Source of the DNA: an uncultured Colwellia sp.
GTDB taxonomy: Bacteria; Pseudomonadota; Gammaproteobacteria; Enterobacterales; Alteromonadaceae
Length of the DNA stretch: 64,000 nucleotides
NCBI GenBank assembly: GCA_913058395.1
Contig: CAJXQI010000017.1
Location: 1-64,000, forward strand
Direction of reading: 5' to 3'
Positions within the stretch are counted from its first letter, which is position 1. Each line of letters starts with the position of its first letter. The translations under genes were made by a program, and so were the position numbers. Below the pieces are notes generated by a model. The model saw only the letters and a program-made list of their open reading frames with translations. It was not told the origin of the DNA and did not search any database. Below, piece after piece: positions 1 through 64,000 of this stretch.

Positions 1-1043
1 AGGCCTAACCTACTTGTAATTAGAACTTTGTTTGGCAAAGGTATATCTTTTATATATTCCAGAACTGACTCATCTTTTATAGTTTCCAGATTATCAATAA
101 CAAGCAAAATCCCCTTTTCATTTGATTCAAATATCAAATCAACTGTACTTTCTTTTTCATCAATTGAAGCACCTTTCATTGATAGACCATAAATTTCAAT
201 TATACTGTCTAATAAGGTTTCATAGTTGTGAAAGCTAGGTTCAACTTTCTCTATACCACTTGCTGTAAGGTATTCCTCTTTCGATGATACCCAAATGACA
301 GAGTCAAAAAATGTCCTCTCTTGATAAATGAAATAATCACAAATCTTATGTGCAAGCGCTGATTTTCCTACGCCGCCAGCACCAATTATGGTTACAATCC
401 TATCCAAGTTATTCTTAATTAACTTCATTAACCGCTTTTGATCTTTTGCTCTACCTATAAACCCTCCATCAGGTGCATAATCACTATCGGGTAGATTATT
501 TAGACAAAATTCATCAGATGAAAAATTACTTACAAAAGAAACAGGAGTTTTTACTACAAGGTTTTGGTTTGGCTCAGTTATTTTCTGCAACAAATTATCG
601 AAGTCGTCATCTTTAATTTTCAATATCCTACAAATCTCTTCCGATAATTCCAGAAGAAGTTCAAAATCCATTTGAGAGAATGAGCTTTTGACGTGGGCAA
701 TTTGACATCTAAGAGGGTAAACTCTATCAACTAATTTTTTCAGCTCTGAAATAACTAAGGATGGAAAGTATTTTTGATAGTTTTTTTTATAAGCTAATAA
801 ATCAAAGATATCTGGAAAGTCAGTTTCATCTAGTACTTCTTCAATATTACTGTTAACAAGTGATTCACTACCTGACCTTTCCATGAATTTCGACTGAATA
901 CCTTGCGGTACCTCGTCTTCCCAGTTGTCACTAAAACAAATCATAATTGCTTTAGATACCTCTCCCCTCAAAAGCATTTCTAACCTAGAAATAACTGTAT
1001 ATCCATAATCTTTGATGGAAAAACTTAATACTGGTGATGACAA
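1..1043 (-). CDS. HEPN-NB-ARC STAND ATPase, probable antiphage defence protein (partial)
   Basis: Only the first 347 residues are visible; the gene runs off the left edge. Residues about 5-145 are all-helical and resemble the Swt1-like HEPN family, with a HEPN Rx4H signature RCQIAH at 112-117, the catalytic pair of HEPN ribonucleases. An NB-ARC module follows: FIGR at 195-198, Walker A GAGGVGKSA at 221-229, Walker B ILLVIDNLE at 312-320, and LITSR at 341-345. The start is TTG at 1043, because an in-frame TAG lies two codons upstream and AAGGAG sits six bases before the TTG. Known biology: STAND ATPases oligomerise on sensing an invader and switch on a fused effector. Inference: here an RNase effector causing abortive infection. 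The sensor part should be the unseen C-terminus. It sits behind replication genes of a mobile region, a common place for defence cargo. Confidence 0.85.
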   Translation of the reverse strand, partial: MSSPVLSFSIKDYGYTVISRLEMLLRGEVSKAIMICFSDNWEDEVPQGIQSKFMERSGSESLVNSNIEEVLDETDFPDIFDLLAYKKNYQKYFPSLVISELKKLVDRVYPLRCQIAHVKSSFSQMDFELLLELSEEICRILKIKDDDFDNLLQKITEPNQNLVVKTPVSFVSNFSSDEFCLNNLPDSDYAPDGGFIGRAKDQKRLMKLIKNNLDRIVTIIGAGGVGKSALAHKICDYFIYQERTFFDSVIWVSSKEEYLTASGIEKVEPSFHNYETLLDSIIEIYGLSMKGASIDEKESTVDLIFESNEKGILLVIDNLETIKDESVLEYIKDIPLPNKVLITSRLG

Positions 1044-1266
1044 GATCTACTCCTTAGAACACTAAAATCAATAATAGCCAAAAAATTTAATTCGATGATG
1101 ACATCTCATATACAGACAATAATAAAAACCATATATATTAAATAGTTAAACATTAAACTATAATCACCTTAGAGTGATAATTCAAGATATTTAAACCAAA
1201 ACACTGTTCATATTTTTTAGACTCCTTCATCAATACGAAATCAACAAAAGAAACTTGGATAATTGT

Positions 1267-1323
1267 GTTTAACTCCCCCTTTTATAGTTTTTTGTTTTTA
1301 TAAAAGGAAGAAGGGAGTTAAAC
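1267..1323. repeat. Inverted repeat downstream of the GpA-like rep gene
   Basis: GTTTAACTCCC at 1267-1277 is mirrored by GGGAGTTAAAC at 1313-1323. Inner TTTATA/TATAAA bases extend the stem around a T-rich loop. No run of T follows on the minus strand, so it is not an ordinary terminator for the rep gene. The GGGAGTTAAAC arm resembles motifs beside the divergent HUH promoters near 2990 and 3140. This suggests a replication origin, termination site or protein-binding site of the element. The rest of the 313-base gap (1044-1356) holds nothing else I recognise. Confidence 0.5.
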
Positions 1324-1356
1324 AGGGATAATAATATTAAGTCCGTTAGCCAATTA

Positions 1357-2955
1357 CTAAGTGGGTGCATTTTTAGTAACAATATCCATTAAGTTCATGC
1401 TTGACTTTTCAACTTCTTGTTCTTTCTTCTGTAGCTCGTAGCGCACAAATTTATACTTTAAACACCCTAAATCTACACCAACAATCCTTTTGGAGGTTTC
1501 ACCATATGCGTTTTCATATGATTCTTTCACATAAATAGAGTGATCTTGACTTTCTATTTTTTCAAGGAGCCTCAAAAACTTCGAAAACTGCCCTTTATCA
1601 TTCGGTTTATTTCTTGTCTGTGCAGTAGAAATAAGTTTCATCATTTCATGAAGCGAAATTGATGAGTTATTATCTATTTCTACAACCATTTTAGTTGTTC
1701 GGTTTCTTTCAATTTCACAATAACGGTTGAAAGCCCACTTCATGTTTTTTTTATAAATATCTTTCCATTTATTTGATTTGGCTTTATCTAATCTTTTGTG
1801 AGAGCTTTGCACTTTTTCCAAAAGCTTAGTTTGCAAAAACGTATTTCCAAACTCTGATTGCAACTGATTATATAGCTTTCTCAAAGTTCTCCATTTTGTC
1901 TTTGCAGACAGTATTCCAAACGTTTGATAAGTTCGCACTCCTAGAGCTGACTTCCATGCATCTATTTTCTCCAACGCTTCTGTGTCTTCAATTTTCTCCC
2001 CATTACTCTGAACACCATCGACACCTTCTCTGTAATCAACATTTTTCATTAAATATTTTGTCATGTATGTTGTTGGTGCTGCGGCATTATCATCTTCTTC
2101 TTTAGTTTTGATAAGTTCAATTTTTACAGCGTTTTTCGATTGATTAAAACCAAAATGTTTATTAGCTAACTCTGTGATTACACCTTCAATATTTTCCAAA
2201 CTTGCATACATTAATAGGTGCCAGTGAGGTGTACCATCTTTGTGTGGTTCAACAACTCGAAAACCAAAAGCATCACCTTCTGAGAACTTTATATTATATT
2301 GTGGCCTGCTAAGGTCACGTTTAAACGCTCCCCATCGCTTTTTAATGTATTCATGAGCAACTTTAGCATTCTTACCATTCCATTTCTTTTTACCTTTTGT
2401 TGGATTTGGGTGAAGGTAAGGAGGGGCTGTAGCCGTAATAAAAACAGCTCTAAAGCCCTTATCGCTTGCCATATGTTCCATTCCTAAACACATTAAATAA
2501 AGTTCACAAAATTTACTATGTGCACTGGTAGATAGCTCAGAAAGTGCAACAAATCCATTTGATGTAATGATACCCATATTATCCAAAAGACTTTGGTTGT
2601 GAGCGAGTCTCTGCTGACGTATTTTTAGCGTTGTTTCCCCTACATATGCTTTCCCACTGTTGCCTCCAACTTTTCCAGTCTTTTGCTCGTAATACAAACT
2701 CTCAGCAATAATTAAATCTAATAGGCGCCTTTTAATAAACTTCCAGTTTTTCAGCCTTTTTTTAATATTCTTCTTCTTAGGATCATAGAAATGAGGTAGC
2801 CAACCATCAAAAATGTCTTTGTATGATGGTTCTTGTGCAGTACAAGCGAATGCAATTGCTTTTGATGTATTGATAACTTCAGAAATAAGGTTTTCTTTAT
2901 CAAAAAAGAAAGACATTGATTTAGGAAGCATAGATTTATTAGGAGTATTTAACAT
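1357..2955 (-). CDS. GpA-like HUH rolling-circle replication initiator
   Basis: The 532-residue protein resembles the phage replication gene A family (P2 GpA type). Its HUH metal-binding motif HWH lies at residues 244-246 within GTPHWHLLMY. The paired tyrosines of this superfamily are in YMTKY (Y297 and Y301), which would nick and rejoin one DNA strand at the origin. The N-terminal 150 residues are basic and helical, as in GpA. The start ATG has AAGGTGA three bases upstream. It is divergent from a second HUH gene at 3176, and both share the 12-base leader AACTAAAGGTGA. Rolling-circle replication is known for this family. That it replicates an integrated element here is inference. No capsid or tail genes are visible, so a phage or satellite origin cannot be decided. 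Confidence 0.85.
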   Translation of the reverse strand: MLNTPNKSMLPKSMSFFFDKENLISEVINTSKAIAFACTAQEPSYKDIFDGWLPHFYDPKKKNIKKRLKNWKFIKRRLLDLIIAESLYYEQKTGKVGGNSGKAYVGETTLKIRQQRLAHNQSLLDNMGIITSNGFVALSELSTSAHSKFCELYLMCLGMEHMASDKGFRAVFITATAPPYLHPNPTKGKKKWNGKNAKVAHEYIKKRWGAFKRDLSRPQYNIKFSEGDAFGFRVVEPHKDGTPHWHLLMYASLENIEGVITELANKHFGFNQSKNAVKIELIKTKEEDDNAAAPTTYMTKYLMKNVDYREGVDGVQSNGEKIEDTEALEKIDAWKSALGVRTYQTFGILSAKTKWRTLRKLYNQLQSEFGNTFLQTKLLEKVQSSHKRLDKAKSNKWKDIYKKNMKWAFNRYCEIERNRTTKMVVEIDNNSSISLHEMMKLISTAQTRNKPNDKGQFSKFLRLLEKIESQDHSIYVKESYENAYGETSKRIVGVDLGCLKYKFVRYELQKKEQEVEKSSMNLMDIVTKNAPT

Positions 2956-2958
2956 AGT

Positions 2959-3167
2959 TCACCTTTAGTTGATTGAATTATAAACATGCTAACCCCTCCA
3001 TCTCTTATACTCAATTAGCAGAATTAAATAATTTGTTATTCCATTTGATTATACTAAGAATTTAATATATGATACAAATAAATACTGTACAAACATACAG
3101 CTAGTGACCGACTAGCAGTATTTCATACTGCGTCTAAGAGGGAGGAGTTAACAATAACTAAAGGTGA
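2959..3167. promoter_or_regulatory. Divergent control region between the two HUH genes, with hairpins
   Basis: The region separates rep (minus) from the mob-like gene (plus). AACTAAAGGTGA occurs at both ends in opposite orientation (2959-2970 minus, 3156-3167 plus) and supplies both ribosome binding sites. Further in, TAAGAG...GGAGG.GTTA occurs on both strands (about 2990-3007 minus, 3135-3152 plus). Two adjacent perfect hairpins lie at 3100-3116 (GCTAGT-gaccg-ACTAGC) and 3115-3131 (GCAGTAT-ttc-ATACTGC). Hairpins beside HUH genes are typical of nick sites, so this is a candidate origin or oriT. The actual nick site is not known. Confidence 0.5.
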
Positions 3168-3175
3168 GAATATTC

Positions 3176-4363
3176 ATGCCAGGCTATCAGTTCATACATA
3201 TTGAGACTTATTCAAGAGTTCCAAGTAAAAACAATAAAAAACAGAGTATTTTAGGTATAGTAAAAGAAGCTGAAAGGCATAGCACAGCGAGCTTGCATAT
3301 TGCTAACCCACAGCCTCCACTTTCTCTATATGGTGATACGCCATTAAAAATGGCTAAAAAGCTTATTAATACTTCAGAAAAGTGTGTTGATGCTATGGGG
3401 AGAAAGCTTCGTAAAGACGCGCAAATTTTACTCGCAGGGGTTGCCAGTTACCCAATTCCGACAGACTCCTTAGAATTTGATGATGATAATTTTAACGAGT
3501 GGCTTAGGTTAACACTTTCATTTCTAAAAAGTGAGTATGGTAACAACCTTAAAAGTGTAATAGGCCATTTTGGCGATGAACCATACAACCATGTTCATTT
3601 CTACTGCCACCCTTCCCCCTCCATAAAGAATACAATCAATATTCGAGATGTGCATATTGGCATGAAACAAAGAGATACTGTGCCAGACAAAGGAGAAGGA
3701 AGCGGTAAAAAACGCAGAAAGCTGTATAAAGATGCTATGCGCCAATTTCAAGACAGATATTATGAAAAAGTAGCAAAGCTTTGTGGTCAAAGCCGAATAG
3801 GTCCTAAGCGTAATAGATTGACGAGAAAAGAGTGGCGTGACGAGCAGCTATCATCAGAAAAACAAGCAGAGGCTTTGAAAAACATAAATAAATATGTTTT
3901 AGCAAAAAATGATGCCATTAAAGCAAAAAAAAATAATGCCCTGATACTACAAACGCTAAAAAAAGAAGAAATGATAGCAGAGCAAAAGCTTATGAATAAA
4001 ATAGCAGTAGAAAACGATAATTCATTCTTTAAATCAAAGAAAATTCAACATTTAATGCAGGTATTAAAAGATAAGAATAAAGAAAAATCGAAGATAAGCA
4101 AGAAACTCAAGACAATGTCCAATGAAAGAAATATTTTAGAAAAAAAATTAGAAGAGAAATCTATGGCAACAACGAGCTATCAAAAAGAAAATCAATTTTT
4201 AATGAAAAAAATCAGTTCTCTATTAAACACCCTAGATAAATATAAAAAATCAATTACCAGTTTAAATCTGAATTATTCAAAACTGGTTAATTTTATTAAA
4301 TCGGGAAATAGTATTCCATCCAGTTTCTTAAATACAAAAGTGGGGGGTACATATGAAAGGTAA
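3176..4363 (+). CDS. MobV/Pre-like HUH relaxase
   Basis: The 395-residue protein begins MPGYQFIHIETYSR. Its core motif HFGDEPYNHVHFY at 131-143 matches the HUH metal site of Mob/Pre plasmid mobilisation proteins (usually HFDE..PHLHF), with a Gly inserted and a Tyr-Asn before the final His pair. From about residue 210 the protein is Lys/Glu-rich and predicted coiled coil, as in MobV C-termini. ATG at 3176 is preferred because AAGGTGA lies eight bases upstream; an in-frame GTG at 3164 has a poorer site. It overlaps the next gene by 11 bases. A relaxase role is inferred from the motif; it could instead be a recombinase of the element. Confidence 0.65.
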   Translation: MPGYQFIHIETYSRVPSKNNKKQSILGIVKEAERHSTASLHIANPQPPLSLYGDTPLKMAKKLINTSEKCVDAMGRKLRKDAQILLAGVASYPIPTDSLEFDDDNFNEWLRLTLSFLKSEYGNNLKSVIGHFGDEPYNHVHFYCHPSPSIKNTINIRDVHIGMKQRDTVPDKGEGSGKKRRKLYKDAMRQFQDRYYEKVAKLCGQSRIGPKRNRLTRKEWRDEQLSSEKQAEALKNINKYVLAKNDAIKAKKNNALILQTLKKEEMIAEQKLMNKIAVENDNSFFKSKKIQHLMQVLKDKNKEKSKISKKLKTMSNERNILEKKLEEKSMATTSYQKENQFLMKKISSLLNTLDKYKKSITSLNLNYSKLVNFIKSGNSIPSSFLNTKVGGTYER

Positions 4364-4718
4364 TTTTATTAATTTTGATGATGCAAGTAGCTATTTAAAT
4401 CTAATGACATCATTTTCAACTAACAATTTCTATTTTTATGACTTTACTCAAAAGTTATCTTTATTATCGAAATTACTATTAGAGCTGTGTTTTCTAAAAT
4501 CTAGGGCTGAAGTACTATCAATACTAGATAGGTTAATATCTCAAGTCGAAAAAACTATTGATGAAAGTGAAACCGATTATACTCTGGTGCCATTATCTCC
4601 AAAACAGTCAGAAAAACTTACTAGCATTATTGAACAAGATCTTCATTTAGCTATTGAAAATAATGAGAATAAACTTACCAAAAATATTAATTTAGATTAC
4701 AATAATTTAGATTTTTGA
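4353..4718 (+). CDS. Orphan 121-residue protein of the mobile region
   Basis: I do not recognise this family. The start ATG has a strong GGGGGG ribosome site and overlaps the end of the mob-like gene by 11 bases, so the two are translationally coupled. The protein is acidic, has no signal peptide, and has a Leu-rich helical stretch at about 33-70 (KLSLLSKLLLELCFLKSR). The C-terminus is rich in Asn and Leu. It ends six bases before the tRNA-Arg gene, marking the edge of the mobile region. A partner protein for the relaxase is possible but unsupported. Confidence 0.6.
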   Translation: MKGNFINFDDASSYLNLMTSFSTNNFYFYDFTQKLSLLSKLLLELCFLKSRAEVLSILDRLISQVEKTIDESETDYTLVPLSPKQSEKLTSIIEQDLHLAIENNENKLTKNINLDYNNLDF

Positions 4719-4724
4719 TGTGCA

Positions 4725-4799
4725 GTCCCCTTAGTTTAATGGATAGAACGAGGACCTCCTAAGTCTTAGATACAGGTTCGATTCCTGTAGGGGACGCCA
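4725..4799 (+). tRNA. tRNA-Arg(CCU)
   Basis: A full cloverleaf can be drawn. The acceptor stem is GTCCCCT/AGGGGAC with CCA encoded. The D-arm holds TTAATGGAT. The anticodon loop CTCCTAA gives anticodon CCU, and the T-arm is ACAGGTTCGATTCCTGT. It closely resembles E. coli argW, a known integration target. It abuts the mobile region on its 5' side and is followed by a decayed tRNA 3' part at 4895-4946. A T8 run directly after CCA could act in termination. Confidence 0.9.
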
Positions 4800-4894
4800 A
4801 TTTTTTTTATTAAATTTTTAATATAATTTTGACACTACAACTGCAAACACAATCAAGACAAACCATTGATACAATTAGAGTTTAACGGGTCAAA

Positions 4895-4946
4895 GCAACC
4901 CTCTCCTAAGCTGCTGCTCCAGGTTCGAGTCCTGGTGGGGACGCCA
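4895..4946 (+). pseudogene. Decayed tRNA-Arg 3' part
   Basis: CTCCTAAG, a good T-arm (CCAGGTTCGAGTCCTGG) and TGGGGACGCCA are present, but no matching 5' acceptor strand or D-arm lies upstream and the anticodon stem does not pair. The T-arm and acceptor part matches the intact tRNA at 4725 except for about three bases. It looks like the displaced 3' end of a tRNA gene left by integration, or a decayed tandem copy. Since the two are not identical, a simple recent att duplication is unlikely. Confidence 0.6.
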
Positions 4947-5050
4947 ACAGGTTATCAATCATTTTAATTAACAACTTTTACCTTATTTAAAAACCTTTCA
5001 TAATTTACATTCAGCTATATTTGAAATACAGAATATAAAGCTATAGGCGT

Positions 5051-5073
5051 AAAAAACCCCGCTATTGCGAGGC
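5051..5073 (-). terminator. Terminator of the 49-residue gene
   Basis: On the minus strand CCTCGC-aata-GCGGGG is followed by six T, about 20 bases after the stop codon at 5092. Confidence 0.75.
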
Positions 5074-5091
5074 TTGTCTTTATAAATAAAC

Positions 5092-5241
5092 TTAGTTGAT
5101 AAGTTCATCACTTGTTTGTTCTATTTTAACGTCCTTGTCATCCGCAGCTGTGCTGTTACTCAACATCGCTGATACGGCTAATATTACTACAGCGAAGATC
5201 ACGGTTGTCAGCTTAATTCCACTTGACGACGACCTGTTCAT
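5092..5241 (-). CDS. Small membrane or secreted protein, 49 residues
   Basis: A 49-codon frame starts at ATG 5241 with AGGA seven bases upstream and is followed by a clear Rho-independent terminator. The protein has a basic N-terminus (MNRSSSSGIK), a hydrophobic segment at about 10-28 and an acidic tail. It is therefore either a single-span membrane protein or a short exported peptide cleaved near NSTAA. Family unknown. It lies between the mobile region and tkt, and its divergent position leaves about 300 bases (5242-5540) for both promoters; I see no clear operator there. Confidence 0.6.
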   Translation of the reverse strand: MNRSSSSGIKLTTVIFAVVILAVSAMLSNSTAADDKDVKIEQTSDELIN

Positions 5242-5540
5242 TACTTAATCCTGTTTCAGGTTATATCTTTTTATTGTTATTTGTACATACAACCAAGCTA
5301 CAATATAGCAAGTTTATTTCTATTACAACTATTCAATCGCTGATTTTTTAACCTTTTATTAATTTTCTGCTGACACAATTAAGCACCGTATTTTTCTTAC
5401 AGCTCAATACAAAGTGCTTAAATATATCTAAGAGAAAAATAATCAAAGAAATATGACAATAAAATTTGCAGTGATGGTGACTCTAAGCGAAAATAAGCGC
5501 AATTTTTATCCTATCAAATTTTACATAAATTGGAGCAATT

Positions 5541-7520
5541 ATGCCGTCGCGTCAACAACTGGCCAATGCAATACGAGTTTTAAGCATGGATGCCGTGCAA
5601 AAAGCTAAATCAGGACACCCTGGAGCCCCAATGGGCATGGCAGATATCGCTGAAGTATTATGGCGTGATTTCTTAAAGCATAACCCAACAGATCCAAATT
5701 GGGCTGACCGCGATCGTTTTATTTTATCTAACGGCCACGGCTCAATGTTAATCTATTCATTGTTGCACTTGACTGGTTATGATTTACCAATTAATGAATT
5801 GAAGAACTTCCGTCAGTTACATTCAAAAACTCCAGGTCACCCAGAATACGGTTATACACCAGGTGTTGAAACAACAACAGGCCCATTAGGCGCCGGGGTT
5901 TCAAATGCTGTAGGTATGGCGATTGCTGAAAAAACTTTAGCGGCACAATTTAACCGTGAAGGTCATAACATTGTTGACCACAACACTTATGTATTTTTAG
6001 GTGACGGTTGTTTAATGGAAGGTATTTCACATGAAGCCTGTTCATTAGCGGGTACTTTAGGTTTAGGTAAGCTAATTGCATTTTGGGATGACAACGGCAT
6101 TTCAATTGATGGTGAAGTTGAAGGTTGGTTTACTGACAACACTCCTGCTCGTTTTGAAGCTTATGGTTGGCATGTCGTTAGTGTTGACGGCCACAACCCT
6201 GAAGCTATCGCTGCCGCAATAGTTGAAGCCAAGTCTATAACCGATAAACCTTCAATGATTTGCTGTAAAACCATCATTGGTTTTGGCTCACCTAATAAGG
6301 AAGGCACACATGATTGTCACGGTGCTCCATTAGGCGATGAAGAAATTGCGGCAACACGTGAAAAATTAAATTGGTCACACGCTCCTTTTGAAATTCCAAG
6401 CGATGTTTATGCTGATTGGGATCAGAAAGAAAAAGGTGGCGCAGAGCAGTCTAGCTGGAATGAAAAATTTGCAGCTTACCAAGCAGCTCACCCTGATTTA
6501 GCGGCTGAATATGAACGTCGTGTAATCAAAGGTGATTTACCTGCAGAGTTTGAAGAAAAAGCCAATGCCTACATTGTAGAGTGTCAGGAAAAAGCGGAGA
6601 ATGTTGCTTCTCGTAAAGCATCACAAAACACCATTGAAACCTTCGGTAAAATATTACCTGAATTATTAGGTGGCTCTGCCGATTTAGCTGGCTCAAACTT
6701 AACACTTTGGTCAGGTTCAAAAGGTATTCAAGACGACGCAGCCGGTAACTACATCTTCTACGGTGTACGTGAATTTGGTATGAGCGGCATCATGAACGGT
6801 ATTTCATTACACGGTGGTTTCATCAACTACGGCGCTACTTTCATGATGTTTATGGAGTACGCACGTAACGCAGTTCGTATGTCAGCATTAATGGGAATTC
6901 AAAACATTTTCGTTTATACCCATGATTCAATTGGTCAAGGTGAAGATGGTCCAACACATCAACCTATCGAGCAATTAACTAACTTACGTACAACACCAAA
7001 CATGGTGACATGGCGTCCAGCTGATGCTACTGAATCTGCGGTTTCTTGGAAGAATGCTGTTGAACGTCAAAATGCACCTACATCATTAATTTTCTCTCGC
7101 CAAGGTTTACCTGCGCTTAGCCGCAGCGCAGCACAAGTTGCTGATATTGCTAAAGGTGGTTACATCTTAAAAGACAGTGTTGGTACACCAGAAGTAATTT
7201 TAATCGCTACCGGTTCAGAAGTATCATTAGCATTAAAATCAGCTGAAGCATTAGGCGACCATGTTCGTGTTGTTTCTATGCCGTCTACTAACATTTTTGA
7301 CGCACAAGATGCTGACTACAAAGAATCTGTATTACCTGCCAACGTTACTAAACGTGTTGCTATTGAAGCTGCGCATACTGACTTCTGGTACAAGTATGTA
7401 GGATTCGGCGGTAAAGTTGTTGGCATGACTACGTTTGGTGAATCTGCACCAGGTAATGTATTACTTGAATACTTTGGTTTTACTGTTGAAAACGTAGTCA
7501 ACACAGTAAATAGCTTATAA
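5541..7520 (+). CDS. tkt: Transketolase
   Basis: The cytosolic, thiamine-diphosphate-dependent enzyme moves two-carbon units between ketose and aldose phosphates in the pentose phosphate pathway and supplies erythrose 4-phosphate. At 659 residues it is close to E. coli TktA (663). Catalytic His26 (SGHPGAPMG) and His66 (SNGHGS) are present, as are the GDG...N cofactor motif at about 154-184, VREFGMSG with the catalytic Glu, and [19 protein letters not shown] lies six bases before the ATG. It heads a co-directional series with epd, pgk and aldolase, in which epd and tkt share erythrose 4-phosphate. Confidence 0.97.
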
Positions 7521-7554
7521 ATCAAAATGATTTAATTAAGTCTTAATAATTTGT

Positions 7555-7633
7555 AGCCAGTTAAGTTTACTTAACTGGCTATTTCATTCACTAGAGATAT
7601 CAAATGACTATATTTTTAGTGAATGAAATAGCC
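7555..7633 (+). promoter_or_regulatory. Two overlapping alternative hairpins between tkt and epd
   Basis: Hairpin 1 is a perfect 11-bp stem AGCCAGTTAAG/CTTAACTGGCT (7555-7580) with loop TTTA. Hairpin 2 is a perfect 17-bp pairing of GGCTATTTCATTCACTA (7577-7593) with its complement at 7617-7633. They share GGCT at 7577-7580, so in RNA they compete. Neither is followed by a good T run. It may be an attenuator-like or processing element between tkt and epd. Confidence 0.55.
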
Positions 7634-7659
7634 ACAGACACCAATAAGATCAAACTATA

Positions 7660-8673
7660 ATGTCAATTAATATAGCAATAAATGGCTTCGGAAGAATCGG
7701 GCGTAATGTCGCTCGTGCGCTTTACGAAAATGCCAGAACCAATGATTTTAAGCTAGTTGCTATTAATGAACTTGCTGAACCAGAAGGCATTGCTCATTTA
7801 CTAAAATATGACTCTACTCATGGTCGCTTCCCTTTCGCTGTTGAACAATGTAATGGTGAACTTTTTATTGCCGGTGACAAAATAGCCTTAAGCCATGAAA
7901 GCGAAATATCTGCCCTGCCTTGGCAACAACTTGATGTTGATATTGTTATTGATTGCACAGGTAAATTCGGTAATCAAGAAGACGGCCAATTGCATATTAA
8001 GCAAGGGGCAAAAAAAGTATTGTTTTCACACCCTGGCGCTCATGATCTTGATGCCACCATCATTTATGGTATCAATCATCAACAGCTAACCGCAGCAGAA
8101 AAAGTGGTTTCTAATGGCTCATGCACAACCAACTGTGTGGTACCGGTAATTCAAGTACTAGATAAAGCCTTTGGCGTTGAAAGTGGCGCTATTACCACAA
8201 TTCACTCTTCCATGCATGATCAACAAGTTATTGACGCTTATCACCCAGACTTACGACGCTCGCGTGCAGCAAGTCAATCAATAATACCGGTTGATACTAA
8301 ACTTGCCGCAGGTATAGAAAGAATTTTGCCTAAGTTTGCCGGTCGCTTTGAAGCGATCGCAGTGCGAGTACCCACTATCAACGTAACCGCAATGGATTTA
8401 AGCTTAACGCTTTCAAGTGATGTAACCATTAGCGACATAAACCAAGCAATACTTGCTGCGCAAAATAATGGCTTAGCTGGAATTCTTGGTTACACCACCG
8501 AGCCTTTAGTCTCTATCGATTTTAATCATGACCCGCATTCTTGCATTGTTGATGGCAACCAAACGCGCGTCAGTCATAAACGTTTAGTAAAATTACTTAT
8601 TTGGTGTGATAACGAATGGGGTTTTGCTAATCGTATGATCGATACGGCTTATGCTATGGCACAAGCAAACTAA
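7660..8673 (+). CDS. epd: Erythrose-4-phosphate dehydrogenase
   Basis: This is a 337-residue GAPDH-superfamily enzyme. The N-terminal Rossmann motif is [15 protein letters not shown], and the active site is SNGSCTTNC with Cys155. The subfamily stretch [20 protein letters not shown] and the long loop after it follow E. coli Epd rather than GapA. It oxidises erythrose 4-phosphate to 4-phosphoerythronate, the first step of DXP-dependent pyridoxal phosphate synthesis. The position tkt-epd-pgk matches the known epd-pgk-fba order of gammaproteobacteria. GAPDH activity as the main role is possible but less likely. Confidence 0.92.
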
Positions 8674-8765
8674 ACAAGATTTAACAATAGTCGACAATAT
8701 TTCGATAATGTAACTCAATTAAGCAAAATACAAATTTAGTTAAACTTTACCAACAGGAAATAAAC

Positions 8766-9944
8766 ATGTCAGTAATTAAAATGACGGATTTAGCACTGGA
8801 AAATCAACGTGTATTGATTCGTGAAGATTTAAACGTTCCGGTTAAAGATGGCAAAATATCATCTGATGCTCGCTTAAGAGCCGCTTTGCCAACCCTTAAA
8901 CTTGCCCTAGAAGCTGGCGCAAAAGTGATGGTAATGTCGCACCTAGGTCGCCCTACTGAAGGCGAATATAATGAAGAGTTTTCATTACAACCTGTTGCAG
9001 ATTACTTAGCAGCGGCTTTAAATGCCCCAGTTAGATTAGTTAAAGATTATCTAGATGGCGTTGACGCTAAAGTTGGTGAATTAGTTATTTTTGAAAATAT
9101 TCGTTTTAATATTGGCGAAAAGAAAAACGATGAAGCTTTATCGAAAAAGCTAGCGGCCCTTTGTGACATATTCGTTATGGACGCATTTGGTACCGCACAT
9201 AGAGCTCAAGCAAGTACTCATGGTGTTGCTAAATATGCACCTACAGCCTGTGCTGGCCCTTTACTTGCCGGTGAATTAGCCGCGCTTTCAAAAGCACTTG
9301 ATAAACCAGCCCGCCCATTAGTAGCCATTGTTGGTGGCTCTAAAGTATCAACTAAACTTACTGTTTTAGAATCATTAGCTGGTGTTGTTGACCAACTTGT
9401 TGTTGGTGGTGGTATTGCCAACACATTTATAGCCGCTGAAGGTCATAACGTTGGTAAATCATTATTTGAAGCTGACTTAGTTGCAGAGGCGAAACGCTTA
9501 ACTCAGCAAGCAAAAGACAATAATGGCTCAATCCCTGTGCCTAGCGATGTTGTTGTTGGGCAAGAATTTTCTGAAACAGCGGTTGCAACACTTAAAAATG
9601 TGAGCGACGTTGCCGATGGCGACATGATTTTTGACATCGGTCCTGAAAGCGCAAAAGCATTAGCCGATATCATTGCCAATGCCGGTACTATTGTTTGGAA
9701 TGGCCCTGTTGGCGTATTTGAATTCGACCAATTCGGTAAAGGTACAGAGTTAATTGCTAAGGCTATTGCCGACAGTAGTGCTTTCTCAATTGCCGGTGGC
9801 GGTGATACGTTAGCAGCCGTTGACAAATATAACATTGCTGACAAAGTATCTTATATCTCTACTGGCGGTGGTGCTTTCTTAGAGTTTTTAGAAGGCAAGA
9901 AATTGCCCGCTGTAGAAATCTTAGAAGCTCGTGCAAACGCCTAA
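8766..9944 (+). CDS. pgk: Phosphoglycerate kinase
   Basis: The 392-residue cytosolic enzyme of glycolysis and gluconeogenesis exchanges phosphate between 1,3-bisphosphoglycerate and ADP. The N-lobe substrate motifs are visible: [13 protein letters not shown] near residue 19, SHLGRP near 60, and FENIRF. The hinge and C-lobe nucleotide motifs follow: GGSKVSTKL near 188, NGPVGVFE near 319 and IAGGGDT near 345. AGGAAAT precedes the ATG. It lies 92 bases after epd and probably shares its transcript. Confidence 0.97.
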
Positions 9945-9994
9945 TAAGTATAGCGTTCTATAGCATATGCGGCATTAAAACGTCGTAACAATAT

Positions 9995-10032
9995 AACGCT
10001 GGTTTGGCTTAAGGCTAAATCAGCGTTTTTTT
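9995..10032 (+). terminator. Terminator after pgk
   Basis: AACGCTG pairs with CAGCGTT around an inner TTT..AAA stem, followed by seven T. It separates pgk from aldolase, so aldolase has its own promoter in 10033-10358. Confidence 0.75.
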
Positions 10033-10358
10033 ATCGCTGAAATTAATGAGCAAAGTAAACATTAATGATCAGCGAGCAAAAAATTTTACCGCTTCTCTCA
10101 CTTTATTTTGTAGTAAAATTACAAAAATAATCAAGTAAAACTGATGAGAACAATCAGTAACCCCCACTTATTTACGTAATTAATATACAAAGCTGATAGC
10201 TAGGCAATATTTACCTTTTTTCAGTAAAATTCAGCTGTTTTTTTCTAGTGCAAATAGTTAATTTCATCTGATATAATTACGATACGAAAGGGCTAAGTTT
10301 CACAATGAAACTTCTTTAGTTCAATTTTGTCACTATTTACAATCACAGGAGTTAGTTC
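10033..10358 (+). promoter_or_regulatory. Leader and promoter region of aldolase
   Basis: This AT-rich gap lies downstream of the pgk terminator. A perfect 8-bp hairpin AAGTTTCA-caa-TGAAACTT lies at 10295-10313, about 45 bases before the aldolase ATG, probably in the 5' leader. A possible -10 (TATAAT, 10272-10277) lies just upstream of it. No regulator site is recognised with confidence. Confidence 0.35.
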
Positions 10359-11423
10359 ATGGCTTTAGTTTCTATGCGCCAAATGTTAGATCATGCCGCC
10401 GAGTTTGGTTACGGTATCCCAGCTTTTAACGTTAACAATTTGGAACAAGTAAGAGCTATCATGCTTGCCGCTAATGAAACCAACAGTCCTGTTATTTTAC
10501 AGGGTTCTGCGGGTGCAAGAGCCTATGCAGGTGCACCATTTTTGCGTCATTTGATTTTAGCCGCAATTGAAGAGTTTCCACATATTCCGGTAGTTATGCA
10601 CCAAGATCACGGCACATCTCCTAGTGTTTGTCAGCGTTCTATCCAATTAGGCTTTTCATCAGTGATGATGGATGGTTCTTTAATGGACGATGGTAAAACA
10701 CCTTCTAGCTACGAATACAATGTTGATGTTACTCGTCGTACTGTTGAAATGGCTCACGCTTGTGGTGTATCAGTTGAAGGTGAATTAGGTTGTTTAGGCT
10801 CTTTAGAAACAGGTGAAGCTGGTGAAGAAGACGGTATCGGTGCTGTTGGTAAACTTACCATGGACCAAATGCTGACTGACCCTGAAGAAGCGGCTGATTT
10901 TGTGCAAAAAACTCAAGTTGATGCCTTAGCAATTGCTTGTGGTACTTCACACGGCGCTTATAAATTTACTCGCCCACCTACTGGCGATATTTTAGCGATT
11001 GACCGTATTAAAGCGATACACAACCGTATCCCTAACACGCATTTAGTTATGCATGGTTCATCTTCGGTACCACAAGACTGGTTAGCCGTTATCAATGAAT
11101 TTGGTGGTAAAATCCCTGAAACTTACGGTGTACCTGTTGAACAAATTCAAGAAGGTATTAAAAACGGTGTACGTAAAATCAATATAGATACTGACTTACG
11201 TCTTGCATCAACAGGTGCAGTACGTCGTTTCTTAGCTGAAAACCCAAGCGAGTTTGACCCACGTAAATTCCTAAAAGCATCTACTCAAGCAATGTCAGAT
11301 ATTTGTAAGGCACGCTACGAAGCTTTTGGTACGGTTGGCCAAGCATCAAAAATTAAACCTATTTCATTAGACAATATGTTTATGCAGTACTCTACTGGCA
11401 AACTTGATGCACTAATAAAGTAA
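10359..11423 (+). CDS. fba: Class II fructose-bisphosphate aldolase
   Basis: The 354-residue zinc enzyme splits fructose 1,6-bisphosphate into dihydroxyacetone phosphate and glyceraldehyde 3-phosphate. Zinc ligands are seen in MHQDHGTS near residue 80-86, and later His residues in GTSHGAYKF and MHGSSSVP. The sequence follows the class IIB (Calvin-cycle subtype) family rather than E. coli FbaA, notably [16 protein letters not shown] and the [13 protein letters not shown] stretch. CAGGAG precedes the ATG. It completes the tkt-epd-pgk-fba neighbourhood but is separated from pgk by a terminator. Confidence 0.95.
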
Positions 11424-11442
11424 GTTCCCAAAATACTTAATT

Positions 11443-11468
11443 AAGGCGACCTTTTGGTCGCCTTTTTT
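11443..11468 (+). terminator. Terminator after aldolase
   Basis: AAGGCGACC-tttt-GGTCGCCTT is followed by a T run, 20 bases after the stop. Confidence 0.9.
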
Positions 11469-11597
11469 GTATTCAATCTAATTCCAGTTACTTTTTGACA
11501 TATTTGTTAATGAATCGCTTATTTTATTAACAATTTAGTGATATTTATCCACCTATTCATTATAATTTGCCCTTTATAACATTGCTTAGGGTAAACA

Positions 11598-12428
11598 ATG
11601 GAAACTATTCAAAACTGGTTTGTAGATAACCAAACAATGCTTTTAGATTTTGCAATTAATCTACTAGTAGCTTTAGCTATAATATTCATCGGTAAATTTG
11701 TTGCGAACTTGATTCGTGGCGGTGTCGTAAAAGTAATGCGTCATAAAGGTATGGATGATGCAATAATCTCTTTTATTAGTAGTCTACTGTACGGCATGTT
11801 GTTCTTTATTGTTATTGTCGCTGCCGTTTCACATTTAGGTTTTAACACCTCATCTCTTGTTGCCATTGTTGGTGCTGCTGGTTTAGCTATTGGCTTAGCG
11901 CTGCAAGGTTCATTATCAAATTTCGCTTCTGGTGTATTACTGATTATTTTCAAGCCATTTAAATCTGGCGATTTTATTGAAGTTTCAGGTGTTGCCGGTA
12001 TTGTTGAAGAAATTTTAATATTTTCGACACAATTAAGAACTGGTGATAATAAAACAGTCATTATTCCAAATGGTTCAATTACCAGTGGTACCATCACAAA
12101 TTATTCAACGAAACCGACAAGAAGAATAGATTTGGTTATTGGCGTGAGTTATGATGCCGACCTTGCAAAAACCAAAGCAATATTGCTTGACTTAGTTAGT
12201 GCTGATGAACGTGTACTAAAAGATCAAGCAGTAACAGTTGGCGTATCAGAACTTGCTGATTGTAGCGTTAACTTCGTGGTAAGACCTTGGGTAAAATCTG
12301 CTGATTACTGGCCAACTTACTTCGATTTATTACAAAAAATTAAAACTGAATTGGACAACGAAGGAATCGAAATCCCATTCCCACAATTATCTATTCATAT
12401 GAATAAAGAGGAAAACAATGAGTCATAA
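11598..12428 (+). CDS. mscS: Small-conductance mechanosensitive channel MscS
   Basis: The 276-residue inner-membrane channel has three predicted helices (about 14-40, 58-80 and 85-115). The pore helix shows the Gly/Ala pattern GAAGLAIGLALQGSLSNFASG of MscS, followed by the beta domain (FKSGDFIEVSGVAGIVEEI) and IPNGSITSGTITNYS. In the known family it opens under membrane tension to release solutes after osmotic downshock. It overlaps the next gene by 11 bases, so they are co-translated. Confidence 0.93.
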   Translation: METIQNWFVDNQTMLLDFAINLLVALAIIFIGKFVANLIRGGVVKVMRHKGMDDAIISFISSLLYGMLFFIVIVAAVSHLGFNTSSLVAIVGAAGLAIGLALQGSLSNFASGVLLIIFKPFKSGDFIEVSGVAGIVEEILIFSTQLRTGDNKTVIIPNGSITSGTITNYSTKPTRRIDLVIGVSYDADLAKTKAILLDLVSADERVLKDQAVTVGVSELADCSVNFVVRPWVKSADYWPTYFDLLQKIKTELDNEGIEIPFPQLSIHMNKEENNES

Positions 12429-13182
12429 GTTAATATCAGCTGTGTTATGTTGCGCATCATTCGCAACAGTAGCAGTAGCAGAAGAAGCAGCAACACCAGA
12501 AGTAAAGTCTCCTTATACTGCTTCAGCTGAATTAGGTATGCTTTTTAAAACTGGCGATACTAAAAGTACTGATGTTAAAGCAGGTTTTGATTTAGGCCAT
12601 GAGTTAGACGCTTGGAAGTCAACGCTTCAGTTTGATATGTTAGTAAAGCAAACCGAAGACGAAGACACAGACAAATTGGAAACTAGTGATCAAAAATGGA
12701 CTATTGTTGGTCAAACTAACTATACCCTTGATGATAAAAGCCCAAATTATATTTACGGTAACGCATCATACGAAGATAGTCGCTTTGGTGGTTTTGAAAA
12801 CCAAAGCTCAATCTCTGCAGGTTGGGGTCGACGTTGGTTTGAAGATGAGAATGCAACCTTAGATGCTGATATTGGTCCTGGTTTTAAGCGTGATGTTTTA
12901 CGTCCAGACGGTGAATCTAAAAATGCTTTTATTATTCAAGCACAAGCTTTATACAAGCGAAAAATTAATGAGCATGTAGAGTTTAAACAGTCATTAGTTG
13001 CTAAGTATTCGCCAAAAAGCGGCGAAAACAGCACTTATAAAGCTGAGACTTCAATTACTACTAAGTTAATTGAAACTTTACAACTTAAGTTTAGCTTTGT
13101 AGTCGACTACAACACTGAAGTTGAAGACGATAAAGAAAACACTAACACTGAAACTGCAATGACTTTAGTTTACAGCTTCTAA
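12418..13182 (+). CDS. DUF481 outer-membrane protein (YdiY-like)
   Basis: The 254-residue protein has a signal peptide (cleavage after VAVAEE-like Ala residues near 20). The alternating polar and aromatic strands end in Phe (TLVYSF), typical of outer-membrane barrels. The pattern SAELGMLFKTGDTKSTDVKAG matches DUF481, a family that includes salt-induced outer-membrane proteins. It overlaps mscS, so osmotic adaptation is a plausible shared theme, but this is inference. Confidence 0.8.
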   Translation: MSHKLISAVLCCASFATVAVAEEAATPEVKSPYTASAELGMLFKTGDTKSTDVKAGFDLGHELDAWKSTLQFDMLVKQTEDEDTDKLETSDQKWTIVGQTNYTLDDKSPNYIYGNASYEDSRFGGFENQSSISAGWGRRWFEDENATLDADIGPGFKRDVLRPDGESKNAFIIQAQALYKRKINEHVEFKQSLVAKYSPKSGENSTYKAETSITTKLIETLQLKFSFVVDYNTEVEDDKENTNTETAMTLVYSF

Positions 13183-13215
13183 AACATTAATTTTTTTAAC
13201 AATTTATTAATGACA

Positions 13216-13249
13216 AAAGCCAGCATGGTTAACTTGCTGGCTTTTTTTA
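13216..13249 (+). terminator. Terminator after the DUF481 gene
   Basis: A perfect 10-bp stem AAAGCCAGCA/TGCTGGCTTT with a nine-base loop is followed by a T run. Confidence 0.9.
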
Positions 13250-13454
13250 TGCCATTTCTATATTGACCCAATACTAATTCGACAAAAACTTACCTAAACA
13301 ACAAGAAATAACCTTCTGATAGCTCAAAGTACTCGTGATTTTCATCAACAAACGCGCTGCAACTTCATCTTTAATAACTCACCTCATTGCCTTTATCCTT
13401 GTTATTTATACAAAATGTTACAAAAGCGTTGCACCTGCACACAATGCGATCAAT

Positions 13455-13473
13455 AATGATAACCATTATCATT
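13455..13473. promoter_or_regulatory. Fur box upstream of the TonB receptor
   Basis: AATGATAACCATTATCATT is a near-perfect palindrome matching the 19-bp Fur consensus, centred about 48 bases before the receptor start. It predicts repression of the three-gene iron operon when iron is plentiful. Between 13250 and 13454 I see nothing else. Confidence 0.88.
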
Positions 13474-13511
13474 TACATGTAATTAATAACGCTTTTTAAA
13501 GGACCTTAACC

Positions 13512-15650
13512 GTGTTTAACTTTTCTCGAACTCCACTCACTTTAGCTATTTTGTCGGCCTGCACCGCTTTCACTGCACAAGCAAATGACGACGCTGTCGA
13601 CACCGATATCGAAAGAATTGAAGTTTATGGCAAGCTTAGTCATTACTCCGCAACAAAATCCGATACTCCTATTATGGATGTAGCTCGCTCAGTAAGTATT
13701 GAAGACCTTTCACAAATTATCGATAAAGGTGCCTTAAACCTAGATGATACCTTCACATACTCAGCAGGGGTTACAGGGCAAACTTACGGTTTTGCAACAC
13801 GTGGTGATTGGATTAAAGTGCGTGGTTTGAATGTTCCGCAATACCAAGATAGCCTGCAATCATTATTTGGCAACTATAATAATACCCGCCCTGATATTTT
13901 TACCTTAGAACAAGTAGAGATTCTAAAAGGTCCTGCGTCGGTACTTTACGGCAAAGGCTCTCCAGGTGGTTTAGTCAATACAGTTAGTAAAACACCCAAA
14001 GCTGAAGCGGCACACCAAGTAAATGTTGAAATAGGTAACTTCAATCGCAAGCAAGTATCAATAGATTCAACAGGAACTATCGCAGGCAATGAAGATTGGC
14101 TATATCGTTTTGTATCTGTCATTAGAGATAGCGACACACAAGTGCAACATGTTCAAGACAAGAGCAAGGTTTTTGCCCCATCAATTACCTGGTTAGCTAG
14201 TGATCAAACTGAGATTACTATGCTACTTAACTATACCGATACAGAAAGTGATACCGGTGCGCAATTTTTGCCGTTACAAGGCACATTATTACCAGCACCA
14301 AACGGCAAAAAAATTGCGAGTGATACCTATCTTGGACTGCCAAACTTTAATAAGTATGATGCCGAAACATTAGCATTTACTGTTATGGCAAAGCATGAAA
14401 TAAATGATTACTGGCAGTTATCTGCTAATGCTCGTTACACAGATGCAAGTGCCGACTACCAACAAGCTTGGGGAGCATTTTTAGGGGCGGGGAATCGCTA
14501 TATTTACAATGCCGATGGCAGTTTATATAAAGATGGAACCGTACCAAGAACCTTCTACCGTAATGATGCCACATCAGAGCAAAAAGTGATTGATGTACGC
14601 CTGCTAGGAGAGTTCTCGACTGGCAATATTGATCATAAAATATTAATAGGAACTCAATATCAAAACGTTACTACTGACACGGCTGGCTATTATGCTGCAG
14701 CCCCTGGATTAGATTACTCGACTGGATTACCAGACAGCACTTTAGGTGACTCTCTTTGGGTTAATGTCTTTAATCCTCAATATGTAGATGTTGATGTAGA
14801 TGCGATGCTAGAGCAGTATTACAAAAATGGAGATGAAACAAACTCAAAAGATATTGGCATTTATATCAGTGATCAAATAGATATTGATTTATGGTCAATT
14901 ACCTTAGGAGCACGATATGACGATAGTGAGAGTATTGTAAGACCTTCTAATAAAAAACGAGCTGACTCCGAGCTTAGTTTAAGCGCTGGTCTAATCTATA
15001 AATTTGAAAATGGCATATCACCTTATGTCAACTATGCCGAATCATTCGAGCCAGTAATAGGTTCAAACGTAGGTGAAACCTTAAAACCACAGCGCGGTGA
15101 ACAAATAGAGCTTGGTGTTAAATATGTACCAACGGCATTCGATGGCTTTTTTACCTTAGCTTGGTTTGATATTGAGCAAACAAATCTTTCTGATCCAAAT
15201 AGCAATCCACAAGATTTTAAGCAACAAAGTGGTAAAGCAAAAATTACCGGTATTGAATTTGAAAGTTTGACAGCTTTTGGGGACTTCACGCTAGAGTTAA
15301 ATGCTTCAAAGCTCGATACTGAAAGCGCTGGCGGATATAAACTTGATAGTGTGCCAGAGAAACAAGCATCGGCTTGGTTAAACTATAAACCGATGGGAAA
15401 TTTTGAAGGCTTTAAATCTGGCCTTGGCGTACGCTATTCAGGTGAAAGTTACGATGGTACTGATACTTATCGTACCCCTTCCTACACATTGGCTGACTTC
15501 ATGATTGGCTACGAAGTTGAGCAGTGGGATTTTGCTTTAAACGTACGCAATCTAGCAGACAAAAACTACTACGCTACATGCTTGGGCCGTGGTGATTGTT
15601 TTCCTGGCAAAGAACGCACGATTGTTGGTCGCGTAAGCTATAACTTCTAA
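13512..15650 (+). CDS. TonB-dependent siderophore receptor
   Basis: The 712-residue outer-membrane receptor has a signal peptide ending TAQA. The segment IERIEVYGK near 33 is a possible TonB-box region. The plug domain (about 50-165) contains VEILKGPASVLYGKGSPGG, and a 22-strand barrel ends in aromatic Phe (GRVSYNF). The family layout (FhuA/FpvA-like) and the Fur box point to a ferric hydroxamate or similar siderophore; the ligand is not known. The start is GTG at 13512 with AAAGGA ten bases upstream. Confidence 0.93.
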   Translation: MFNFSRTPLTLAILSACTAFTAQANDDAVDTDIERIEVYGKLSHYSATKSDTPIMDVARSVSIEDLSQIIDKGALNLDDTFTYSAGVTGQTYGFATRGDWIKVRGLNVPQYQDSLQSLFGNYNNTRPDIFTLEQVEILKGPASVLYGKGSPGGLVNTVSKTPKAEAAHQVNVEIGNFNRKQVSIDSTGTIAGNEDWLYRFVSVIRDSDTQVQHVQDKSKVFAPSITWLASDQTEITMLLNYTDTESDTGAQFLPLQGTLLPAPNGKKIASDTYLGLPNFNKYDAETLAFTVMAKHEINDYWQLSANARYTDASADYQQAWGAFLGAGNRYIYNADGSLYKDGTVPRTFYRNDATSEQKVIDVRLLGEFSTGNIDHKILIGTQYQNVTTDTAGYYAAAPGLDYSTGLPDSTLGDSLWVNVFNPQYVDVDVDAMLEQYYKNGDETNSKDIGIYISDQIDIDLWSITLGARYDDSESIVRPSNKKRADSELSLSAGLIYKFENGISPYVNYAESFEPVIGSNVGETLKPQRGEQIELGVKYVPTAFDGFFTLAWFDIEQTNLSDPNSNPQDFKQQSGKAKITGIEFESLTAFGDFTLELNASKLDTESAGGYKLDSVPEKQASAWLNYKPMGNFEGFKSGLGVRYSGESYDGTDTYRTPSYTLADFMIGYEVEQWDFALNVRNLADKNYYATCLGRGDCFPGKERTIVGRVSYNF

Positions 15651-15656
15651 CCCCAA

Positions 15657-16226
15657 ATGACTAATTTATCGCACCTTCCTTTTATTGGCGAATTTTCAGC
15701 ACTGTTTTTATGCAGTGCTGGTATTTTTTTGCTATGGCGAAACTGGCGCCAACCAACGAGTAATAAGCTAATGCAATTAGTCGCTATGATATTTTTTATA
15801 TCTTCTGCTGCAGTTTGTATTGGTTTATCAGGCATCGAGTTTGGCAGTGTTTATTTCCTCTGCATACTATTTATTCTAAGTTGCCTGCTGATATTTATTA
15901 CAAAAAAATCAACCACAATACAGTTATTGCCACAACGTAACTCTCCTCCTAGCACTCCATGGAGCCGTAAGAAAAAAGTTAAGTTTCTTTATTATACCTT
16001 AGCGTTATTTTTCTTATGTGGTCTTTGCGGTGTAGTGCTTACCATGACTTTAGCACGACTACTTATTGACTCACTAAGCACACAGCTAGCGTTTTCAGCG
16101 CTGGCTTTTCCTGTTTTTTGGGCACTAGCAAGTGTGTGGCTTTCATGTACAGATAAGCTATTGAGAACGTCGATTATGATGACCTTTTCCTGTGCACTAA
16201 TGTTCGGAGGAATATTCATCCTTTAG
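15657..16226 (+). CDS. Membrane protein of the siderophore operon
   Basis: The 189-residue protein has five or six hydrophobic segments in two halves. Residues 1-85 form three spans. After a basic linker (PWSRKKKVKF) come three more, with VFWALASVWLSC recalling the DUF3649 iron-uptake proteins. It starts six bases after the receptor stop and is followed after seven bases by the PepSY gene. The order receptor, small membrane protein, PepSY protein is common in siderophore loci. Exact function unknown. Confidence 0.65.
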   Translation: MTNLSHLPFIGEFSALFLCSAGIFLLWRNWRQPTSNKLMQLVAMIFFISSAAVCIGLSGIEFGSVYFLCILFILSCLLIFITKKSTTIQLLPQRNSPPSTPWSRKKKVKFLYYTLALFFLCGLCGVVLTMTLARLLIDSLSTQLAFSALAFPVFWALASVWLSCTDKLLRTSIMMTFSCALMFGGIFIL

Positions 16227-16233
16227 CGATGAA

Positions 16234-17682
16234 ATGATCATTATGAATAAAATAAACTTAAAAAAAACTATCGTAAAAAAAATGTTCGATGCTCACTCCT
16301 CTGTGGGATTAGCTGTCGGCGCTATCATGTACCTCATTTGCTTAACGGGAAGTTTAGCGGTTTTCTATCCAGAGTTTGAGCGCTGGGAACAACCTAATGT
16401 AGCAGAATATAATGAATTTTCCTCAAGCAGTGTTAGCCAAGCTTATCAAGAATATCTCAGTAAAGTAGAAGTCCCTGAAAAGTCAGTTTATGTGGTGCTG
16501 CCAACAGCAGAAGTGCCACGTGCACATTTATCTGATGGTGAGCAAGAATGGTGGTTAAACCAAGATGGAACATTAGGTGAGAGCATAAGAAAGCCTTGGA
16601 CAGAAATGCTTCAAGAGCTGCACGTGCAATTACATTTACCTAAAACCTTAGGGCTAGTTATTGTCAGCTTTTTTGGAATTATGTTAACTCATTTAGTTAT
16701 TTCAGGTGTACTGACTCACAGTCGAATATTTAAAGATGCTTTTACTTTAAACTGGGGAGGCACAGGTCAAAAACAACAAATTGATTTACACAACCGCTTA
16801 TCAGTTTGGGGCTTGCCATTTCACGCCATGATTGCGATAACAGGAGCTTTTTTTGGCCTAGTGTCAATACTTGTCATTATTGCAGCAAGTGCCTTTTATG
16901 ATAACGACCGAGAAGCACTTATTGCCGATATTTATGGCGAAGAGCCTATTATTACTAACGCTCCGGCATTAAATGTTGAACGCAGTTTTGCCAATATGGC
17001 AATAGCTGATAAACAGGCGACACCGATTTATATTGTTGTACAAAACATCGGTAGCGAAAAACAGTTTATTGAAATAGCCGCTACATTACCGCAACGCCTA
17101 ATTTACTCTGAAATATATCAATTCCATGCTGATGGTGAATATATAGGTCAGCAAGGAATGGCTAATGGTCCTATTGGCAGACAAGCAGTCTATTCAGTTT
17201 ATCGTTTGCATTTTGGTCACTTTGGTAACGTGGCTGTTAAGTTAGTTTACTTAGTATTAGGACTTGCCTTAACTTACATCAGCGTTTCTGGCATCAATAT
17301 TTGGCTCAATAAACGCGGTAGAGTTGATAACGTGAATTACCTTTGGTGCGGTTTTGTTTATGGCACGCCTTTAGCGCTTTCAGCATCATTAATGGCGTCA
17401 ATATATCTCAGCATTTCAGCTTACTGGAGTTTTTGGCTAACATTAATTTTCTGCCTCGTTATTGCTAGAACAGTCAAAAACCTCAGTAAAATACGCACGA
17501 CTTTATTAATGACTACCGCAGCTACTTTATTGACGACCATCATTGGCTACACCTTAATTTACGGTAAGCTTGTTTTAATACCTGCAATTACCACCATAAA
17601 CCTTTGTATTTTATTTTACGTGATCGTGATGGTATTACACAGTCGGCAGTTAAGGCGTCGCGATAAAATAATGGCAAGTTAA
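16234..17682 (+). CDS. PepSY-domain membrane protein, putative ferric-siderophore reductase
   Basis: The 482-residue inner-membrane protein has an early span at about 22-45 (HSSVGLAVGAIMYLICLTGSLAVF), a periplasmic PepSY region, a second span pair near 140-160, DLHNRLSVWGLPFHAMIAITG near 185, a large periplasmic region, and four C-terminal spans. Spaced His residues in helices (H22, HLHVQLH-like, HNR, HLxFGHFGN) could bind haem as in PepSY_TM reductases such as FoxB and PiuB. As the third gene of the Fur-controlled operon it may reduce siderophore iron at the inner membrane. An alternative ATG lies three codons in. Confidence 0.8.
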   Translation: MIIMNKINLKKTIVKKMFDAHSSVGLAVGAIMYLICLTGSLAVFYPEFERWEQPNVAEYNEFSSSSVSQAYQEYLSKVEVPEKSVYVVLPTAEVPRAHLSDGEQEWWLNQDGTLGESIRKPWTEMLQELHVQLHLPKTLGLVIVSFFGIMLTHLVISGVLTHSRIFKDAFTLNWGGTGQKQQIDLHNRLSVWGLPFHAMIAITGAFFGLVSILVIIAASAFYDNDREALIADIYGEEPIITNAPALNVERSFANMAIADKQATPIYIVVQNIGSEKQFIEIAATLPQRLIYSEIYQFHADGEYIGQQGMANGPIGRQAVYSVYRLHFGHFGNVAVKLVYLVLGLALTYISVSGINIWLNKRGRVDNVNYLWCGFVYGTPLALSASLMASIYLSISAYWSFWLTLIFCLVIARTVKNLSKIRTTLLMTTAATLLTTIIGYTLIYGKLVLIPAITTINLCILFYVIVMVLHSRQLRRRDKIMAS

Positions 17683-17713
17683 TACCATTTAACTTTTTCA
17701 CTGAAACCTAAAT

Positions 17714-17917
17714 ATCGTCATTCCTTGCCATCCCTAGCATCATGACATTGCCTGCATGGATGCAGGTACTTAGTTTTTGTCTGGAACAAAAAAACTGACC
17801 GTTCATCCTGAACATCGTCATTCCTTGCCATCCCTGGCATCATGACATACCGTTCATCCTGAACATCGTCATTTCTTGCCATCCCTGACATCATGACATA
17901 CCGTTCATCCTGAACAT
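17714..17917. repeat. 51-bp tandem repeat array
   Basis: Two complete 51-bp units (17799-17849 and 17850-17900) start CCGTTCATCCTGAACATCGT and differ at few positions. A partial third unit (17901-17917) and a degenerate unit (17714-17748), separated by an insert, complete it. The copies are directly adjacent without spacers, so this is not CRISPR. A related element lies near 59904-59990. Because 51 is 17 codons, the minus strand shows a repeated peptide frame, which I treat as chance. Confidence 0.85.
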
Positions 17918-17919
17918 AA

Positions 17920-17946
17920 AAAAGCACTGTTATTACAGTGCTTTTT
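17920..17946 (+). terminator. Terminator after the siderophore operon
   Basis: AAAAGCACTG pairs with CAGTGCTTTT around a short loop, then T. It lies 240 bases after the operon, past the repeat array. Confidence 0.75.
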
Positions 17947-18056
17947 GCTTCGGTTGGGTTTGTTTTAAATTACTAATCATGCTGCCACACAAAAAGTTAT
18001 TCTAAATATCGTTATTGGTACTATCTTATTGTAAACCTTAGTACACAACTTCAAAT

Positions 18057-18084
18057 ACAAAAGTGACCCTAAGGTCACTTTTGT
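18057..18084 (-). terminator. Terminator of aceA
   Basis: A perfect 12-bp stem ACAAAAGTGACC/GGTCACTTTTGT with a four-base loop lies 11 bases past the aceA stop. Confidence 0.8.
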
Positions 18085-18094
18085 GTATTAACAA

Positions 18095-19681
18095 TTAACT
18101 AAATTGGTTAGAGGTGTTTTTAGCGCCGCCTGCTTTAAGAGCATTTTCACCAGCAAAGTATTCTTTGTGATCATCACCCATATCAGAGCCTGACATGTTT
18201 TGATGTTTAACACAGGCGATACCCTGACGAATTTCTTTACGCTGCACACCTTCAACATAACCAAGCATTGCCGCATCACCAAAGTACTCTTTTGCTAGGT
18301 TATCAACAGACAATGCCGTTGTATGGTATGTAGGCAGTGTAATTAAATGATGGAAAATACCCGCTTCTCGTGCCGTATCTGATTGGAAGCTGCGAATTTT
18401 ATCGTCAGCTCTAGCAGATAGTTCTGATTCGTCATATTCAGCATTCATCAAGTCACCGCGAATATATGCAGAAACATCTTCACCCGCTTCAACCATGGCA
18501 TCATATGCTTGTTGACGGAAGTTTAGCGTCCAGTTGAATGATGGGCTGTTATTGTAAACAAGCTTAGCGTTTGGAATTTCTTTACGCACTTCGTTCATCA
18601 TTGCCGTAATATCGGCAACATTTGGAGTTGCAGTTTCAATCCACAGTAAATCAGCACCTGCTTTAATCGCTTCAATACTATCAAATACACAACGCTCTTC
18701 ACCCGTTCCTGCGCGGAATTGGTATAAACCAGAAGGTAAACGCTTAGGTCGAACAAGCTTACCGTCTCGGTTAAAGCATACATCGCCTTCAGCCATATCT
18801 GCTACGTCGATTTCTTCAACATCTAAGAAAGAGTTGTAAATATCGCCTTGATCACCAGGCTCTTTAACTACCGCGATTTCTTTCGTAAGACCAGCACCTT
18901 CAGAGTCAGTACGTGAAACGATAATACCGTTATCAATACCTAGCTCTAGGAATGCATGACGTAAGGCACGAATTTTAGAATGAAAGTCTGCATGAGGAAC
19001 CGTTACTTTACCGTCTTGGTGTCCACATTGTTTTTCATCGGCAACTTGGTTTTCAATTTGCAGAGCACAAGCACCCGCTTCAATCATTTGCTTAGCCATT
19101 AGGTAAGTCGCTTCAGCGTTACCAAAACCAGCATCAATATCAGCAATAATTGGAACAACGTGGGTTACATGGTTATCAATTTTATATTGGATTGCAGCTT
19201 TATCGCCTTCGCTTGCCGCATCTAGTTCACGGAAAAGGCCACCTAATTCACGCGCATCAGCTTGGCGTAGGAATGTGTAAAGCTCTTCTACCAAAGAGGC
19301 TACGCTAGTTTTTTCATGCATAGACTGATCTGGTAATGGACCAAACTCGCTGCGAAGTGCTGCAACCATCCAACCAGAAAGGTATAAGTAACGACGGTCA
19401 GTTTTACCTTCAAAGTGCTTTTTGATAGAAATCATTTTTTGTTGGCCAACAAAACCATGCCAACAACCTAAAGATTGAGTGTACTTAGAACTGTCAGCAT
19501 CATAGGCCGCCATATCATTACGCATAATATCAGCCGTGTATTGAGCGATCTCTAAACCAGTTTTAAATTTATTCTGCGCTCGCATACGAGCCACTGATTC
19601 TGGATTAATAGCATTCCAAGAGCTACCAGCTTGTTCCTTTATTGCTTTAACCGCTTCAATTGCACTTTGATAATTAGACAT
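18095..19681 (-). CDS. aceA: Isocitrate lyase
   Basis: The first enzyme of the glyoxylate shunt cleaves isocitrate to succinate and glyoxylate, allowing growth on acetate or fatty acids. The active-site motif KQCGH lies at 217-221 and DIDAGFGNAE at 181-190. At 528 residues it belongs to the long form found in Colwellia and Pseudomonas, not the 434-residue E. coli form. The start is ATG 19681 with GGAGAAA upstream; a 37-codon extension upstream is not believed. It is divergent from a LysR gene, with 332 bases between them for both promoters, and malate synthase lies past the cid genes. Confidence 0.96.
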   Translation of the reverse strand: MSNYQSAIEAVKAIKEQAGSSWNAINPESVARMRAQNKFKTGLEIAQYTADIMRNDMAAYDADSSKYTQSLGCWHGFVGQQKMISIKKHFEGKTDRRYLYLSGWMVAALRSEFGPLPDQSMHEKTSVASLVEELYTFLRQADARELGGLFRELDAASEGDKAAIQYKIDNHVTHVVPIIADIDAGFGNAEATYLMAKQMIEAGACALQIENQVADEKQCGHQDGKVTVPHADFHSKIRALRHAFLELGIDNGIIVSRTDSEGAGLTKEIAVVKEPGDQGDIYNSFLDVEEIDVADMAEGDVCFNRDGKLVRPKRLPSGLYQFRAGTGEERCVFDSIEAIKAGADLLWIETATPNVADITAMMNEVRKEIPNAKLVYNNSPSFNWTLNFRQQAYDAMVEAGEDVSAYIRGDLMNAEYDESELSARADDKIRSFQSDTAREAGIFHHLITLPTYHTTALSVDNLAKEYFGDAAMLGYVEGVQRKEIRQGIACVKHQNMSGSDMGDDHKEYFAGENALKAGGAKNTSNQFS

Positions 19682-20013
19682 AACACTTTCTCCAAAAAGT
19701 CTTAACTGACCATATTTATAATTTGGGTGATGTAACAAGCAATGTAAGCTGTCACACCGAACAACATAAATACTACTCCGCCAACAAAACATTTATGAAA
19801 TATATAATAGTTATCATCAGCATTCACATGAAAAATAGTAGTGTAATAACTCTAAGTAATAGTTAATTTAATCAATAACTAAAGATTTCATTTACTAATA
19901 ATATTAATTTGATTGAAACTAATATTAGGCTAATTATCGAGAAATTATCTTGATTATGTCCGTCACACATGACATAAGATTAAGTTATATTTTTTTATTA
20001 CATAATTGATTCT

Positions 20014-20949
20014 ATGAATATATCGAAAATTGACCTTAATCTACTTATCTATTTAGACGTATTACTAAGAGAAAAAAATGTTACACGTGCTGCGGGCCAA
20101 TTAAACATAACCCAACCAGCGATGAGTAATGGCTTAAAAAGGTTACGTACATTATTCAATGATCCCATTTTAGTGCGCACGTCTGATGGTATGGTGCCAA
20201 CAGAACGAGCACGAGCCTTAGCACCAGCTATTCGAAAAATTCTACTAGAACTAGAAGAAGCACTACAAGGTGAAGAAGAGTTCAACGAATTAAATAGCCA
20301 TCGTGTTTTTCGTATTATGGCCAGTGATTATGCGGCATCTACGTTATTGCCGCGTTTGCTAAAACGCATTAACCAAATTGCACCTAATGTCACCATCGAT
20401 ATCATGACGCCAAGCGACGTAACGTTTCACGATGTTGAAGCGGGAAAAATTGACATGGCGATCAACCGCTTCGATGAATTGCCTCAATCTTTTCATCAGA
20501 AAACCATTTGGCGTGACTCGTTCTCTTGTTTGTTAAGTGCAGATAATCCAGTTGTTTCAAAGTTCAACCTCAATACTTACTTATCAGCAAAGCATGTCTG
20601 GGTGTCTAAAACTGGCTTTGGTGTTGGTGTTGGTATGGACCCGAAAGATGTTCAGAAATTGGGCTGGGTTGATGAAGCGTTAGCTCGTTTAGGTAAAAAG
20701 CGAGATATCAAAGTATTCACCCGAAATTACCATGTTGCCATGCAATTAGCACTTGAAGATGAGTTAGTAGCCACCTTGCCAACTCGTGCCGCTTTAATTC
20801 ATAAATCAGATAGTAATTATACCATTCTTAAGCCGCCGTTTGATATTCCAGATATTGAACTGAAAATGATCTGGAGCCCCTTATTGCATCATGACGCCAG
20901 CCATATTTGGTTTAGACAATTAGTGATTGAAGCAGCAAATGAAGGTTAA
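20014..20949 (+). CDS. LysR-family transcriptional regulator
   Basis: The 311-residue protein has a winged helix-turn-helix at about 7-65 (LNLLIYLDVLLREKNVTRAA, then TQPAMSNGLKRLR) and a two-lobed effector domain from about 95. It is divergent from aceA and directly upstream of cidA-cidB. LysR regulators often control both the divergent and the downstream unit. In Bacillus and Staphylococcus, CidR controls cidAB in response to acetate. A link to acetate here is inference from this placement. Confidence 0.9.
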   Translation: MNISKIDLNLLIYLDVLLREKNVTRAAGQLNITQPAMSNGLKRLRTLFNDPILVRTSDGMVPTERARALAPAIRKILLELEEALQGEEEFNELNSHRVFRIMASDYAASTLLPRLLKRINQIAPNVTIDIMTPSDVTFHDVEAGKIDMAINRFDELPQSFHQKTIWRDSFSCLLSADNPVVSKFNLNTYLSAKHVWVSKTGFGVGVGMDPKDVQKLGWVDEALARLGKKRDIKVFTRNYHVAMQLALEDELVATLPTRAALIHKSDSNYTILKPPFDIPDIELKMIWSPLLHHDASHIWFRQLVIEAANEG

Positions 20950-20951
20950 AT

Positions 20952-21356
20952 TTGGCAAAGGAAAATACGGGCGTGAGCTTTAAGAAGTCTGAATTATTTA
21001 ATGCCGCCTACAGCGTTTTTGCTTTAATAAGCTGCGTTATTGTCGGCAGGTTGCTTGCTTATTATATTCCAATGCTACCTGGTAGTTTATACGGATTAAT
21101 AGTATTTACCCTCACCCTTCACTTTCGACTATTTGACGCAGATAGAATTAAAACAACGGTTATCTGGAGCATCAAGCATATGGGCGTATGCTTTGTTCCA
21201 GCTGGAGTTGGCATTATTAATCACCTTGATTTAATCAAGCAGCATGGTATCGCAATTATTGCTATCACATTTGTCACAACGTTTGTATTACTCACCGTTG
21301 TAGGTTTGCATTATCAGCGCTATGAAAGACATAAAAAGTCGTTATTAAAGCCATGA
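20952..21356 (+). CDS. CidA/LrgA family membrane protein
   Basis: The 134-residue protein has four predicted membrane helices and the family pattern LAYYIPMLPGSLYGLIVFTL followed by the HMGVCFVPAGVGI segment. It starts with TTG two bases after the LysR stop, with GAAGG six bases upstream; GTG at 20973 is a weaker alternative. CidA and LrgA resemble phage holins and affect murein hydrolase activity or export of small molecules. It overlaps cidB by four bases. Confidence 0.87.
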   Translation: MAKENTGVSFKKSELFNAAYSVFALISCVIVGRLLAYYIPMLPGSLYGLIVFTLTLHFRLFDADRIKTTVIWSIKHMGVCFVPAGVGIINHLDLIKQHGIAIIAITFVTTFVLLTVVGLHYQRYERHKKSLLKP

Positions 21357-22066
21357 GAGAATACTATTTCAACACGCTAATTTATGCTGCGCTCACCATT
21401 ATTTCGACTATTGGCCTTTATCAGATTATTGCCCTATTTCAGCACAAATTTAATACTATTTGGCTACAACCCATGTTGATTACTATTTTGAGCACCATTG
21501 GTATTTTATCTTGGCAAGAGATTAGTTTTAAAGATTATTTTGAAAGTTCGTGGGCATTAAACGCATTACTTGAACCTGCCGTTGTCGCGCTTGGTTTTCC
21601 GTTATACCAACATTTAGAAACGATTAAACGCCAATGGAAAAGTATTGTTTTTGTACTATTTACTGGTGCACTAATCGCCATTATCAGTAGTTTTCTTATT
21701 ACTATGGTATTAGTTGGTGATTATAGTATTTCCGTCGCACTATCACTCAAATCAGTTACAACACCTATTGCCATCGCCATCGCTGAGCAACTCGATGGTA
21801 ATGTTGCCATCACAGCTTTTGCCATTATTCTCGCAGGCTTCTTTGGTGCAATTATAGGTCCGCGTTGGTTAACTTTTATTAATGTCACATCACCTAAAGC
21901 CCAAGGCTTAGCCATTGGCGCGGCAAGCCATGCTATTGGTACCTCTATCGTTAGTAAAATTAGTCACGAACATACGGCATTTGCATCTCTTGCACTGATC
22001 GTTTCTGCGGTAATTACTGCTATTACCAGCCCGTTTATCATCACATTTTTAACTTCATTACTATAA
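21353..22066 (+). CDS. CidB/LrgB family membrane protein
   Basis: The 237-residue protein has six or seven membrane segments. The family signature SVALSLKSVTTPIAIAIAEQ is near 128 and GLAIGAASHAIGTSIV near 188. It is the standard partner of CidA/LrgA, with a four-base overlap. Family members have been linked to cell lysis control and to pyruvate or glycolate export. Its place between aceA and malate synthase fits a carbon-overflow role better than lysis, but this is inference. Confidence 0.88.
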   Translation: MREYYFNTLIYAALTIISTIGLYQIIALFQHKFNTIWLQPMLITILSTIGILSWQEISFKDYFESSWALNALLEPAVVALGFPLYQHLETIKRQWKSIVFVLFTGALIAIISSFLITMVLVGDYSISVALSLKSVTTPIAIAIAEQLDGNVAITAFAIILAGFFGAIIGPRWLTFINVTSPKAQGLAIGAASHAIGTSIVSKISHEHTAFASLALIVSAVITAITSPFIITFLTSLL

Positions 22067-22446
22067 CGGTTACTATTTGTAGCGGTTGCCTTTCGCAACG
22101 CATCCCATATTTGCATTACTTTTTCGTAATTTGACCAAAACTTCTTCGTTTCAAGGCCATGTTGCAAAACACATAAAATTCACAACATGAATACCAAACA
22201 TAAAAACAAACAATAACATGAATAAAGATAATATCTACTTAGCATAAAATCAAAATAAGCAGCCTAATAACAATGAGTTATAAAAACAAAAAGAAGTATC
22301 AATGAGAAAAACATCAATAGTACAGTGAAAACCTCAATTCGGTGCTATTGCATCACACCGCCAAACTTTCTACATTGCAGTGACTCGTGATCATATCTGC
22401 ATTCAATACGAGAAAACTTTCTTCAGACTTTCAAAACAGGTGCCCT
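22067..22446 (+). promoter_or_regulatory. Gap between cidB and malate synthase
   Basis: GCGGTTGC-ctttc-GCAACGC at about 22082-22101 can fold as a weak hairpin after cidB. The rest is AT-rich and should hold the malate synthase promoter. No operator is recognised. Confidence 0.3.
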
Positions 22447-24627
22447 ATGACAACAAGAATTTCCATTGCCAATATGCAAGTTGCGCAAAATCTATATAAC
22501 TTTATAGAATCAAGTGTTTTACCAGGTACCGAAATAACCTCTGAAAAGTTTTGGAGTGGCTTTTCTGATTTAGTAAATGACTTAAGCCCAAAAAATAAAG
22601 CCTTGTTAGCCACTCGCGAAACACTGCAACAGCAAATTGGCCAGTATCACCAAAAGCATCAAGGCGCTGCTTTTAACTTTTCTGCATACAAAAGCTTCCT
22701 AAAAGAAATAGGCTATTTAGCAGCAGATGTTGGTGATTTTTCTATATCAACGACACAAGTTGATGCCGAGCTAGCAACAATGGCAGGCCCACAATTAGTT
22801 GTTCCGGTAATGAATGCACGCTTTGCTTTAAATGCGGTGAATGCTAGATGGGGGAGCTTATATGACGCTTTATATGGCTCAGATGTTATCACCGAAGAAA
22901 ACGGCGCTGAGAAATCAAAGCACTATAACCCTGCACGTGGTGCAAAAGTTGTCGCTTTCGCGCGTGATTTTTTAGACCAAACACTACCACTAACTAACGG
23001 TTCACATGGCGATGCAGAAAAATACCAAATTAGTAATGGCACACTTACCGTCACATTAAATAACGGCGAACTAAGCTATTTACAGAATCCTGAGTTACTT
23101 ATCGGCTTAAATGGCACAAATGATTCACCGACTGAATTATTGTTTAAACATCACGGTTTACTGTTTGCTGTAGAGTTTAATGCTAACAGCCCAATCGCGA
23201 AAACCGACCCTGCTGGCATTAGCGATATTAATATTGAATCAGCACTAACCACTATTATGGATTGTGAAGACTCTGTCGCCGCGGTTGATGCTGATGACAA
23301 ACTTATTGCTTATCAAAACTGGCTTGGTCTAAATCAAGGTACATTATCTGAATCATTTGAAAAGGCGGGTAATAAAGTTACCCGTAAAATGCAGCAAGAT
23401 AAGCAATACCAAGCACTTAACGGTGAAGAATTTAGCGTAAAAAGTAGAAGTTTGATGTTTGTTCGTAATGTCGGCCACTTAATGACCAATAACGCTATTA
23501 TTGATCAAACTGGCAATGAAATTCCTGAAGGCATCATGGACGCGGTTATTACTTCATTAATCGCCTTACATGATATTCGTTCGCAGCAACCGTCAACAAC
23601 TCATCTGCAAAATAGCCAAGCGGGTTCTATTTATATCGTAAAACCTAAAATGCATGGCCCTGAAGAAGTAGCGTTTGCTAATGAGCTATTTCAACGAGTT
23701 GAAGATTTATTATCATTGCCGCGTAATACCATCAAAATGGGTATTATGGATGAAGAACGTCGTACTAGTATTAACTTAAAAGCTTGTGTACATGCAGCAA
23801 GAGAACGTGTGGTATTTATCAATACTGGCTTTTTGGACCGAACGGGTGATGAAATTCATACTTCAATGTTAGCAGGCCCAATGGCAAGAAAAGCTGATAT
23901 TAAACTAACCAAATGGATTTCGGCCTATGAAGATAATAACGTTGATGTTGGCCTTGCTTGTGGTTTTAGTGGCAAAGCGCAAATAGGTAAAGGTATGTGG
24001 CCGGTACCGGATCAAATGGCCAATATGTTAGCAACAAAAATTAACCATGTTGAAGCTGGCGCAAATACCGCTTGGGTACCTTCCCCTACTGCGGCAACGT
24101 TACATGCATTGCATTACCATAAAATTGATGTATTTAACTTACAGCAGCAACTTAAAACCCGTACGTCTGCCAATGTCGACGATATTTTAACTATTCCTTT
24201 AGCCGATAATCCGCACTGGACAGAACAAGAAATATCTGACGAATTGGATAACAATGCTCAAGGTATTTTAGGTTATGTTGTTCGATGGATTGATCAAGGT
24301 GTTGGCTGTTCAAAAGTACCTGATATTAATGATGTTGGCTTAATGGAAGACCGTGCAACCTTACGAATTTCTAGCCAACATATGGCAAACTGGTTAATGC
24401 ACAGCATTTGTACCCCTGAACAAGTGCTAACAAGCATGAAGAAAATGGCTAAGGTCGTTGATCAACAAAATCAACTAGATTCCAGCTATCAAGCAATGGC
24501 CGAAAATTTCGATGAAAACATTGCTTTTCAAACCGCATTGTCATTAGTGTTTCAAGGTCATGAACAACCAAATGGTTACACTGAGCCTTTATTACATAAA
24601 AATAGAATAATTTTCAAAACAAAATAA
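22447..24627 (+). CDS. glcB: Malate synthase G
   Basis: The 726-residue monomeric enzyme condenses glyoxylate with acetyl-CoA to malate, the second step of the glyoxylate shunt. The family pattern includes LNAVNARWGSLYDALYGSD, TTIMDCEDSVAAVDADDK with magnesium-binding acids, IKMGIMDEERRTSINL with catalytic and substrate residues, and GKGMWPVPDQMANML. The length fits the G form rather than the 530-residue A form. The start is ATG 22447; a 20-codon upstream extension is unlikely. It pairs functionally with aceA. Confidence 0.95.
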   Translation: MTTRISIANMQVAQNLYNFIESSVLPGTEITSEKFWSGFSDLVNDLSPKNKALLATRETLQQQIGQYHQKHQGAAFNFSAYKSFLKEIGYLAADVGDFSISTTQVDAELATMAGPQLVVPVMNARFALNAVNARWGSLYDALYGSDVITEENGAEKSKHYNPARGAKVVAFARDFLDQTLPLTNGSHGDAEKYQISNGTLTVTLNNGELSYLQNPELLIGLNGTNDSPTELLFKHHGLLFAVEFNANSPIAKTDPAGISDINIESALTTIMDCEDSVAAVDADDKLIAYQNWLGLNQGTLSESFEKAGNKVTRKMQQDKQYQALNGEEFSVKSRSLMFVRNVGHLMTNNAIIDQTGNEIPEGIMDAVITSLIALHDIRSQQPSTTHLQNSQAGSIYIVKPKMHGPEEVAFANELFQRVEDLLSLPRNTIKMGIMDEERRTSINLKACVHAARERVVFINTGFLDRTGDEIHTSMLAGPMARKADIKLTKWISAYEDNNVDVGLACGFSGKAQIGKGMWPVPDQMANMLATKINHVEAGANTAWVPSPTAATLHALHYHKIDVFNLQQQLKTRTSANVDDILTIPLADNPHWTEQEISDELDNNAQGILGYVVRWIDQGVGCSKVPDINDVGLMEDRATLRISSQHMANWLMHSICTPEQVLTSMKKMAKVVDQQNQLDSSYQAMAENFDENIAFQTALSLVFQGHEQPNGYTEPLLHKNRIIFKTK

Positions 24628-24649
24628 ACAGCATTGAAAAGCAAAGAGA

Positions 24650-24686
24650 AAAAGATCATTTGGCAGTAGCCTAATGATCTTTTTTG
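24650..24686 (+). terminator. Terminator after malate synthase
   Basis: AAAAGATCATT pairs with AATGATCTTTT, with GGC/GCC in the inner stem, followed by T6. Confidence 0.85.
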
Positions 24687-24746
24687 ACTTGTGTGTTGTT
24701 GATATTCAATCACTCATATTTTATTTGTAAAAATTTATTTAAATAA

Positions 24747-24765
24747 AATGAAAGTTATTTTCATT
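24747..24765. promoter_or_regulatory. Possible Fur-like palindrome
   Basis: AATGAAAGTTATTTTCATT is a perfect dyad (AATGAAA/TTTCATT). It matches 12 of the 14 fixed positions of the 7-1-7 Fur consensus. It lies 265 bases upstream of the secreted protein gene. A second dyad ACTTGTT/AACAAGT follows at 24768-24789. It could serve another regulator. Confidence 0.4.
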
Positions 24766-24836
24766 ACACTTGTTCTTATTATAACAAGTTGTTTGTAAAT
24801 CGACCAAAACATAAAGTGTATTTAAAGGAAAAGCCC

Positions 24837-24863
24837 ATGGTGCTTGCTATAGCGGATAATTAA
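24837..24863 (+). CDS. Possible eight-codon upstream reading frame
   Basis: AAAGGA lies seven bases before ATG in an otherwise empty leader. The frame encodes MVLAIADN and stops, and a hairpin CTGTTG/CAACAG follows at 24874-24897. It could be a leader peptide for the secreted protein gene at 25012, but such short frames also occur by chance. Confidence 0.25.
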   Translation: MVLAIADN

Positions 24864-25011
24864 ATAATTTTTGCTGTTGGTCGGATAAAATCAACAGTTT
24901 ATCTTATTGCTATCGCACAAAGGCAAAATCCATTCTATATTGATTTGTAACACAATGGTACAATCATTACTTCAGGGAATGATCAGGACAGATATTGATG
25001 AGGAATGCAAA

Positions 25012-25515
25012 ATGAACAGTTCTACTAAAATTAGCTTAGTTAGCTCTATTTTTGTTATCACAGGGTTATGTGGTTCACTTTCATATGCAGCACCTAACGT
25101 TGAAAGTGCATCGGAGCTCAATATTGCCGAAATGCGTGCCAACACTCAGAATATATCAATGAATAGTAGTGTCAATGATATTACCTATAGCTATGCGTAC
25201 CCTAGTATTACCAGTGAAGTATTTGCTAGCAATAAGAAAATTAATATACCTTCATTTTCGAATATTTCACGTCAACCTTTACAAGGTATCCAAGTCGCAG
25301 ATTTTGCACGTATTGATCCAAATAGATTGCAAAAGAAAAATGCAATCTTTGAGTTTGCAGCTAAATTCAACGATAAATTACAGCAAATACTAGCCATTTT
25401 TGATTTTTCTTCTTCTAAGGCGATAACGAATAAAGAAAGTACCAGCCAACAAAGCCAAAAAAGAAAAGTCCACTTACAAAGCAATATAGGTAATTGTATT
25501 GCTAGTAAAAAATAG
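25012..25515 (+). CDS. Secreted protein of unknown function
   Basis: The 167-residue protein has a clear signal peptide (SLVSSIFVITGLCGSLSYA, cleavage before AP). The mature part is polar, with no cysteine until near the end (IGNCIASKK). I recognise no family. The start ATG 25012 is chosen for its AGGA site and for the signal peptide at the N-terminus; 35 codons upstream are open but unlikely. It is convergent with the ECF operon and shares a terminator with it. Confidence 0.7.
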   Translation: MNSSTKISLVSSIFVITGLCGSLSYAAPNVESASELNIAEMRANTQNISMNSSVNDITYSYAYPSITSEVFASNKKINIPSFSNISRQPLQGIQVADFARIDPNRLQKKNAIFEFAAKFNDKLQQILAIFDFSSSKAITNKESTSQQSQKRKVHLQSNIGNCIASKK

Positions 25516-25559
25516 CAAACTTACTGCTAGCTAATTACGGTATTGAACCTTATAAAAAC

Positions 25560-25586
25560 AAAAAAGCCGCTATTGCGGCTTTTTTA
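25560..25586. terminator. Bidirectional terminator between convergent genes
   Basis: AAAAAGCCGC-tatt-GCGGCTTTTT, with A and T runs on both sides, lies between the secreted protein gene and the coiled-coil gene. Confidence 0.9.
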
Positions 25587-25634
25587 ATGTCCAATGATTA
25601 ATACTTAACTTAAACAACCTAAACTCGCTGACAA

Positions 25635-26570
25635 TTAAAATTGATACCTTTGACCTTTTTTCATTAACATTGCTGAATCAATTTTATCTGCAGAACAACT
25701 AGCAATATCTTTTTTGCTAAAAACAAGAATACTATCTTTATATCGACCACCTGACTTATCACCCGCAGATTTAAAAATAACACTGACATGTTCATCTTTC
25801 GGTAGTGCTTTCAAACCGTTACCATATAAGCATAAAGTTTCAGTCAAACTTGCAGTTAATTTTTCATAATAACTCATACGCTCTTTTGCTCTGTCAGCTT
25901 GCTGAGCTTTCTGCTCCGCAATCACCTTGCTACTTTTCTGCGCTATTTGTCGTTTGCTCGCCTGTAACTTTTCTGCTTGCTCAGTAAGCTTACTTAACTC
26001 TGCTTTAAGTTCTTCTTTACGCTCATCATTAGCACGAGCAAGTTGATAAGTTAAATCGCGCTTTTCACGTTCAACATCTTTAATGCGATAAGCTAGGTTA
26101 CGTTGTTCCTCTCTTAACTCACGGTTTCTTTCTCGACCATGTTCAAAAATCTCCATCGCTCTTTCGTAGCCATTAGCCGCAGACTCTAACGCATGAGTCA
26201 CCGTTTCATTAATATCTATATTAAAATTTTCTTCAAAATCGTCGTTAACCGAAGGGGCTATTGGTGCAACGGGCATTTCTGGCATGGTGAAATTAAAATT
26301 ATAATTGCCCCATTGACGATTACTCGCAGCCGAACTAATGGTGAAAACAACCCCTTGACCACGTAAATACGTACTTTGAATGCTACTGATTTTCGAGCGC
26401 TGACCTGCTGATTTGTCGGACACAGACGATTTAATAATATCACTCATAATTGACAGTTGTTTGTGCATACCTTGATACTGTGAATTATTCTGCTCTGCTG
26501 CAAAACTTGCACCTGTCGCTAGCAAACAAGGTAAAACGATTGCCGATGAAAATAACTTAAATTTATTCAT
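25635..26570 (-). CDS. Periplasmic coiled-coil protein of the ECF sigma operon
   Basis: The 311-residue protein has a signal peptide (FSSAIVLPCLLATGASFAA). A polar region follows, then a long charged coiled coil at about 135-225, rich in Arg, Glu and Lys (REEQRNLAYRIKDVEREK). The C-terminal domain has two Cys residues (LCLYGNG and IASCSADK) that could form a disulfide. It lies three bases after the anti-sigma gene, so it is the third gene of the sigma operon. The family is not recognised; a stress-sensing or envelope-maintenance role is inferred from the operon only. Confidence 0.75.
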   Translation of the reverse strand: MNKFKLFSSAIVLPCLLATGASFAAEQNNSQYQGMHKQLSIMSDIIKSSVSDKSAGQRSKISSIQSTYLRGQGVVFTISSAASNRQWGNYNFNFTMPEMPVAPIAPSVNDDFEENFNIDINETVTHALESAANGYERAMEIFEHGRERNRELREEQRNLAYRIKDVEREKRDLTYQLARANDERKEELKAELSKLTEQAEKLQASKRQIAQKSSKVIAEQKAQQADRAKERMSYYEKLTASLTETLCLYGNGLKALPKDEHVSVIFKSAGDKSGGRYKDSILVFSKKDIASCSADKIDSAMLMKKGQRYQF

Positions 26571-26573
26571 ATC

Positions 26574-27290
26574 CTACTCCTCAGAAGTCCAATTAACCGG
26601 TGTGGCTTTAGTCTCACCTTGATGTAAACCAAAACTATTAGTGTTATCACGCTGGTTAGTCTTATTATATTTAATTGCTTGTTCAAGCTGTTGATATTTA
26701 ATTTTTTGATCAAGCACATCATCTTTTCGCTGCGCATTGATATATTGAATAAAGTCGCTAATATCTTCTTTTCGCTCTTGTCGAGATGCGCCAATAATAT
26801 AGCTCGCTAGTTGTAAATTACTGTCTTGTTGCTGCACTTTAATATCGGCAGCATAATTTGCTAAAACCACTTGTTGTTCTTGCGCAAAGCCCCGTAGTTT
26901 TTCGTCAACTAACTTTTCTATTTGCTTATCTTGTTGCTGCGCATTATTGCCAGCAAAACTTAATAAAACACCGCCATCTTGCATGACCAATTCGACTTTA
27001 AATAACACCAATGCCATCGCAAACATTGAAAAAGCCATCGACATTGCCGGTAAACCACGCCACTGCCAAAAAGGTACTTTATCGCTTTGAAAACCACTCG
27101 CTCGATCCCAAGTTGGCACATCAACTTCGCTCGAAATTTCTACTTGATGCTCAATGAAGTGAGCTGTATTTTTTCGTTCTTGCCAATTTGAATGACTATC
27201 TAATTCATTATTTAACGTATCATCATCTGACTTGCCATCAAGCCAGTTAGCAAATGCTTTCTCTTGCTCTAACTCTTCATTATTTGACAT
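26574..27290 (-). CDS. Anti-sigma factor, membrane-anchored
   Basis: The 238-residue protein has an acidic cytoplasmic N-terminus (about 1-75, with FANWLDGKSDDDTLNNELDS like anti-sigma N-domains), one membrane helix at about 80-100 (AMSMAFSMFAMALVLFKVEL), and a Gln-rich, probably coiled-coil periplasmic part. It overlaps the sigma gene by 11 bases. Size, topology and context support binding and holding of the adjacent ECF sigma; no direct sequence family is certain. Confidence 0.75.
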   Translation of the reverse strand: MSNNEELEQEKAFANWLDGKSDDDTLNNELDSHSNWQERKNTAHFIEHQVEISSEVDVPTWDRASGFQSDKVPFWQWRGLPAMSMAFSMFAMALVLFKVELVMQDGGVLLSFAGNNAQQQDKQIEKLVDEKLRGFAQEQQVVLANYAADIKVQQQDSNLQLASYIIGASRQERKEDISDFIQYINAQRKDDVLDQKIKYQQLEQAIKYNKTNQRDNTNSFGLHQGETKATPVNWTSEE

Positions 27291-27831
27291 GTTCTAACTC
27301 CAAATGACCTTTTAGTTTGTCCAATGCACTATACAACCGCGACTTAACCGTATTAACTGAAATTCCTAACTGCTGAGCAATATCGTCAAATGTGCAATGT
27401 TGAAAAAACTTTAATTCCACCACTAGCTTTTGATTCACTGGCAACAGCTGCATAGCACTACTTAGCATATTGGCCTGCTGACCATTGAACATTTGCATTT
27501 CAGGGCAAGCTTCACTGGTTTGCTCTTCTTGCTCTGGAATATCATCAAGTGATTGCGTCGGCTTTTTTCGACGATAAAACTCTATACAACGATAATGGGC
27601 TATTTTAAACATCCAACCTTTAAACGGACTGTCACCACGAAATGAAGCTAAATTTCTAAAAACTGCCATAAATACGTCCTGCATCAAATCCAAGGCGTCA
27701 TCAGGATTACTGACCATACGCAGCGTATAGTTGTATAAGTTTTTTTCGTAGCGTTTTACTAGCGTTATCCAGGCTGATTTCTTCCCTTTCAGCGCTTGTT
27801 TTACTAGCGTTTCATCGCTTCGTTCAAACAC
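27280..27831 (-). CDS. ECF RNA polymerase sigma factor
   Basis: The 183-residue protein contains only sigma regions 2 and 4. Region 2 is at about 20-90 (DDALDLMQDVFMAVFRNLASFRG, PFKGWMFKIAHYRCIEFYRR) and region 4 at about 120-175 (FFQHCTFDDIAQQLGISVNT with VKSRLYSALDKLK). This is the RpoE-like ECF layout. It starts an operon with an anti-sigma gene and a periplasmic coiled-coil gene. Autoregulation is likely for the family but the promoter is not identified. A 10-bp inverted repeat AGTTTGAAAA/TTTTCAAACT lies upstream at 27898-27929. Confidence 0.92.
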   Translation of the reverse strand: MFERSDETLVKQALKGKKSAWITLVKRYEKNLYNYTLRMVSNPDDALDLMQDVFMAVFRNLASFRGDSPFKGWMFKIAHYRCIEFYRRKKPTQSLDDIPEQEEQTSEACPEMQMFNGQQANMLSSAMQLLPVNQKLVVELKFFQHCTFDDIAQQLGISVNTVKSRLYSALDKLKGHLELEHVK

Positions 27832-28054
27832 ACATTATCCTTGTTTTATTAAGTACGTTCACTCTCTTATAAGTAAGGTAGTCACAGCTTAGAAAATAGT
27901 TTGAAAATAATTAATTTATTTTTCAAACTCTACTTATCACTGTGAATTTACTCATTTCAGCAGACTGTAGATTGTCTGCTAGGCTATTTTATTTTTTTAA
28001 TAAATACGGTACAGTCCGTGAGCACGAATAACAATAATTAAAATAGGAATTACA

Positions 28055-28336
28055 ATGTTAAGAGCGTCAGCACGTCATATATTGGTAGATACTGAAGAGC
28101 AATGTCTAACATTAAAGCAAAAAATTGAAGCAGGTGAAGAGTTTACAGCAATAGCTAAGGAACATTCGAGCTGCCCATCGAAAATGCAAGGGGGCGCATT
28201 AGGCTCTTTTGGTCGTGGCCAAATGGTACAAGAATTTGATGAAGTAGTTTTTTCTGCTGAATTAAATACCGTTCAAGGCCCAGTAAAAACTCAATTTGGT
28301 TATCACTTAGTTGAAGTAACTGAACGTAGCGAATAG
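28055..28336 (+). CDS. ppiC: Parvulin peptidyl-prolyl isomerase PpiC
   Basis: The 93-residue cytosolic parvulin has the family residues ASARHILV at 5-12, FTAIAKEHSSCPSK near 30-43, GGALGSFGRGQMVQEF near 47-62, and VKTQFGYHLVEV at the end. It isomerises prolyl bonds during folding. The single-domain length matches E. coli PpiC (93 residues). Confidence 0.95.
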   Translation: MLRASARHILVDTEEQCLTLKQKIEAGEEFTAIAKEHSSCPSKMQGGALGSFGRGQMVQEFDEVVFSAELNTVQGPVKTQFGYHLVEVTERSE

Positions 28337-28430
28337 TTACTTCATTAAACTCAGTAAGCACTAAATTACAGCACAGTAAATAGTTATTCACTCACGTTTG
28401 GTGACGATGAAAAACTCAATTTTGTGAACA

Positions 28431-28460
28431 AAAAAGCGAAAGTATTTACTTTCGCTTTTT
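28431..28460. terminator. Bidirectional terminator between ppiC and msrQ
   Basis: AAAAAGCGAAAGTA/TACTTTCGCTTTTT lies between convergent genes. Confidence 0.9.
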
Positions 28461-28508
28461 AATTTTTGACGGTTAAACCTTTAAGTTTTAACGTTACTGT
28501 TAGAAAAA

Positions 28509-29141
28509 TTATTTAAACCAACGTTTAATTTTGTCGCGTCGTAAACTTATTAAGAACAAAGCGATGATGGCATAAATTCCCGGCTCAATAATATCTGACT
28601 TTACTGACCATAAAAAATGCAGTGCTATTAACAAAGTCGCACCATACACTCCATTATGTAATCGCTGCCAGTTTTTCCCCATTTTACGCTTCAAGGTATT
28701 AACAGAAGTTAGTGCTAATGAAAAAAGTATCAGCAACGCTACCATACCAACGGTAATGTAAGGTCTTTCAGTAATTTCATCTACAAACAAAGCAAAATCA
28801 AATTGAACTTCAAATGCTAGAAAACTTAGTAAATGACACATGGCATAGGTAAAACTATATAAGCCAAGTAATCGTCTGGTTTGTAATAAGTAACCTTGGC
28901 GATATTTTTTAGCTAATGGCGTTAAAACTAAAGAAATCAGTAAGATGTTAAACGCGCCAATACCCGTAAAGTGAATAACCTCTTTAACCGGATCTGCACC
29001 TAGTTGGTCACTAAATGCTAAAACATAAAGTGCCAACAACGGCAAAAACGATAATAGGTGAATAGCGATTTTAAGTAACAAAACTCTGTTATTTAAAAAT
29101 ACTTGTTTAAAAGTAATATTATTCACCGCTGTTGCACTCAT
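28509..29141 (-). CDS. msrQ: Haem-binding membrane subunit MsrQ
   Basis: The 210-residue protein has six predicted helices and the ferric-reductase-like pattern HFTGIGAFNILLISL, RRLLGLYSFTYAMCHLLSF and NWQRLHNGVYGATLLIALHF, whose His residues bind haem. It passes electrons from the quinone pool or flavin to MsrP in the periplasm. It overlaps msrP by one base. Confidence 0.94.
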   Translation of the reverse strand: MSATAVNNITFKQVFLNNRVLLLKIAIHLLSFLPLLALYVLAFSDQLGADPVKEVIHFTGIGAFNILLISLVLTPLAKKYRQGYLLQTRRLLGLYSFTYAMCHLLSFLAFEVQFDFALFVDEITERPYITVGMVALLILFSLALTSVNTLKRKMGKNWQRLHNGVYGATLLIALHFLWSVKSDIIEPGIYAIIALFLISLRRDKIKRWFK

Positions 29142-30151
29142 TAGTAATACTTCCTCAAGTCCATATTTTTATACATATCTGCAACTTCTTCACCGTAGCC
29201 ATTAAACGGTAATGTCGCAATACGATTACGGGCAAGTAAGCCACCCGATGTTAAGCGTCTTTCGCTTGCTTGGCTCCAACGAGGGTGATCAACGTCAGGG
29301 TTAACATTGGCATAAAATCCATATTCACGAGCAGCTAATATATTCCATGTTGTTGGTGGCTTGCGCTCTACAAGCTTAATACCAACAATCGATTTAATAC
29401 TCTTAAAACCATATTTCCAAGGCACAACTAACCGAATAGGAGCGCCATTTTGTGCTGGTAAAGTTTTACCGTACAGCCCAACGCTCATTAAGGTTAATGG
29501 GTTCATTGCTTCATCAATACGCAAACCTTCAACATAAGGATATTTGACCCCACCACCAATACGGCGACTTTTTTGTCCCGGCATTTGGTCAGGATCGTAT
29601 AAGGTTTCAAAGGCAACATATTTTGCTCTAGAATTCGGCGCCGCTCTTTTAATAAGCTCAGCTAAAGGAAAGCCAATCCAAGGGATCACCATTGACCAAG
29701 CTTCAACACAGCGTAAACGATAAATACGCTCTTCAAGCGGGAAACTCTTAAATAGATCGTCATAACCTAAGGTATAAGGTTTATCGACCTCACCTGAAAT
29801 TTTTAATTGCCAAGGATCAACTTTAAATGCTTGCGCATTCTCTAACGGATCACCTTTACCAGTGCCAAATTCATAAAAATTATTATGAGAGGTAACTTTC
29901 GCTTCAGGGGTAAGTATTTCGCTAGATTCACTGGCCTGTTGAAATTTTAATGCTTGCTGTTGAAACTGAACATCTTTTTTACTACTGAAAAAATCTAAAG
30001 CGCCAGCATTTGCCGTTGCTGATTGAGCTAACAAACTGCCCGCGCCAAGGTAACCAAGCTGTTTTAAAACATCACGTCGGGAATGATAAACGCTTTCGTC
30101 TGTCACTTGTTGTTCAGATAATTGAGAACTTTTTTTTGTTTTAATTAACAT
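29141..30151 (-). CDS. msrP: Periplasmic methionine sulfoxide reductase MsrP
   Basis: The 336-residue molybdenum enzyme has a twin-arginine signal ([20 protein letters not shown]). The molybdopterin-ligating Cys is in [14 protein letters not shown], and [19 protein letters not shown] follows. The complex repairs oxidised methionine in envelope proteins. GAGG lies eight bases before the ATG. Molybdenum cofactor use is a theme shared with the hydroxylase at 31368-34096. Confidence 0.95.
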
Positions 30152-30249
30152 CTTTACCTCTAATTGGCCTAAATACCTACCGATAAATAGACCACAGAAG
30201 CGCTAAAAAAATTCTCAGCTAATCACAACAAATTTAGTAACTATTGAAT

Positions 30250-30612
30250 TTAACGAGAGAATTTCGCTAAATAATTGATAATATCGCCTGATTCATACAT
30301 CCAAGTAACTGACTGATCTTCATTGGTAATTTTAAGACAAGGCACAGTTCTTTTACCACCTTCACGGATCAATTCTTCACGGTAGCTTTCTTGTTGATTT
30401 ATATTGCGTAATTCAACATTTAAACCCAATCGTTTCATCGCACGTCGTGTTTTCACACAAAATGGACACGCTGATAACTGGTATAAACTTAAATGTGAAG
30501 TACTGGCATCGACTGCTTTTTGAACTTCTACACTACGTTTTGGTGAACGTGGTGAAAAAACAAAATTCAATAACAATATTAAACGACCTATAGGCCAACG
30601 AATTAAAAACAT
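30250..30612 (-). CDS. Glutaredoxin-family protein with N-terminal hydrophobic segment
   Basis: In this 120-residue protein a glutaredoxin domain occupies about 40-118, with dithiol active site CPFC (49-52), cis-Pro in RTVPCLKI and a C-terminal GDIINYL. An extra Cys follows the cis-Pro. Residues 3-20 (LIRWPIGRLILLLNFVF) are hydrophobic and may anchor it to the membrane. Substrate unknown. Confidence 0.85.
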   Translation of the reverse strand: MFLIRWPIGRLILLLNFVFSPRSPKRSVEVQKAVDASTSHLSLYQLSACPFCVKTRRAMKRLGLNVELRNINQQESYREELIREGGKRTVPCLKITNEDQSVTWMYESGDIINYLAKFSR

Positions 30613-30664
30613 AAAATCTTTTGCTCACTTGTTTGTAAATAAAAAGGGATTATAAATTATGTGG

Positions 30665-31216
30665 TTACCACATTAAATCATCTGGAATTTGAAACTCTGC
30701 GTATGGATCGTCACCATCACTATCAGTTGTTTCTACCTTAGTGTTTTGCACTAAAATAACGTCTTTATCTAAGCGAGCAACTTTTTCAGCCGTTTCTGCC
30801 GTAACAATATAAGTTTTATCATCAACACCACATAAAGCTAATTGACCATTAACGAGTGCTTTGTGAGTAACATTATCAATAAATAATTTTTTAATTTTAC
30901 TGTTAAAAGTGTAGTTATATTCTGCTTCACCTTTCACATTGCTGATTTGATGATGCTGTAAAATTTGACGAACTCTCAACTGCTGCTCTTTCGCTGCTAA
31001 TGCTGCTTTTTTCTCGTCATTTAACGCGGTATCTCGAGCAAGCTTTTCTTGCTTGGCTACTTCAAGCTCTTTTTTAACTTGCTCTTGCAAACTAGCATCT
31101 ACTGCCACACCACTACGTTTTTGCTTATTGGTTTTACGCTTATCACTATTAGCTTGTCGTGCTTTTTGCTTGGTGGTTAAACCAGCTTTTAGCAATTGGT
31201 CTTGTAATGAGGCCAT
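30665..31216 (-). CDS. DUF2058 protein (YaiL-like)
   Basis: The 183-residue protein matches DUF2058. It starts MASLQDQLLKAGL, with a Lys/Arg/Gln-rich stretch (TTKQKARQANSDKRKTNKQK), a charged helix at about 40-85, and a compact C-terminal domain with YNYTFNSKIKKLFID. The family has been described as nucleic-acid-associated, but its role is not settled. ATG 31216 is preferred over the adjacent TTG because GAGAG is better placed. Confidence 0.88.
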   Translation of the reverse strand: MASLQDQLLKAGLTTKQKARQANSDKRKTNKQKRSGVAVDASLQEQVKKELEVAKQEKLARDTALNDEKKAALAAKEQQLRVRQILQHHQISNVKGEAEYNYTFNSKIKKLFIDNVTHKALVNGQLALCGVDDKTYIVTAETAEKVARLDKDVILVQNTKVETTDSDGDDPYAEFQIPDDLMW

Positions 31217-31367
31217 CAATTTTCTCTCAATATCAATAATGGCGCTATTTTATCAGGTCATTTACAAATTTACAGCACTCATCGTCCCTTCACGTTCATT
31301 CAGAAAGTAAAAAGCAGCATAAACTGCTGCTTTTTAACGACAAACCGAACCTACCAGAACCTATTTA

Positions 31368-33623
31368 CTAAACAATGCCATATTGTTTTAGTGGTAATTC
31401 TCGGTAGCGCTTACCTGTTGCATTAAAAATGGCATTACAAATTGCCGGTGCTATTGGCGGCACGCCAGGCTCACCAACGCCACCAGGAGCAGCATCACTG
31501 GCAATTATTTCTACATGCGTTGTTGGTGCATCTGAGTAGCGTGCTATTTCATAGCCATCAAAGTTACTTTGCTGAATAACACCATCTTTTGCCGTTAGTT
31601 CGCTGAAAAAGGTCAACGATAAGCCAAAAATAGCTGCCCCTTCCATTTGAGAACGAATTCTTTCTGGGTTTACCGCTAAGCCACAATCAACGGCCATCCA
31701 AACATCATGCACTTTTATTTTTCCATCACTGTTTTCAGAAACTTCAACAACACAGGCGACATAACTTACGAAACTACGATGCATAGCAATACCAAGCCCG
31801 TGACCCTTAGGTAACTTTCGTCCCCACTTTGCCATATCACTGGCTTTTTCAATCACTGCTTTCATACGGGCAGTTTCAACAGGAAACTTCTCTAGGGTTT
31901 CGCCATAGTTACCGTATTTAGCATTTTCGGTTGAGAAATCAATTTTTCTGTCTTTACCAATTAGTGCTAATAAATGCGCTTTACTGTCTTGCTGCTTCGC
32001 ATTGGCAAGTTCATCAGCAAATGAACAAACAGCAAAGGCATGATTGATATTCGTTACTGAGCGCATCCAGCCAATACGCGTATGTGCAGGAGCTTTACCA
32101 ACAGCACAACTAATATTGGCAATATCATACGGCATATCGATTAACCCCAAATCGGCTTCTGAGCTGATTAAGTCAGCACCTTTGCTAAACGTCGCGCCAA
32201 TCGGCGGCTCAGCAGCATGATGTTGCCACGCACTAACTTGACCATTTTCATCAATACCTGCCGCGAGTTTTTGATAGCTTACCGCATGGTAATAGCCATT
32301 TTGAATTTCGTCTTCGCGTGTCCACACAAGTTTAATTGGGACATTTAACTGTTTTGACAATATTGCCGCTTCAACAACAAAATCTGGCTTAGATTTACGG
32401 CCAAAACCACCACCTAATAAAGTAACATTAATATTAATATTTTCCGCAGCAACACCCGTAATTTGGGCAACAGTACCTTGCGCGGATTGTGGTGTTTGCG
32501 TACACGCCCAAATATCGAAAATCCCATCATGATAATGCGCGGTTGCCGCTGGTGGCTCCATCGGCACATGAATCAATTCAGGCACATAGTAAGATGCTTT
32601 CAACACTTGCTTGGCATCTGATAATGCTTTTGCTACATCGCCTTTACTGCGTAATACTTTCGCTGGATTATCACAACTTTTTGCTAATGCTTCTTTATAG
32701 CTATCGCTGTTATAAACTTGATGCCCACTTTCATGCCACTGAACATCTAACGCTTCACGACCTTTAATGGCAGCCCATGTATTGGTTGCAATGACAGCAA
32801 CACCACCTAAAGGTTTAAATACCGCAGGCTCTTCAAGGTCAGCTAGTTGCACAACATCAACAACGCCGTTAATGGCTTTTGCAGCATCAGCATTAAATGA
32901 TTTTACTTTTGCGGCCAATACCGGCGGGCGGGCAATTACCGCGTACTGCATATTGTCTAATTCAACATCAAAACCAAAAGTTGTTGCGCCAGTGGCAATT
33001 TTTTCACCGTCAACCAAGGCAACATCTGATTTACCAATAAATTTAAAGTCTTGCTTGGCTTTTAGTATTAACGCTGAAGTTTCGGGTAACACCATTTTAC
33101 TTGCCGCTGGTACTAAGCTACCAAATGATAATTGTCGGCCAGATTTTTCATGAATAATAAAGTTGTTATCTGCTTTGGTTTCACTTATATCCACTTGCCA
33201 TTGCTTAGCGGCAGCTTGTTGCAACATCATACGTGCTGAAGCACCAGCTTCTCTAAGCGGTTGATAAAAACGTCTTACAGAACGCGAGCCATCGGTATTT
33301 TGGCTACCGTACTTTTTATCGCCTAAGCCTTGAATAATATCTATTTTTTCCCAATCTGCACCTAATTCATCAGCAACAATCATCGGGATACTGGTGCGAA
33401 TGCCTTGGCCCATTTCTGAGCGATGCACAACAATGCTAACGATATTGTCAGTACCAATTTGCACATAAACATTCGGCGCAAACTTATCAGTAGCAAGAGA
33501 TCCCGCTAACGCTTTAGGAATCGTTAACATTGAAGGCAGTTGCACACCTAAAACTAAAGCGGTAGAGCTAATACCAAGTTTTTTTAAAAAGCCACGACGG
33601 CTAACATTTTCAATTTGTTTCAT
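31368..33623 (-). CDS. Molybdenum hydroxylase large subunit (IorB-like)
   Basis: The 751-residue protein has a twin-arginine signal (SRRGFLKKLGISSTALVLG). The xanthine-dehydrogenase-type molybdopterin domains include MEPPAATAHY, NVTLLGGGFGRKSKPDFVVEA and, near the C-terminus, GGVGEPGVPPIAPAICNA, whose Glu is the usual catalytic base. It resembles the isoquinoline or aldehyde dehydrogenase large subunits that use molybdopterin cytosine dinucleotide. The substrate cannot be read from sequence. It is periplasmic by its Tat signal, with the small subunit gene two bases upstream. Confidence 0.9.
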   Translation of the reverse strand: MKQIENVSRRGFLKKLGISSTALVLGVQLPSMLTIPKALAGSLATDKFAPNVYVQIGTDNIVSIVVHRSEMGQGIRTSIPMIVADELGADWEKIDIIQGLGDKKYGSQNTDGSRSVRRFYQPLREAGASARMMLQQAAAKQWQVDISETKADNNFIIHEKSGRQLSFGSLVPAASKMVLPETSALILKAKQDFKFIGKSDVALVDGEKIATGATTFGFDVELDNMQYAVIARPPVLAAKVKSFNADAAKAINGVVDVVQLADLEEPAVFKPLGGVAVIATNTWAAIKGREALDVQWHESGHQVYNSDSYKEALAKSCDNPAKVLRSKGDVAKALSDAKQVLKASYYVPELIHVPMEPPAATAHYHDGIFDIWACTQTPQSAQGTVAQITGVAAENININVTLLGGGFGRKSKPDFVVEAAILSKQLNVPIKLVWTREDEIQNGYYHAVSYQKLAAGIDENGQVSAWQHHAAEPPIGATFSKGADLISSEADLGLIDMPYDIANISCAVGKAPAHTRIGWMRSVTNINHAFAVCSFADELANAKQQDSKAHLLALIGKDRKIDFSTENAKYGNYGETLEKFPVETARMKAVIEKASDMAKWGRKLPKGHGLGIAMHRSFVSYVACVVEVSENSDGKIKVHDVWMAVDCGLAVNPERIRSQMEGAAIFGLSLTFFSELTAKDGVIQQSNFDGYEIARYSDAPTTHVEIIASDAAPGGVGEPGVPPIAPAICNAIFNATGKRYRELPLKQYGIV

Positions 33624-33625
33624 GC

Positions 33626-34096
33626 TTAGCTCCCCTTCACTTCGGTTGCTAAATCTGCAGCTAGGTGAATAGCTTTCTTAATACGCTGATATGTACCACA
33701 ACGACAAATATTGCCACTCATGGCTAAATCAATATCTTGATCATTTGGCTTAGCATTGCGATCGAGTAATGCAACGGCCGACATTATTTGTCCGGATTGG
33801 CAATAACCACATTGCGGCACATTTAAACTTTGCCATGCTTGCTGAACCGGATGGTCTCCTTGCTCAGATAAACCTTCAATGGTGGTAATTTTCTGCTCAG
33901 CGATTGCCGACACAGGTGTTATACAAGAACGAATTGGCTGACCATCAACATGCACGGTACATGCACCGCATAAGCCCTTACCACAGCCATATTTAGTGCC
34001 GCTATATTTTAAAACGTCTCTTAATGCCCATAGTAATGGCATTTCACCATCATCATTAAATTGATGGGCTTTACCATTAACGGTTAAAGTGATCAT
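33626..34096 (-). CDS. Molybdenum hydroxylase [2Fe-2S] small subunit
   Basis: In this 156-residue protein the N-terminal plant-type ferredoxin cluster is bound by CGKGLCGAC plus a later Cys (IRSC). The C-terminal helical cluster is bound by CGYCQSG and ICRCGTY. It transfers electrons from the molybdenum site. It lacks its own export signal, so it should travel with the Tat-signalled large subunit. The start is ATG 34096 with GAAGGAAG upstream; a longer 16-codon N-terminus is unlikely. Confidence 0.92.
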
Positions 34097-34195
34097 GCTT
34101 TCGCTTCCTTCTTGGTTTAACCATATAGATAGAATGAATTTCATCGTTTATCTATATCGTATTAACTTATTATTTTATGATTTATTATTTTATGA

Positions 34196-34810
34196 TTAAT
34201 TGTTGAGCGTTTTATTCATCGTTATTAATTGCTCAGGCGTATCTACGTCAATAAAGGCATTTGCTAAAGGTACTTTTAACAAGGCGTTTTGGTATTTATG
34301 TAATAGTGGCTTTGCGCCTTGCTCGCCTGTTAATTGAGTTAACTCGGCAAAGTATTTTTGTGGAAATATAACAGGTGGGCCAATTTTACTTGTTAATTCG
34401 GCACTGGCTTTGTCTTGCGCAACAATAATCATATCTTGATTACCTTGCCAAGAATGACGATGACGAATAAGTTCTGCTGCAGTTAATTGCCATTGGTCAA
34501 CTAACACTACCATCACCGCTTTAATATCCGTTGATAATGCTTTAACGCCAGCAGCAATTGACGAAGCCATTCCACCTGCCCAATCGCTATTAATAATAGT
34601 CGTGATTGGTAAATGGTCAATACAAGGTAACACCTGCTCAGCCTGAAAACCTAAAACACAGTAAACATTGCTCGACGCTTTTAAAGCCAACTCCAATTGC
34701 ACTTCCACTAAGCTCTTATCATTAACAGCGAGCAACTGCTTCATTTGCCCTAATCGTGACGACTGACCAGCAGCAAGAACAATAATGGCAAAATTGTCTG
34801 ATGTATTCAT
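34196..34810 (-). CDS. MocA-like molybdenum cofactor nucleotidyltransferase
   Basis: The 204-residue protein opens with the nucleotidyltransferase signature VLAAGQSSRLGQMKQLL (12-28) and contains VMVVLVDQWQL near 98 and GPPVIFP near 142. It matches MocA-type cytidylyltransferases that convert molybdopterin to its cytosine dinucleotide form. This is the cofactor expected for the adjacent hydroxylase, and the gene lies about 100 bases upstream of it in the same direction. Confidence 0.85.
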   Translation of the reverse strand: MNTSDNFAIIVLAAGQSSRLGQMKQLLAVNDKSLVEVQLELALKASSNVYCVLGFQAEQVLPCIDHLPITTIINSDWAGGMASSIAAGVKALSTDIKAVMVVLVDQWQLTAAELIRHRHSWQGNQDMIIVAQDKASAELTSKIGPPVIFPQKYFAELTQLTGEQGAKPLLHKYQNALLKVPLANAFIDVDTPEQLITMNKTLNN

Positions 34811-34911
34811 ATTTCTAATAACGCCATTTAATGACTTCTTATAATTAATATTTTCATTCAGCTGTAAGCTACTTTAGTAGAACGCTAATTATATCAATTA
34901 TCTAGAGATAA

Positions 34912-36210
34912 TTACTCGTTGTCTAAAATATTATTGTTCTCATCAAAAATATCAGGCCCTTGAATTAAATTATTCAGACTCTTAATACCTGTTACTAATC
35001 TATCAATATCTTCAAAACCGTTATATAAACCCAATGATACTCGCAAGCTTGCCGCAAGATTCAAACTGTGATGCAAGGGTTCAACACACTGTGTGCCAAA
35101 GCGTAGCGCAATTTCGCTATCATCTAAGAAGCCAGCAACATCCTGACAAGAAGCGCCAGCCATAGTAAAGCTGAATATTGAAGGACACTGCACAACATCC
35201 GACACGTTGTTGCTATGAAATTCATTATTCGGCCAAAAAATTAACGGGTTAATGTAAGGCAGTTCGCGTAATTGTTGAAATAAATAGGCACTTGTAGCGT
35301 CGGTATGTGCGGTAATTTCTGACCACGTAATATCATTTAAATAATCTATCGCTTCTACTAAACCAACAATACCTGCAACATTATGCGAACCCGGCTCAAA
35401 TTTTAACGGCCCTTGAGTAAATATTGCCTCCTGATAACTAACCGACTGCACAATGCCTGCTCCTAATTGAAACGGCGACATCTGCTCAATATATTTATTT
35501 TTACTCACCAAAACACCACAGCCTGTTGCGCCGTATATTTTATGAGAGGAAAACACGTAAAAATCGCAACCTAAATCAGTAAAATTAACCGGCCCGTAAC
35601 GAACGCCTTGTGCGCCATCAACTAATACAGGAACATTTTTTTGATGTGCAACTTCAGCAATCTTTTTAATTGGATTAATAACGCCTAGTACATTCGATAC
35701 ATGATTAACAGCAATTAACACCGTGTCACTGTCAATAAGCTTAGCTAGTGCGGCAACATCAATAAGTCCTTGCGAAGTGATTGGCGCAATACGTAATGTT
35801 GCCCCCACTTGTTTACATAGCGCTTGCCATGGCAACAAGTTCGCATGATGTTCTGCAGCGCCAATAATAATATTACTGTGTTTGGTTAATCTGTTTAGTG
35901 CAAAGCTTGTCGCGACCAAGTTAATAGATTCTGTACTACTTGAGGTAAAAACAACGCCTTCATTGGCAGTAGCACCAATAAAGTTAGCAACTTTCTCTCT
36001 TGCCTGTTCTACCAACTCAGTAGCATTAGCACTCAATTGATAAACACTTTTATGACTATTAGCATGCGAGAAGCACTGATAATAATAAATCGCTTCCGCA
36101 ACGTGCTTTGGCGTCAAGCAGGTTGCTGCGCTATCGAAATAGCATAAGTTAGGGTGGGCATTTATCGAAAATATAGGAAAGTCATGTTTCCAAGGACTTA
36201 TTGTAGACAT
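34912..36210 (-). CDS. Cysteine desulfurase (class V aminotransferase)
   Basis: This PLP enzyme of about 432 residues resembles SufS/CsdA. The family landmarks are CYFDSAAT, AEHHANLLPW, VLVDGAQGVRYG, the PLP lysine in FSSHKIYG, and the catalytic Cys in RFGTQCVEPLHH (SufS has RTGHHCAQPL). It removes sulfur from cysteine to form a persulfide. Next to a molybdenum hydroxylase and MocA-like gene it could sulfurate the cofactor, which such hydroxylases need; this is inference. The Thr-Gln before the catalytic Cys, in place of His-His, and the acidic Asp/Asn-rich C-tail are unusual. Confidence 0.85.
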   Translation of the reverse strand: MSTISPWKHDFPIFSINAHPNLCYFDSAATCLTPKHVAEAIYYYQCFSHANSHKSVYQLSANATELVEQAREKVANFIGATANEGVVFTSSSTESINLVATSFALNRLTKHSNIIIGAAEHHANLLPWQALCKQVGATLRIAPITSQGLIDVAALAKLIDSDTVLIAVNHVSNVLGVINPIKKIAEVAHQKNVPVLVDGAQGVRYGPVNFTDLGCDFYVFSSHKIYGATGCGVLVSKNKYIEQMSPFQLGAGIVQSVSYQEAIFTQGPLKFEPGSHNVAGIVGLVEAIDYLNDITWSEITAHTDATSAYLFQQLRELPYINPLIFWPNNEFHSNNVSDVVQCPSIFSFTMAGASCQDVAGFLDDSEIALRFGTQCVEPLHHSLNLAASLRVSLGLYNGFEDIDRLVTGIKSLNNLIQGPDIFDENNNILDNE

Positions 36211-36391
36211 CAACATTCAACAATTTAAACGAACAATCATTCAAGCTAACAAGGAGAAATTCAAATCGCAACGAGATAAATGTAAATAAAAATTAATGGT
36301 TAAGCAGAAACTTAATGTTATTTCTCGATTCAAACTAGCACATTTTTCAGGTACTCTAACTTACCGAAATTGCCAGCTTGCTAACATCAAA

Positions 36392-38827
36392 ATGAAACAT
36401 TATAAAAATATCTTCGTCGGCATCTTTTTTGTTCTGCTGTTTGTCATCGCGACATTAGCAACATGGGTGTATAGCCAGATCGACAGCGCGTTACCACAAT
36501 TAGAAGGTAAAAAAACACTGTTTGGATTATCTGCTACAGCAACCGTTGAGCGCGATAAAGCAGGCATAGTTACCATCAAAGCAAAAAATCGTTTAGATGT
36601 TGCCGTTGCTACAGGCTTTGTTCACGCGCAAGAACGCTTTTTTCAAATGGATTTATTACGTCGAAACTCAGCTGGCGAACTGGCGAGTTTATTTGGTGAA
36701 GCAGCAATAGACTATGACAGTGACATTCGCCGCCATCGTTTTCGTGAACGCGCCACAACCATTGTTAAGCAATTACCTAAAGCCGACTCAGACATACTTA
36801 AAGCTTATACTCGCGGTGTTAATCAAGGTTTAAAATACCTTAAGGCGCCACCTTTCGAATACTTACTACTTCAGCATGAACCTGTTGAATGGCAAGAAGA
36901 AGACACAATTTTATCCGTGTTAAGTATGTACATCGATTTACAATATCAAGACGGTAAACGCGAACGCACCTTAGGATTATTACAATCTACGCTTAGCGCT
37001 GAAGTTTATGACTTCCTTAACCCTAAAGGTAGTCGTTGGGACGCCGCAATTGATGGTAGCCAATATCCAGCATCACCATTACCTAAAGCGCCATGGCCGT
37101 CAGCTTCTAGCGAAGAATTAACCACGTTAATGCAAGACAATACTGTTCAAACCGCTTTAAACACATTAATTCCAGACATCCTAAGTCGAGAAAAATCACC
37201 ACAAAGTGAAGAATTTCCTGGCTCAAATAACTGGGCAGTTGGCGGTAACATAAGTGCCACAGGTAGCGCTATTGTCGCCAACGATATGCACTTAGGCATT
37301 CGTGTACCAAACACTTGGTTTAGAGCTTCTTTTGAATATCAAAGTAAGCATAAAAAGCCAGTTAAAATCACAGGGGCAACATTACCTGGCACACCAAATA
37401 TTATTATTGGCAGCAATGGCCACATTGCTTGGGGCTTCACCAATAGTTATGGCGATTGGAGCGATGTTATTGTTTTAGAAACTAACGCCGACAATAGCCA
37501 ATACTTGACGCCTGAAGGTTATCAACCATTCCTAAAACGCAAACAAATGATCGCCGTTAAAGGCCAAGAAGCTGTTGATATTACCGTAACAGATACTATT
37601 TGGGGGCCTGTTATTGGTAAAAATGCACAAGGCCAATTACTTGCCTACCGTTGGGTTGCGCATGACACCACTGCGGTTAACATGGTAATTACCGAATTAG
37701 AAACGGCTACCAATGTTGAACAAGCATTTGCCATTGCCGCACGTGCCGGTATGCCAGCTCAAAACTTAATGGTGGGCGATAACCAAGGTAATATCGGCTG
37801 GACTATCATGGGGCCAATACCGCAACGTAGTAAAGCCTTTGGCGAAGTTCCAACCTCTTGGGCTAATGGCGAACATCAATGGCAAGGACTATTACCTGCA
37901 GCTGACTACCCTAAAGTAATGAATCCTGATGATTCTCGTTTATGGACAGCAAACTCACGCGTTATTGGCGACGACATGCTAGCTAAAGTTGGCAACGGTG
38001 GTTATGCCTTAGGTGCTCGTTCTTTACAAATAAAACAAAATCTTAACGCTAAAAATAGCTTCGATGAACAAGCATTACTCGATATTGCTTTAGACGATAA
38101 AGCTAAGTTCCTGCTGCGCTGGCAAGAATTTCTATTATCGAAAGTATTAACCACTGAAATGCTAGCAAAACATAGTGACTGGCAAGAAGTGAAAACAATT
38201 ATCAGCACTGATGACTTAGCCGCAACTAAAGATTCAGTCGCCTATCGTCTAGTGAGAAATTTCCGTTTAAACGTCAGAGACCAAGTGTTCGATATTTTTA
38301 ATGAAAACATGACCAAACTTGACGAAGACTTTAGCTTTCACGCCATACGTCATCAACTAGAAATACCATTATGGCAATTGGTGAATCAACAACCTGAAAA
38401 TTTCTTATGGCGTAGTCATAGCAGTTGGACAGCGCTTTTTGAAGAAACCTTAGAAAAAACGCTAGCTGAAATGACCGAAAAATCATCACTAGCCAATGCC
38501 ACTTGGGGCAAGCAAAATATTAGTAAAATTCAGCATCCTTTAAGTCGAGCAGTGCCACTTATCGGTCGATGGTTAGATATGCCTGAAGTTGAATTAGCAG
38601 GCGACAGCTACATGCCAAGAGTTCAAGGGAAATCATTTGGTGCCTCTGAACGTATGGTGGTTTCACCTGGCCATGAAGAGCGTGGCATTTTCCATATGCC
38701 GACTAGCCAATCAGGGCATCCTTGGAGCCCATATTATGGTGTTGGTCACGAAAATTGGGTTAAAGGCGAAGCATCTAGCTTCTTACCGGGTCCAGTTGCT
38801 TATACCTTAACTTTACTTAGCTATTAG
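36392..38827 (+). CDS. Penicillin acylase family hydrolase
   Basis: This Ntn-hydrolase precursor of about 811 residues has a signal anchor at the N-terminus (NIFVGIFFVLLFVIATLATW). The alpha-chain pattern is VATGFVHAQERFFQMDLLRR. The autoprocessing site lies in FPGSNNWAVGG, where the Ser becomes the catalytic N-terminus of the beta chain. HLGIRVPNTWF and GNIGWTIMG follow. The family includes acyl-homoserine-lactone acylases, so quorum quenching is possible but not shown. An in-frame ATG at 36296 adds 32 residues without a better ribosome site. Confidence 0.9.
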   Translation: MKHYKNIFVGIFFVLLFVIATLATWVYSQIDSALPQLEGKKTLFGLSATATVERDKAGIVTIKAKNRLDVAVATGFVHAQERFFQMDLLRRNSAGELASLFGEAAIDYDSDIRRHRFRERATTIVKQLPKADSDILKAYTRGVNQGLKYLKAPPFEYLLLQHEPVEWQEEDTILSVLSMYIDLQYQDGKRERTLGLLQSTLSAEVYDFLNPKGSRWDAAIDGSQYPASPLPKAPWPSASSEELTTLMQDNTVQTALNTLIPDILSREKSPQSEEFPGSNNWAVGGNISATGSAIVANDMHLGIRVPNTWFRASFEYQSKHKKPVKITGATLPGTPNIIIGSNGHIAWGFTNSYGDWSDVIVLETNADNSQYLTPEGYQPFLKRKQMIAVKGQEAVDITVTDTIWGPVIGKNAQGQLLAYRWVAHDTTAVNMVITELETATNVEQAFAIAARAGMPAQNLMVGDNQGNIGWTIMGPIPQRSKAFGEVPTSWANGEHQWQGLLPAADYPKVMNPDDSRLWTANSRVIGDDMLAKVGNGGYALGARSLQIKQNLNAKNSFDEQALLDIALDDKAKFLLRWQEFLLSKVLTTEMLAKHSDWQEVKTIISTDDLAATKDSVAYRLVRNFRLNVRDQVFDIFNENMTKLDEDFSFHAIRHQLEIPLWQLVNQQPENFLWRSHSSWTALFEETLEKTLAEMTEKSSLANATWGKQNISKIQHPLSRAVPLIGRWLDMPEVELAGDSYMPRVQGKSFGASERMVVSPGHEERGIFHMPTSQSGHPWSPYYGVGHENWVKGEASSFLPGPVAYTLTLLSY

Positions 38828-38846
38828 ATTTAACACAGGATTTATT

Positions 38847-39230
38847 ATGACTACCCTAATTATTTGTTTATTTATCGCCGCCCTTTTACCTTTCATCGCG
38901 AAAGTACCTGTGGCAATTGCTATGCACAAGCTCAACGGTTACAACAATAACCATCCACGCGCACAGCAAGCAGAACTAACAGGTTTTGGCGCTAGAGCAC
39001 TAGCTGCACATCAAAACGCTTTTGAATCACTAGCGGTTTTTGCGCCAGCAATTTTACTTGCCATTGCAACAAATAATACAGGCTCAATGATCGAACAACT
39101 TGCCATTACTCATGTTATTGCCCGCGTGCTTTATAACATCGCTTACTTAATCAATATTGGCACCATTCGTTCAATAATTTGGGCGGTAGGCATAGTGAGT
39201 TCATTTACTATCATCTACCAATGTATCTAG
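38847..39230 (+). CDS. MAPEG family membrane protein
   Basis: The 127-residue protein has four helices and the MAPEG pattern RAQQAELTGFGARALAAHQN followed by ARVLYNIAYLINIGTIRS. The family includes glutathione transferases and peroxidases, but many bacterial members have no known activity. It follows the hydrolase by 19 bases with AGGA ahead of the ATG. Confidence 0.88.
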   Translation: MTTLIICLFIAALLPFIAKVPVAIAMHKLNGYNNNHPRAQQAELTGFGARALAAHQNAFESLAVFAPAILLAIATNNTGSMIEQLAITHVIARVLYNIAYLINIGTIRSIIWAVGIVSSFTIIYQCI

Positions 39231-39357
39231 CTTAAAGTAGCTCGATTTACCGTAAATTAGCTTAACTGCCCTCTTATAGTGACTTTTATTGTATCAACAG
39301 CCAAATAGGCATAAAGAAACGGTTGAAGTATTGCCAGAGGGTAGATAAAGTAAAGCT

Positions 39358-39414
39358 ATGCAAACGACAAAACCTACTTCTTTCTTTAACGTGTTTTTTC
39401 TCTCAGTACTCTGA
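39358..39414 (+). CDS. pheL: Phe-rich leader peptide of pheA
   Basis: The 18-codon frame encodes MQTTKPTSFFNVFFLSVL. Four of its codons are Phe, in two pairs. It is followed by an antiterminator segment and a terminator, 161 bases before pheA. In E. coli PheL, ribosomes stalling at Phe codons relieve termination of pheA; the same arrangement is seen here. The peptide differs from E. coli PheL, and its ribosome site (GAGGG, 16 bases upstream) is distant, which lowers certainty slightly. Confidence 0.8.
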   Translation: MQTTKPTSFFNVFFLSVL

Positions 39415-39419
39415 GCGCG

Positions 39420-39466
39420 TTTTAGGTTTTGGCATTTAATAAAAACCTCCAAGCGGAGGTTTTTTA
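39420..39466 (+). terminator. pheA attenuator
   Basis: The terminator stem AAAACCTCC-aagc-GGAGGTTTT (39442-39463) is followed by T and lies 27 bases past the leader stop. GTTTTAGGTTTT at 39419-39430 can pair with AAAACCT of the terminator's left arm and so act as antiterminator. This predicts relief of termination when charged tRNA-Phe is scarce. Confidence 0.8.
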
Positions 39467-39575
39467 GTTTTAGCGTGTTTAGTAAAAATAACGAATAAAT
39501 AAAATAACTAATAACTCAGTTAAAACGTGAATATTGCAGTGACTCAACTCATAACAACGATAGTAGGAAAACGCG

Positions 39576-40754
39576 GTGAACGAAGCATTAGATCTAAATA
39601 AAATACGTGAAAAAATTACCCAGCTCGATCAGCAGTTACTTACCTTATTTGCTGAGCGCCGCGCATTAACTCTCAACGTTGCTAAAAGTAAGGCACATCA
39701 AATTCGCCCTGTACGTGACCAACAACGTGAGCAAGAACTGCTTATACGTTTAATCACCAATGGCAAAAAGCTCGGGCTTGACGCGCATTACGTTACCAGT
39801 GTTTTTCAAACCATTATTGAAGACTCAGTATTAAATCAGCAAGCCTATTTGCAAACGCTTGCTAACCCAAATATTCAAGAGCCTACCGTAAGCGTGGCTT
39901 TTCTGGGTGATAAAGGCTCGTATAGTTATTTAGCCAGCCACCGTTATTTTTCTCGCCGTGCTGAAAAAATTATTGAAAGCGGTTGTCAAAGTTTTGCTGA
40001 AATAATGCAACAAGTTGAATCAGGCAGCGTTGATTACGGCATGTTACCGATTGAAAATACTAGCTCAGGCAGCATTAATGAAGTGTACGATGTACTGCAG
40101 CACACCAACTTGTCGATTGTTGGTGAAATCACCCAGCCAATTGAGCATTGTTTACTTACCGCGGTAAATACTCAGCTAAGTAAAATTAAAACTATTTACG
40201 CTCATGGTCAGCCCTTTGCACAATGTAGTAACTTTCTTGATAAGCAAAGCGATATACGTATTGAATACTGTGAAAGCACTGCCGATGCCATGGCACAAGC
40301 TTATGAATTACAAGACGACAGTGTTGCCGTTATAGGTAGTGAAGAAGGTGGCAACTTATATCAATTACATGCCCTAGAAAAGTCAATTGCCAATCAAAGT
40401 GAAAACCATAGCCGCTTTATTTTAGTAGCACGTAAACCCGTTGAAGTAGCAGAACAAATTCCAGCAAAAACAACGCTCGTTATTGCCACTGGGCAAAAAC
40501 CAGGTGCATTGGTTGAGTGTTTACTGGTATTAAAGAATAAAGGCATTAACATGTGCAAACTTGAATCAAGACCCATTCAAGGTCGCCCATGGGAAGAAAT
40601 GTTCTATATCGACGTAGAAGCAAACTTGAAGAATTTAGCGCTGCAAGAAGCTATTAGCCAAATTACCGAGCAAACCAATTTTATTAAAGTACTAGGTTGC
40701 TACCCTATTGAGCATATTAGCCCGACTAATGTGCCAAGTAGTGCGCTAGTATAG
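39576..40754 (+). CDS. pheA: Chorismate mutase / prephenate dehydratase (P-protein)
   Basis: The 392-residue bifunctional enzyme makes phenylpyruvate from chorismate. The N-terminal AroQ mutase is at about 5-90 (IREKITQLDQQLLTLFAERR). The dehydratase domain at about 105-285 includes GDKGSYSYLASHRYF and MLPIENTSSGSINEVYD. A C-terminal ACT domain with ESRP near 327 confers feedback inhibition by Phe. The start is GTG 39576 with AGGA upstream. Transcription is probably controlled by the upstream attenuator. Confidence 0.96.
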   Translation: MNEALDLNKIREKITQLDQQLLTLFAERRALTLNVAKSKAHQIRPVRDQQREQELLIRLITNGKKLGLDAHYVTSVFQTIIEDSVLNQQAYLQTLANPNIQEPTVSVAFLGDKGSYSYLASHRYFSRRAEKIIESGCQSFAEIMQQVESGSVDYGMLPIENTSSGSINEVYDVLQHTNLSIVGEITQPIEHCLLTAVNTQLSKIKTIYAHGQPFAQCSNFLDKQSDIRIEYCESTADAMAQAYELQDDSVAVIGSEEGGNLYQLHALEKSIANQSENHSRFILVARKPVEVAEQIPAKTTLVIATGQKPGALVECLLVLKNKGINMCKLESRPIQGRPWEEMFYIDVEANLKNLALQEAISQITEQTNFIKVLGCYPIEHISPTNVPSSALV

Positions 40755-41318
40755 TCATCAACCACTACAAATAATTCGTCACTCTTTCAAATAAGAGTGA
40801 CGAAGCACCAAACTCAGCATTTTTATTATTCCCACCTTGCCACCAAAGCGGCTATTTAACATAATAATTAAATTCGTTTTCTTCCAATCTATTTGTTTGC
40901 ATTTTATCTAGCTTCTATTTTCTACTTTCTCTTTCTAATGTATTGCGCTATGTATCAGCTTACGTAGAGTGAGCATAATCACTCTTACGTATCAATCAGT
41001 CAGTTAGTTTCATTAAGGGCATAAAATTGAAAAACTTTAACTATGTCGTTAGTGTGTTACGTATGCTATTAATGGAGCTAAGCAATCGGCTGCTTTAAAA
41101 TTGTAAATTAATTTATGTATACCCGTCAGGGAATTAACAAAATCACCTACCCTAATTTCTTGAGCGTTAATTTAAGCCCTTTCAGCCCGCCTCCCTAATC
41201 AGCTTGCGGCTTCGTTTGAGGTAGTTCAAATGATATGATTTATTTAACACAATACATTTGGTATAATGTATACAATAACGTATAATTTATTTAATGTGAT
41301 TTTTAAACAAAAGGTAAG
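40755..41318. other. Long gap between pheA and the aldolase-like gene
   Basis: A perfect 12-bp hairpin TTCGTCACTCTT/AAGAGTGACGAA lies at 40775-40804, probably ending pheA transcripts although it lacks a T run. Before the next gene, TTGGTATAATG and TGTATACA (41250-41275) give a possible promoter with an 8-bp dyad of the kind bound by GntR-type regulators. The remaining 400 bases hold no gene I can support. Confidence 0.5.
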
Positions 41319-42290
41319 ATGATGGAAACAACTAGTAACGACTGGCGATATACGGTTATGCCAGCCGTGTTTACATGGCTTAAAGAGTCAGAGTCCGGCG
41401 CTGTTGAAATTGATTTTGATGCAACACAAAAATACGCTGCAGACATTTTAAAAGTTCAAGGGAAAGGCGGAAGCCGAATGGGTGGACTTGTCGGCTCAGG
41501 TACGCTCGGTGAGAATAGTTACCTAAGCTCTGAACAGCGTCTTTCTTTACTTAAATCTCTTTCTGAAGTTGCTAAAGAATACAATGTTCCATTGATCAGC
41601 GGAGCGGCAGCAGAAACGAAAGAAGAGCTTGCTAACATCGTTAAAGAACTAGCAACGGTTGGTGTAGACACAGTAATGGTGATGCCACCAAAAACTAAAG
41701 TAGCGCCTTCTGATGAAGAAATGTATGCATACTATGCACTTTCTGCAACAGCTGCAAAAGAGGCAGGCGTAACAATTATGCCTTATAACAACCCTGATGC
41801 AGCCGGGTATCATGCTCTTTCAACAGACATTCTGAGAAAACTTGCTGCTCTACCTGAAGTAACGGCACTTAAAATATCGACTACAGATGTTTCAACTATT
41901 GAAACGCTGATGTTAGAGAACAAAGATTTAAAAATCTTAGCAGGTGTTGACACGGTAACCGTACATGCTGGACTTGCAGGGGCATGCGGCGGAATTACGG
42001 GTGTAGGTTGCATATTCCCTAAAGCGAGTGTTTCGATGCAGGAGTATGTTAATAATGGTAATTGGGCTGAGGCAAACAAAATTTCTCAGGCGATGAACTC
42101 TATATCGTACTTAGATGCTCAACCGCTACTGATGGAATATCTTAAGTATGCATTTGGCATTCATCATAATGATGCAGATGGAGGACTTCGTACCCTTGGT
42201 AAGAAGTTAACTCAAGAGCAAATTGATGATGTTCGTACAAGATACTCTCTAGCAAAAGAAAGACTTGAAGCTCTGGATTTAATAGACTAA
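41319..42290 (+). CDS. Dihydrodipicolinate synthase / N-acetylneuraminate lyase family aldolase
   Basis: The 323-residue TIM-barrel Schiff-base aldolase has GSGTLGENSYLS near 57-68 in the position of the family GTTGE motif. The Tyr is in MPYNNPDAAGYH and the Schiff-base Lys in ALKISTTD near 187. It is longer and more divergent than DapA. Its isolated place in an accessory islet argues for a catabolic 2-keto acid aldolase rather than lysine synthesis. The substrate is unknown. AAGGTAAG precedes two adjacent ATG codons. Confidence 0.82.
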   Translation: MMETTSNDWRYTVMPAVFTWLKESESGAVEIDFDATQKYAADILKVQGKGGSRMGGLVGSGTLGENSYLSSEQRLSLLKSLSEVAKEYNVPLISGAAAETKEELANIVKELATVGVDTVMVMPPKTKVAPSDEEMYAYYALSATAAKEAGVTIMPYNNPDAAGYHALSTDILRKLAALPEVTALKISTTDVSTIETLMLENKDLKILAGVDTVTVHAGLAGACGGITGVGCIFPKASVSMQEYVNNGNWAEANKISQAMNSISYLDAQPLLMEYLKYAFGIHHNDADGGLRTLGKKLTQEQIDDVRTRYSLAKERLEALDLID

Positions 42291-42309
42291 TCCTGTCAAA
42301 TATTCAAAA

Positions 42310-42342
42310 AGAAAAAGCTCCATTTTTACGGGGCTTTTTTTG
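42310..42342 (+). terminator. Terminator after the aldolase-like gene
   Basis: AAAAAGCTCC pairs with GGGGCTTTTTTT (one G-T pair). The same bases form the distal part of a decayed attC site of the opposite cassette gene. Confidence 0.7.
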
Positions 42343-42361
42343 TCCTTTCGGTTTTTATATT
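42330..42361 (-). repeat. Decayed attC site
   Basis: It shares TTTTTTGTCCTTT with the intact attC at 42763-42859 but lacks the inner L box. It retains TTTATATT at 42354-42361, one base from the GTTATATT expected to match the start of the adjacent cassette. The stop codon of the 129-residue gene lies within it, as often in cassettes. Confidence 0.45.
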
Positions 42362-42744
42362 TTTAACACTCCAAAACTACTTAGCCATTTATATGCTTCA
42401 CCTATATTTTCACAAAAATTTGTTTCGACATTAGTTAAAACAGAATGGCTATCTTCCATCAACATTTTTTGGATAGACATGCTACAAATCACAGCTTCAT
42501 ATTTTTGGTTGTTACTATTACCCCATTGATTTAACTTATCAATTTCATCCCACATCTCTGGTGTAGATAATTCCCATTGGGTCATATCAACTAAGCACCC
42601 CCATGGCTTATCATTTATTGTTTGTACAAGCTCTTTGTACTCTTTACAAAGCCTTAAAACCGTTTCAATATTCCAAGAATCAAAACATTTAATAATTAAT
42701 GTTTGATCAACTATTTTCATATCAAATGAACCATGTTCTTGCAC
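42355..42744 (-). CDS. Cassette-borne protein of unknown function
   Basis: The 129-residue protein begins with GTG at 42744, chosen because GGAG lies five bases upstream; a longer frame would start inside the attC site and is rejected. The sequence has a short strand start (GSFDMKIVDQTLIIKCFDSW), a helix (IETVLRLCKEYKELVQTI), then WGCLVDMTQWELSTPEM, a pattern like STAS-type alpha/beta domains. No signal peptide. It directly follows an attC junction, so it is the next integron cassette. Function unknown. Confidence 0.7.
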   Translation of the reverse strand: MQEHGSFDMKIVDQTLIIKCFDSWNIETVLRLCKEYKELVQTINDKPWGCLVDMTQWELSTPEMWDEIDKLNQWGNSNNQKYEAVICSMSIQKMLMEDSHSVLTNVETNFCENIGEAYKWLSSFGVLKI

Positions 42745-42762
42745 ATAAACTCCAGAAAAATA

Positions 42763-42859
42763 TAACGCCCTGTTAACAGGCAAAAAATAGTTGGTTAAAA
42801 TTAGCGACGATGGAGCAAAAGCAACTGTTTTTTGTCCTTTTTTAACAGCTTGTTATGCG
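42763..42859 (-). repeat. Integron attC recombination site
   Basis: Read on the minus strand, R'' CGCATAAC and L'' CTGTTAA are followed by a long imperfect palindrome (arms holding GGACAAAAAACAG and CAAAAAATAGTTGG in opposite sense), then L' TTAACAG and R' GGCGTTA. L'' and L' are complementary. R'' is complementary to the first bases of its own cassette at 43307-43317 (GTTATGCGTAA). This is the full architecture of a Vibrio/Shewanella-type attC. Confidence 0.9.
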
Positions 42860-43316
42860 TAACTTAGTCACACTTATCAAGGTTGTTACCTTTTACCCAA
42901 TCCTGAACCAAGTCAGTAGTTTTAGACCAATGACTTGACATACCATAAGCTTCAACAAAAACGGGACATGCTCTCTGAGAGCTTACATCAACTATAGTTT
43001 GGTAAAACCTATTCCAATTTACATGGGCAACTGAAGCCAATGTAACTAAATTACTATCAGCTTGGCTTTTCTCAATAAACGTATCACTTGTCCCGCCATA
43101 AACATCTTGTTTACCATGAGCAAAGCAATTTTTTAATTGGCGTTCAATTATTTCAACTGTTTCGTTAAATGACTTATTAGAGCAAAAACTGCTTTTAGCT
43201 TTACCAGCGGTTCTAAGTTCATCTACTGATTTAGGGACAGATGCACACCCTAAAAGAAACATTAATGATATTAAGACAAAACTAGATTTCATTACCAATC
43301 CTTGAATTACGCATAA
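42766..43316 (-). mobile_element. Complete integron gene cassette
   Basis: The 551-bp unit begins at G/TTATGCGTAA (43316) and ends at the GGCG/TTA crossover of the attC. It contains one lipoprotein gene in the usual orientation. No integrase gene is in the window, so the array is CALIN-like. Confidence 0.85.
42864..43292 (-). CDS. Cassette-borne lipoprotein of unknown function
   Basis: The 142-residue protein starts at ATG 43292 with AAGGA seven bases upstream. It has a type II signal peptide with lipobox LLGC (FVLISLMFLLGC), so it should be lipid-anchored. The mature part has several Cys residues (SFCSNK, KNCFAH, RACPVF, DKCD) that may form disulfides. No family recognised. Its stop lies four bases from the attC. 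An upstream ATG that adds 19 codons runs through the cassette junction and is not used. Confidence 0.8.
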   Translation of the reverse strand: MKSSFVLISLMFLLGCASVPKSVDELRTAGKAKSSFCSNKSFNETVEIIERQLKNCFAHGKQDVYGGTSDTFIEKSQADSNLVTLASVAHVNWNRFYQTIVDVSSQRACPVFVEAYGMSSHWSKTTDLVQDWVKGNNLDKCD

Positions 43317-43317
43317 C

Positions 43318-43838
43318 AGCTTATTATGTAGACGCCTCATTAATTCCATCTACTTGATTGTTGAATAAAATAACTCAATATTCTTTAATTTCAAAGTCTT
43401 ATTGTATTAATACAAGTATCTATTATAGACAGGCCTAGTTATTGCTGAAATGTCTCAGTAACAATCAGACAAAAATAACATGTTAATCTCTTTACTTTCA
43501 ATCAGTTAAAGAAAGGTCGCACTGATAGATGTGTATTACTGAGAGTTCTCACTAATACACGTGATTCATTTATTAAAAAAATAGAGGGAAGTAGTAATTA
43601 CTAACGTCAGCTAAGCCCGCAATGTGATCACAACAAAGTATTATTAGCTTGGTTTTTTAGCCGTTTAAGTTTGAATCACTATTATTTGATATGGCACTTC
43701 ATTACTCTGCAACTATTTCACTACCATTTAACGATGAACATAGTGTATTTCAACGCGTAATAATTTAGAAAAATGAGATGTTCGAGAAAGCGATAGCATA
43801 TGCGGGCAGGTTCACTGCCCTTTTATAACTAACGATAG
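43318..43838. other. Gap upstream of the cassette, with dyads
   Basis: It holds a perfect 14-bp palindrome TTGTATTAATACAA (43402-43415), a 30-bp near-perfect dyad (43531-43560), a 10-bp palindrome TGTGATCACA (43623-43632) and a small hairpin GGGCAG/CTGCCC followed by TTTT (43804-43824). No gene, integrase or further attC is convincing. Confidence 0.5.
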
Positions 43839-43842
43839 GTGA

Positions 43843-44298
43843 TTAGCTCACTTTCTTCTTACGACTTTTATAAACCACAAAAGCAACCGTTAAAAAGGCT
43901 AAGAAGAACATACCAAGGGTTGAACTACCTTGCTCGGCTTCAATGTCTTCTGGCGTTAAAATCACTTCCCCAGCGGTTTTCATTTCATAAACTTGATAAA
44001 AATCACCATTGGCTTGACGAGCAATTAACTGCACTTCTTTACCAAGTAATGGCTGAGAGGTATTATCGCTACAATAATCAGCGCGGAAATTAACACTTAA
44101 ATTAAAAGTTAATTCAGATTCTTTTAAAGATAATGCCGCAGCGCCTTTGTACGGACAATGCAGTTTATGGATCACACCGTTAAAGGTTTGCAAGTCAGTC
44201 AACTCAGCATATGGCTTAGTTTCCATCGAGCTTTTAACGCCAACAAATAGAAAGAAGCATGCCAGTGCGAGTAATAAAATTTTTGCGTATTTATTCAT
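43843..44298 (-). CDS. Membrane protein of unknown function
   Basis: The 151-residue protein has an N-terminal hydrophobic segment (ILLLALACFFLFVGV) and a C-terminal membrane span (LGMFFLAFLTVAFVVYKSRKKK) with a basic cytoplasmic end. Between them lies an extracytoplasmic domain with two Cys (KLHCPYKG and RADYCSDN), which may form a disulfide. No family recognised. A plus-strand frame over the same bases is a shadow. Confidence 0.7.
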   Translation of the reverse strand: MNKYAKILLLALACFFLFVGVKSSMETKPYAELTDLQTFNGVIHKLHCPYKGAAALSLKESELTFNLSVNFRADYCSDNTSQPLLGKEVQLIARQANGDFYQVYEMKTAGEVILTPEDIEAEQGSSTLGMFFLAFLTVAFVVYKSRKKKVS

Positions 44299-44480
44299 AT
44301 AATTTCAAGCCCAATTTGATATAAAAATGCTTTATGTCACAAGTAAAACAAATTTCATCACAAAGCGCCTTATTTCAGATCATGATTATATTAAATTTGG
44401 GAAAACTTATGCTTATAGCTTGAGAAGTTAACAATATTAGAATTTAAAAAAATCTGTCGTAAGTAACTGCTAAAAATCGC

Positions 44481-45011
44481 TTACTCAATACTAGTTGCAA
44501 TTAATTTAATATCTGAAAATTCTTTTATTGTTCCAACTTTAAGAACTTCAATACCTTGTGTAATAGCATCAATATGTTTATCTAGATTTCCTATAACAAC
44601 TCTATTAATTGGTTTATCTTTCGACTCACAAGAATTGATTATTTTCACAAACCCTTCAAAAGATAAATCTAGCTCCCACAAGAATTGATACACAGTCATT
44701 ACGTCAATTAGTTCGCTTTCATGTAAATACTTAGGTAAGTCTTTTTGATGTGCTGCATAAAAATTATAACGACCAACAGTATAATTTATTGGATACGGAA
44801 AATGTTCGGCAAACTTTATAAATTCCGCCTTAGTTGCATGCAAACTTCCCACCTGTCGAGATGCACCAACAATATGTTTATTTAAGTCAGCGATAAGACC
44901 TGCCTTTACTCGCTTTCCAAAAATATATTGTGAGATTTTCTCTTTGATTATCCAAACAATAACCCCTGCAGGAACAGAAAGTGCAAATTTAAATATCCCA
45001 AGTTCTTCCAT
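44481..45011 (-). CDS. Hypothetical protein with N-terminal membrane segment
   Basis: The 176-residue protein has one hydrophobic N-terminal helix (FALSVPAGVIVWIIKE), then a mostly helical cytoplasmic part with aromatic residues. No catalytic motif is seen and no family recognised. It stands alone in the accessory islet, with no clear ribosome site, so the start is uncertain. Confidence 0.6.
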   Translation of the reverse strand: MEELGIFKFALSVPAGVIVWIIKEKISQYIFGKRVKAGLIADLNKHIVGASRQVGSLHATKAEFIKFAEHFPYPINYTVGRYNFYAAHQKDLPKYLHESELIDVMTVYQFLWELDLSFEGFVKIINSCESKDKPINRVVIGNLDKHIDAITQGIEVLKVGTIKEFSDIKLIATSIE

Positions 45012-45210
45012 AATCTATACCAAAATTGACGAGTATATTAATCGGCTCACAATAGCCTATAAACTTAGTACAAATTCAATAAATCGCTATTTTTAAGTTA
45101 CCACCACACGCTAACACGCAGATGATTTCCTAATAAAAAAACGTGTAAACATTACAGGTTTTATTAATGCCTTCATCTTCAATTGGATAGAGGTTAAATT
45201 ATCTCAGCGC

Positions 45211-45612
45211 CTAATCCACCAACGATTTTCGACGTTTAAAACGAAAAACAATCGCACTGAAGGTTAAAATGAATAAACTTGGAATTGCCGCGAACATAAT
45301 GGCAGGCAGCATAAACTGGGCAATCAGTAAGGTTAAGGTGATAAAACATAGTGTCGGCAACAGTAACCAAAACGTATGTTCACTGGCACACAACTTAAAG
45401 CCTTTATGCATAAAAACCAGTAATAATAAACTGACGATACTGGCAGTAATAGCGGTAACTGAACCGGGGTAATAATCAAGAATAAAATCGGTATGAGGGT
45501 GAAGTATGCTAGGCACAGGCGCTAAATTACCAATATGAACTAACCAAATTAGTGAGCCAGCAATTAGACAGCCGAAATTAAATGACCATAGTTTTTTATT
45601 TACCTCAAACAC
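45211..45612 (-). CDS. Four-span membrane protein of unknown function
   Basis: The 133-residue protein has four predicted helices (about 8-26, 49-68, 80-98 and 100-122) and a basic C-terminus (FRFKRRKSLVD). No motif points to a transport or enzyme family. Between this gene and the efflux operon (45613-45911) I see only the efflux terminator. Confidence 0.6.
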   Translation of the reverse strand: MFEVNKKLWSFNFGCLIAGSLIWLVHIGNLAPVPSILHPHTDFILDYYPGSVTAITASIVSLLLLVFMHKGFKLCASEHTFWLLLPTLCFITLTLLIAQFMLPAIMFAAIPSLFILTFSAIVFRFKRRKSLVD

Positions 45613-45854
45613 CGGTATTCTCCAAATTTATTATTATTATTTTCATCCTTTATATCGCAAGTGTGTTTTTTAATCAATATGTATTAATTTTATACACAAA
45701 CAATCATCATCGATAAGTCATCAGACGTAAAAGATACTCATAAACCACTATTAACTAATGGTTCATCGGCACTTAAAGCATTGAAAAATAATAATTCTAA
45801 AGAAGTGTTTTAATGATAAAGCTAAGAGAACGTAGTTTACTATCTAAAACAAGC

Positions 45855-45889
45855 AAAAGCCCATACAAACTAACGGTTATATGGGCTTT
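45855..45889 (-). terminator. Terminator of the RND operon
   Basis: On the minus strand AAAGCCCATA pairs with TATGGGCTTTT, 22 bases past the stop of the pump gene. Confidence 0.75.
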
Positions 45890-45911
45890 GTAAGCAACTT
45901 GACTAGAGTAA

Positions 45912-48900
45912 TTAGGCTTTAGTTGTCGTTACCTTTTCTTGTTGCTGCTCAATTTCATGAGCAATAGCTAAAGGAGAACCTGTGTGTCGGCAAAGCCAAT
46001 AATAGGCACCTGGCACAACAAATAAGGTAAATATACTGGCAAGAGAAACGCCAGCAAAAATAACCACACCAATCACCATTCTACTTTCAGCACCTGGTCC
46101 TATTGCTAACACTAATGGAATTGCACTGGTCACCGTAGTAAACGTTGTCATCACAATAGGTCGTAAACGTTGCGTTGCCGCAGAAATTAACGCTTCTTCA
46201 AAGGCAATGCCTTTATCGCGTAATTGGTTAGCAAACTCGACAATTAAAATACCGTTTTTCGCCGCTAGCCCTATCAGCATGACAATACCAATTTGGCTGT
46301 AAATATTTAAGCTCATGCCCATTAATTTCAGCCCCGCCAGCGCCCCGACTAATGCCAGTGGTACGGTTAACATAATAACAAACGGGTGAATAAAGCTTTC
46401 AAACTGAGCCGATAAAACAAGGTAAGTGATCACCAACGCCAGTACAAAAATAAAGATAAGGGAGTTACCAGATTCTTGTAATAACTGCGATTGCCCTTTG
46501 TAAGCCACTTGTGCTTCTTGCGGTAAATGCTCTGCAACGGCATTATTTAAGAAGTTAAGTGCATCGCCTAACGGATAACCTGCCGTTAAGTTAGCGCTAA
46601 TAGTCACGCTGCGTAAACGGTTAAAACGGTTCAATTGTGAAGAAGTTGCGCTTTCTTCAATGGTTATCAAATTCGATAACGGCACTAGTTCGTTACTTAC
46701 GTCTGAACGGACGAAAATATTGTCGATATCTTTCGGGTTGGAAAAATCTGATTTCTCACCACGCACCACAACATAATATTCTTCACCACGTTCAACAAAG
46801 TTAGTCACACGACGTTGCCCTAACATGGTTTCTAACGTTCTTCCGATATCTCCTACTGATACCCCTAAGTCAAAAGCACGATTATGGTCAATTTTCACTA
46901 ATAGCTGAGGATAAGTTTCTTTATAGTCACTGTCGATACTATGTAGATTCGGATTTTCCTGCGCCTTAGCAATAATAATATCGCGCCACTTGGCTAGTTC
47001 TTCATAGGTATTACCTTGTAAAACAAAAGCAACTGGCGATACTGAGCCGCCGCCACTTAGCCCGCGTCGCATCATGGCAAATGCACGCACATCAGTAACT
47101 TTTGATAATTCACCATTCATTTTTTTGATGAAATCAAAGGTGTTGGTTTCACGTTCCCCCCATGCTGGCATGCCGACAATAGCAATGCCGCCAGAGCCAC
47201 CAAAACCTGGCACTCGTACCAGTACTCGGTCAAGCTCACCACTTTGTTGATGCGCTAATAGTTTCTCTTCAATCTGCTGCATGTTTTTGACATTATTTTC
47301 ATAACTCGCCCCTTCAGCACCACGCATCATGACAAAGAAATTACCTCGGTCTTCCTTAGGTGTGTACTCTGAAGGTAACTGAGTAAATAAGCTATAAACC
47401 GCAATAAAAGCTAAAACAACAACAATAAAGATCATATAGGGTTGGCGAATAGTTGTTTTCAATGACCGCCCGTAAGCCGCTTCCATTTTGCCAAAACCTT
47501 TATCTAACATTTGGCCAAATGAAGAACTACGCTTGCGATGTTTCAACATTTTTGAACACATCATTGGCGTTAACGATAACGCGGTGATACTTGAGAACAC
47601 CACCGCAGCAGCAATCGCGATAGCAAACTCAGTAAATAAACGCCCAACATTACCTGATAAGAATATTAACGGCACAAATACCGCCACCAACACTAAGGTA
47701 GTGGCAATTACCGCAAAGGCAACTTCACGCCCGCCTTCATAAGCAGCCATTAAAGGTGTTTGGCCGTTCTCAATTCTCCGGTAAATGTTTTCTAGTACCA
47801 CAATGGAATCATCAACCACTAAACCAATGGCTAATACTAAGGCGAGTAAGGTCAATAAATTGATAGAAAAGCCAAACCATGACAACACCATCATTGAGCC
47901 AATTAAGGCGACAGGTACGGTTACGGCAGGAATAAGCGTGGCGCTAACATTACCCAAGAATAGGAAGATAACTAACACCACCATAATCATAGCGATGCCA
48001 AGCGTGTTATATACTTCGTCAATCGAACCTTGAATAAATACTGATGAGTCGTAACTATTGGTAATGGTTGTGCCTAGTGGCAAGCCATCACGTATTGACG
48101 TCATTTCTTTTCGTGCGGCTTTTACCACTTCAAGGGTATTGGCTTTTGATTGCTTGATAATACCCAAGCCAACCATATTTTTACCATTACCGCGGAACAT
48201 GTTTTCTTCGTCTTCCGCCGCCATAGCAACTTTGGCCACATCACCAAGGTATACCAGCGATTTATCATCATTACGCGCTACCACCATAGTGGCAAAGTCA
48301 TTTTCAGTTAAATAACTACGTTCAACCCGAATAGAAAAGTCTCGGTCAAGTGATTCAACTTTGCCTGCAGGTAGTTCAACATTTTCTGCCCGTAAAACTT
48401 GTTCAATATCACTAACGGTAACACCGCGCGCCGCCATAGCTTTGCGGTTTAATAACACCTTCATAGCATAAGTTCTGCCACCACCAACACGCACACGGGC
48501 TACGCCGTCAACAACAGAAAATCGGTCAACAATGTAACGTTCTGCATAATCGGTTAGTTGCAAGGTGCTCATAGCATCACTTTGCAGTACAAACCACACA
48601 ATGGCACTTTCGTCATCATTGGCTTTAAATACTTCTGGTGGATCCGCTTGTTCTGGCAAATTATTTAATGCACGTGAAATACGGTCACGCACATCATTAG
48701 TCGCAGCATCAATATCACGGTCGAGTTCAAACTCAATAGAAATATTTGAGCGACCAACACGGCTATTGGAGTTAATCGACTTAACACCTTCAATACCGCT
48801 TATTCTATCTTCAAGGACTTGGGTAATTTTACTTTCAACAATTGCTGCTGATGCCCCAGGGTATGAGGTGTTAATGCTAACTACTGGCGGATCAATATCA

Positions 48901-49013
48901 GGATATTCGCGCAGCGGTAAGGTCATAAACGCGACGATGCCAAAAGTGATCAACAATAAATTGATAACGGTAGCGAATACCGGACGTTTTACTGAGATAT
49001 CAGATAAAATCAC
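45912..49013 (-). CDS. RND efflux pump permease (AcrB-type)
   Basis: The 1033-residue inner-membrane proton antiporter has the HAE1 layout of 12 helices and two large periplasmic loops. The helix 4 proton-relay aspartates are in GLVVDDSIVVLENIYRR, with repeat features RPVFATVINLLLI and GLAAKNGILIVEFANQLRD. It starts with GTG overlapping the adaptor stop (GTGA). No outer-membrane channel gene is nearby, so a TolC encoded elsewhere is expected. The substrates are unknown. Confidence 0.95.
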   Translation of the reverse strand: MILSDISVKRPVFATVINLLLITFGIVAFMTLPLREYPDIDPPVVSINTSYPGASAAIVESKITQVLEDRISGIEGVKSINSNSRVGRSNISIEFELDRDIDAATNDVRDRISRALNNLPEQADPPEVFKANDDESAIVWFVLQSDAMSTLQLTDYAERYIVDRFSVVDGVARVRVGGGRTYAMKVLLNRKAMAARGVTVSDIEQVLRAENVELPAGKVESLDRDFSIRVERSYLTENDFATMVVARNDDKSLVYLGDVAKVAMAAEDEENMFRGNGKNMVGLGIIKQSKANTLEVVKAARKEMTSIRDGLPLGTTITNSYDSSVFIQGSIDEVYNTLGIAMIMVVLVIFLFLGNVSATLIPAVTVPVALIGSMMVLSWFGFSINLLTLLALVLAIGLVVDDSIVVLENIYRRIENGQTPLMAAYEGGREVAFAVIATTLVLVAVFVPLIFLSGNVGRLFTEFAIAIAAAVVFSSITALSLTPMMCSKMLKHRKRSSSFGQMLDKGFGKMEAAYGRSLKTTIRQPYMIFIVVVLAFIAVYSLFTQLPSEYTPKEDRGNFFVMMRGAEGASYENNVKNMQQIEEKLLAHQQSGELDRVLVRVPGFGGSGGIAIVGMPAWGERETNTFDFIKKMNGELSKVTDVRAFAMMRRGLSGGGSVSPVAFVLQGNTYEELAKWRDIIIAKAQENPNLHSIDSDYKETYPQLLVKIDHNRAFDLGVSVGDIGRTLETMLGQRRVTNFVERGEEYYVVVRGEKSDFSNPKDIDNIFVRSDVSNELVPLSNLITIEESATSSQLNRFNRLRSVTISANLTAGYPLGDALNFLNNAVAEHLPQEAQVAYKGQSQLLQESGNSLIFIFVLALVITYLVLSAQFESFIHPFVIMLTVPLALVGALAGLKLMGMSLNIYSQIGIVMLIGLAAKNGILIVEFANQLRDKGIAFEEALISAATQRLRPIVMTTFTTVTSAIPLVLAIGPGAESRMVIGVVIFAGVSLASIFTLFVVPGAYYWLCRHTGSPLAIAHEIEQQQEKVTTTKA

Positions 49014-50068
49014 GCGTTATTCTCCAAAACATTAACCGACGTGCCATCACGCAGTTTTAATGCTCCTTCAATCACTACTTTTGCACCGACCTTGATGCCA
49101 TCAAGTACTTCAACAAAACCATGATATCGACGACCAATGTGCAGTTGCTTCTTCACGGCTTTACCGTCTTCAACCACAAAAACAAAATGTTTATCTTCAA
49201 TTGGAATCACGGCACTTTCTGGTACTTGCAACAACTGTTCTACATTACGAATAATTTCAATATTCAGTAACATGCCGGCACGTAATTTAGTGTCATTGTT
49301 TGGAATTTCAGCGCGTACTTTTAAGGTACGAGTTACGCTATCAATACGAGAATCGATTGACGTTACTTTGCCAACAAATATCTGATCTTTATAAGCGATG
49401 TTAGTTGCTTCTATCAACTGACCAACGGCTACCGTAGTCAAGTAACGCTCTGGCACAGAAAAGTCGACTTTAATTACGCTTAAATCATCTAGGCTAGTAA
49501 TGATGTCGCCAACATCAATCAATGCGCCTAAGCTAATTTCACGAAAACCTAATACGCCAGAAAAAGGCGCTTTAATGGTTAGGTCATTAAGTTTTATTTT
49601 CGCGCTCAATAGTTGAGCTGAAATGGCTTTGGTTTTAGCTTCTTGTTGGTCAACAATTGATTTAGAAGTAGCTTTTTTAGTAAAAAGGTCTTGAAAACGA
49701 TTAAGCTGTGCAACCGATTCAGCCAAATTAGCTTCATATTCTTTAACTTTTGCTGCTTCTTCTCGGCTATTTAAGCGTACTAAAATTTCGCCTTTTTTAA
49801 CCGTGTCGCCATCTTGAAAGGAAACTTCATCAACCAAATCAGAATATTTGCTGGTGATAAAAACCTGCTCGTTGGCTCTTGATGTACCAACTGCTTCAAC
49901 AGAGTCTTTAAATGTTGCTTGAGCAATTTGCACTGTTTTTACTGAAACAACACGTTGATGTTTTTCTTTAACGGTTGCTGACTTTGGCCACTGTAAATAA
50001 ACAACCAGTGCTACCAGTACACTTACAAGTAATAATAACGGTAAACGGCGACTTATAGCTGAAGACAT
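49010..50068 (-). CDS. RND efflux periplasmic adaptor (MFP)
   Basis: The 352-residue membrane fusion protein has an N-terminal anchor (LPLLLLVSVLVALVVYLQW). The lipoyl halves flank a short alpha-hairpin at about 70-150 (VSFQDGDTVKKGEILVRLNS and IKAPFSGVLGFREISLGALI), then beta-barrel and membrane-proximal domains. It links the pump to an outer-membrane channel. ATG 50068 is preferred over an in-frame TTG at 50104. Co-translated with the pump by a four-base overlap. Confidence 0.93.
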   Translation of the reverse strand: MSSAISRRLPLLLLVSVLVALVVYLQWPKSATVKEKHQRVVSVKTVQIAQATFKDSVEAVGTSRANEQVFITSKYSDLVDEVSFQDGDTVKKGEILVRLNSREEAAKVKEYEANLAESVAQLNRFQDLFTKKATSKSIVDQQEAKTKAISAQLLSAKIKLNDLTIKAPFSGVLGFREISLGALIDVGDIITSLDDLSVIKVDFSVPERYLTTVAVGQLIEATNIAYKDQIFVGKVTSIDSRIDSVTRTLKVRAEIPNNDTKLRAGMLLNIEIIRNVEQLLQVPESAVIPIEDKHFVFVVEDGKAVKKQLHIGRRYHGFVEVLDGIKVGAKVVIEGALKLRDGTSVNVLENNA

Positions 50069-50295
50069 AAATAAAAAACTCTCTAAATTTGCGAAAAATT
50101 TCAATGCTATTACTATAACGTAGATACTGTAAATGCTCGATACAGCTTAGCTTGAGATTTAAGGCTTTGGTCGCAAAATAGAAAATTAAATAACTTTGTG
50201 ATTATTAAGATATAATTTATATATATACCCAAACCAGATGAGAAATATCTAATTATTAGGTATGCATCATTTTTTACATTTTAAGGATTAAACTC

Positions 50296-51051
50296 GTGAA
50301 AATTATTGCCTCAATTATCGTTGTATTGTTACTACTTAGTGGTGGTGCCCTTTGGTTTCTAGCTGGCGGCTCACTAAATGATTATATTAAAAGCCAAATT
50401 GAAACAGTTGGAACACAGGTTACTGAACAAGCCGTTACCGTAAAAACTGTTGATATTAAACTCACTAGCGGTGCTGGTAGTATTTTAGGTATTAACCTAG
50501 CCAACCCTAAAACTTACAAGCAACCAAATGCATTTTCTTTAGGTGAAGTTACACTAGACATTAACCTTGAGAGCTTAACGTCTTCACCTATTATTATTGA
50601 CGCTATTGTTATTAAATCACCGGAAGCATTTGTAGAGATGACACAAACTGGTGGTTCAAATATCCAAGACATTTTAGACGCCATAGAGCGTAATACTCCT
50701 AAAGGTGACGCGCAAACTGCCGATAAAACACCAGGTAATACAGCTGATGAGCCAAAAGTTAAAGTAAGCAAAATTGTATTAGCGGGTACTGCTTTGTCGG
50801 TAGACTTAACTGCTTTTGGCAATAAAGAGCACACAGCAACATTACCTGATATTACCTTGAATAATGTTGGTGGCGACGAAGGTTTACCAGCAAGCCAACT
50901 AGGTAGTGAAATTGTTAAGCAAGCGCTTTCTAAAATATGGAAACAAGCAAAAGAGACTCAAAAGAAAAAACTAGTCGACGGTGCTAAAGATAAGCTAAAA
51001 GAAAAGTTAGAAGATAAAGCTAAAAAGAAACTAACTGATCTGTTTGGTTAA
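50296..51051 (+). CDS. AsmA-like membrane-anchored periplasmic protein
   Basis: In this 251-residue protein a single N-terminal span (IIASIIVVLLLLSGGALWFLAGG) is followed by a beta-rich domain with DIKLTSGAGSILGINLANP and INLESLTSSPIIIDAIVIKSP, as in AsmA/DUF748 proteins that support lipid transport or outer-membrane assembly. The C-terminal 55 residues are a Lys-rich helix. The assignment is by pattern and is tentative. AAGGA lies nine bases before the GTG. Confidence 0.65.
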   Translation: MKIIASIIVVLLLLSGGALWFLAGGSLNDYIKSQIETVGTQVTEQAVTVKTVDIKLTSGAGSILGINLANPKTYKQPNAFSLGEVTLDINLESLTSSPIIIDAIVIKSPEAFVEMTQTGGSNIQDILDAIERNTPKGDAQTADKTPGNTADEPKVKVSKIVLAGTALSVDLTAFGNKEHTATLPDITLNNVGGDEGLPASQLGSEIVKQALSKIWKQAKETQKKKLVDGAKDKLKEKLEDKAKKKLTDLFG

Positions 51052-51074
51052 TTCTAAATACACAATATAGAAAC

Positions 51075-51106
51075 CTCTACGTAGCCTTTAAAATTTCTAC
51101 GTAGAG
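51075..51106 (+). repeat. Perfect hairpin between two envelope genes
   Basis: CTCTACGTAG at 51075-51084 pairs with CTACGTAGAG at 51097-51106 around a 12-base loop. No T run follows, so it may stabilise RNA or limit read-through rather than terminate fully. Confidence 0.6.
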
Positions 51107-51141
51107 AATATAAAAATAATAAACTAAAGAGACATGTTGTA

Positions 51142-51738
51142 ATGAAATTAGCAACTTTTTTAAAACCTTCAGCGGTTATTTGTGGCTTAATGTTAACTGG
51201 CACCGTGTCAGCAAATCAGTTTGAAGTCAGTGTGTTGGGCGGTCAAATGTTTAGTTCAGATCTAGTAGCATCTGACAGTACTGACATTAGTGTGGATTCT
51301 GGAACCAATATCGCCATTGGTATAGCATGGCAAGAAAATCTTAATGGCCAAGGTCAAATATTACTTAACCGTGTTAGCCATGATTTTACCGGTGAAAACG
51401 CTGAAAAAGATTCTCTCGATATCATTTACGCGCACTTTAATGGTGTCGCCATGTTTCGCCAGCAAAACTACGTGACAACTCTAAGCTTAGGCTTAGGTGG
51501 TGCATATTTTGACGCAGAACGAGGCAGTGAAGAGCTATACCCATCAGCGAGTCTTGCTTTTGGTACACGTTATGAGTTTTCAGACAATATGGCACTAGTA
51601 ACTGAGTTGCGCGCCTACGCAACGTTAGTTGACGAAGATGATGCTATGTTCTGTAGCCAAGATATTTGTAGCGCTAACTTTGATGATTCGCTTTGGATTG
51701 ATAGTTCAATATCAGTTGGTGTCGCAATAAAATTCTAG
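51142..51738 (+). CDS. Small outer-membrane beta-barrel-like protein
   Basis: The 198-residue protein has a signal peptide (AVICGLMLTGTVSA). Amphipathic strands such as NIAIGIAWQ, TTLSLGLGGAYF and ASLAFGTRYEF are followed by a C-terminal Phe (SVGVAIKF), typical of eight-strand barrels. Two Cys near the end (AMFCSQDICSAN) could form a loop disulfide. Function unknown. Confidence 0.72.
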   Translation: MKLATFLKPSAVICGLMLTGTVSANQFEVSVLGGQMFSSDLVASDSTDISVDSGTNIAIGIAWQENLNGQGQILLNRVSHDFTGENAEKDSLDIIYAHFNGVAMFRQQNYVTTLSLGLGGAYFDAERGSEELYPSASLAFGTRYEFSDNMALVTELRAYATLVDEDDAMFCSQDICSANFDDSLWIDSSISVGVAIKF

Positions 51739-51825
51739 TATAAAAGTATAACCATGCCTTCCAGCATTAGTTCAGGGCAATCTTGGAAGGTATTACTTCG
51801 CCCATTTCATTAGTCGAGGAAAGCT

Positions 51826-53346
51826 ATGGCTTCATCCATTCAGCAACTTATTAGCATTACTGACACTCAAGGTAATTATAGTTATATAAATTCCGCATAC
51901 GCCGACGCATTGGGTATTGAGCAAGCAAGTTGCAATAGCAAAAATCAGCAGCATTTCTTCCATCAAGATATGCCGAAAAGCATCATTAACGAGATTAATA
52001 ATACTTTGGAAAAAGGCTTTTCTTGGCAAGGACTTATTCGTTTCAAAAACAGTAATAATCAAGACATCTGGTTAGATGCTTTTATTACACCACAATATCA
52101 AGACGGCAAAGTCACCGGTTATCAATCAATAGCAACACTTGCAAAGCCAGAGTTAATCGAACGAGCAAACAACATTTATCATGCAATTAGTCATAACAAA
52201 GCTTGGACAAATTTAGAAATTTCAAAAAATCATAAATTTACTTTCTTGCTGCTCATTAGTGCTGTGGCACAGTATTTTATATTTACCAACTTTGGCCTTT
52301 ATCATTCTATTTTTGCCGCGTTATGTGCAGCTACGCCAATCGCGGTATTTTGGCAAGATATTATTCCGACCGCCATGCGCGCACAACGTATGCAGTCAAT
52401 GTTCGACTCACCTTCTCGTAAAGTTTATTTTGGCAGTGGTACCGCCAGTATTTTTGACTTTAACTTCGCGATGCTAAAAGCAAAATTACGCGCAATTATC
52501 GAAAGAACATTGGACACAGCGAAACCGATTAGCGCGGTAATGACAAATGTAAGTGACGGTATAAGCAGCACCCGCGAAAACTTAACTAGCCAGCAAAGCG
52601 CAATAGAACAACTTAGTCATGCCATGCGTGAAATGCAAACAACTACTACTGAAATTTCAGCCAATGTAGCGACCGCCGCAGGTGATTTAGATGAAACCTT
52701 TTCACAATGTGAACAAGCTCAACAAGGTATTTTTTCAACCACTGATAAAATTAAATCACTCGCTAATGATATTGATGAAGCTTCTTCATCTGCCGATAGT
52801 CTGACGCAATCTGCTAACAACGTCAGTGGCTTAATGGAAGAAATACAATCAATTGCCGACCAAACAAATTTATTAGCGTTAAATGCTGCCATTGAAGCTG
52901 CTCGCGCCGGTGAACATGGTCGAGGCTTTGCCGTTGTTGCTGATGAAGTGCGTAACTTATCTTCCAGAACTCAAGATTCTGCGAAAAAAATCCATCAACG
53001 TTTATCTGTGATGTTAGAAACCATAGACCAATGGGTTGCGGTAATGCTGAAAAACAAAGACGAAGCGCAACTATGTGTTGAAATTGCTGAAAGTTCTAAT
53101 CAGAAAATTGCTGATGTTGTTGACCGCGTTCACAAGGTGACAGATGTCGCTAATCAAATAGCAACGGCTACTGAGCAGCAAAGCGTAACATCAGCGACTA
53201 TCAATGAGCATGTAGAAGATGTGCATCAAGCCATTGAGCGTACGTGGGCACAAACTGACATAGTTACTGAAGAAATGACCATATTGTCAGCGAGTGTGAA
53301 CGACATTACTAATGTTGCCAGTACCTTTGTACCGCCAAAAAGGTAG
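51826..53346 (+). CDS. PAS-domain methyl-accepting chemotaxis protein (Aer-like)
   Basis: The 506-residue protein has an N-terminal PAS domain at about 5-110 ([20 protein letters not shown]), two membrane segments at about 140-180 ([19 protein letters not shown]), then a cytoplasmic signalling domain with the hairpin tip [20 protein letters not shown] and [14 protein letters not shown]. The domain order matches aerotaxis receptors, which sense redox state through FAD in PAS. It couples to CheA/CheW. Bound cofactor is inferred only. Confidence 0.93.
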
Positions 53347-53373
53347 TTAGCGTAAAGCAATAACCGACATGAG

Positions 53374-53420
53374 CTTTTGATCTTTTAATCATCATGCATA
53401 CTTTAAAAGATCAAAGGCTA
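53374..53420 (+). repeat. Hairpin after the chemoreceptor gene
   Basis: GCTTTTGATCTTTTAA is matched by TTAAAAGATCAAAGGC-type complement across a 14-base loop, with few mismatches. It is the likely transcript end although a T run is missing. The remaining gap up to 53640 shows nothing recognised. Confidence 0.55.
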
Positions 53421-53643
53421 ATAACACCACCTTCTGAGTTCAGCTTAGAAGTTAAACATCCCAATTCCCTCACTAAAGTCATTCGCAATTCCTCCACACT
53501 TGTGTCGCGCACTTATTAACATTTTTAACCCAATTAACGCATAAAAATAGCATAAGTAACGTTATTAAGCTGTAAATGGCTAAATTAGCTATGTTAATAG
53601 CGCCTTGATTGATTAAAATCACTTTCAATAGAAAAACACACAA

Positions 53644-53689
53644 ACACTACATATTGTGCCTGCACTTGATTTAGATCGCAATATGTATG
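53644..53689. promoter_or_regulatory. Putative paired NrdR boxes upstream of nrdJ
   Basis: ACACTACATATTGTGC (53644-53659) fits the NrdR consensus ACACWATATWTWGTGT well. A weaker second box, GATCGCAATATGTATG (53674-53689), lies 30 bases on, about three helical turns, the usual spacing of NrdR pairs. Overlapping them, TTGATTTAGATCGC (53666-53679) resembles an FNR half-site pair (8 of 10). NrdR represses ribonucleotide reductase genes when dATP is high. Confidence 0.5.
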
Positions 53690-53761
53690 AAATACACTTG
53701 TAGGAAATCTAATTTTTTATATCATAATTGTTCTTTCGAACAACGATTATATAAAACCGCT

Positions 53762-55951
53762 ATGACTGAGCTAGAAATAAAATCAAAAAATGCTTCTGTA
53801 AAAAGTGTCTCTGAGCCGCTTAACCATGACTTACCTTTACAACCTGCTTCGCACGATATTTGGGATAAAAAATACCGACTTAAAGATAGACACGGTAATA
53901 ACCAAGAAGCCACGGTAAGTGATACTTTCACTCGCATTGCGAAAGCATTGACGGCAATTGAAAGTAAGGATCATAAAAAATGGCAAGAAAAATTTATTTG
54001 GGCCATGGAATCTGGTGCTTATCCTGCGGGACGCATTATTTCAAATGCGGGTGCTGAGAAGTTTAAACCGGCAACTTCAACCATTAACTGTACCGTATCA
54101 GGCACCATCGAAGATTCAATGACGGGTATTTTAAGCCGTGTACATCAAGCGGGGTTAACCTTGAAAGCAGGCTGTGGAATTGGCTATGAATTTTCAACAT
54201 TACGACCAAGTGGTGCTTACGTTGCCGGCGCAGGGGCAACAACATCTGGCCCTATGTCGTTTATGGATATATACGACAAAATGTGTTTTACAGTTAGTTC
54301 TGCTGGTGGTCGACGTGGCGCTCAAATGGGCGTGTTCGACATATCGCACCCTGATGTAAAAGAGTTTATTTTAGCCAAACGTGAAGATGGCCGTTTACGT
54401 CAATTTAACCTATCACTGTTGATCAGTGATGACTTTATCAATGCGGTTAAAAATGATGAAGAATGGCCACTAAACTTTCCGCTAACACACAAGGAAATGG
54501 TTTCAGACAACATCAACTTAGATGATAGTTCGCTTGTTTTATTCAAAGACAATCATTACCAAGCTGACTTTATAAAAAGCCATGACTATATTCTCAATGA
54601 GCAAGGACAAATTGCCTGTAAAATTTACAGCCGTATTCCAGCACAACGCCTTTGGGATATGATCATGAGCAATACCTTTGACTATGCCGAACCCGGCTTT
54701 TTACTGATTGACCACGCCAATGAAATGAACAACAACTGGTTTTGTGAAAAACTTCGCGCCAGTAACCCATGCGGTGAACAAATATTACCACCACACGGTG
54801 CTTGTTTACTCGGTTCAATTAACTTAGTTAAGTTCGTTAAGCAGCCATTTTCAGGTCAAGCCCAGTTTGACTGGGAGAAATTCAAAGAAGTCACTAAAGT
54901 GTTCACACGCATGTTAGACAATGTAGTTGAAATAAATGGTCTGCCATTAGAAGAGCAACGTTTAGAAATTCAGAATAAACGCCGCCATGGTATGGGTTAC
55001 CTTGGTTTAGGCTCAGCACTAACCATGTTGAAAATGCCTTACAACAGTCCAGAAGCTGTTGCCTTTACCGAAGAAGTATCAAAAGTATTAGCTATTACGG
55101 GCTGGCAAGAAGCACTAAACTTAGCGAAAGAAAAAGGCCCTGCACCAATATTAATGCAAAGTTTTACCGTTGACCAAGCCATGCTTAACAAGCGTCCAGA
55201 AATGGCGCAAGACGGCATTAAAGTTGGTGATAAAATTAAAGGCTCAGTGCTACATGCTAAGTACAGTCGTTACATGCAAAGAATTGCTCAAGAGCAACCA
55301 GAACTGGTTAAGCAACTGGAAAAAGTTGGTGCTAGATTTACTCATCACACCTCAATTGCACCAACAGGCACGCTGGCCTTAAGTTTAGGTAATAACGTTT
55401 CAAATGGTATTGAGCCAAGTTTTGCTCATGAATATCATCGCAACATTATTCGAGAAGGTAAAAAGTCGAAAGAATCTGTTGCCGTTTCAAGCTACGAACT
55501 TTTAGCTTACCGCGCAATGGTGAACGCTAATGCCGAAGCCTACGCTACTGAAGGCGAGAATAAATTACCCAACTACTTCACGGTTAGCGATAGTATTAAC
55601 CCAGAAGAGCATGTTGATATTCAAGCGGCAGCGCAACTTTGGATTGACTCATCAATATCAAAAACCATCAATATTCCAACCGATTTTGACTACGAAAAGT
55701 TCAAGAATATTTATCTTTATGCTTACGATAAAGGCTTAAAAGGCTGCACAACATTCCGCTTTAATCCAGAAGTTCATCAAGGCGTATTGGTCAAAGAAAC
55801 TGACTTAGAAAAAGTAGAGTATGAATTCACTTTAGCTGATGGCACAACCATGACAGCCAAAGGTAATGAAGAAATTCGTTACGACGGTGAAGTGCATACC
55901 GCTGCCAATTTACATGACGCCTTAAAAGAAGGTTATTACGGCAAGCTTTAG
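53762..55951 (+). CDS. nrdJ: Adenosylcobalamin-dependent ribonucleotide reductase, catalytic part (NrdJa)
   Basis: This class II enzyme of 729 residues makes deoxynucleotides without oxygen or an iron cofactor. Redox Cys is in NCTVSGTIEDSM. The catalytic thiyl region is ASNPCGEQILPPHGACLLGS, and SIAPTGTLALSLGNNVSNGI follows. The C-terminal half ends without the usual Cys tail, which is carried by the next gene, as in Pseudomonas NrdJa/NrdJb. The start is ATG 53762; an ATG 75 bases earlier lies inside the predicted operator. Confidence 0.92.
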   Translation: MTELEIKSKNASVKSVSEPLNHDLPLQPASHDIWDKKYRLKDRHGNNQEATVSDTFTRIAKALTAIESKDHKKWQEKFIWAMESGAYPAGRIISNAGAEKFKPATSTINCTVSGTIEDSMTGILSRVHQAGLTLKAGCGIGYEFSTLRPSGAYVAGAGATTSGPMSFMDIYDKMCFTVSSAGGRRGAQMGVFDISHPDVKEFILAKREDGRLRQFNLSLLISDDFINAVKNDEEWPLNFPLTHKEMVSDNINLDDSSLVLFKDNHYQADFIKSHDYILNEQGQIACKIYSRIPAQRLWDMIMSNTFDYAEPGFLLIDHANEMNNNWFCEKLRASNPCGEQILPPHGACLLGSINLVKFVKQPFSGQAQFDWEKFKEVTKVFTRMLDNVVEINGLPLEEQRLEIQNKRRHGMGYLGLGSALTMLKMPYNSPEAVAFTEEVSKVLAITGWQEALNLAKEKGPAPILMQSFTVDQAMLNKRPEMAQDGIKVGDKIKGSVLHAKYSRYMQRIAQEQPELVKQLEKVGARFTHHTSIAPTGTLALSLGNNVSNGIEPSFAHEYHRNIIREGKKSKESVAVSSYELLAYRAMVNANAEAYATEGENKLPNYFTVSDSINPEEHVDIQAAAQLWIDSSISKTINIPTDFDYEKFKNIYLYAYDKGLKGCTTFRFNPEVHQGVLVKETDLEKVEYEFTLADGTTMTAKGNEEIRYDGEVHTAANLHDALKEGYYGKL

Positions 55952-56055
55952 TGATTGGCTTTGCTGCTTCACGTTAATTAGGCAAGGCAAACTAGCAATA
56001 AAACTAGAATTTAATATCGGAAAATGATTTTGAAAGAAATCGTTATGAGAGAAAA

Positions 56056-56778
56056 ATGATGAAAGAGATCACCCAAAGTATTACCGCTGCGAAAGTAAAA
56101 GTAGATACCGTAGCACCCGTTAAAGAAGAGCCAAGCAGCACTCATACTGCAACGGTAAACTTGACCGAAAAAACCCAACGCCCTGAAATGTTAGTCGGTT
56201 CAACTTATAAAATTAAGCCACCAGTTTCTGATCACGCCTTATACATTACGGTAAATGATATTTTACTTAATCAAGGAACAGCGCAAGAAGTTAGACGACC
56301 ATTCGAAGTATTTGTTAACTCAAAAAACATGGAGTTTTACTCGTGGATTGTCGCATTAACACGCGTTATTTCTGCAGTATTTCGCAAAGGTGGCGATTGC
56401 ACATTTTTAGTGGAAGAACTAAAAGCAGTATTTGATCCTAAAGGCGGTTATTACCAGCGTGGTACCGGTATTTACATGCCATCGGTAGTGGCTGATATTG
56501 GCCATGTGATTGAAACCCATTTAAAAACTTTAGACATGCTACCCAAAAGTGAGATTGATGCCCACCAACAAGCTTACTTAAAGCAGAAGCAGCAAGCAGC
56601 AATGTCAGAAAATGAAGGTAAAGATGATAGTGCTGTTGAGAATGATGGCAAAAGTGAAAATCATAATTTAAACTTTCCAGCCACGGCGAGTAGCTGTAAT
56701 AAGTGTCATCAAAAGTCTGTAGTATTACTTGATGGTTGTTCTACATGCTTGAACTGCGGCGATTCAAAGTGTGGTTAA
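56056..56778 (+). CDS. Ribonucleotide reductase TSCPD-domain subunit (NrdJb)
   Basis: In this 240-residue protein the central TSCPD domain (about 50-170) includes RRPFEVFVNSKNMEFYSWI and FDPKGGYYQRGTGIYMPSVV. The C-terminus has a Cys-rich tail (CNKCHQKS and CLNCGDSKCG) expected to re-reduce the active-site disulfide or bind zinc. In Pseudomonas both NrdJa and NrdJb are needed for activity. It lies 104 bases after nrdJ in the same direction. Confidence 0.88.
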   Translation: MMKEITQSITAAKVKVDTVAPVKEEPSSTHTATVNLTEKTQRPEMLVGSTYKIKPPVSDHALYITVNDILLNQGTAQEVRRPFEVFVNSKNMEFYSWIVALTRVISAVFRKGGDCTFLVEELKAVFDPKGGYYQRGTGIYMPSVVADIGHVIETHLKTLDMLPKSEIDAHQQAYLKQKQQAAMSENEGKDDSAVENDGKSENHNLNFPATASSCNKCHQKSVVLLDGCSTCLNCGDSKCG

Positions 56779-56828
56779 TAACTAGTTTTATAACCTACAA
56801 CTAACTTACAAGCCAAAACATCAATTAA

Positions 56829-56866
56829 AAAAAATCGCACTGAGTTTGCTCAAGTGCGATTTTTAT
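56829..56866. terminator. Bidirectional terminator
   Basis: AAAATCGCACT and AGTGCGATTTTT form the stem between convergent nrdJb and the thioredoxin-like gene. Confidence 0.88.
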
Positions 56867-56890
56867 TTAACATTATTTAAGCTAATAATT

Positions 56891-57367
56891 TTATAGCATG
56901 GCTGAGATATCTGCCGCTAGCGATACTTTTGGACGTTCAACAATACGGCCAATTTCTTTGTTATTTTGGTATACAACAAAAGTGGGTGTGTATTTAATAT
57001 CATGACTTTTAGCTGAGCCGTTTGGCTCAGACTTTTCATAATCAAGGCCAATTAAACGATTAGATAACTCTGTTTTTTCAGCAACAATTTTCAAAAAGTG
57101 AGGGACTTCTCGCTGACTATCATGGCACCAAGTACCAAAATACACATCAACATGTAAATCACTCGGCCACGCTTTAACTTCTGCTATGTCACTTTCAGAC
57201 AATTGAAATGCCCGATAACTTTGCATAAATGATTCATGATCGTTAATTAGCTTTTGTGAGCTGACCTCACCAATAGCCATTGTTGTACTGGTTCCATGGC
57301 TGTTAGCACAAGCTGACACTAGTGTAAGAATGGTTATACTTAATAAAATTACTGCAAGATTTCTCAT
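56891..57367 (-). CDS. Thioredoxin-fold lipoprotein with CxxS-type site
   Basis: The 158-residue protein has a lipoprotein signal with lipobox VSAC (ILTLVSACAN). The thioredoxin fold at about 65-155 has GTWCHDSQREVPHF, in which the second catalytic Cys is replaced by Ser, and cis-Pro in YTPTFVVY. CxxS thioredoxins tend to act on mixed disulfides or as isomerases or chaperones rather than dithiol reductases. Substrate unknown. It lies 22 bases downstream of tyrA, perhaps on the same transcript. Confidence 0.82.
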   Translation of the reverse strand: MRNLAVILLSITILTLVSACANSHGTSTTMAIGEVSSQKLINDHESFMQSYRAFQLSESDIAEVKAWPSDLHVDVYFGTWCHDSQREVPHFLKIVAEKTELSNRLIGLDYEKSEPNGSAKSHDIKYTPTFVVYQNNKEIGRIVERPKVSLAADISAML

Positions 57368-57389
57368 TTCTATCCTTGTTTTTCTTATC

Positions 57390-58532
57390 TTAATGTTTCT
57401 TAAGTTGGTCTGCTTTTACTAACATGGCTTTACTCTCTTGTAAGAAAATATCGGCATAATCACCAAACCAATCAGATACTTGTGAGAACATATTGGTAAA
57501 AGCGTCTTTATCATTTAACTGCACATCTTCCAGTAGTTCCAGAAATCGATATGCGAAGCGCTTCATCATATCAATGTTATCCTTATTGGCAAAAATAATA
57601 TCAGTATAAAGCACAGGATCTTGTGCAAATAAACGACCGACCATAATTAATTCTAAACGATAAATAGGTGAACTCATCTCGACTAATTGTGCAATGTCAG
57701 CACCTTCAGCCATTAAATGATAACCATATGCGATAGTAGAAAAATGTCGCATGACTTGTACCATCGACATTGCTTGATCATGCGCGTGAGCTTCAACAGG
57801 ATAAATTTTCGCACCCCATACTTGAAACTGTTCAAGTAACCAATGATATTTATCAGGGTTGCGCCCTTCACAAGCAATAATAGTTTGTTTAACTAAACCG
57901 GTAACATCAGGGCCAAACATTGGATGTAAGCCTAGTACAGGGCCAGAATGAACTTTCATCATTTCATATAATGGTGCTTCTTTAATACTGGTAACATCAG
58001 CCAAAATACAATCTTTAGGTAACTGACCAAGGTTTTGAATAACCATTGCGGTTAATCGAATAGGTACAGCAACGATAACCAAACCAGCTTCAGCTAAAAT
58101 ATTTGCACTATTAGGCCAATCAGCTTGCTCGAGTATTTGCACCTGATAGTCAGAGCGGGTAAATAAGTCGACAAATATCTGCCCTAGCTGACCATTACCA
58201 CCAATAACAACTACTTTTTTGCATTCAGGGTTTACGCAACGGTAACCACTGGCGTCTTGGCTGATATAAGAGTCTTGCATCAAACGACGTAAAATATCTT
58301 CAATAAGCTCTGGCGACAAACCGGCATCAATAGCTTGCTGACGGCGAACTTTCAGTAGCTTAGCTTCACGATCAGGGGCAAAAATTGGCATACCAACTTC
58401 ACTTTTTAACTGCCCTACTTTTGTCGTTACCGCCCTACGCTTAGTTAATAACGCAACGAGTTGACTGTCTAAGTCATCAATTTCATCACGTAATTCGCCA
58501 AGCTGTTGATCAAATGTTAATTTGCTATTCAT
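57390..58532 (-). CDS. tyrA: Chorismate mutase / prephenate dehydrogenase (T-protein)
   Basis: The 380-residue bifunctional enzyme of tyrosine synthesis has an N-terminal AroQ mutase at about 5-90 (LRDEIDDLDSQLVALLTKRR). The NAD domain starts VVVIGGNGQLGQIFVDLF near 108, with GLHPMFGPDV near 200 carrying the catalytic His. It lies 15 bases downstream of aroF as in E. coli, so the two should be co-transcribed under TyrR. Confidence 0.96.
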   Translation of the reverse strand: MNSKLTFDQQLGELRDEIDDLDSQLVALLTKRRAVTTKVGQLKSEVGMPIFAPDREAKLLKVRRQQAIDAGLSPELIEDILRRLMQDSYISQDASGYRCVNPECKKVVVIGGNGQLGQIFVDLFTRSDYQVQILEQADWPNSANILAEAGLVIVAVPIRLTAMVIQNLGQLPKDCILADVTSIKEAPLYEMMKVHSGPVLGLHPMFGPDVTGLVKQTIIACEGRNPDKYHWLLEQFQVWGAKIYPVEAHAHDQAMSMVQVMRHFSTIAYGYHLMAEGADIAQLVEMSSPIYRLELIMVGRLFAQDPVLYTDIIFANKDNIDMMKRFAYRFLELLEDVQLNDKDAFTNMFSQVSDWFGDYADIFLQESKAMLVKADQLKKH

Positions 58533-58547
58533 TGCAAATATTCTTTC

Positions 58548-59660
58548 CTATTCACTAACGGTTGAAGTAATTCGCTGCTTTAACGCAGTATCGAGTTTTG
58601 CAGTTGCTTCAGCAATAAGCTGTTCAGTGGTATTAAAATCAATACAAGCATCAGTAACAGAAACACCGTATTCGAGCTGGTCAAAAGGTAAGTCTGAACT
58701 TTGATTACCCGCGTTTATATTACTCTCTAACATGATACCAATAATAGACTTATTGCCTTCACATATTTGATTAAAAACATTGTCTGCAACTAAAGGTTGG
58801 CGACGGTAGTCTTTATTGGAGTTGCCATGTGAACAGTCAACCACAATACCTGGCTCTAAATTTTGTTTTGCTAAATCTTTTTCACACAAAGCGACATTAA
58901 CCGAGTCGTAGTTTGGCTGCTTGCCACCACGTAAAATTACATGGCCGTCAGGATTTCCTGAAGTTTTAATTAACGCAACTTGCCCTTGACGATTAATGCC
59001 CATAAAACGATGTGAAGAAGCGGCCGATTGTAATGCGTTTATCGCTACATCAAGCCCGCCATTAGTGCCATTTTTAAAACCAATTGGCATAGATAAGCCA
59101 CTAGCCATTTCACGATGGGTTTGCGATTCAGTAGTACGTGCACCAATTGCAGACCAGCTAAACAATTCAGCAAGATATTGTGGGCTGATAGGGTCAAGTG
59201 CTTCAGTTGCTAGTGGTAACCCTAGTTCAGTTAAGTAAATAAGTAATTCGCGCGCTTTACGCAGCCCTGCTTCAACATCAAATGAACCATTCATATGCGG
59301 ATCGTTTATCAAGCCCTTCCAGCCGACAGTGGTACGAGGCTTTTCGAAGTAAACTCGCATGACAATATACATACTGTCTTGGTACTTATCGTGCAGTACT
59401 TTAAGTTTTCTCGCGTAATCTTTTGCTGCTTCAACATCATGAACTGAACATGGACCTGTTATAACAAGTAATCTGTGGTCTTGCTTATGAATAATATCGG
59501 CAATAATGTTACGAGCATTTTTAACAAAAACACGACCAGCTTCTGGTAGTGGCAGTGCTTCGCGCAGTGCTTCAGGCGTAATTAATACTTCTTCTGAATT
59601 AACGTGAATATCATTAAGCCTACTTTTAGGCGCTGACGTAATGGTTGTATGTTCTGACAT
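58548..59660 (-). CDS. aroF: 3-deoxy-7-phosphoheptulonate (DAHP) synthase, class I
   Basis: The 370-residue first enzyme of aromatic synthesis joins phosphoenolpyruvate and erythrose 4-phosphate. Family motifs: ITGPCSVHD near 85, FEKPRTTVGWKG, GARTTESQTHREMASGL, VDCSHGNSNKDYRRQ near 276 and FGVSV-like EYGVSVTDACI. By operon with tyrA it is most like the Tyr-sensitive AroF, but the sensitivity is inferred. The TyrR box upstream supports this. The erythrose 4-phosphate comes from transketolase. Confidence 0.93.
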   Translation of the reverse strand: MSEHTTITSAPKSRLNDIHVNSEEVLITPEALREALPLPEAGRVFVKNARNIIADIIHKQDHRLLVITGPCSVHDVEAAKDYARKLKVLHDKYQDSMYIVMRVYFEKPRTTVGWKGLINDPHMNGSFDVEAGLRKARELLIYLTELGLPLATEALDPISPQYLAELFSWSAIGARTTESQTHREMASGLSMPIGFKNGTNGGLDVAINALQSAASSHRFMGINRQGQVALIKTSGNPDGHVILRGGKQPNYDSVNVALCEKDLAKQNLEPGIVVDCSHGNSNKDYRRQPLVADNVFNQICEGNKSIIGIMLESNINAGNQSSDLPFDQLEYGVSVTDACIDFNTTEQLIAEATAKLDTALKQRITSTVSE

Positions 59661-59819
59661 GGTTCTTTCCTGAATTTTAGCAATGATGTTTAAATTTAAA
59701 AAGGTTATTACTAGCCGTTATTTTATCTGGCTAAAAAGGTTGCTAGGCACAAGGCTAGCTAAAGTATGGGAGGTAATAATATCGATATTGTAGATGGTAC
59801 ATTTTACGAAACTTCTCAG

Positions 59820-59837
59820 TGTAAATTTAAGTTTACT
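59820..59837. promoter_or_regulatory. TyrR box upstream of aroF-tyrA
   Basis: TGTAAA-N6-TTTACT matches 11 of 12 positions of the TyrR consensus TGTAAAN6TTTACA. It lies 160 bases before the aroF start. It predicts repression by tyrosine. The bases between it and aroF form no attenuator I can see. Confidence 0.7.
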
Positions 59838-59903
59838 TAATTTGTACCAAATATCTTACACGTATAATTTATTCAGGTATAGCCCCATTTTGATATTTTT
59901 TGT

Positions 59904-60030
59904 ACATCGTCATTCATTGCCATCGACTAATGCCGTGTAGGTAGGATGCCTAGGAGCGGCCATGGCAGCATGGCGTACCGTTCATCGACGTGCATGTCCT
60001 TACATGGATGTAAGTGAATAGAATAATGTA
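59904..60030. repeat. Dispersed repeat related to the 51-bp array
   Basis: ATCGTCATTCATTGCCATC (from 59906) and TACCGTTCATC (from 59976) are shared with units at 17714-17917, with an unrelated insert between them. An ACATG..GTAAG dyad follows near 59992-60016. It looks like a dispersed intergenic element of this genome. Confidence 0.6.
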
Positions 60031-60096
60031 GGAGCAATTACCAAGATGCACTAATACTTTGAACGACAGGATGTCTGGGAAAGGCCTAAACATAAA

Positions 60097-60118
60097 AAAA
60101 GCGCCAAAAGGCGCTTTT
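60097..60118 (-). terminator. Terminator of acs
   Basis: On the minus strand AAAAGCGCC-tttt-GGCGCTTTT runs into a T tract, 50 bases after the acs stop. Confidence 0.9.
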
Positions 60119-60169
60119 AATCTTAAGGCTCAAAAATAAACCTCATTCCATAATTTTTATCATCGAGGA

Positions 60170-62113
60170 TTAACCATGAACTATGCGATTACTAACCAGG
60201 TGGTCGACAACAGCAGGCTCAGCTAGTGTTGAGGTATCTCCTAAAGTATCAAGATCGTTCTCTGCAATTTTACGCAAAATTCGACGCATAATTTTACCTG
60301 AGCGGGTTTTCGGTAAACCTGGTGCATATTGAATATAGTCAGGCTTAGCAAAACGTCCTAATTCTTTAGCGACAAATTCGGTCAATTCTTTTAACAACTC
60401 TTCAGACTCAGTAGCATTGCTCATTAGCGTGACATAAGCATAAACCCCTTGGCCTTTAATTTCATGCGGATAACCGACAACAGCGGCTTCAGCAACCGCT
60501 GGGTGCAATACTAAAGCACTTTCAATTTCAGCAGTACCTAAGCGATGACCTGAAACATTTAGTACATCATCAACACGACCAGTGATCCAATAGAAACCAT
60601 CTTCGTCACGTTTAGCACCATCACCAGTAAAGTAATTACCTGGGTATTGGCTTAAGTAAGTTTGATAGAAGCGGTCATGATCGCCGTATACTGAACGTAA
60701 TTGTCCAGGCCAACTGCCAGTCATCATCAATAAGCCCTGATTCTCGCCTTCAAGAGTATTACCGTCTTTATCAAATAACGCAGGCTTTACTCCGAAGAAT
60801 GGCTTACCAGCAGCACCTGGTTTCATGTCAACAGCGCCCGGTAATGAGGTAATTAAAATACCACCGGTTTCTGTTTGCCACCAAGTATCAACAATAGGAC
60901 ATTTACTTTTTCCGATCACTTCATAATACCAATGCCAAGCTTCTGGGTTTATAGGTTCACCCACAGTGCCTAGAATTCGTAATGATGAAAGGTCAGCTTT
61001 TTCAACATAGCTATCGCCAACACTCATTAATGCGCGAATAGCGGTTGGCGCGGTATAGAAAACATTAACTTGGTGCTTGTCACATACTTGCCAGAAACGA
61101 CCGGCATCAGGATAAGTTGGCACACCTTCGAAAACTAATGTTGTAGCACCGTTAGCAAGTGGACCATAAAATATATAAGAATGTCCGGTGATCCAACCTG
61201 CATCAGCAGTACACCAATATATCTCACCATCTTTATAGTCAAATACATATTTATGAGTCATGGCAGCATAAAGTGAATAACCACCACAAGTATGAAGAAC
61301 ACCTTTTGGTGTGCCTGTAGAGCCAGAGGTATAAAGGATGAATAATGGGTCTTCAGCGTCCATCACTTCAGGTTCACAAGCAGCAGGAAACTTAGCAACT
61401 TCTTGTTGATAATTAACATCAATTTTATCATTCCAAGCAACATCGCCGCCTGTTCGTTGAACAACGATAACGGAATGAACGTCTGGACAGTCAGCAACTG
61501 CAGCATCAACATTTACTTTCAATGGAATAACACGGCCACCGCGCAAACTTTCATCCGAGGTGACTACAACTTTACAATCGGCATCAATAATCCGAGAACG
61601 AATAGCTTCAGTAGAAAAACCACCAAATACAACGGAATGAACGGCGCCTATACGTGCACAAGCAAGCATTGCATAGCCAACTTCAGGGATCATCGGCATG
61701 TAGATACAAACACGATCACCTTTTTTCACGCCACGTGCTTTCAATAAATTAGCAAAACGACACACATGATCATGCAGCTCTTGATAAGTAATATTTTGAT
61801 CTTCGCTAGGATCATCACCTTCCCATATAATCGCGGTATCATTTGCTTTAGACACTAGGTGACGATCAATACAGTTATAACTGACATTTAATTTACCACC
61901 AGAAAACCATTTGATATCAGCAGCTTTTAAATCAACGTCAGTAACACTGTCCCAAGGCTTATACCAATCAAGAAACTTATCTGCTTGTTCTGCCCAGAAA
62001 ACGTCAGGTTGTTCGATTGACTGCTTATACATTGCATCATAAGTCGCAGAATCAATGTAAGTGTGAGCTTTTGCCTGCTCTAGTACGGGATAACGGCTTT
62101 TTAATTCTTGCAT
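60170..62113 (-). CDS. acs: Acetyl-CoA synthetase
   Basis: The 647-residue AMP-forming enzyme activates acetate for entry into the TCA and glyoxylate cycles. Motifs: [14 protein letters not shown] near 262, WWQTETGG near 411, [20 protein letters not shown], and the C-terminal catalytic lysine in [10 protein letters not shown] near 605, the usual acetylation site. It connects to aceA and glcB in this window, which use its product. Confidence 0.97.
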
Positions 62114-62308
62114 GCTAAATCCTTGATTTCCTAATATCTAGTGGCTTGTTGAACCGGTAATAAAAGCTTGGTTGCAACTATTATTCTCTTTTTAAGTTAC
62201 CAACATCATAGCCTAAGTTTTTCTGCTGGAACACACCACTAAAGTCGAATATTAGTGATTTACTTAGATTAATTTGTTTCATGTAATTAATAACCGTAAC
62301 ATTAAAGC

Positions 62309-62338
62309 AACACAAATGACAGCGATGTCATTTGTGTT
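62309..62338. promoter_or_regulatory. Perfect 13-bp inverted repeat upstream of acs
   Basis: AACACAAATGACA at 62309-62321 and its exact complement at 62326-62338 enclose GCGA. It lies 196 bases before the acs start. It may be an operator or an RNA hairpin; on the plus strand the loop is a GNRA tetraloop. No T run follows on either strand. The rest of the 464-base gap shows only the rplS terminator. Confidence 0.6.
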
Positions 62339-62510
62339 ATGCATTTGATTTATATCTGCTAAAGTAAAGTTAATTTTATGAAGTTTTTTTGCTAATTACT
62401 GCTAAGTGATCTGAACTCAGGTTGAGCAATAATGTTTTATCCGACATTTTATCCACAAGATATTTTATAGAAGTGTCAGTAGGAGTGAGTTGTATCATTT
62501 TACAGAGACA

Positions 62511-62543
62511 AAAAAACCTGTGTGGTTGCCCACACAGGTTTTT
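62511..62543 (-). terminator. Terminator of the rimM-trmD-rplS operon
   Basis: AAAACCTGTGTGG-ttgc-CCACACAGGTTTT is a perfect 13-bp stem followed by T on the minus strand. Confidence 0.95.
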
Positions 62544-62577
62544 CAAGCTGCTAAGAAATCTTCTAATTAAAGAGAGA

Positions 62578-62931
62578 TTATCTTTTTGCCAATTTCTCTT
62601 TGATACGTGCAGAGCGACCTGAACGTTCACGAAGATAGTAAAGCTTAGCTTGACGTACATCACCGCGACGTTTGACTTCAATTGAGTCAACGATAGGGCT
62701 ATGTGTCTGGAATACACGTTCTACACCAACACCGTTCGAAATTTTACGAACAGTGAATGCAGAATTGATGCCGCGGTTTTTAACAGCGATAACAACACCT
62801 TCAAATGCTTGAAGACGTGATTTATCACCTTCTGTAACTTTTACTTGTACAACAACAGTATCACCTGGGCGATATGCTGGTACATCTTGCTTCATTTGCT
62901 CAGCTTCAAGCTGCTTAATAATATTGCTCAT
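62578..62931 (-). CDS. rplS: Ribosomal protein L19
   Basis: The 117-residue large-subunit protein sits at the 30S-50S interface. It has the L19 signature ([16 protein letters not shown]-like start, [20 protein letters not shown], and [13 protein letters not shown]). Last gene of the conserved rimM-trmD-rplS operon, 12 bases after trmD. Confidence 0.98.
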
Positions 62932-62943
62932 AATACCTTCTTC

Positions 62944-63798
62944 CTAGAGTTCACAGTCATCAGTAGCATTGTTGTTATCAGCCTTGATAGCTTTTAACAT
63001 TTTCTGCTGCTCTGCTGTCAGAGCTAGGTTAGTTAATAATTCCGGTCTTCTAGTCCACGTTCTTTCTAAAGACTGATATTGGCGCCATTGCCTAATATGT
63101 TCGTGATTACCACTTAATAGCACTTTTGGAACGGATACCATTTCATTTTCAGAAACTTCCATTACCTCTGGCCTAGTGTAATGTGGACAATCTAATAAAC
63201 CGTCAGAAAATGAATCCTGCTCAGCTGATTGTTGATGTCCTAATACTCCAGGCACAAAGCGTGCTACGGCATCAATTACATTCATAGCAGGTAATTCCCC
63301 ACCACTTAATACGTAATCTCCGACCGACCATTCTTCATCTATTTCAGATGCAATGAGTCGTTCATCTATACCTTCATAACGTCCTGCGATAAATATCAGG
63401 CCACTATGTTGTGCTAGTTCACGTACACCAGCTTGGTCCAATTTTCGTCCTTGCGGCGACAAATAAATAACCTTCGCTTTAATGCCTTCAAGTTCTGCAG
63501 CTTTTCTTGCAGCGTGAATAGCATCACGTAACGGTTGTACCATCATAAGCATGCCAGGTCCGCCGCCGTAAGGTCGGTCGTCCACTGTACGATGTTTATC
63601 ATGAGTAAAGTCTCTTGGATTCCACTTGTGAAATTCAATTAAGCCATTACGAATCGCTCGGCCTGTCACCCCATACTCAGTAATTGCGTCAAACATTTCT
63701 GGAAAAAGACTTATCACCCCAATCCATACTTTCTTATTGCTAAGAGCGTTTGTTGGTACACTATTACTCAAGTTAGAAACCCGGGTCCCAGTCAACAC
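62944..63798 (-). CDS. trmD: tRNA (guanine37-N1)-methyltransferase
   Basis: This SPOUT enzyme methylates G37 in tRNAs, using S-adenosylmethionine in the deep-trefoil knot ([25 protein letters not shown] and [16 protein letters not shown]). The core starts at [15 protein letters not shown]. The frame opens at GTG 63798, giving 284 residues, longer than the usual 250 and overlapping rimM by 26 bases. TTG at 63771, one base past the rimM stop, gives 275 residues and is also plausible. Confidence 0.95.
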
Positions 63799-64000
63799 AA
63801 ATTTGTTTATTTTCAGCGCTAACTGAAAGAATAACTTGGTCCATTAAGTAAGGGATTAACCTTTCTTTTTTACCAAAGCCATCTTTTAAATTAGCTTTAA
63901 CAACCAGTACGTCGTTAGCGCCAGTTTCCATAATATCGGAAACCTGACCTAGGTCGTAACCTTTGTCAGTAACTACTGTCATGCCTAATAGATCGCGCCA
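63773..64000 (-). CDS. rimM: Ribosome maturation factor RimM (C-terminal part)
   Basis: Only the last 75 residues are inside the window; the gene continues beyond the right edge. They form the PRC-barrel domain ([21 protein letters not shown], then [12 protein letters not shown] and VDWDPGF at the end). RimM assists 30S head assembly near S19. Order rimM-trmD-rplS is standard. Confidence 0.93.

Follow-up and report, generated by a model that had tools for sequence, protein, structure and literature searches.

We analysed the first 64,000 nt of contig CAJXQI010000017.1 of an uncultured Colwellia sp. (assembly GCA_913058395.1, the source genome G000); this whole stretch is called the window here, and it begins with the contig's own first base (contig C17). 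An integrative element occupies the left edge of the window and continues on contig C25 (locus L003). The end of C25 and the start of C17 share 55 identical bases, the reading frame of a STAND gene stays open across this overlap, and the overlap together with synteny suggests that the two contigs adjoin. The element is 8,306 bp long with both ends defined, and five genes are recognised in it, all of them open reading frames (that of STAND via the contig overlap). Its features are as follows.

Window 1..1043, minus strand: N-terminal part of the cargo STAND NTPase; the rest is in frame at L003:13222-15258 (C25)
Window 1266..1324: inverted repeat between the cargo and rep genes, 12-bp perfect arms with 35 bp between them
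Window 1357..2955, minus strand: REP, GPA-type HUH rolling-circle initiator (Pfam Phage_GPA, PF05840, E=3.3e-31)
Window 2959..2970, minus strand: 12-bp leader AACTAAAGGTGA just upstream of rep
Window 3100..3116, plus strand: candidate oriT hairpin, core TAGTGACCGACTA at 3102-3114
Window 3156..3167, plus strand: 12-bp leader AACTAAAGGTGA just upstream of mob, identical to the rep leader
Window 3176..4363, plus strand: MOB, MobV-like relaxase whose C-terminal part is long and helical, divergent from REP
Window 4353..4718, plus strand: ORF4, 121 aa, overlapping the end of mob and ending six bases before the tRNA-Arg gene
Window 4675..4703, plus strand: match to a sigma-70-like promoter (TTACCA-17-TACAAT), within the last part of ORF4 and suitably positioned to drive the replacement tRNA
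Window 4725..4799, plus strand: replacement tRNA-Arg(CCU), complete, 75 nt, element-borne
Window 4800..4902, plus strand: 103-bp element segment from the replacement tRNA to the crossover core
Window 4903..4911, plus strand: attR core CTCCTAAGC (9 bp), within the host tRNA's anticodon loop
Window 4903..4946, plus strand: 3' half of the host tRNA-Arg(CCU)
L003:11770-11810: 5' half of the host tRNA-Arg(CCU), including the core
L003:11802-11810: attL core, the same 9 bp
L003:11937-13136 (C25): tyrosine integrase (PF00589, E=4.7e-16)

The initial annotation had described a possible integrative element at tRNA-Arg(CCU) with two HUH enzymes, and the present results bear this out, including the divergent GpA-type initiator and MobV-like nuclease, the STAND gene and the orphan gene that stops six bases short of the tRNA. 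Its statement that no integrase is visible, like the missing left end, reflects the contig break. The tyrosine integrase encoded on C25 adjoins attL, the att site lies within a tRNA gene, and integrase-free, rolling-circle integration by the HUH enzymes is therefore not needed and can be ruled out. The insertion site, between flgT and tkt, is the same as in relatives, and the element is missing from this site in all 16 same-genus genomes examined; the same genes in all relatives, which would have spoken against an integrative element, were thus not seen. A phage genome beyond the left edge, the other finding that the annotation named as contrary, is likewise ruled out, as the 15 kb visible there contain flagellar genes and no phage.

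The complete STAND protein has 1008 aa. Its NB-ARC domain scores above the Pfam cut-off (E=1.1e-9), its N terminus gives a weak HEPN-like match below that cut-off, and the part encoded on C25 contains TPR repeats and two cold-shock domains; the gene is probably anti-phage cargo. The translation of REP contains readable HWH and YMTKY (YxxxY) motifs, as in GPA-type HUH initiators, and also matches phrog_91, 'nicking at origin of replication' (4.9e-49). For MOB, we prefer the ATG at 3176 over the GTG at 3164 given in the list of open reading frames (3164-4363). The protein has no match to Pfam Mob_Pre at E<=1 and is therefore called MobV-like. Its best PDB profile match is MobM (E=2.1e-4), and all seven Foldseek matches at E<=1e-3 are MobM chains, with 12-15% identity and TM-scores by target of 0.54-0.61. 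H131, D134, E135, H139, and H141 are invariant across 28 sequences, and the H-x-H region is conserved. Of the 20 plasmid matches of MOB that were listed, 13 bear the annotation plasmid recombination or mobilization protein, and a scan of viral contigs yielded one MOB locus, which contains a P4-like primase. ORF4 is modelled as helical with low confidence (pLDDT 52.5) and its alignment is weak; its position makes it a possible relaxosome accessory protein.

The hairpin between rep and mob has a motif core with a single occurrence in the window (0.03 expected) and 44 occurrences across 81 mob-bearing loci (roughly 0.68 expected). Arm positions 1-5 covary, and the observed pairing was reached in 0 of 1000 shuffles. 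No hairpin was found within 600 bp upstream of mob at 54 of the 81 loci; among the 27 upstream cases, 9 lie on MOB's strand and 18 on the opposite strand. As a conserved, covarying sequence beside MOB, the hairpin is likely to be the oriT, which may resemble the oriT of pMV158.

The right end of the element is marked by a second, truncated tRNA at 4903-4946, which the initial annotation overlooked. The crossover splits the host tRNA-Arg(CCU) gene at the anticodon loop, and both halves stay broken: ARAGORN found no tRNA spanning either junction, indicating that the host tRNA is not rebuilt. When joined, the two halves form a 76-nt tRNA-Arg(CCU) identical to the intact gene of the relative G004, while the replacement tRNA is identical to the host tRNA at 58 of 75 positions. 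Sigma-70-like matches such as that upstream of the replacement gene are no more frequent here than in shuffled sequence. A tRNA-Arg(CCU) pattern search of the source genome gave two matches, one to the replacement and one to the 3' half of the host gene, and the replacement is the only intact gene for this tRNA that pattern searches found in the genome; a tRNA-Arg(UCU) pattern, itself unvalidated, gave no match there. The cell may therefore rely on the element for tRNA-Arg(CCU) by now. The locus combines several traits of tRNA-dependent integration, namely a tyrosine integrase at a tRNA att site, a short core with no tRNA rebuilt at either junction, and an element-borne, complete tRNA of matching isotype; a further trait, that the cell requires this tRNA to survive after integration, is suggested by its being the sole copy by pattern.

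The same arrangement was found with related integrases. In all eight elements with strong integrase matches, a set that includes the present element and three members from which the profile was built, the host gene is split, with its 5' half beside the integrase, and both its 3' half and a complete tRNA-Arg(CCU) are present; in G831, the complete tRNA and the 3' half lie on another contig whose link is unproven. G600, which has a weak, class-level integrase match (7e-20) and lacks a core within its visible 3.9 kb, was excluded from the eight. The core is 9-16 bp long in the seven tRNA-Arg elements measured, and the V. barjaei element carries its tRNA in the opposite orientation to the halves. 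Two equivalents were found at tRNA-Leu(CAA): the V. europaeus element has both halves, which rejoin to an 85-nt tRNA, and an element on contig C24 of the source genome has one end seen, with the 5' half only. Because MOB is missing from three and REP from six of the eight integrase elements, the constant module is the integrase with the tRNA rather than the pair of HUH genes. Among proteins chosen from five other elements there are strong PADLOC matches to defence families. An automatic test for the two-half signature at the 81 mob-bearing loci (L088-L168) found both halves only at L090; at L091 it gave the 3' half only, and the core led to the 5' half. L120, L124, L144, and L150 look canonical. 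The design therefore tracks certain integrases and not MOB. Searches for the integrase returned only distant tyrosine recombinases in phage and plasmid records (13 and 3 records), and 47 pattern matches with no relatives in viral contigs.

We consider it probable that the locus is an 8.3-kb integrative mobilizable element (IME) that uses tRNA-dependent integration, is mobilized by its relaxase and carries STAND cargo. As expected of an IME, it has its own integrase and defined ends at an otherwise conserved site, and it contains a relaxase and a hairpin, with no mating-pore gene among its open reading frames. The integrase would recombine attP with the host tRNA gene through the short core, after which the element's own tRNA would sustain AGG decoding, and losing the element in any way but clean excision would deprive the cell of its tRNA-Arg(CCU). 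The presence of two HUH enzymes could then be explained by a division of labour between replication and mobilization: the excised circle would be replicated by the GPA-type initiator, and the MobV-like relaxase would nick the hairpin oriT at 3100-3116 for transfer via a helper conjugation system.

A different role for these enzymes would follow if the element were a phage satellite, with the GPA-type initiator replicating the excised element during helper-phage infection, transfer by packaging instead of conjugation, and a relaxase that is a relic or replicative. Satellites are commonly small and equipped with an integrase and defence-type genes, REP is a member of the phage GPA family, and MOB-suite classes 52 of the 69 plasmids carrying a MOB relative as non-mobilizable. 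However, no capsid, packaging or other structural gene is among the five recognised genes, in agreement with the initial annotation, and the four window proteins scanned gave no structural PHROG match above noise; MOB matches 69 of 72,556 plasmid records and none of 50,697 phage records (E<=1e-5), and the oriT-like hairpin recurs beside MOB. We therefore regard a satellite as unlikely. It is quite unlikely, too, that the element is an immobile relic whose foreign tRNA simply took over. G005 and G014 have a foreign tRNA-Arg(CCU) at the same site without the element, so a takeover without it can occur, but the five genes here are open and both att cores are intact.

The tRNA fragments bear on a further explanation, a canonical tRNA-restoring island in which the second fragment is a decayed tandem tRNA gene. 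The fragment and the 5' half at the other end join exactly into the intact tRNA of the relative, and neither junction yields a tRNA, which rules out canonical restoration. The ends share only 9 bp, the complete tRNA differs from the host gene, the empty-site comparison contradicts such an island, and the other seven integrase elements have the same arrangement. Even though several other mob-bearing loci show an ordinary 3'-end duplication of one tRNA, and tRNA islands are described as gene-restoring in the excerpted text of PMC4383910, we find this explanation very improbable.

A broader proposal can be made tentatively: this gammaproteobacterial element family may quite possibly enforce host dependence by destroying a tRNA gene and supplying a substitute, an addiction-like strategy that would shield the defence-type cargo from deletion and lead to repeated replacement of host tRNA genes by foreign ones. 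G005 and G014 would then be hosts that kept the tRNA after loss of the element. The arrangement offers a straightforward and testable explanation of why such islands may resist loss, and a path for foreign tRNA genes into bacteria. It also offers a searchable signature, the halves of one tRNA around an integrase together with a complete tRNA that differs from it but has the same isotype, and tools that expect restoration of the target tRNA may misread such elements.

Canonical tRNA-gene islands, as excerpted from the Islander paper (PMC4383910), also use tyrosine integrases, and anticodon-centred att sites are common there, in 2083 of its islands. These islands restore the target tRNA from an attP fragment, whereas both halves stay broken here; the orientation filter as described in the excerpt would reject the V. 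barjaei element, with its inverted tRNA. The initial annotation considered two different HUH enzymes plus a STAND gene in one element unusual and perhaps a new integrative family. The pairing of HUH enzymes has a published precedent in IMESag-rpsI, which carries MobV and the rolling-circle initiator Rep_Trans (PMC5704250, in excerpt), and what is unusual is the element's own tRNA substituting for the broken host gene. Both elements have a tyrosine integrase, a MobV or MobV-like relaxase and a rolling-circle Rep, but IMESag-rpsI is from Firmicutes, has Rep_Trans and inserts at the 3' end of rpsI, while the present element has a GPA-type Rep and inserts in a tRNA anticodon loop; the excerpted text on IMESag-rpsI describes no replacement tRNA. 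Literature searches of a limited library, which do not prove absence, listed no report of tRNA-dependent integration in IMEs. In S. meliloti, a foreign tRNA replaces an integration-inactivated tRNA-Leu(UAG) in phage-related sequences (PMC11476347, in part); these are mainly prophages, some islands there also carry tRNA genes and are read as prophage-derived, and no relaxase-bearing IME is described in that part of the paper, unlike the element here.

The closest parallel is the tRNA-dependent lysogeny of actinobacteriophages such as Fionnbharth, as presented in excerpts of Guerrero-Bustamante & Hatfull 2024 (PMC10865867). Both systems have a tyrosine integrase, an attB in a host tRNA gene and a short core (about 10 bp in the actinobacteriophages and 9-16 bp in the tRNA-Arg elements), and in both the tRNA is not rebuilt and a complete cognate tRNA is element-borne. 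tRNA-dependent lysogeny proper concerns temperate phages, and no structural gene is among the five recognised here. Unlike the phages of those excerpts, the carriers here are IMEs and islands of Gammaproteobacteria, not recognisable as phages, for which the need for the tRNA is a prediction from sequence; some of them have a relaxase, an oriT-like hairpin and defence-type cargo. On our reading, tRNA-dependent integration would reach beyond phages, to mobilizable elements and to islands with defence-type genes.

The STAND gene and its neighbors lie at the extreme end of contig C17, because base 1 of the window is also base 1 of the contig. The last 55 bases of a second contig of the same genome, C25, are identical to the first 55 bases of C17, and the STAND reading frame extends from C17 into C25. 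This overlap, the shared reading frame, and the gene order indicate that the two contigs are probably adjacent. C25 encodes a tyrosine integrase (PF00589, E=4.7e-16), with flagellar genes to its left. The initial annotation had described the locus as having no visible integrase, an assembly artefact that arose because the window begins at the contig end. The components of the element across the join are as follows (L003 is the locus on C25).

L003:11770-11810, 5' half of the host tRNA-Arg(CCU) gene
L003:11937-13136, tyrosine integrase
Window 1-1043, minus strand, STAND gene, continuing on C25
Window 1357-2955, minus strand, REP, GPA-type HUH rolling-circle initiator
Window 3176-4363, plus strand, MOB, MobV-like relaxase
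Window 4353-4718, plus strand, ORF4
Window 4725-4799, complete, element-borne tRNA-Arg(CCU) (replacement tRNA)
Window 4903-4946, 3' half of the host tRNA-Arg(CCU) gene

The host tRNA-Arg(CCU) gene is severed in its anticodon loop. Both halves contain the 9-bp core CTCCTAAGC, and the rejoined halves equal the intact tRNA of a related genome (G004). The element measures 8,306 bp from core to core and has a GC content of 0.330, compared with 0.379 and 0.392 in the flanks. No tRNA is formed across either element junction. The complete tRNA at 4725-4799 had been recognized correctly, except that it belongs to the element and differs from the host gene, matching it at 58 of 75 aligned positions; it lies 103 bp from the crossover core. 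Patterns for the 3' part of tRNA-Arg(CCU) match the genome in two places, the replacement tRNA and the severed host 3' half; as far as these patterns can reveal, the replacement tRNA is therefore the sole intact copy. A tRNA-Arg(UCU) pattern has no match in this genome, for which the pattern itself may be to blame. A promoter match precedes the replacement tRNA; overall, such matches are no more frequent than in shuffled sequence (16, against 19.1 expected). The anticodon stems of the replacement and host tRNAs differ at 7/10 positions here and at 2/10 in the related element of G071, and stem divergence as an escape from the integrase is therefore unsupported as a rule.

The empty site, a native-type 76-nt tRNA-Arg(CCU) between flgT and tkt, is found in 14 of 16 same-genus relatives; at this position, the remaining two, G005 and G014, carry another tRNA-Arg(CCU). 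These foreign tRNAs (L015 2618-2692 in G005; L011 1288-1472 in G014) occupy the native site without an element, and the one in G014 stands beside a damaged tRNA-Arg remnant (from 1288); they are possibly scars of lost elements. The replacement tRNA matches the tRNA now at the site in G005 at 74/75 positions. In the relative G006, about 4.8 kb of extra DNA lies between tRNA-Arg and tkt (L034, about 6829-11650), with ORFs that, judged by eye, resemble RHS/YD-repeat tails and a Y1-type transposase.

An integrase profile (A2) was built from this genome (G000), G396, and Vibrio barjaei (G775). It shows strong matches in 5 of 394 genomes of the order and, within the genus of V. barjaei, in 3 of 196; among 369 class genomes, it recovered G000 and one weak, unrelated match and nothing else. 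Three features recur in every one of the eight elements (G000, G396, G071, G025, G226, G831, G876, and that of V. barjaei): the 5' half of the host tRNA-Arg(CCU) gene adjoining the integrase, its 3' half, and a complete tRNA-Arg(CCU) distinct from the host gene. The parts of G831 lie on two contigs, C141 (5' half and integrase) and C177 (complete 77-nt tRNA and host 3' half), whose ends have only a few bases in common, leaving the link unproven; C141 also carries an additional odd 79-nt tRNA-Arg(CCT) call. In each of the other seven, the rejoined halves give a tRNA-Arg(CCU) of 75-77 nt. The seven tRNA-Arg elements measured have cores of 9-16 bp and sizes of 7.8-44.5 kb. The complete tRNA is close to the far end in most elements and internal in G876, and it is inverted in V. 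barjaei and on C177. The split-tRNA plus replacement-tRNA design is general.

Versions at tRNA-Leu(CAA) were also found. The one in V. europaeus (L090) has both halves, an 8-bp core, and a length of 8.5 kb, and its integrase is only distantly related (phmmer 1.1e-6). The other, on contig C24 of G000, has the 5' half and the complete tRNA, and the contig stops before the remainder. At this second mob/ORF4 element end (L047, 8953-10438), the host gene is again broken, with its 5' half and a complete replacement tRNA both present, and C24 ends in a short tandem repeat.

The integrase and replacement tRNA form a stable module around which other parts vary. In the neighborhoods seen, which cover the G831, G025, and G226 elements in part, MOB is present in 5/8 elements (G000, G396, V. 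barjaei, G831, and G876) and REP in 2/8 (G000 and G396); for G071, G025, and G226, whole-genome searches at stated thresholds were also used. MOB relatives do occur elsewhere in the G226 genome, on contigs other than that of the element, and G071 likewise has a REP relative elsewhere. REP is a GPA-type initiator whose closest relative among the 394 order genomes is in G396. In Aeromonas, the MOB-type relaxase is paired with a different replication module: its relatives (L050, L051, and L052; also L126, L133, and L134) lie on elements with a primase that we read from its sequence as P4-like, and, where seen, a tyrosine integrase. An identical 12-bp leader lies just before the start codons of rep (2959-2970) and mob (3156-3167) in opposite orientation, and the two genes are possibly under common control through it. 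A perfect 12-bp inverted repeat between the cargo and rep (1266-1324) may serve as a terminator or belong to the structure of a replication origin.

MOB matches MobM of pMV158 by PDB profile (E=2.1e-4), and all seven Foldseek matches of its model (pLDDT 86.8) at E<=1e-3 are MobM chains; we call it MobV-like because it has no match to Pfam Mob_Pre. Searches for MOB relatives gave matches in 69 of 72,556 plasmid records but in none of 50,697 phage records. MOB-suite typed the 69 plasmids as 52 non-mobilizable, 16 mobilizable, and 1 conjugative; either this counts against a mobilization role or the typing misses a divergent family. A hairpin upstream of MOB, with the core TAGTNACNGACTA, is a candidate oriT. 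The core occurs once in the window (0.03 expected) and 44 times in 81 mob-bearing loci, some of them near-duplicates, against 0.68 expected by a rough equal-base estimate. It lies within 600 bp upstream of MOB in 27 of these loci, 9 on the strand of MOB and 18 on the opposite strand, and not within this distance in the other 54. The hairpin arms covary at positions 1-5 (0/1000 shuffles; 36 distinct contexts, uncorrected for relatedness).

A PADLOC scan covered ten picked proteins from six elements, none of them one of the three larger elements, and 7/10 proteins gave strong matches.

Cargo proteins with strong PADLOC matches
G396: type I methyltransferase and restriction enzyme
V. barjaei: type II methyltransferase
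G831: PtuA and PtuB
G876: PDC-S25
V. europaeus: HamB

Two of the ten have no match; one is from G876 and the other from V. europaeus. The STAND part of G000 shows weak matches, to TPR and cold-shock models only, and the N-terminal STAND part weakly matches mad8 (1.6e-5). Because these matches are weak, it is only from the architecture and company of the STAND gene that we infer a role in defence.

The element would integrate through the short core, and the host would survive through the replacement tRNA, tRNA-Arg(CCU) being putatively essential. REP would then replicate the element, and MOB could transfer it with a helper. We found no published report of this mechanism in relaxase-bearing, defence-carrying elements of Gammaproteobacteria. 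In Sinorhizobium meliloti, prophage integration is reported to inactivate a tRNA-Leu, and a tRNA of the prophage replaces it (PMC11476347). PMC10865867, which describes tRNA-dependent lysogeny, names a Lactobacillus prophage and leaves open the prevalence of such lysogeny beyond actinobacteriophages. By these accounts, tRNA-dependent integration, and therefore the mechanism itself, is already known in phages, and tRNA-dependent lysogeny follows the same integration logic as that proposed for the element.
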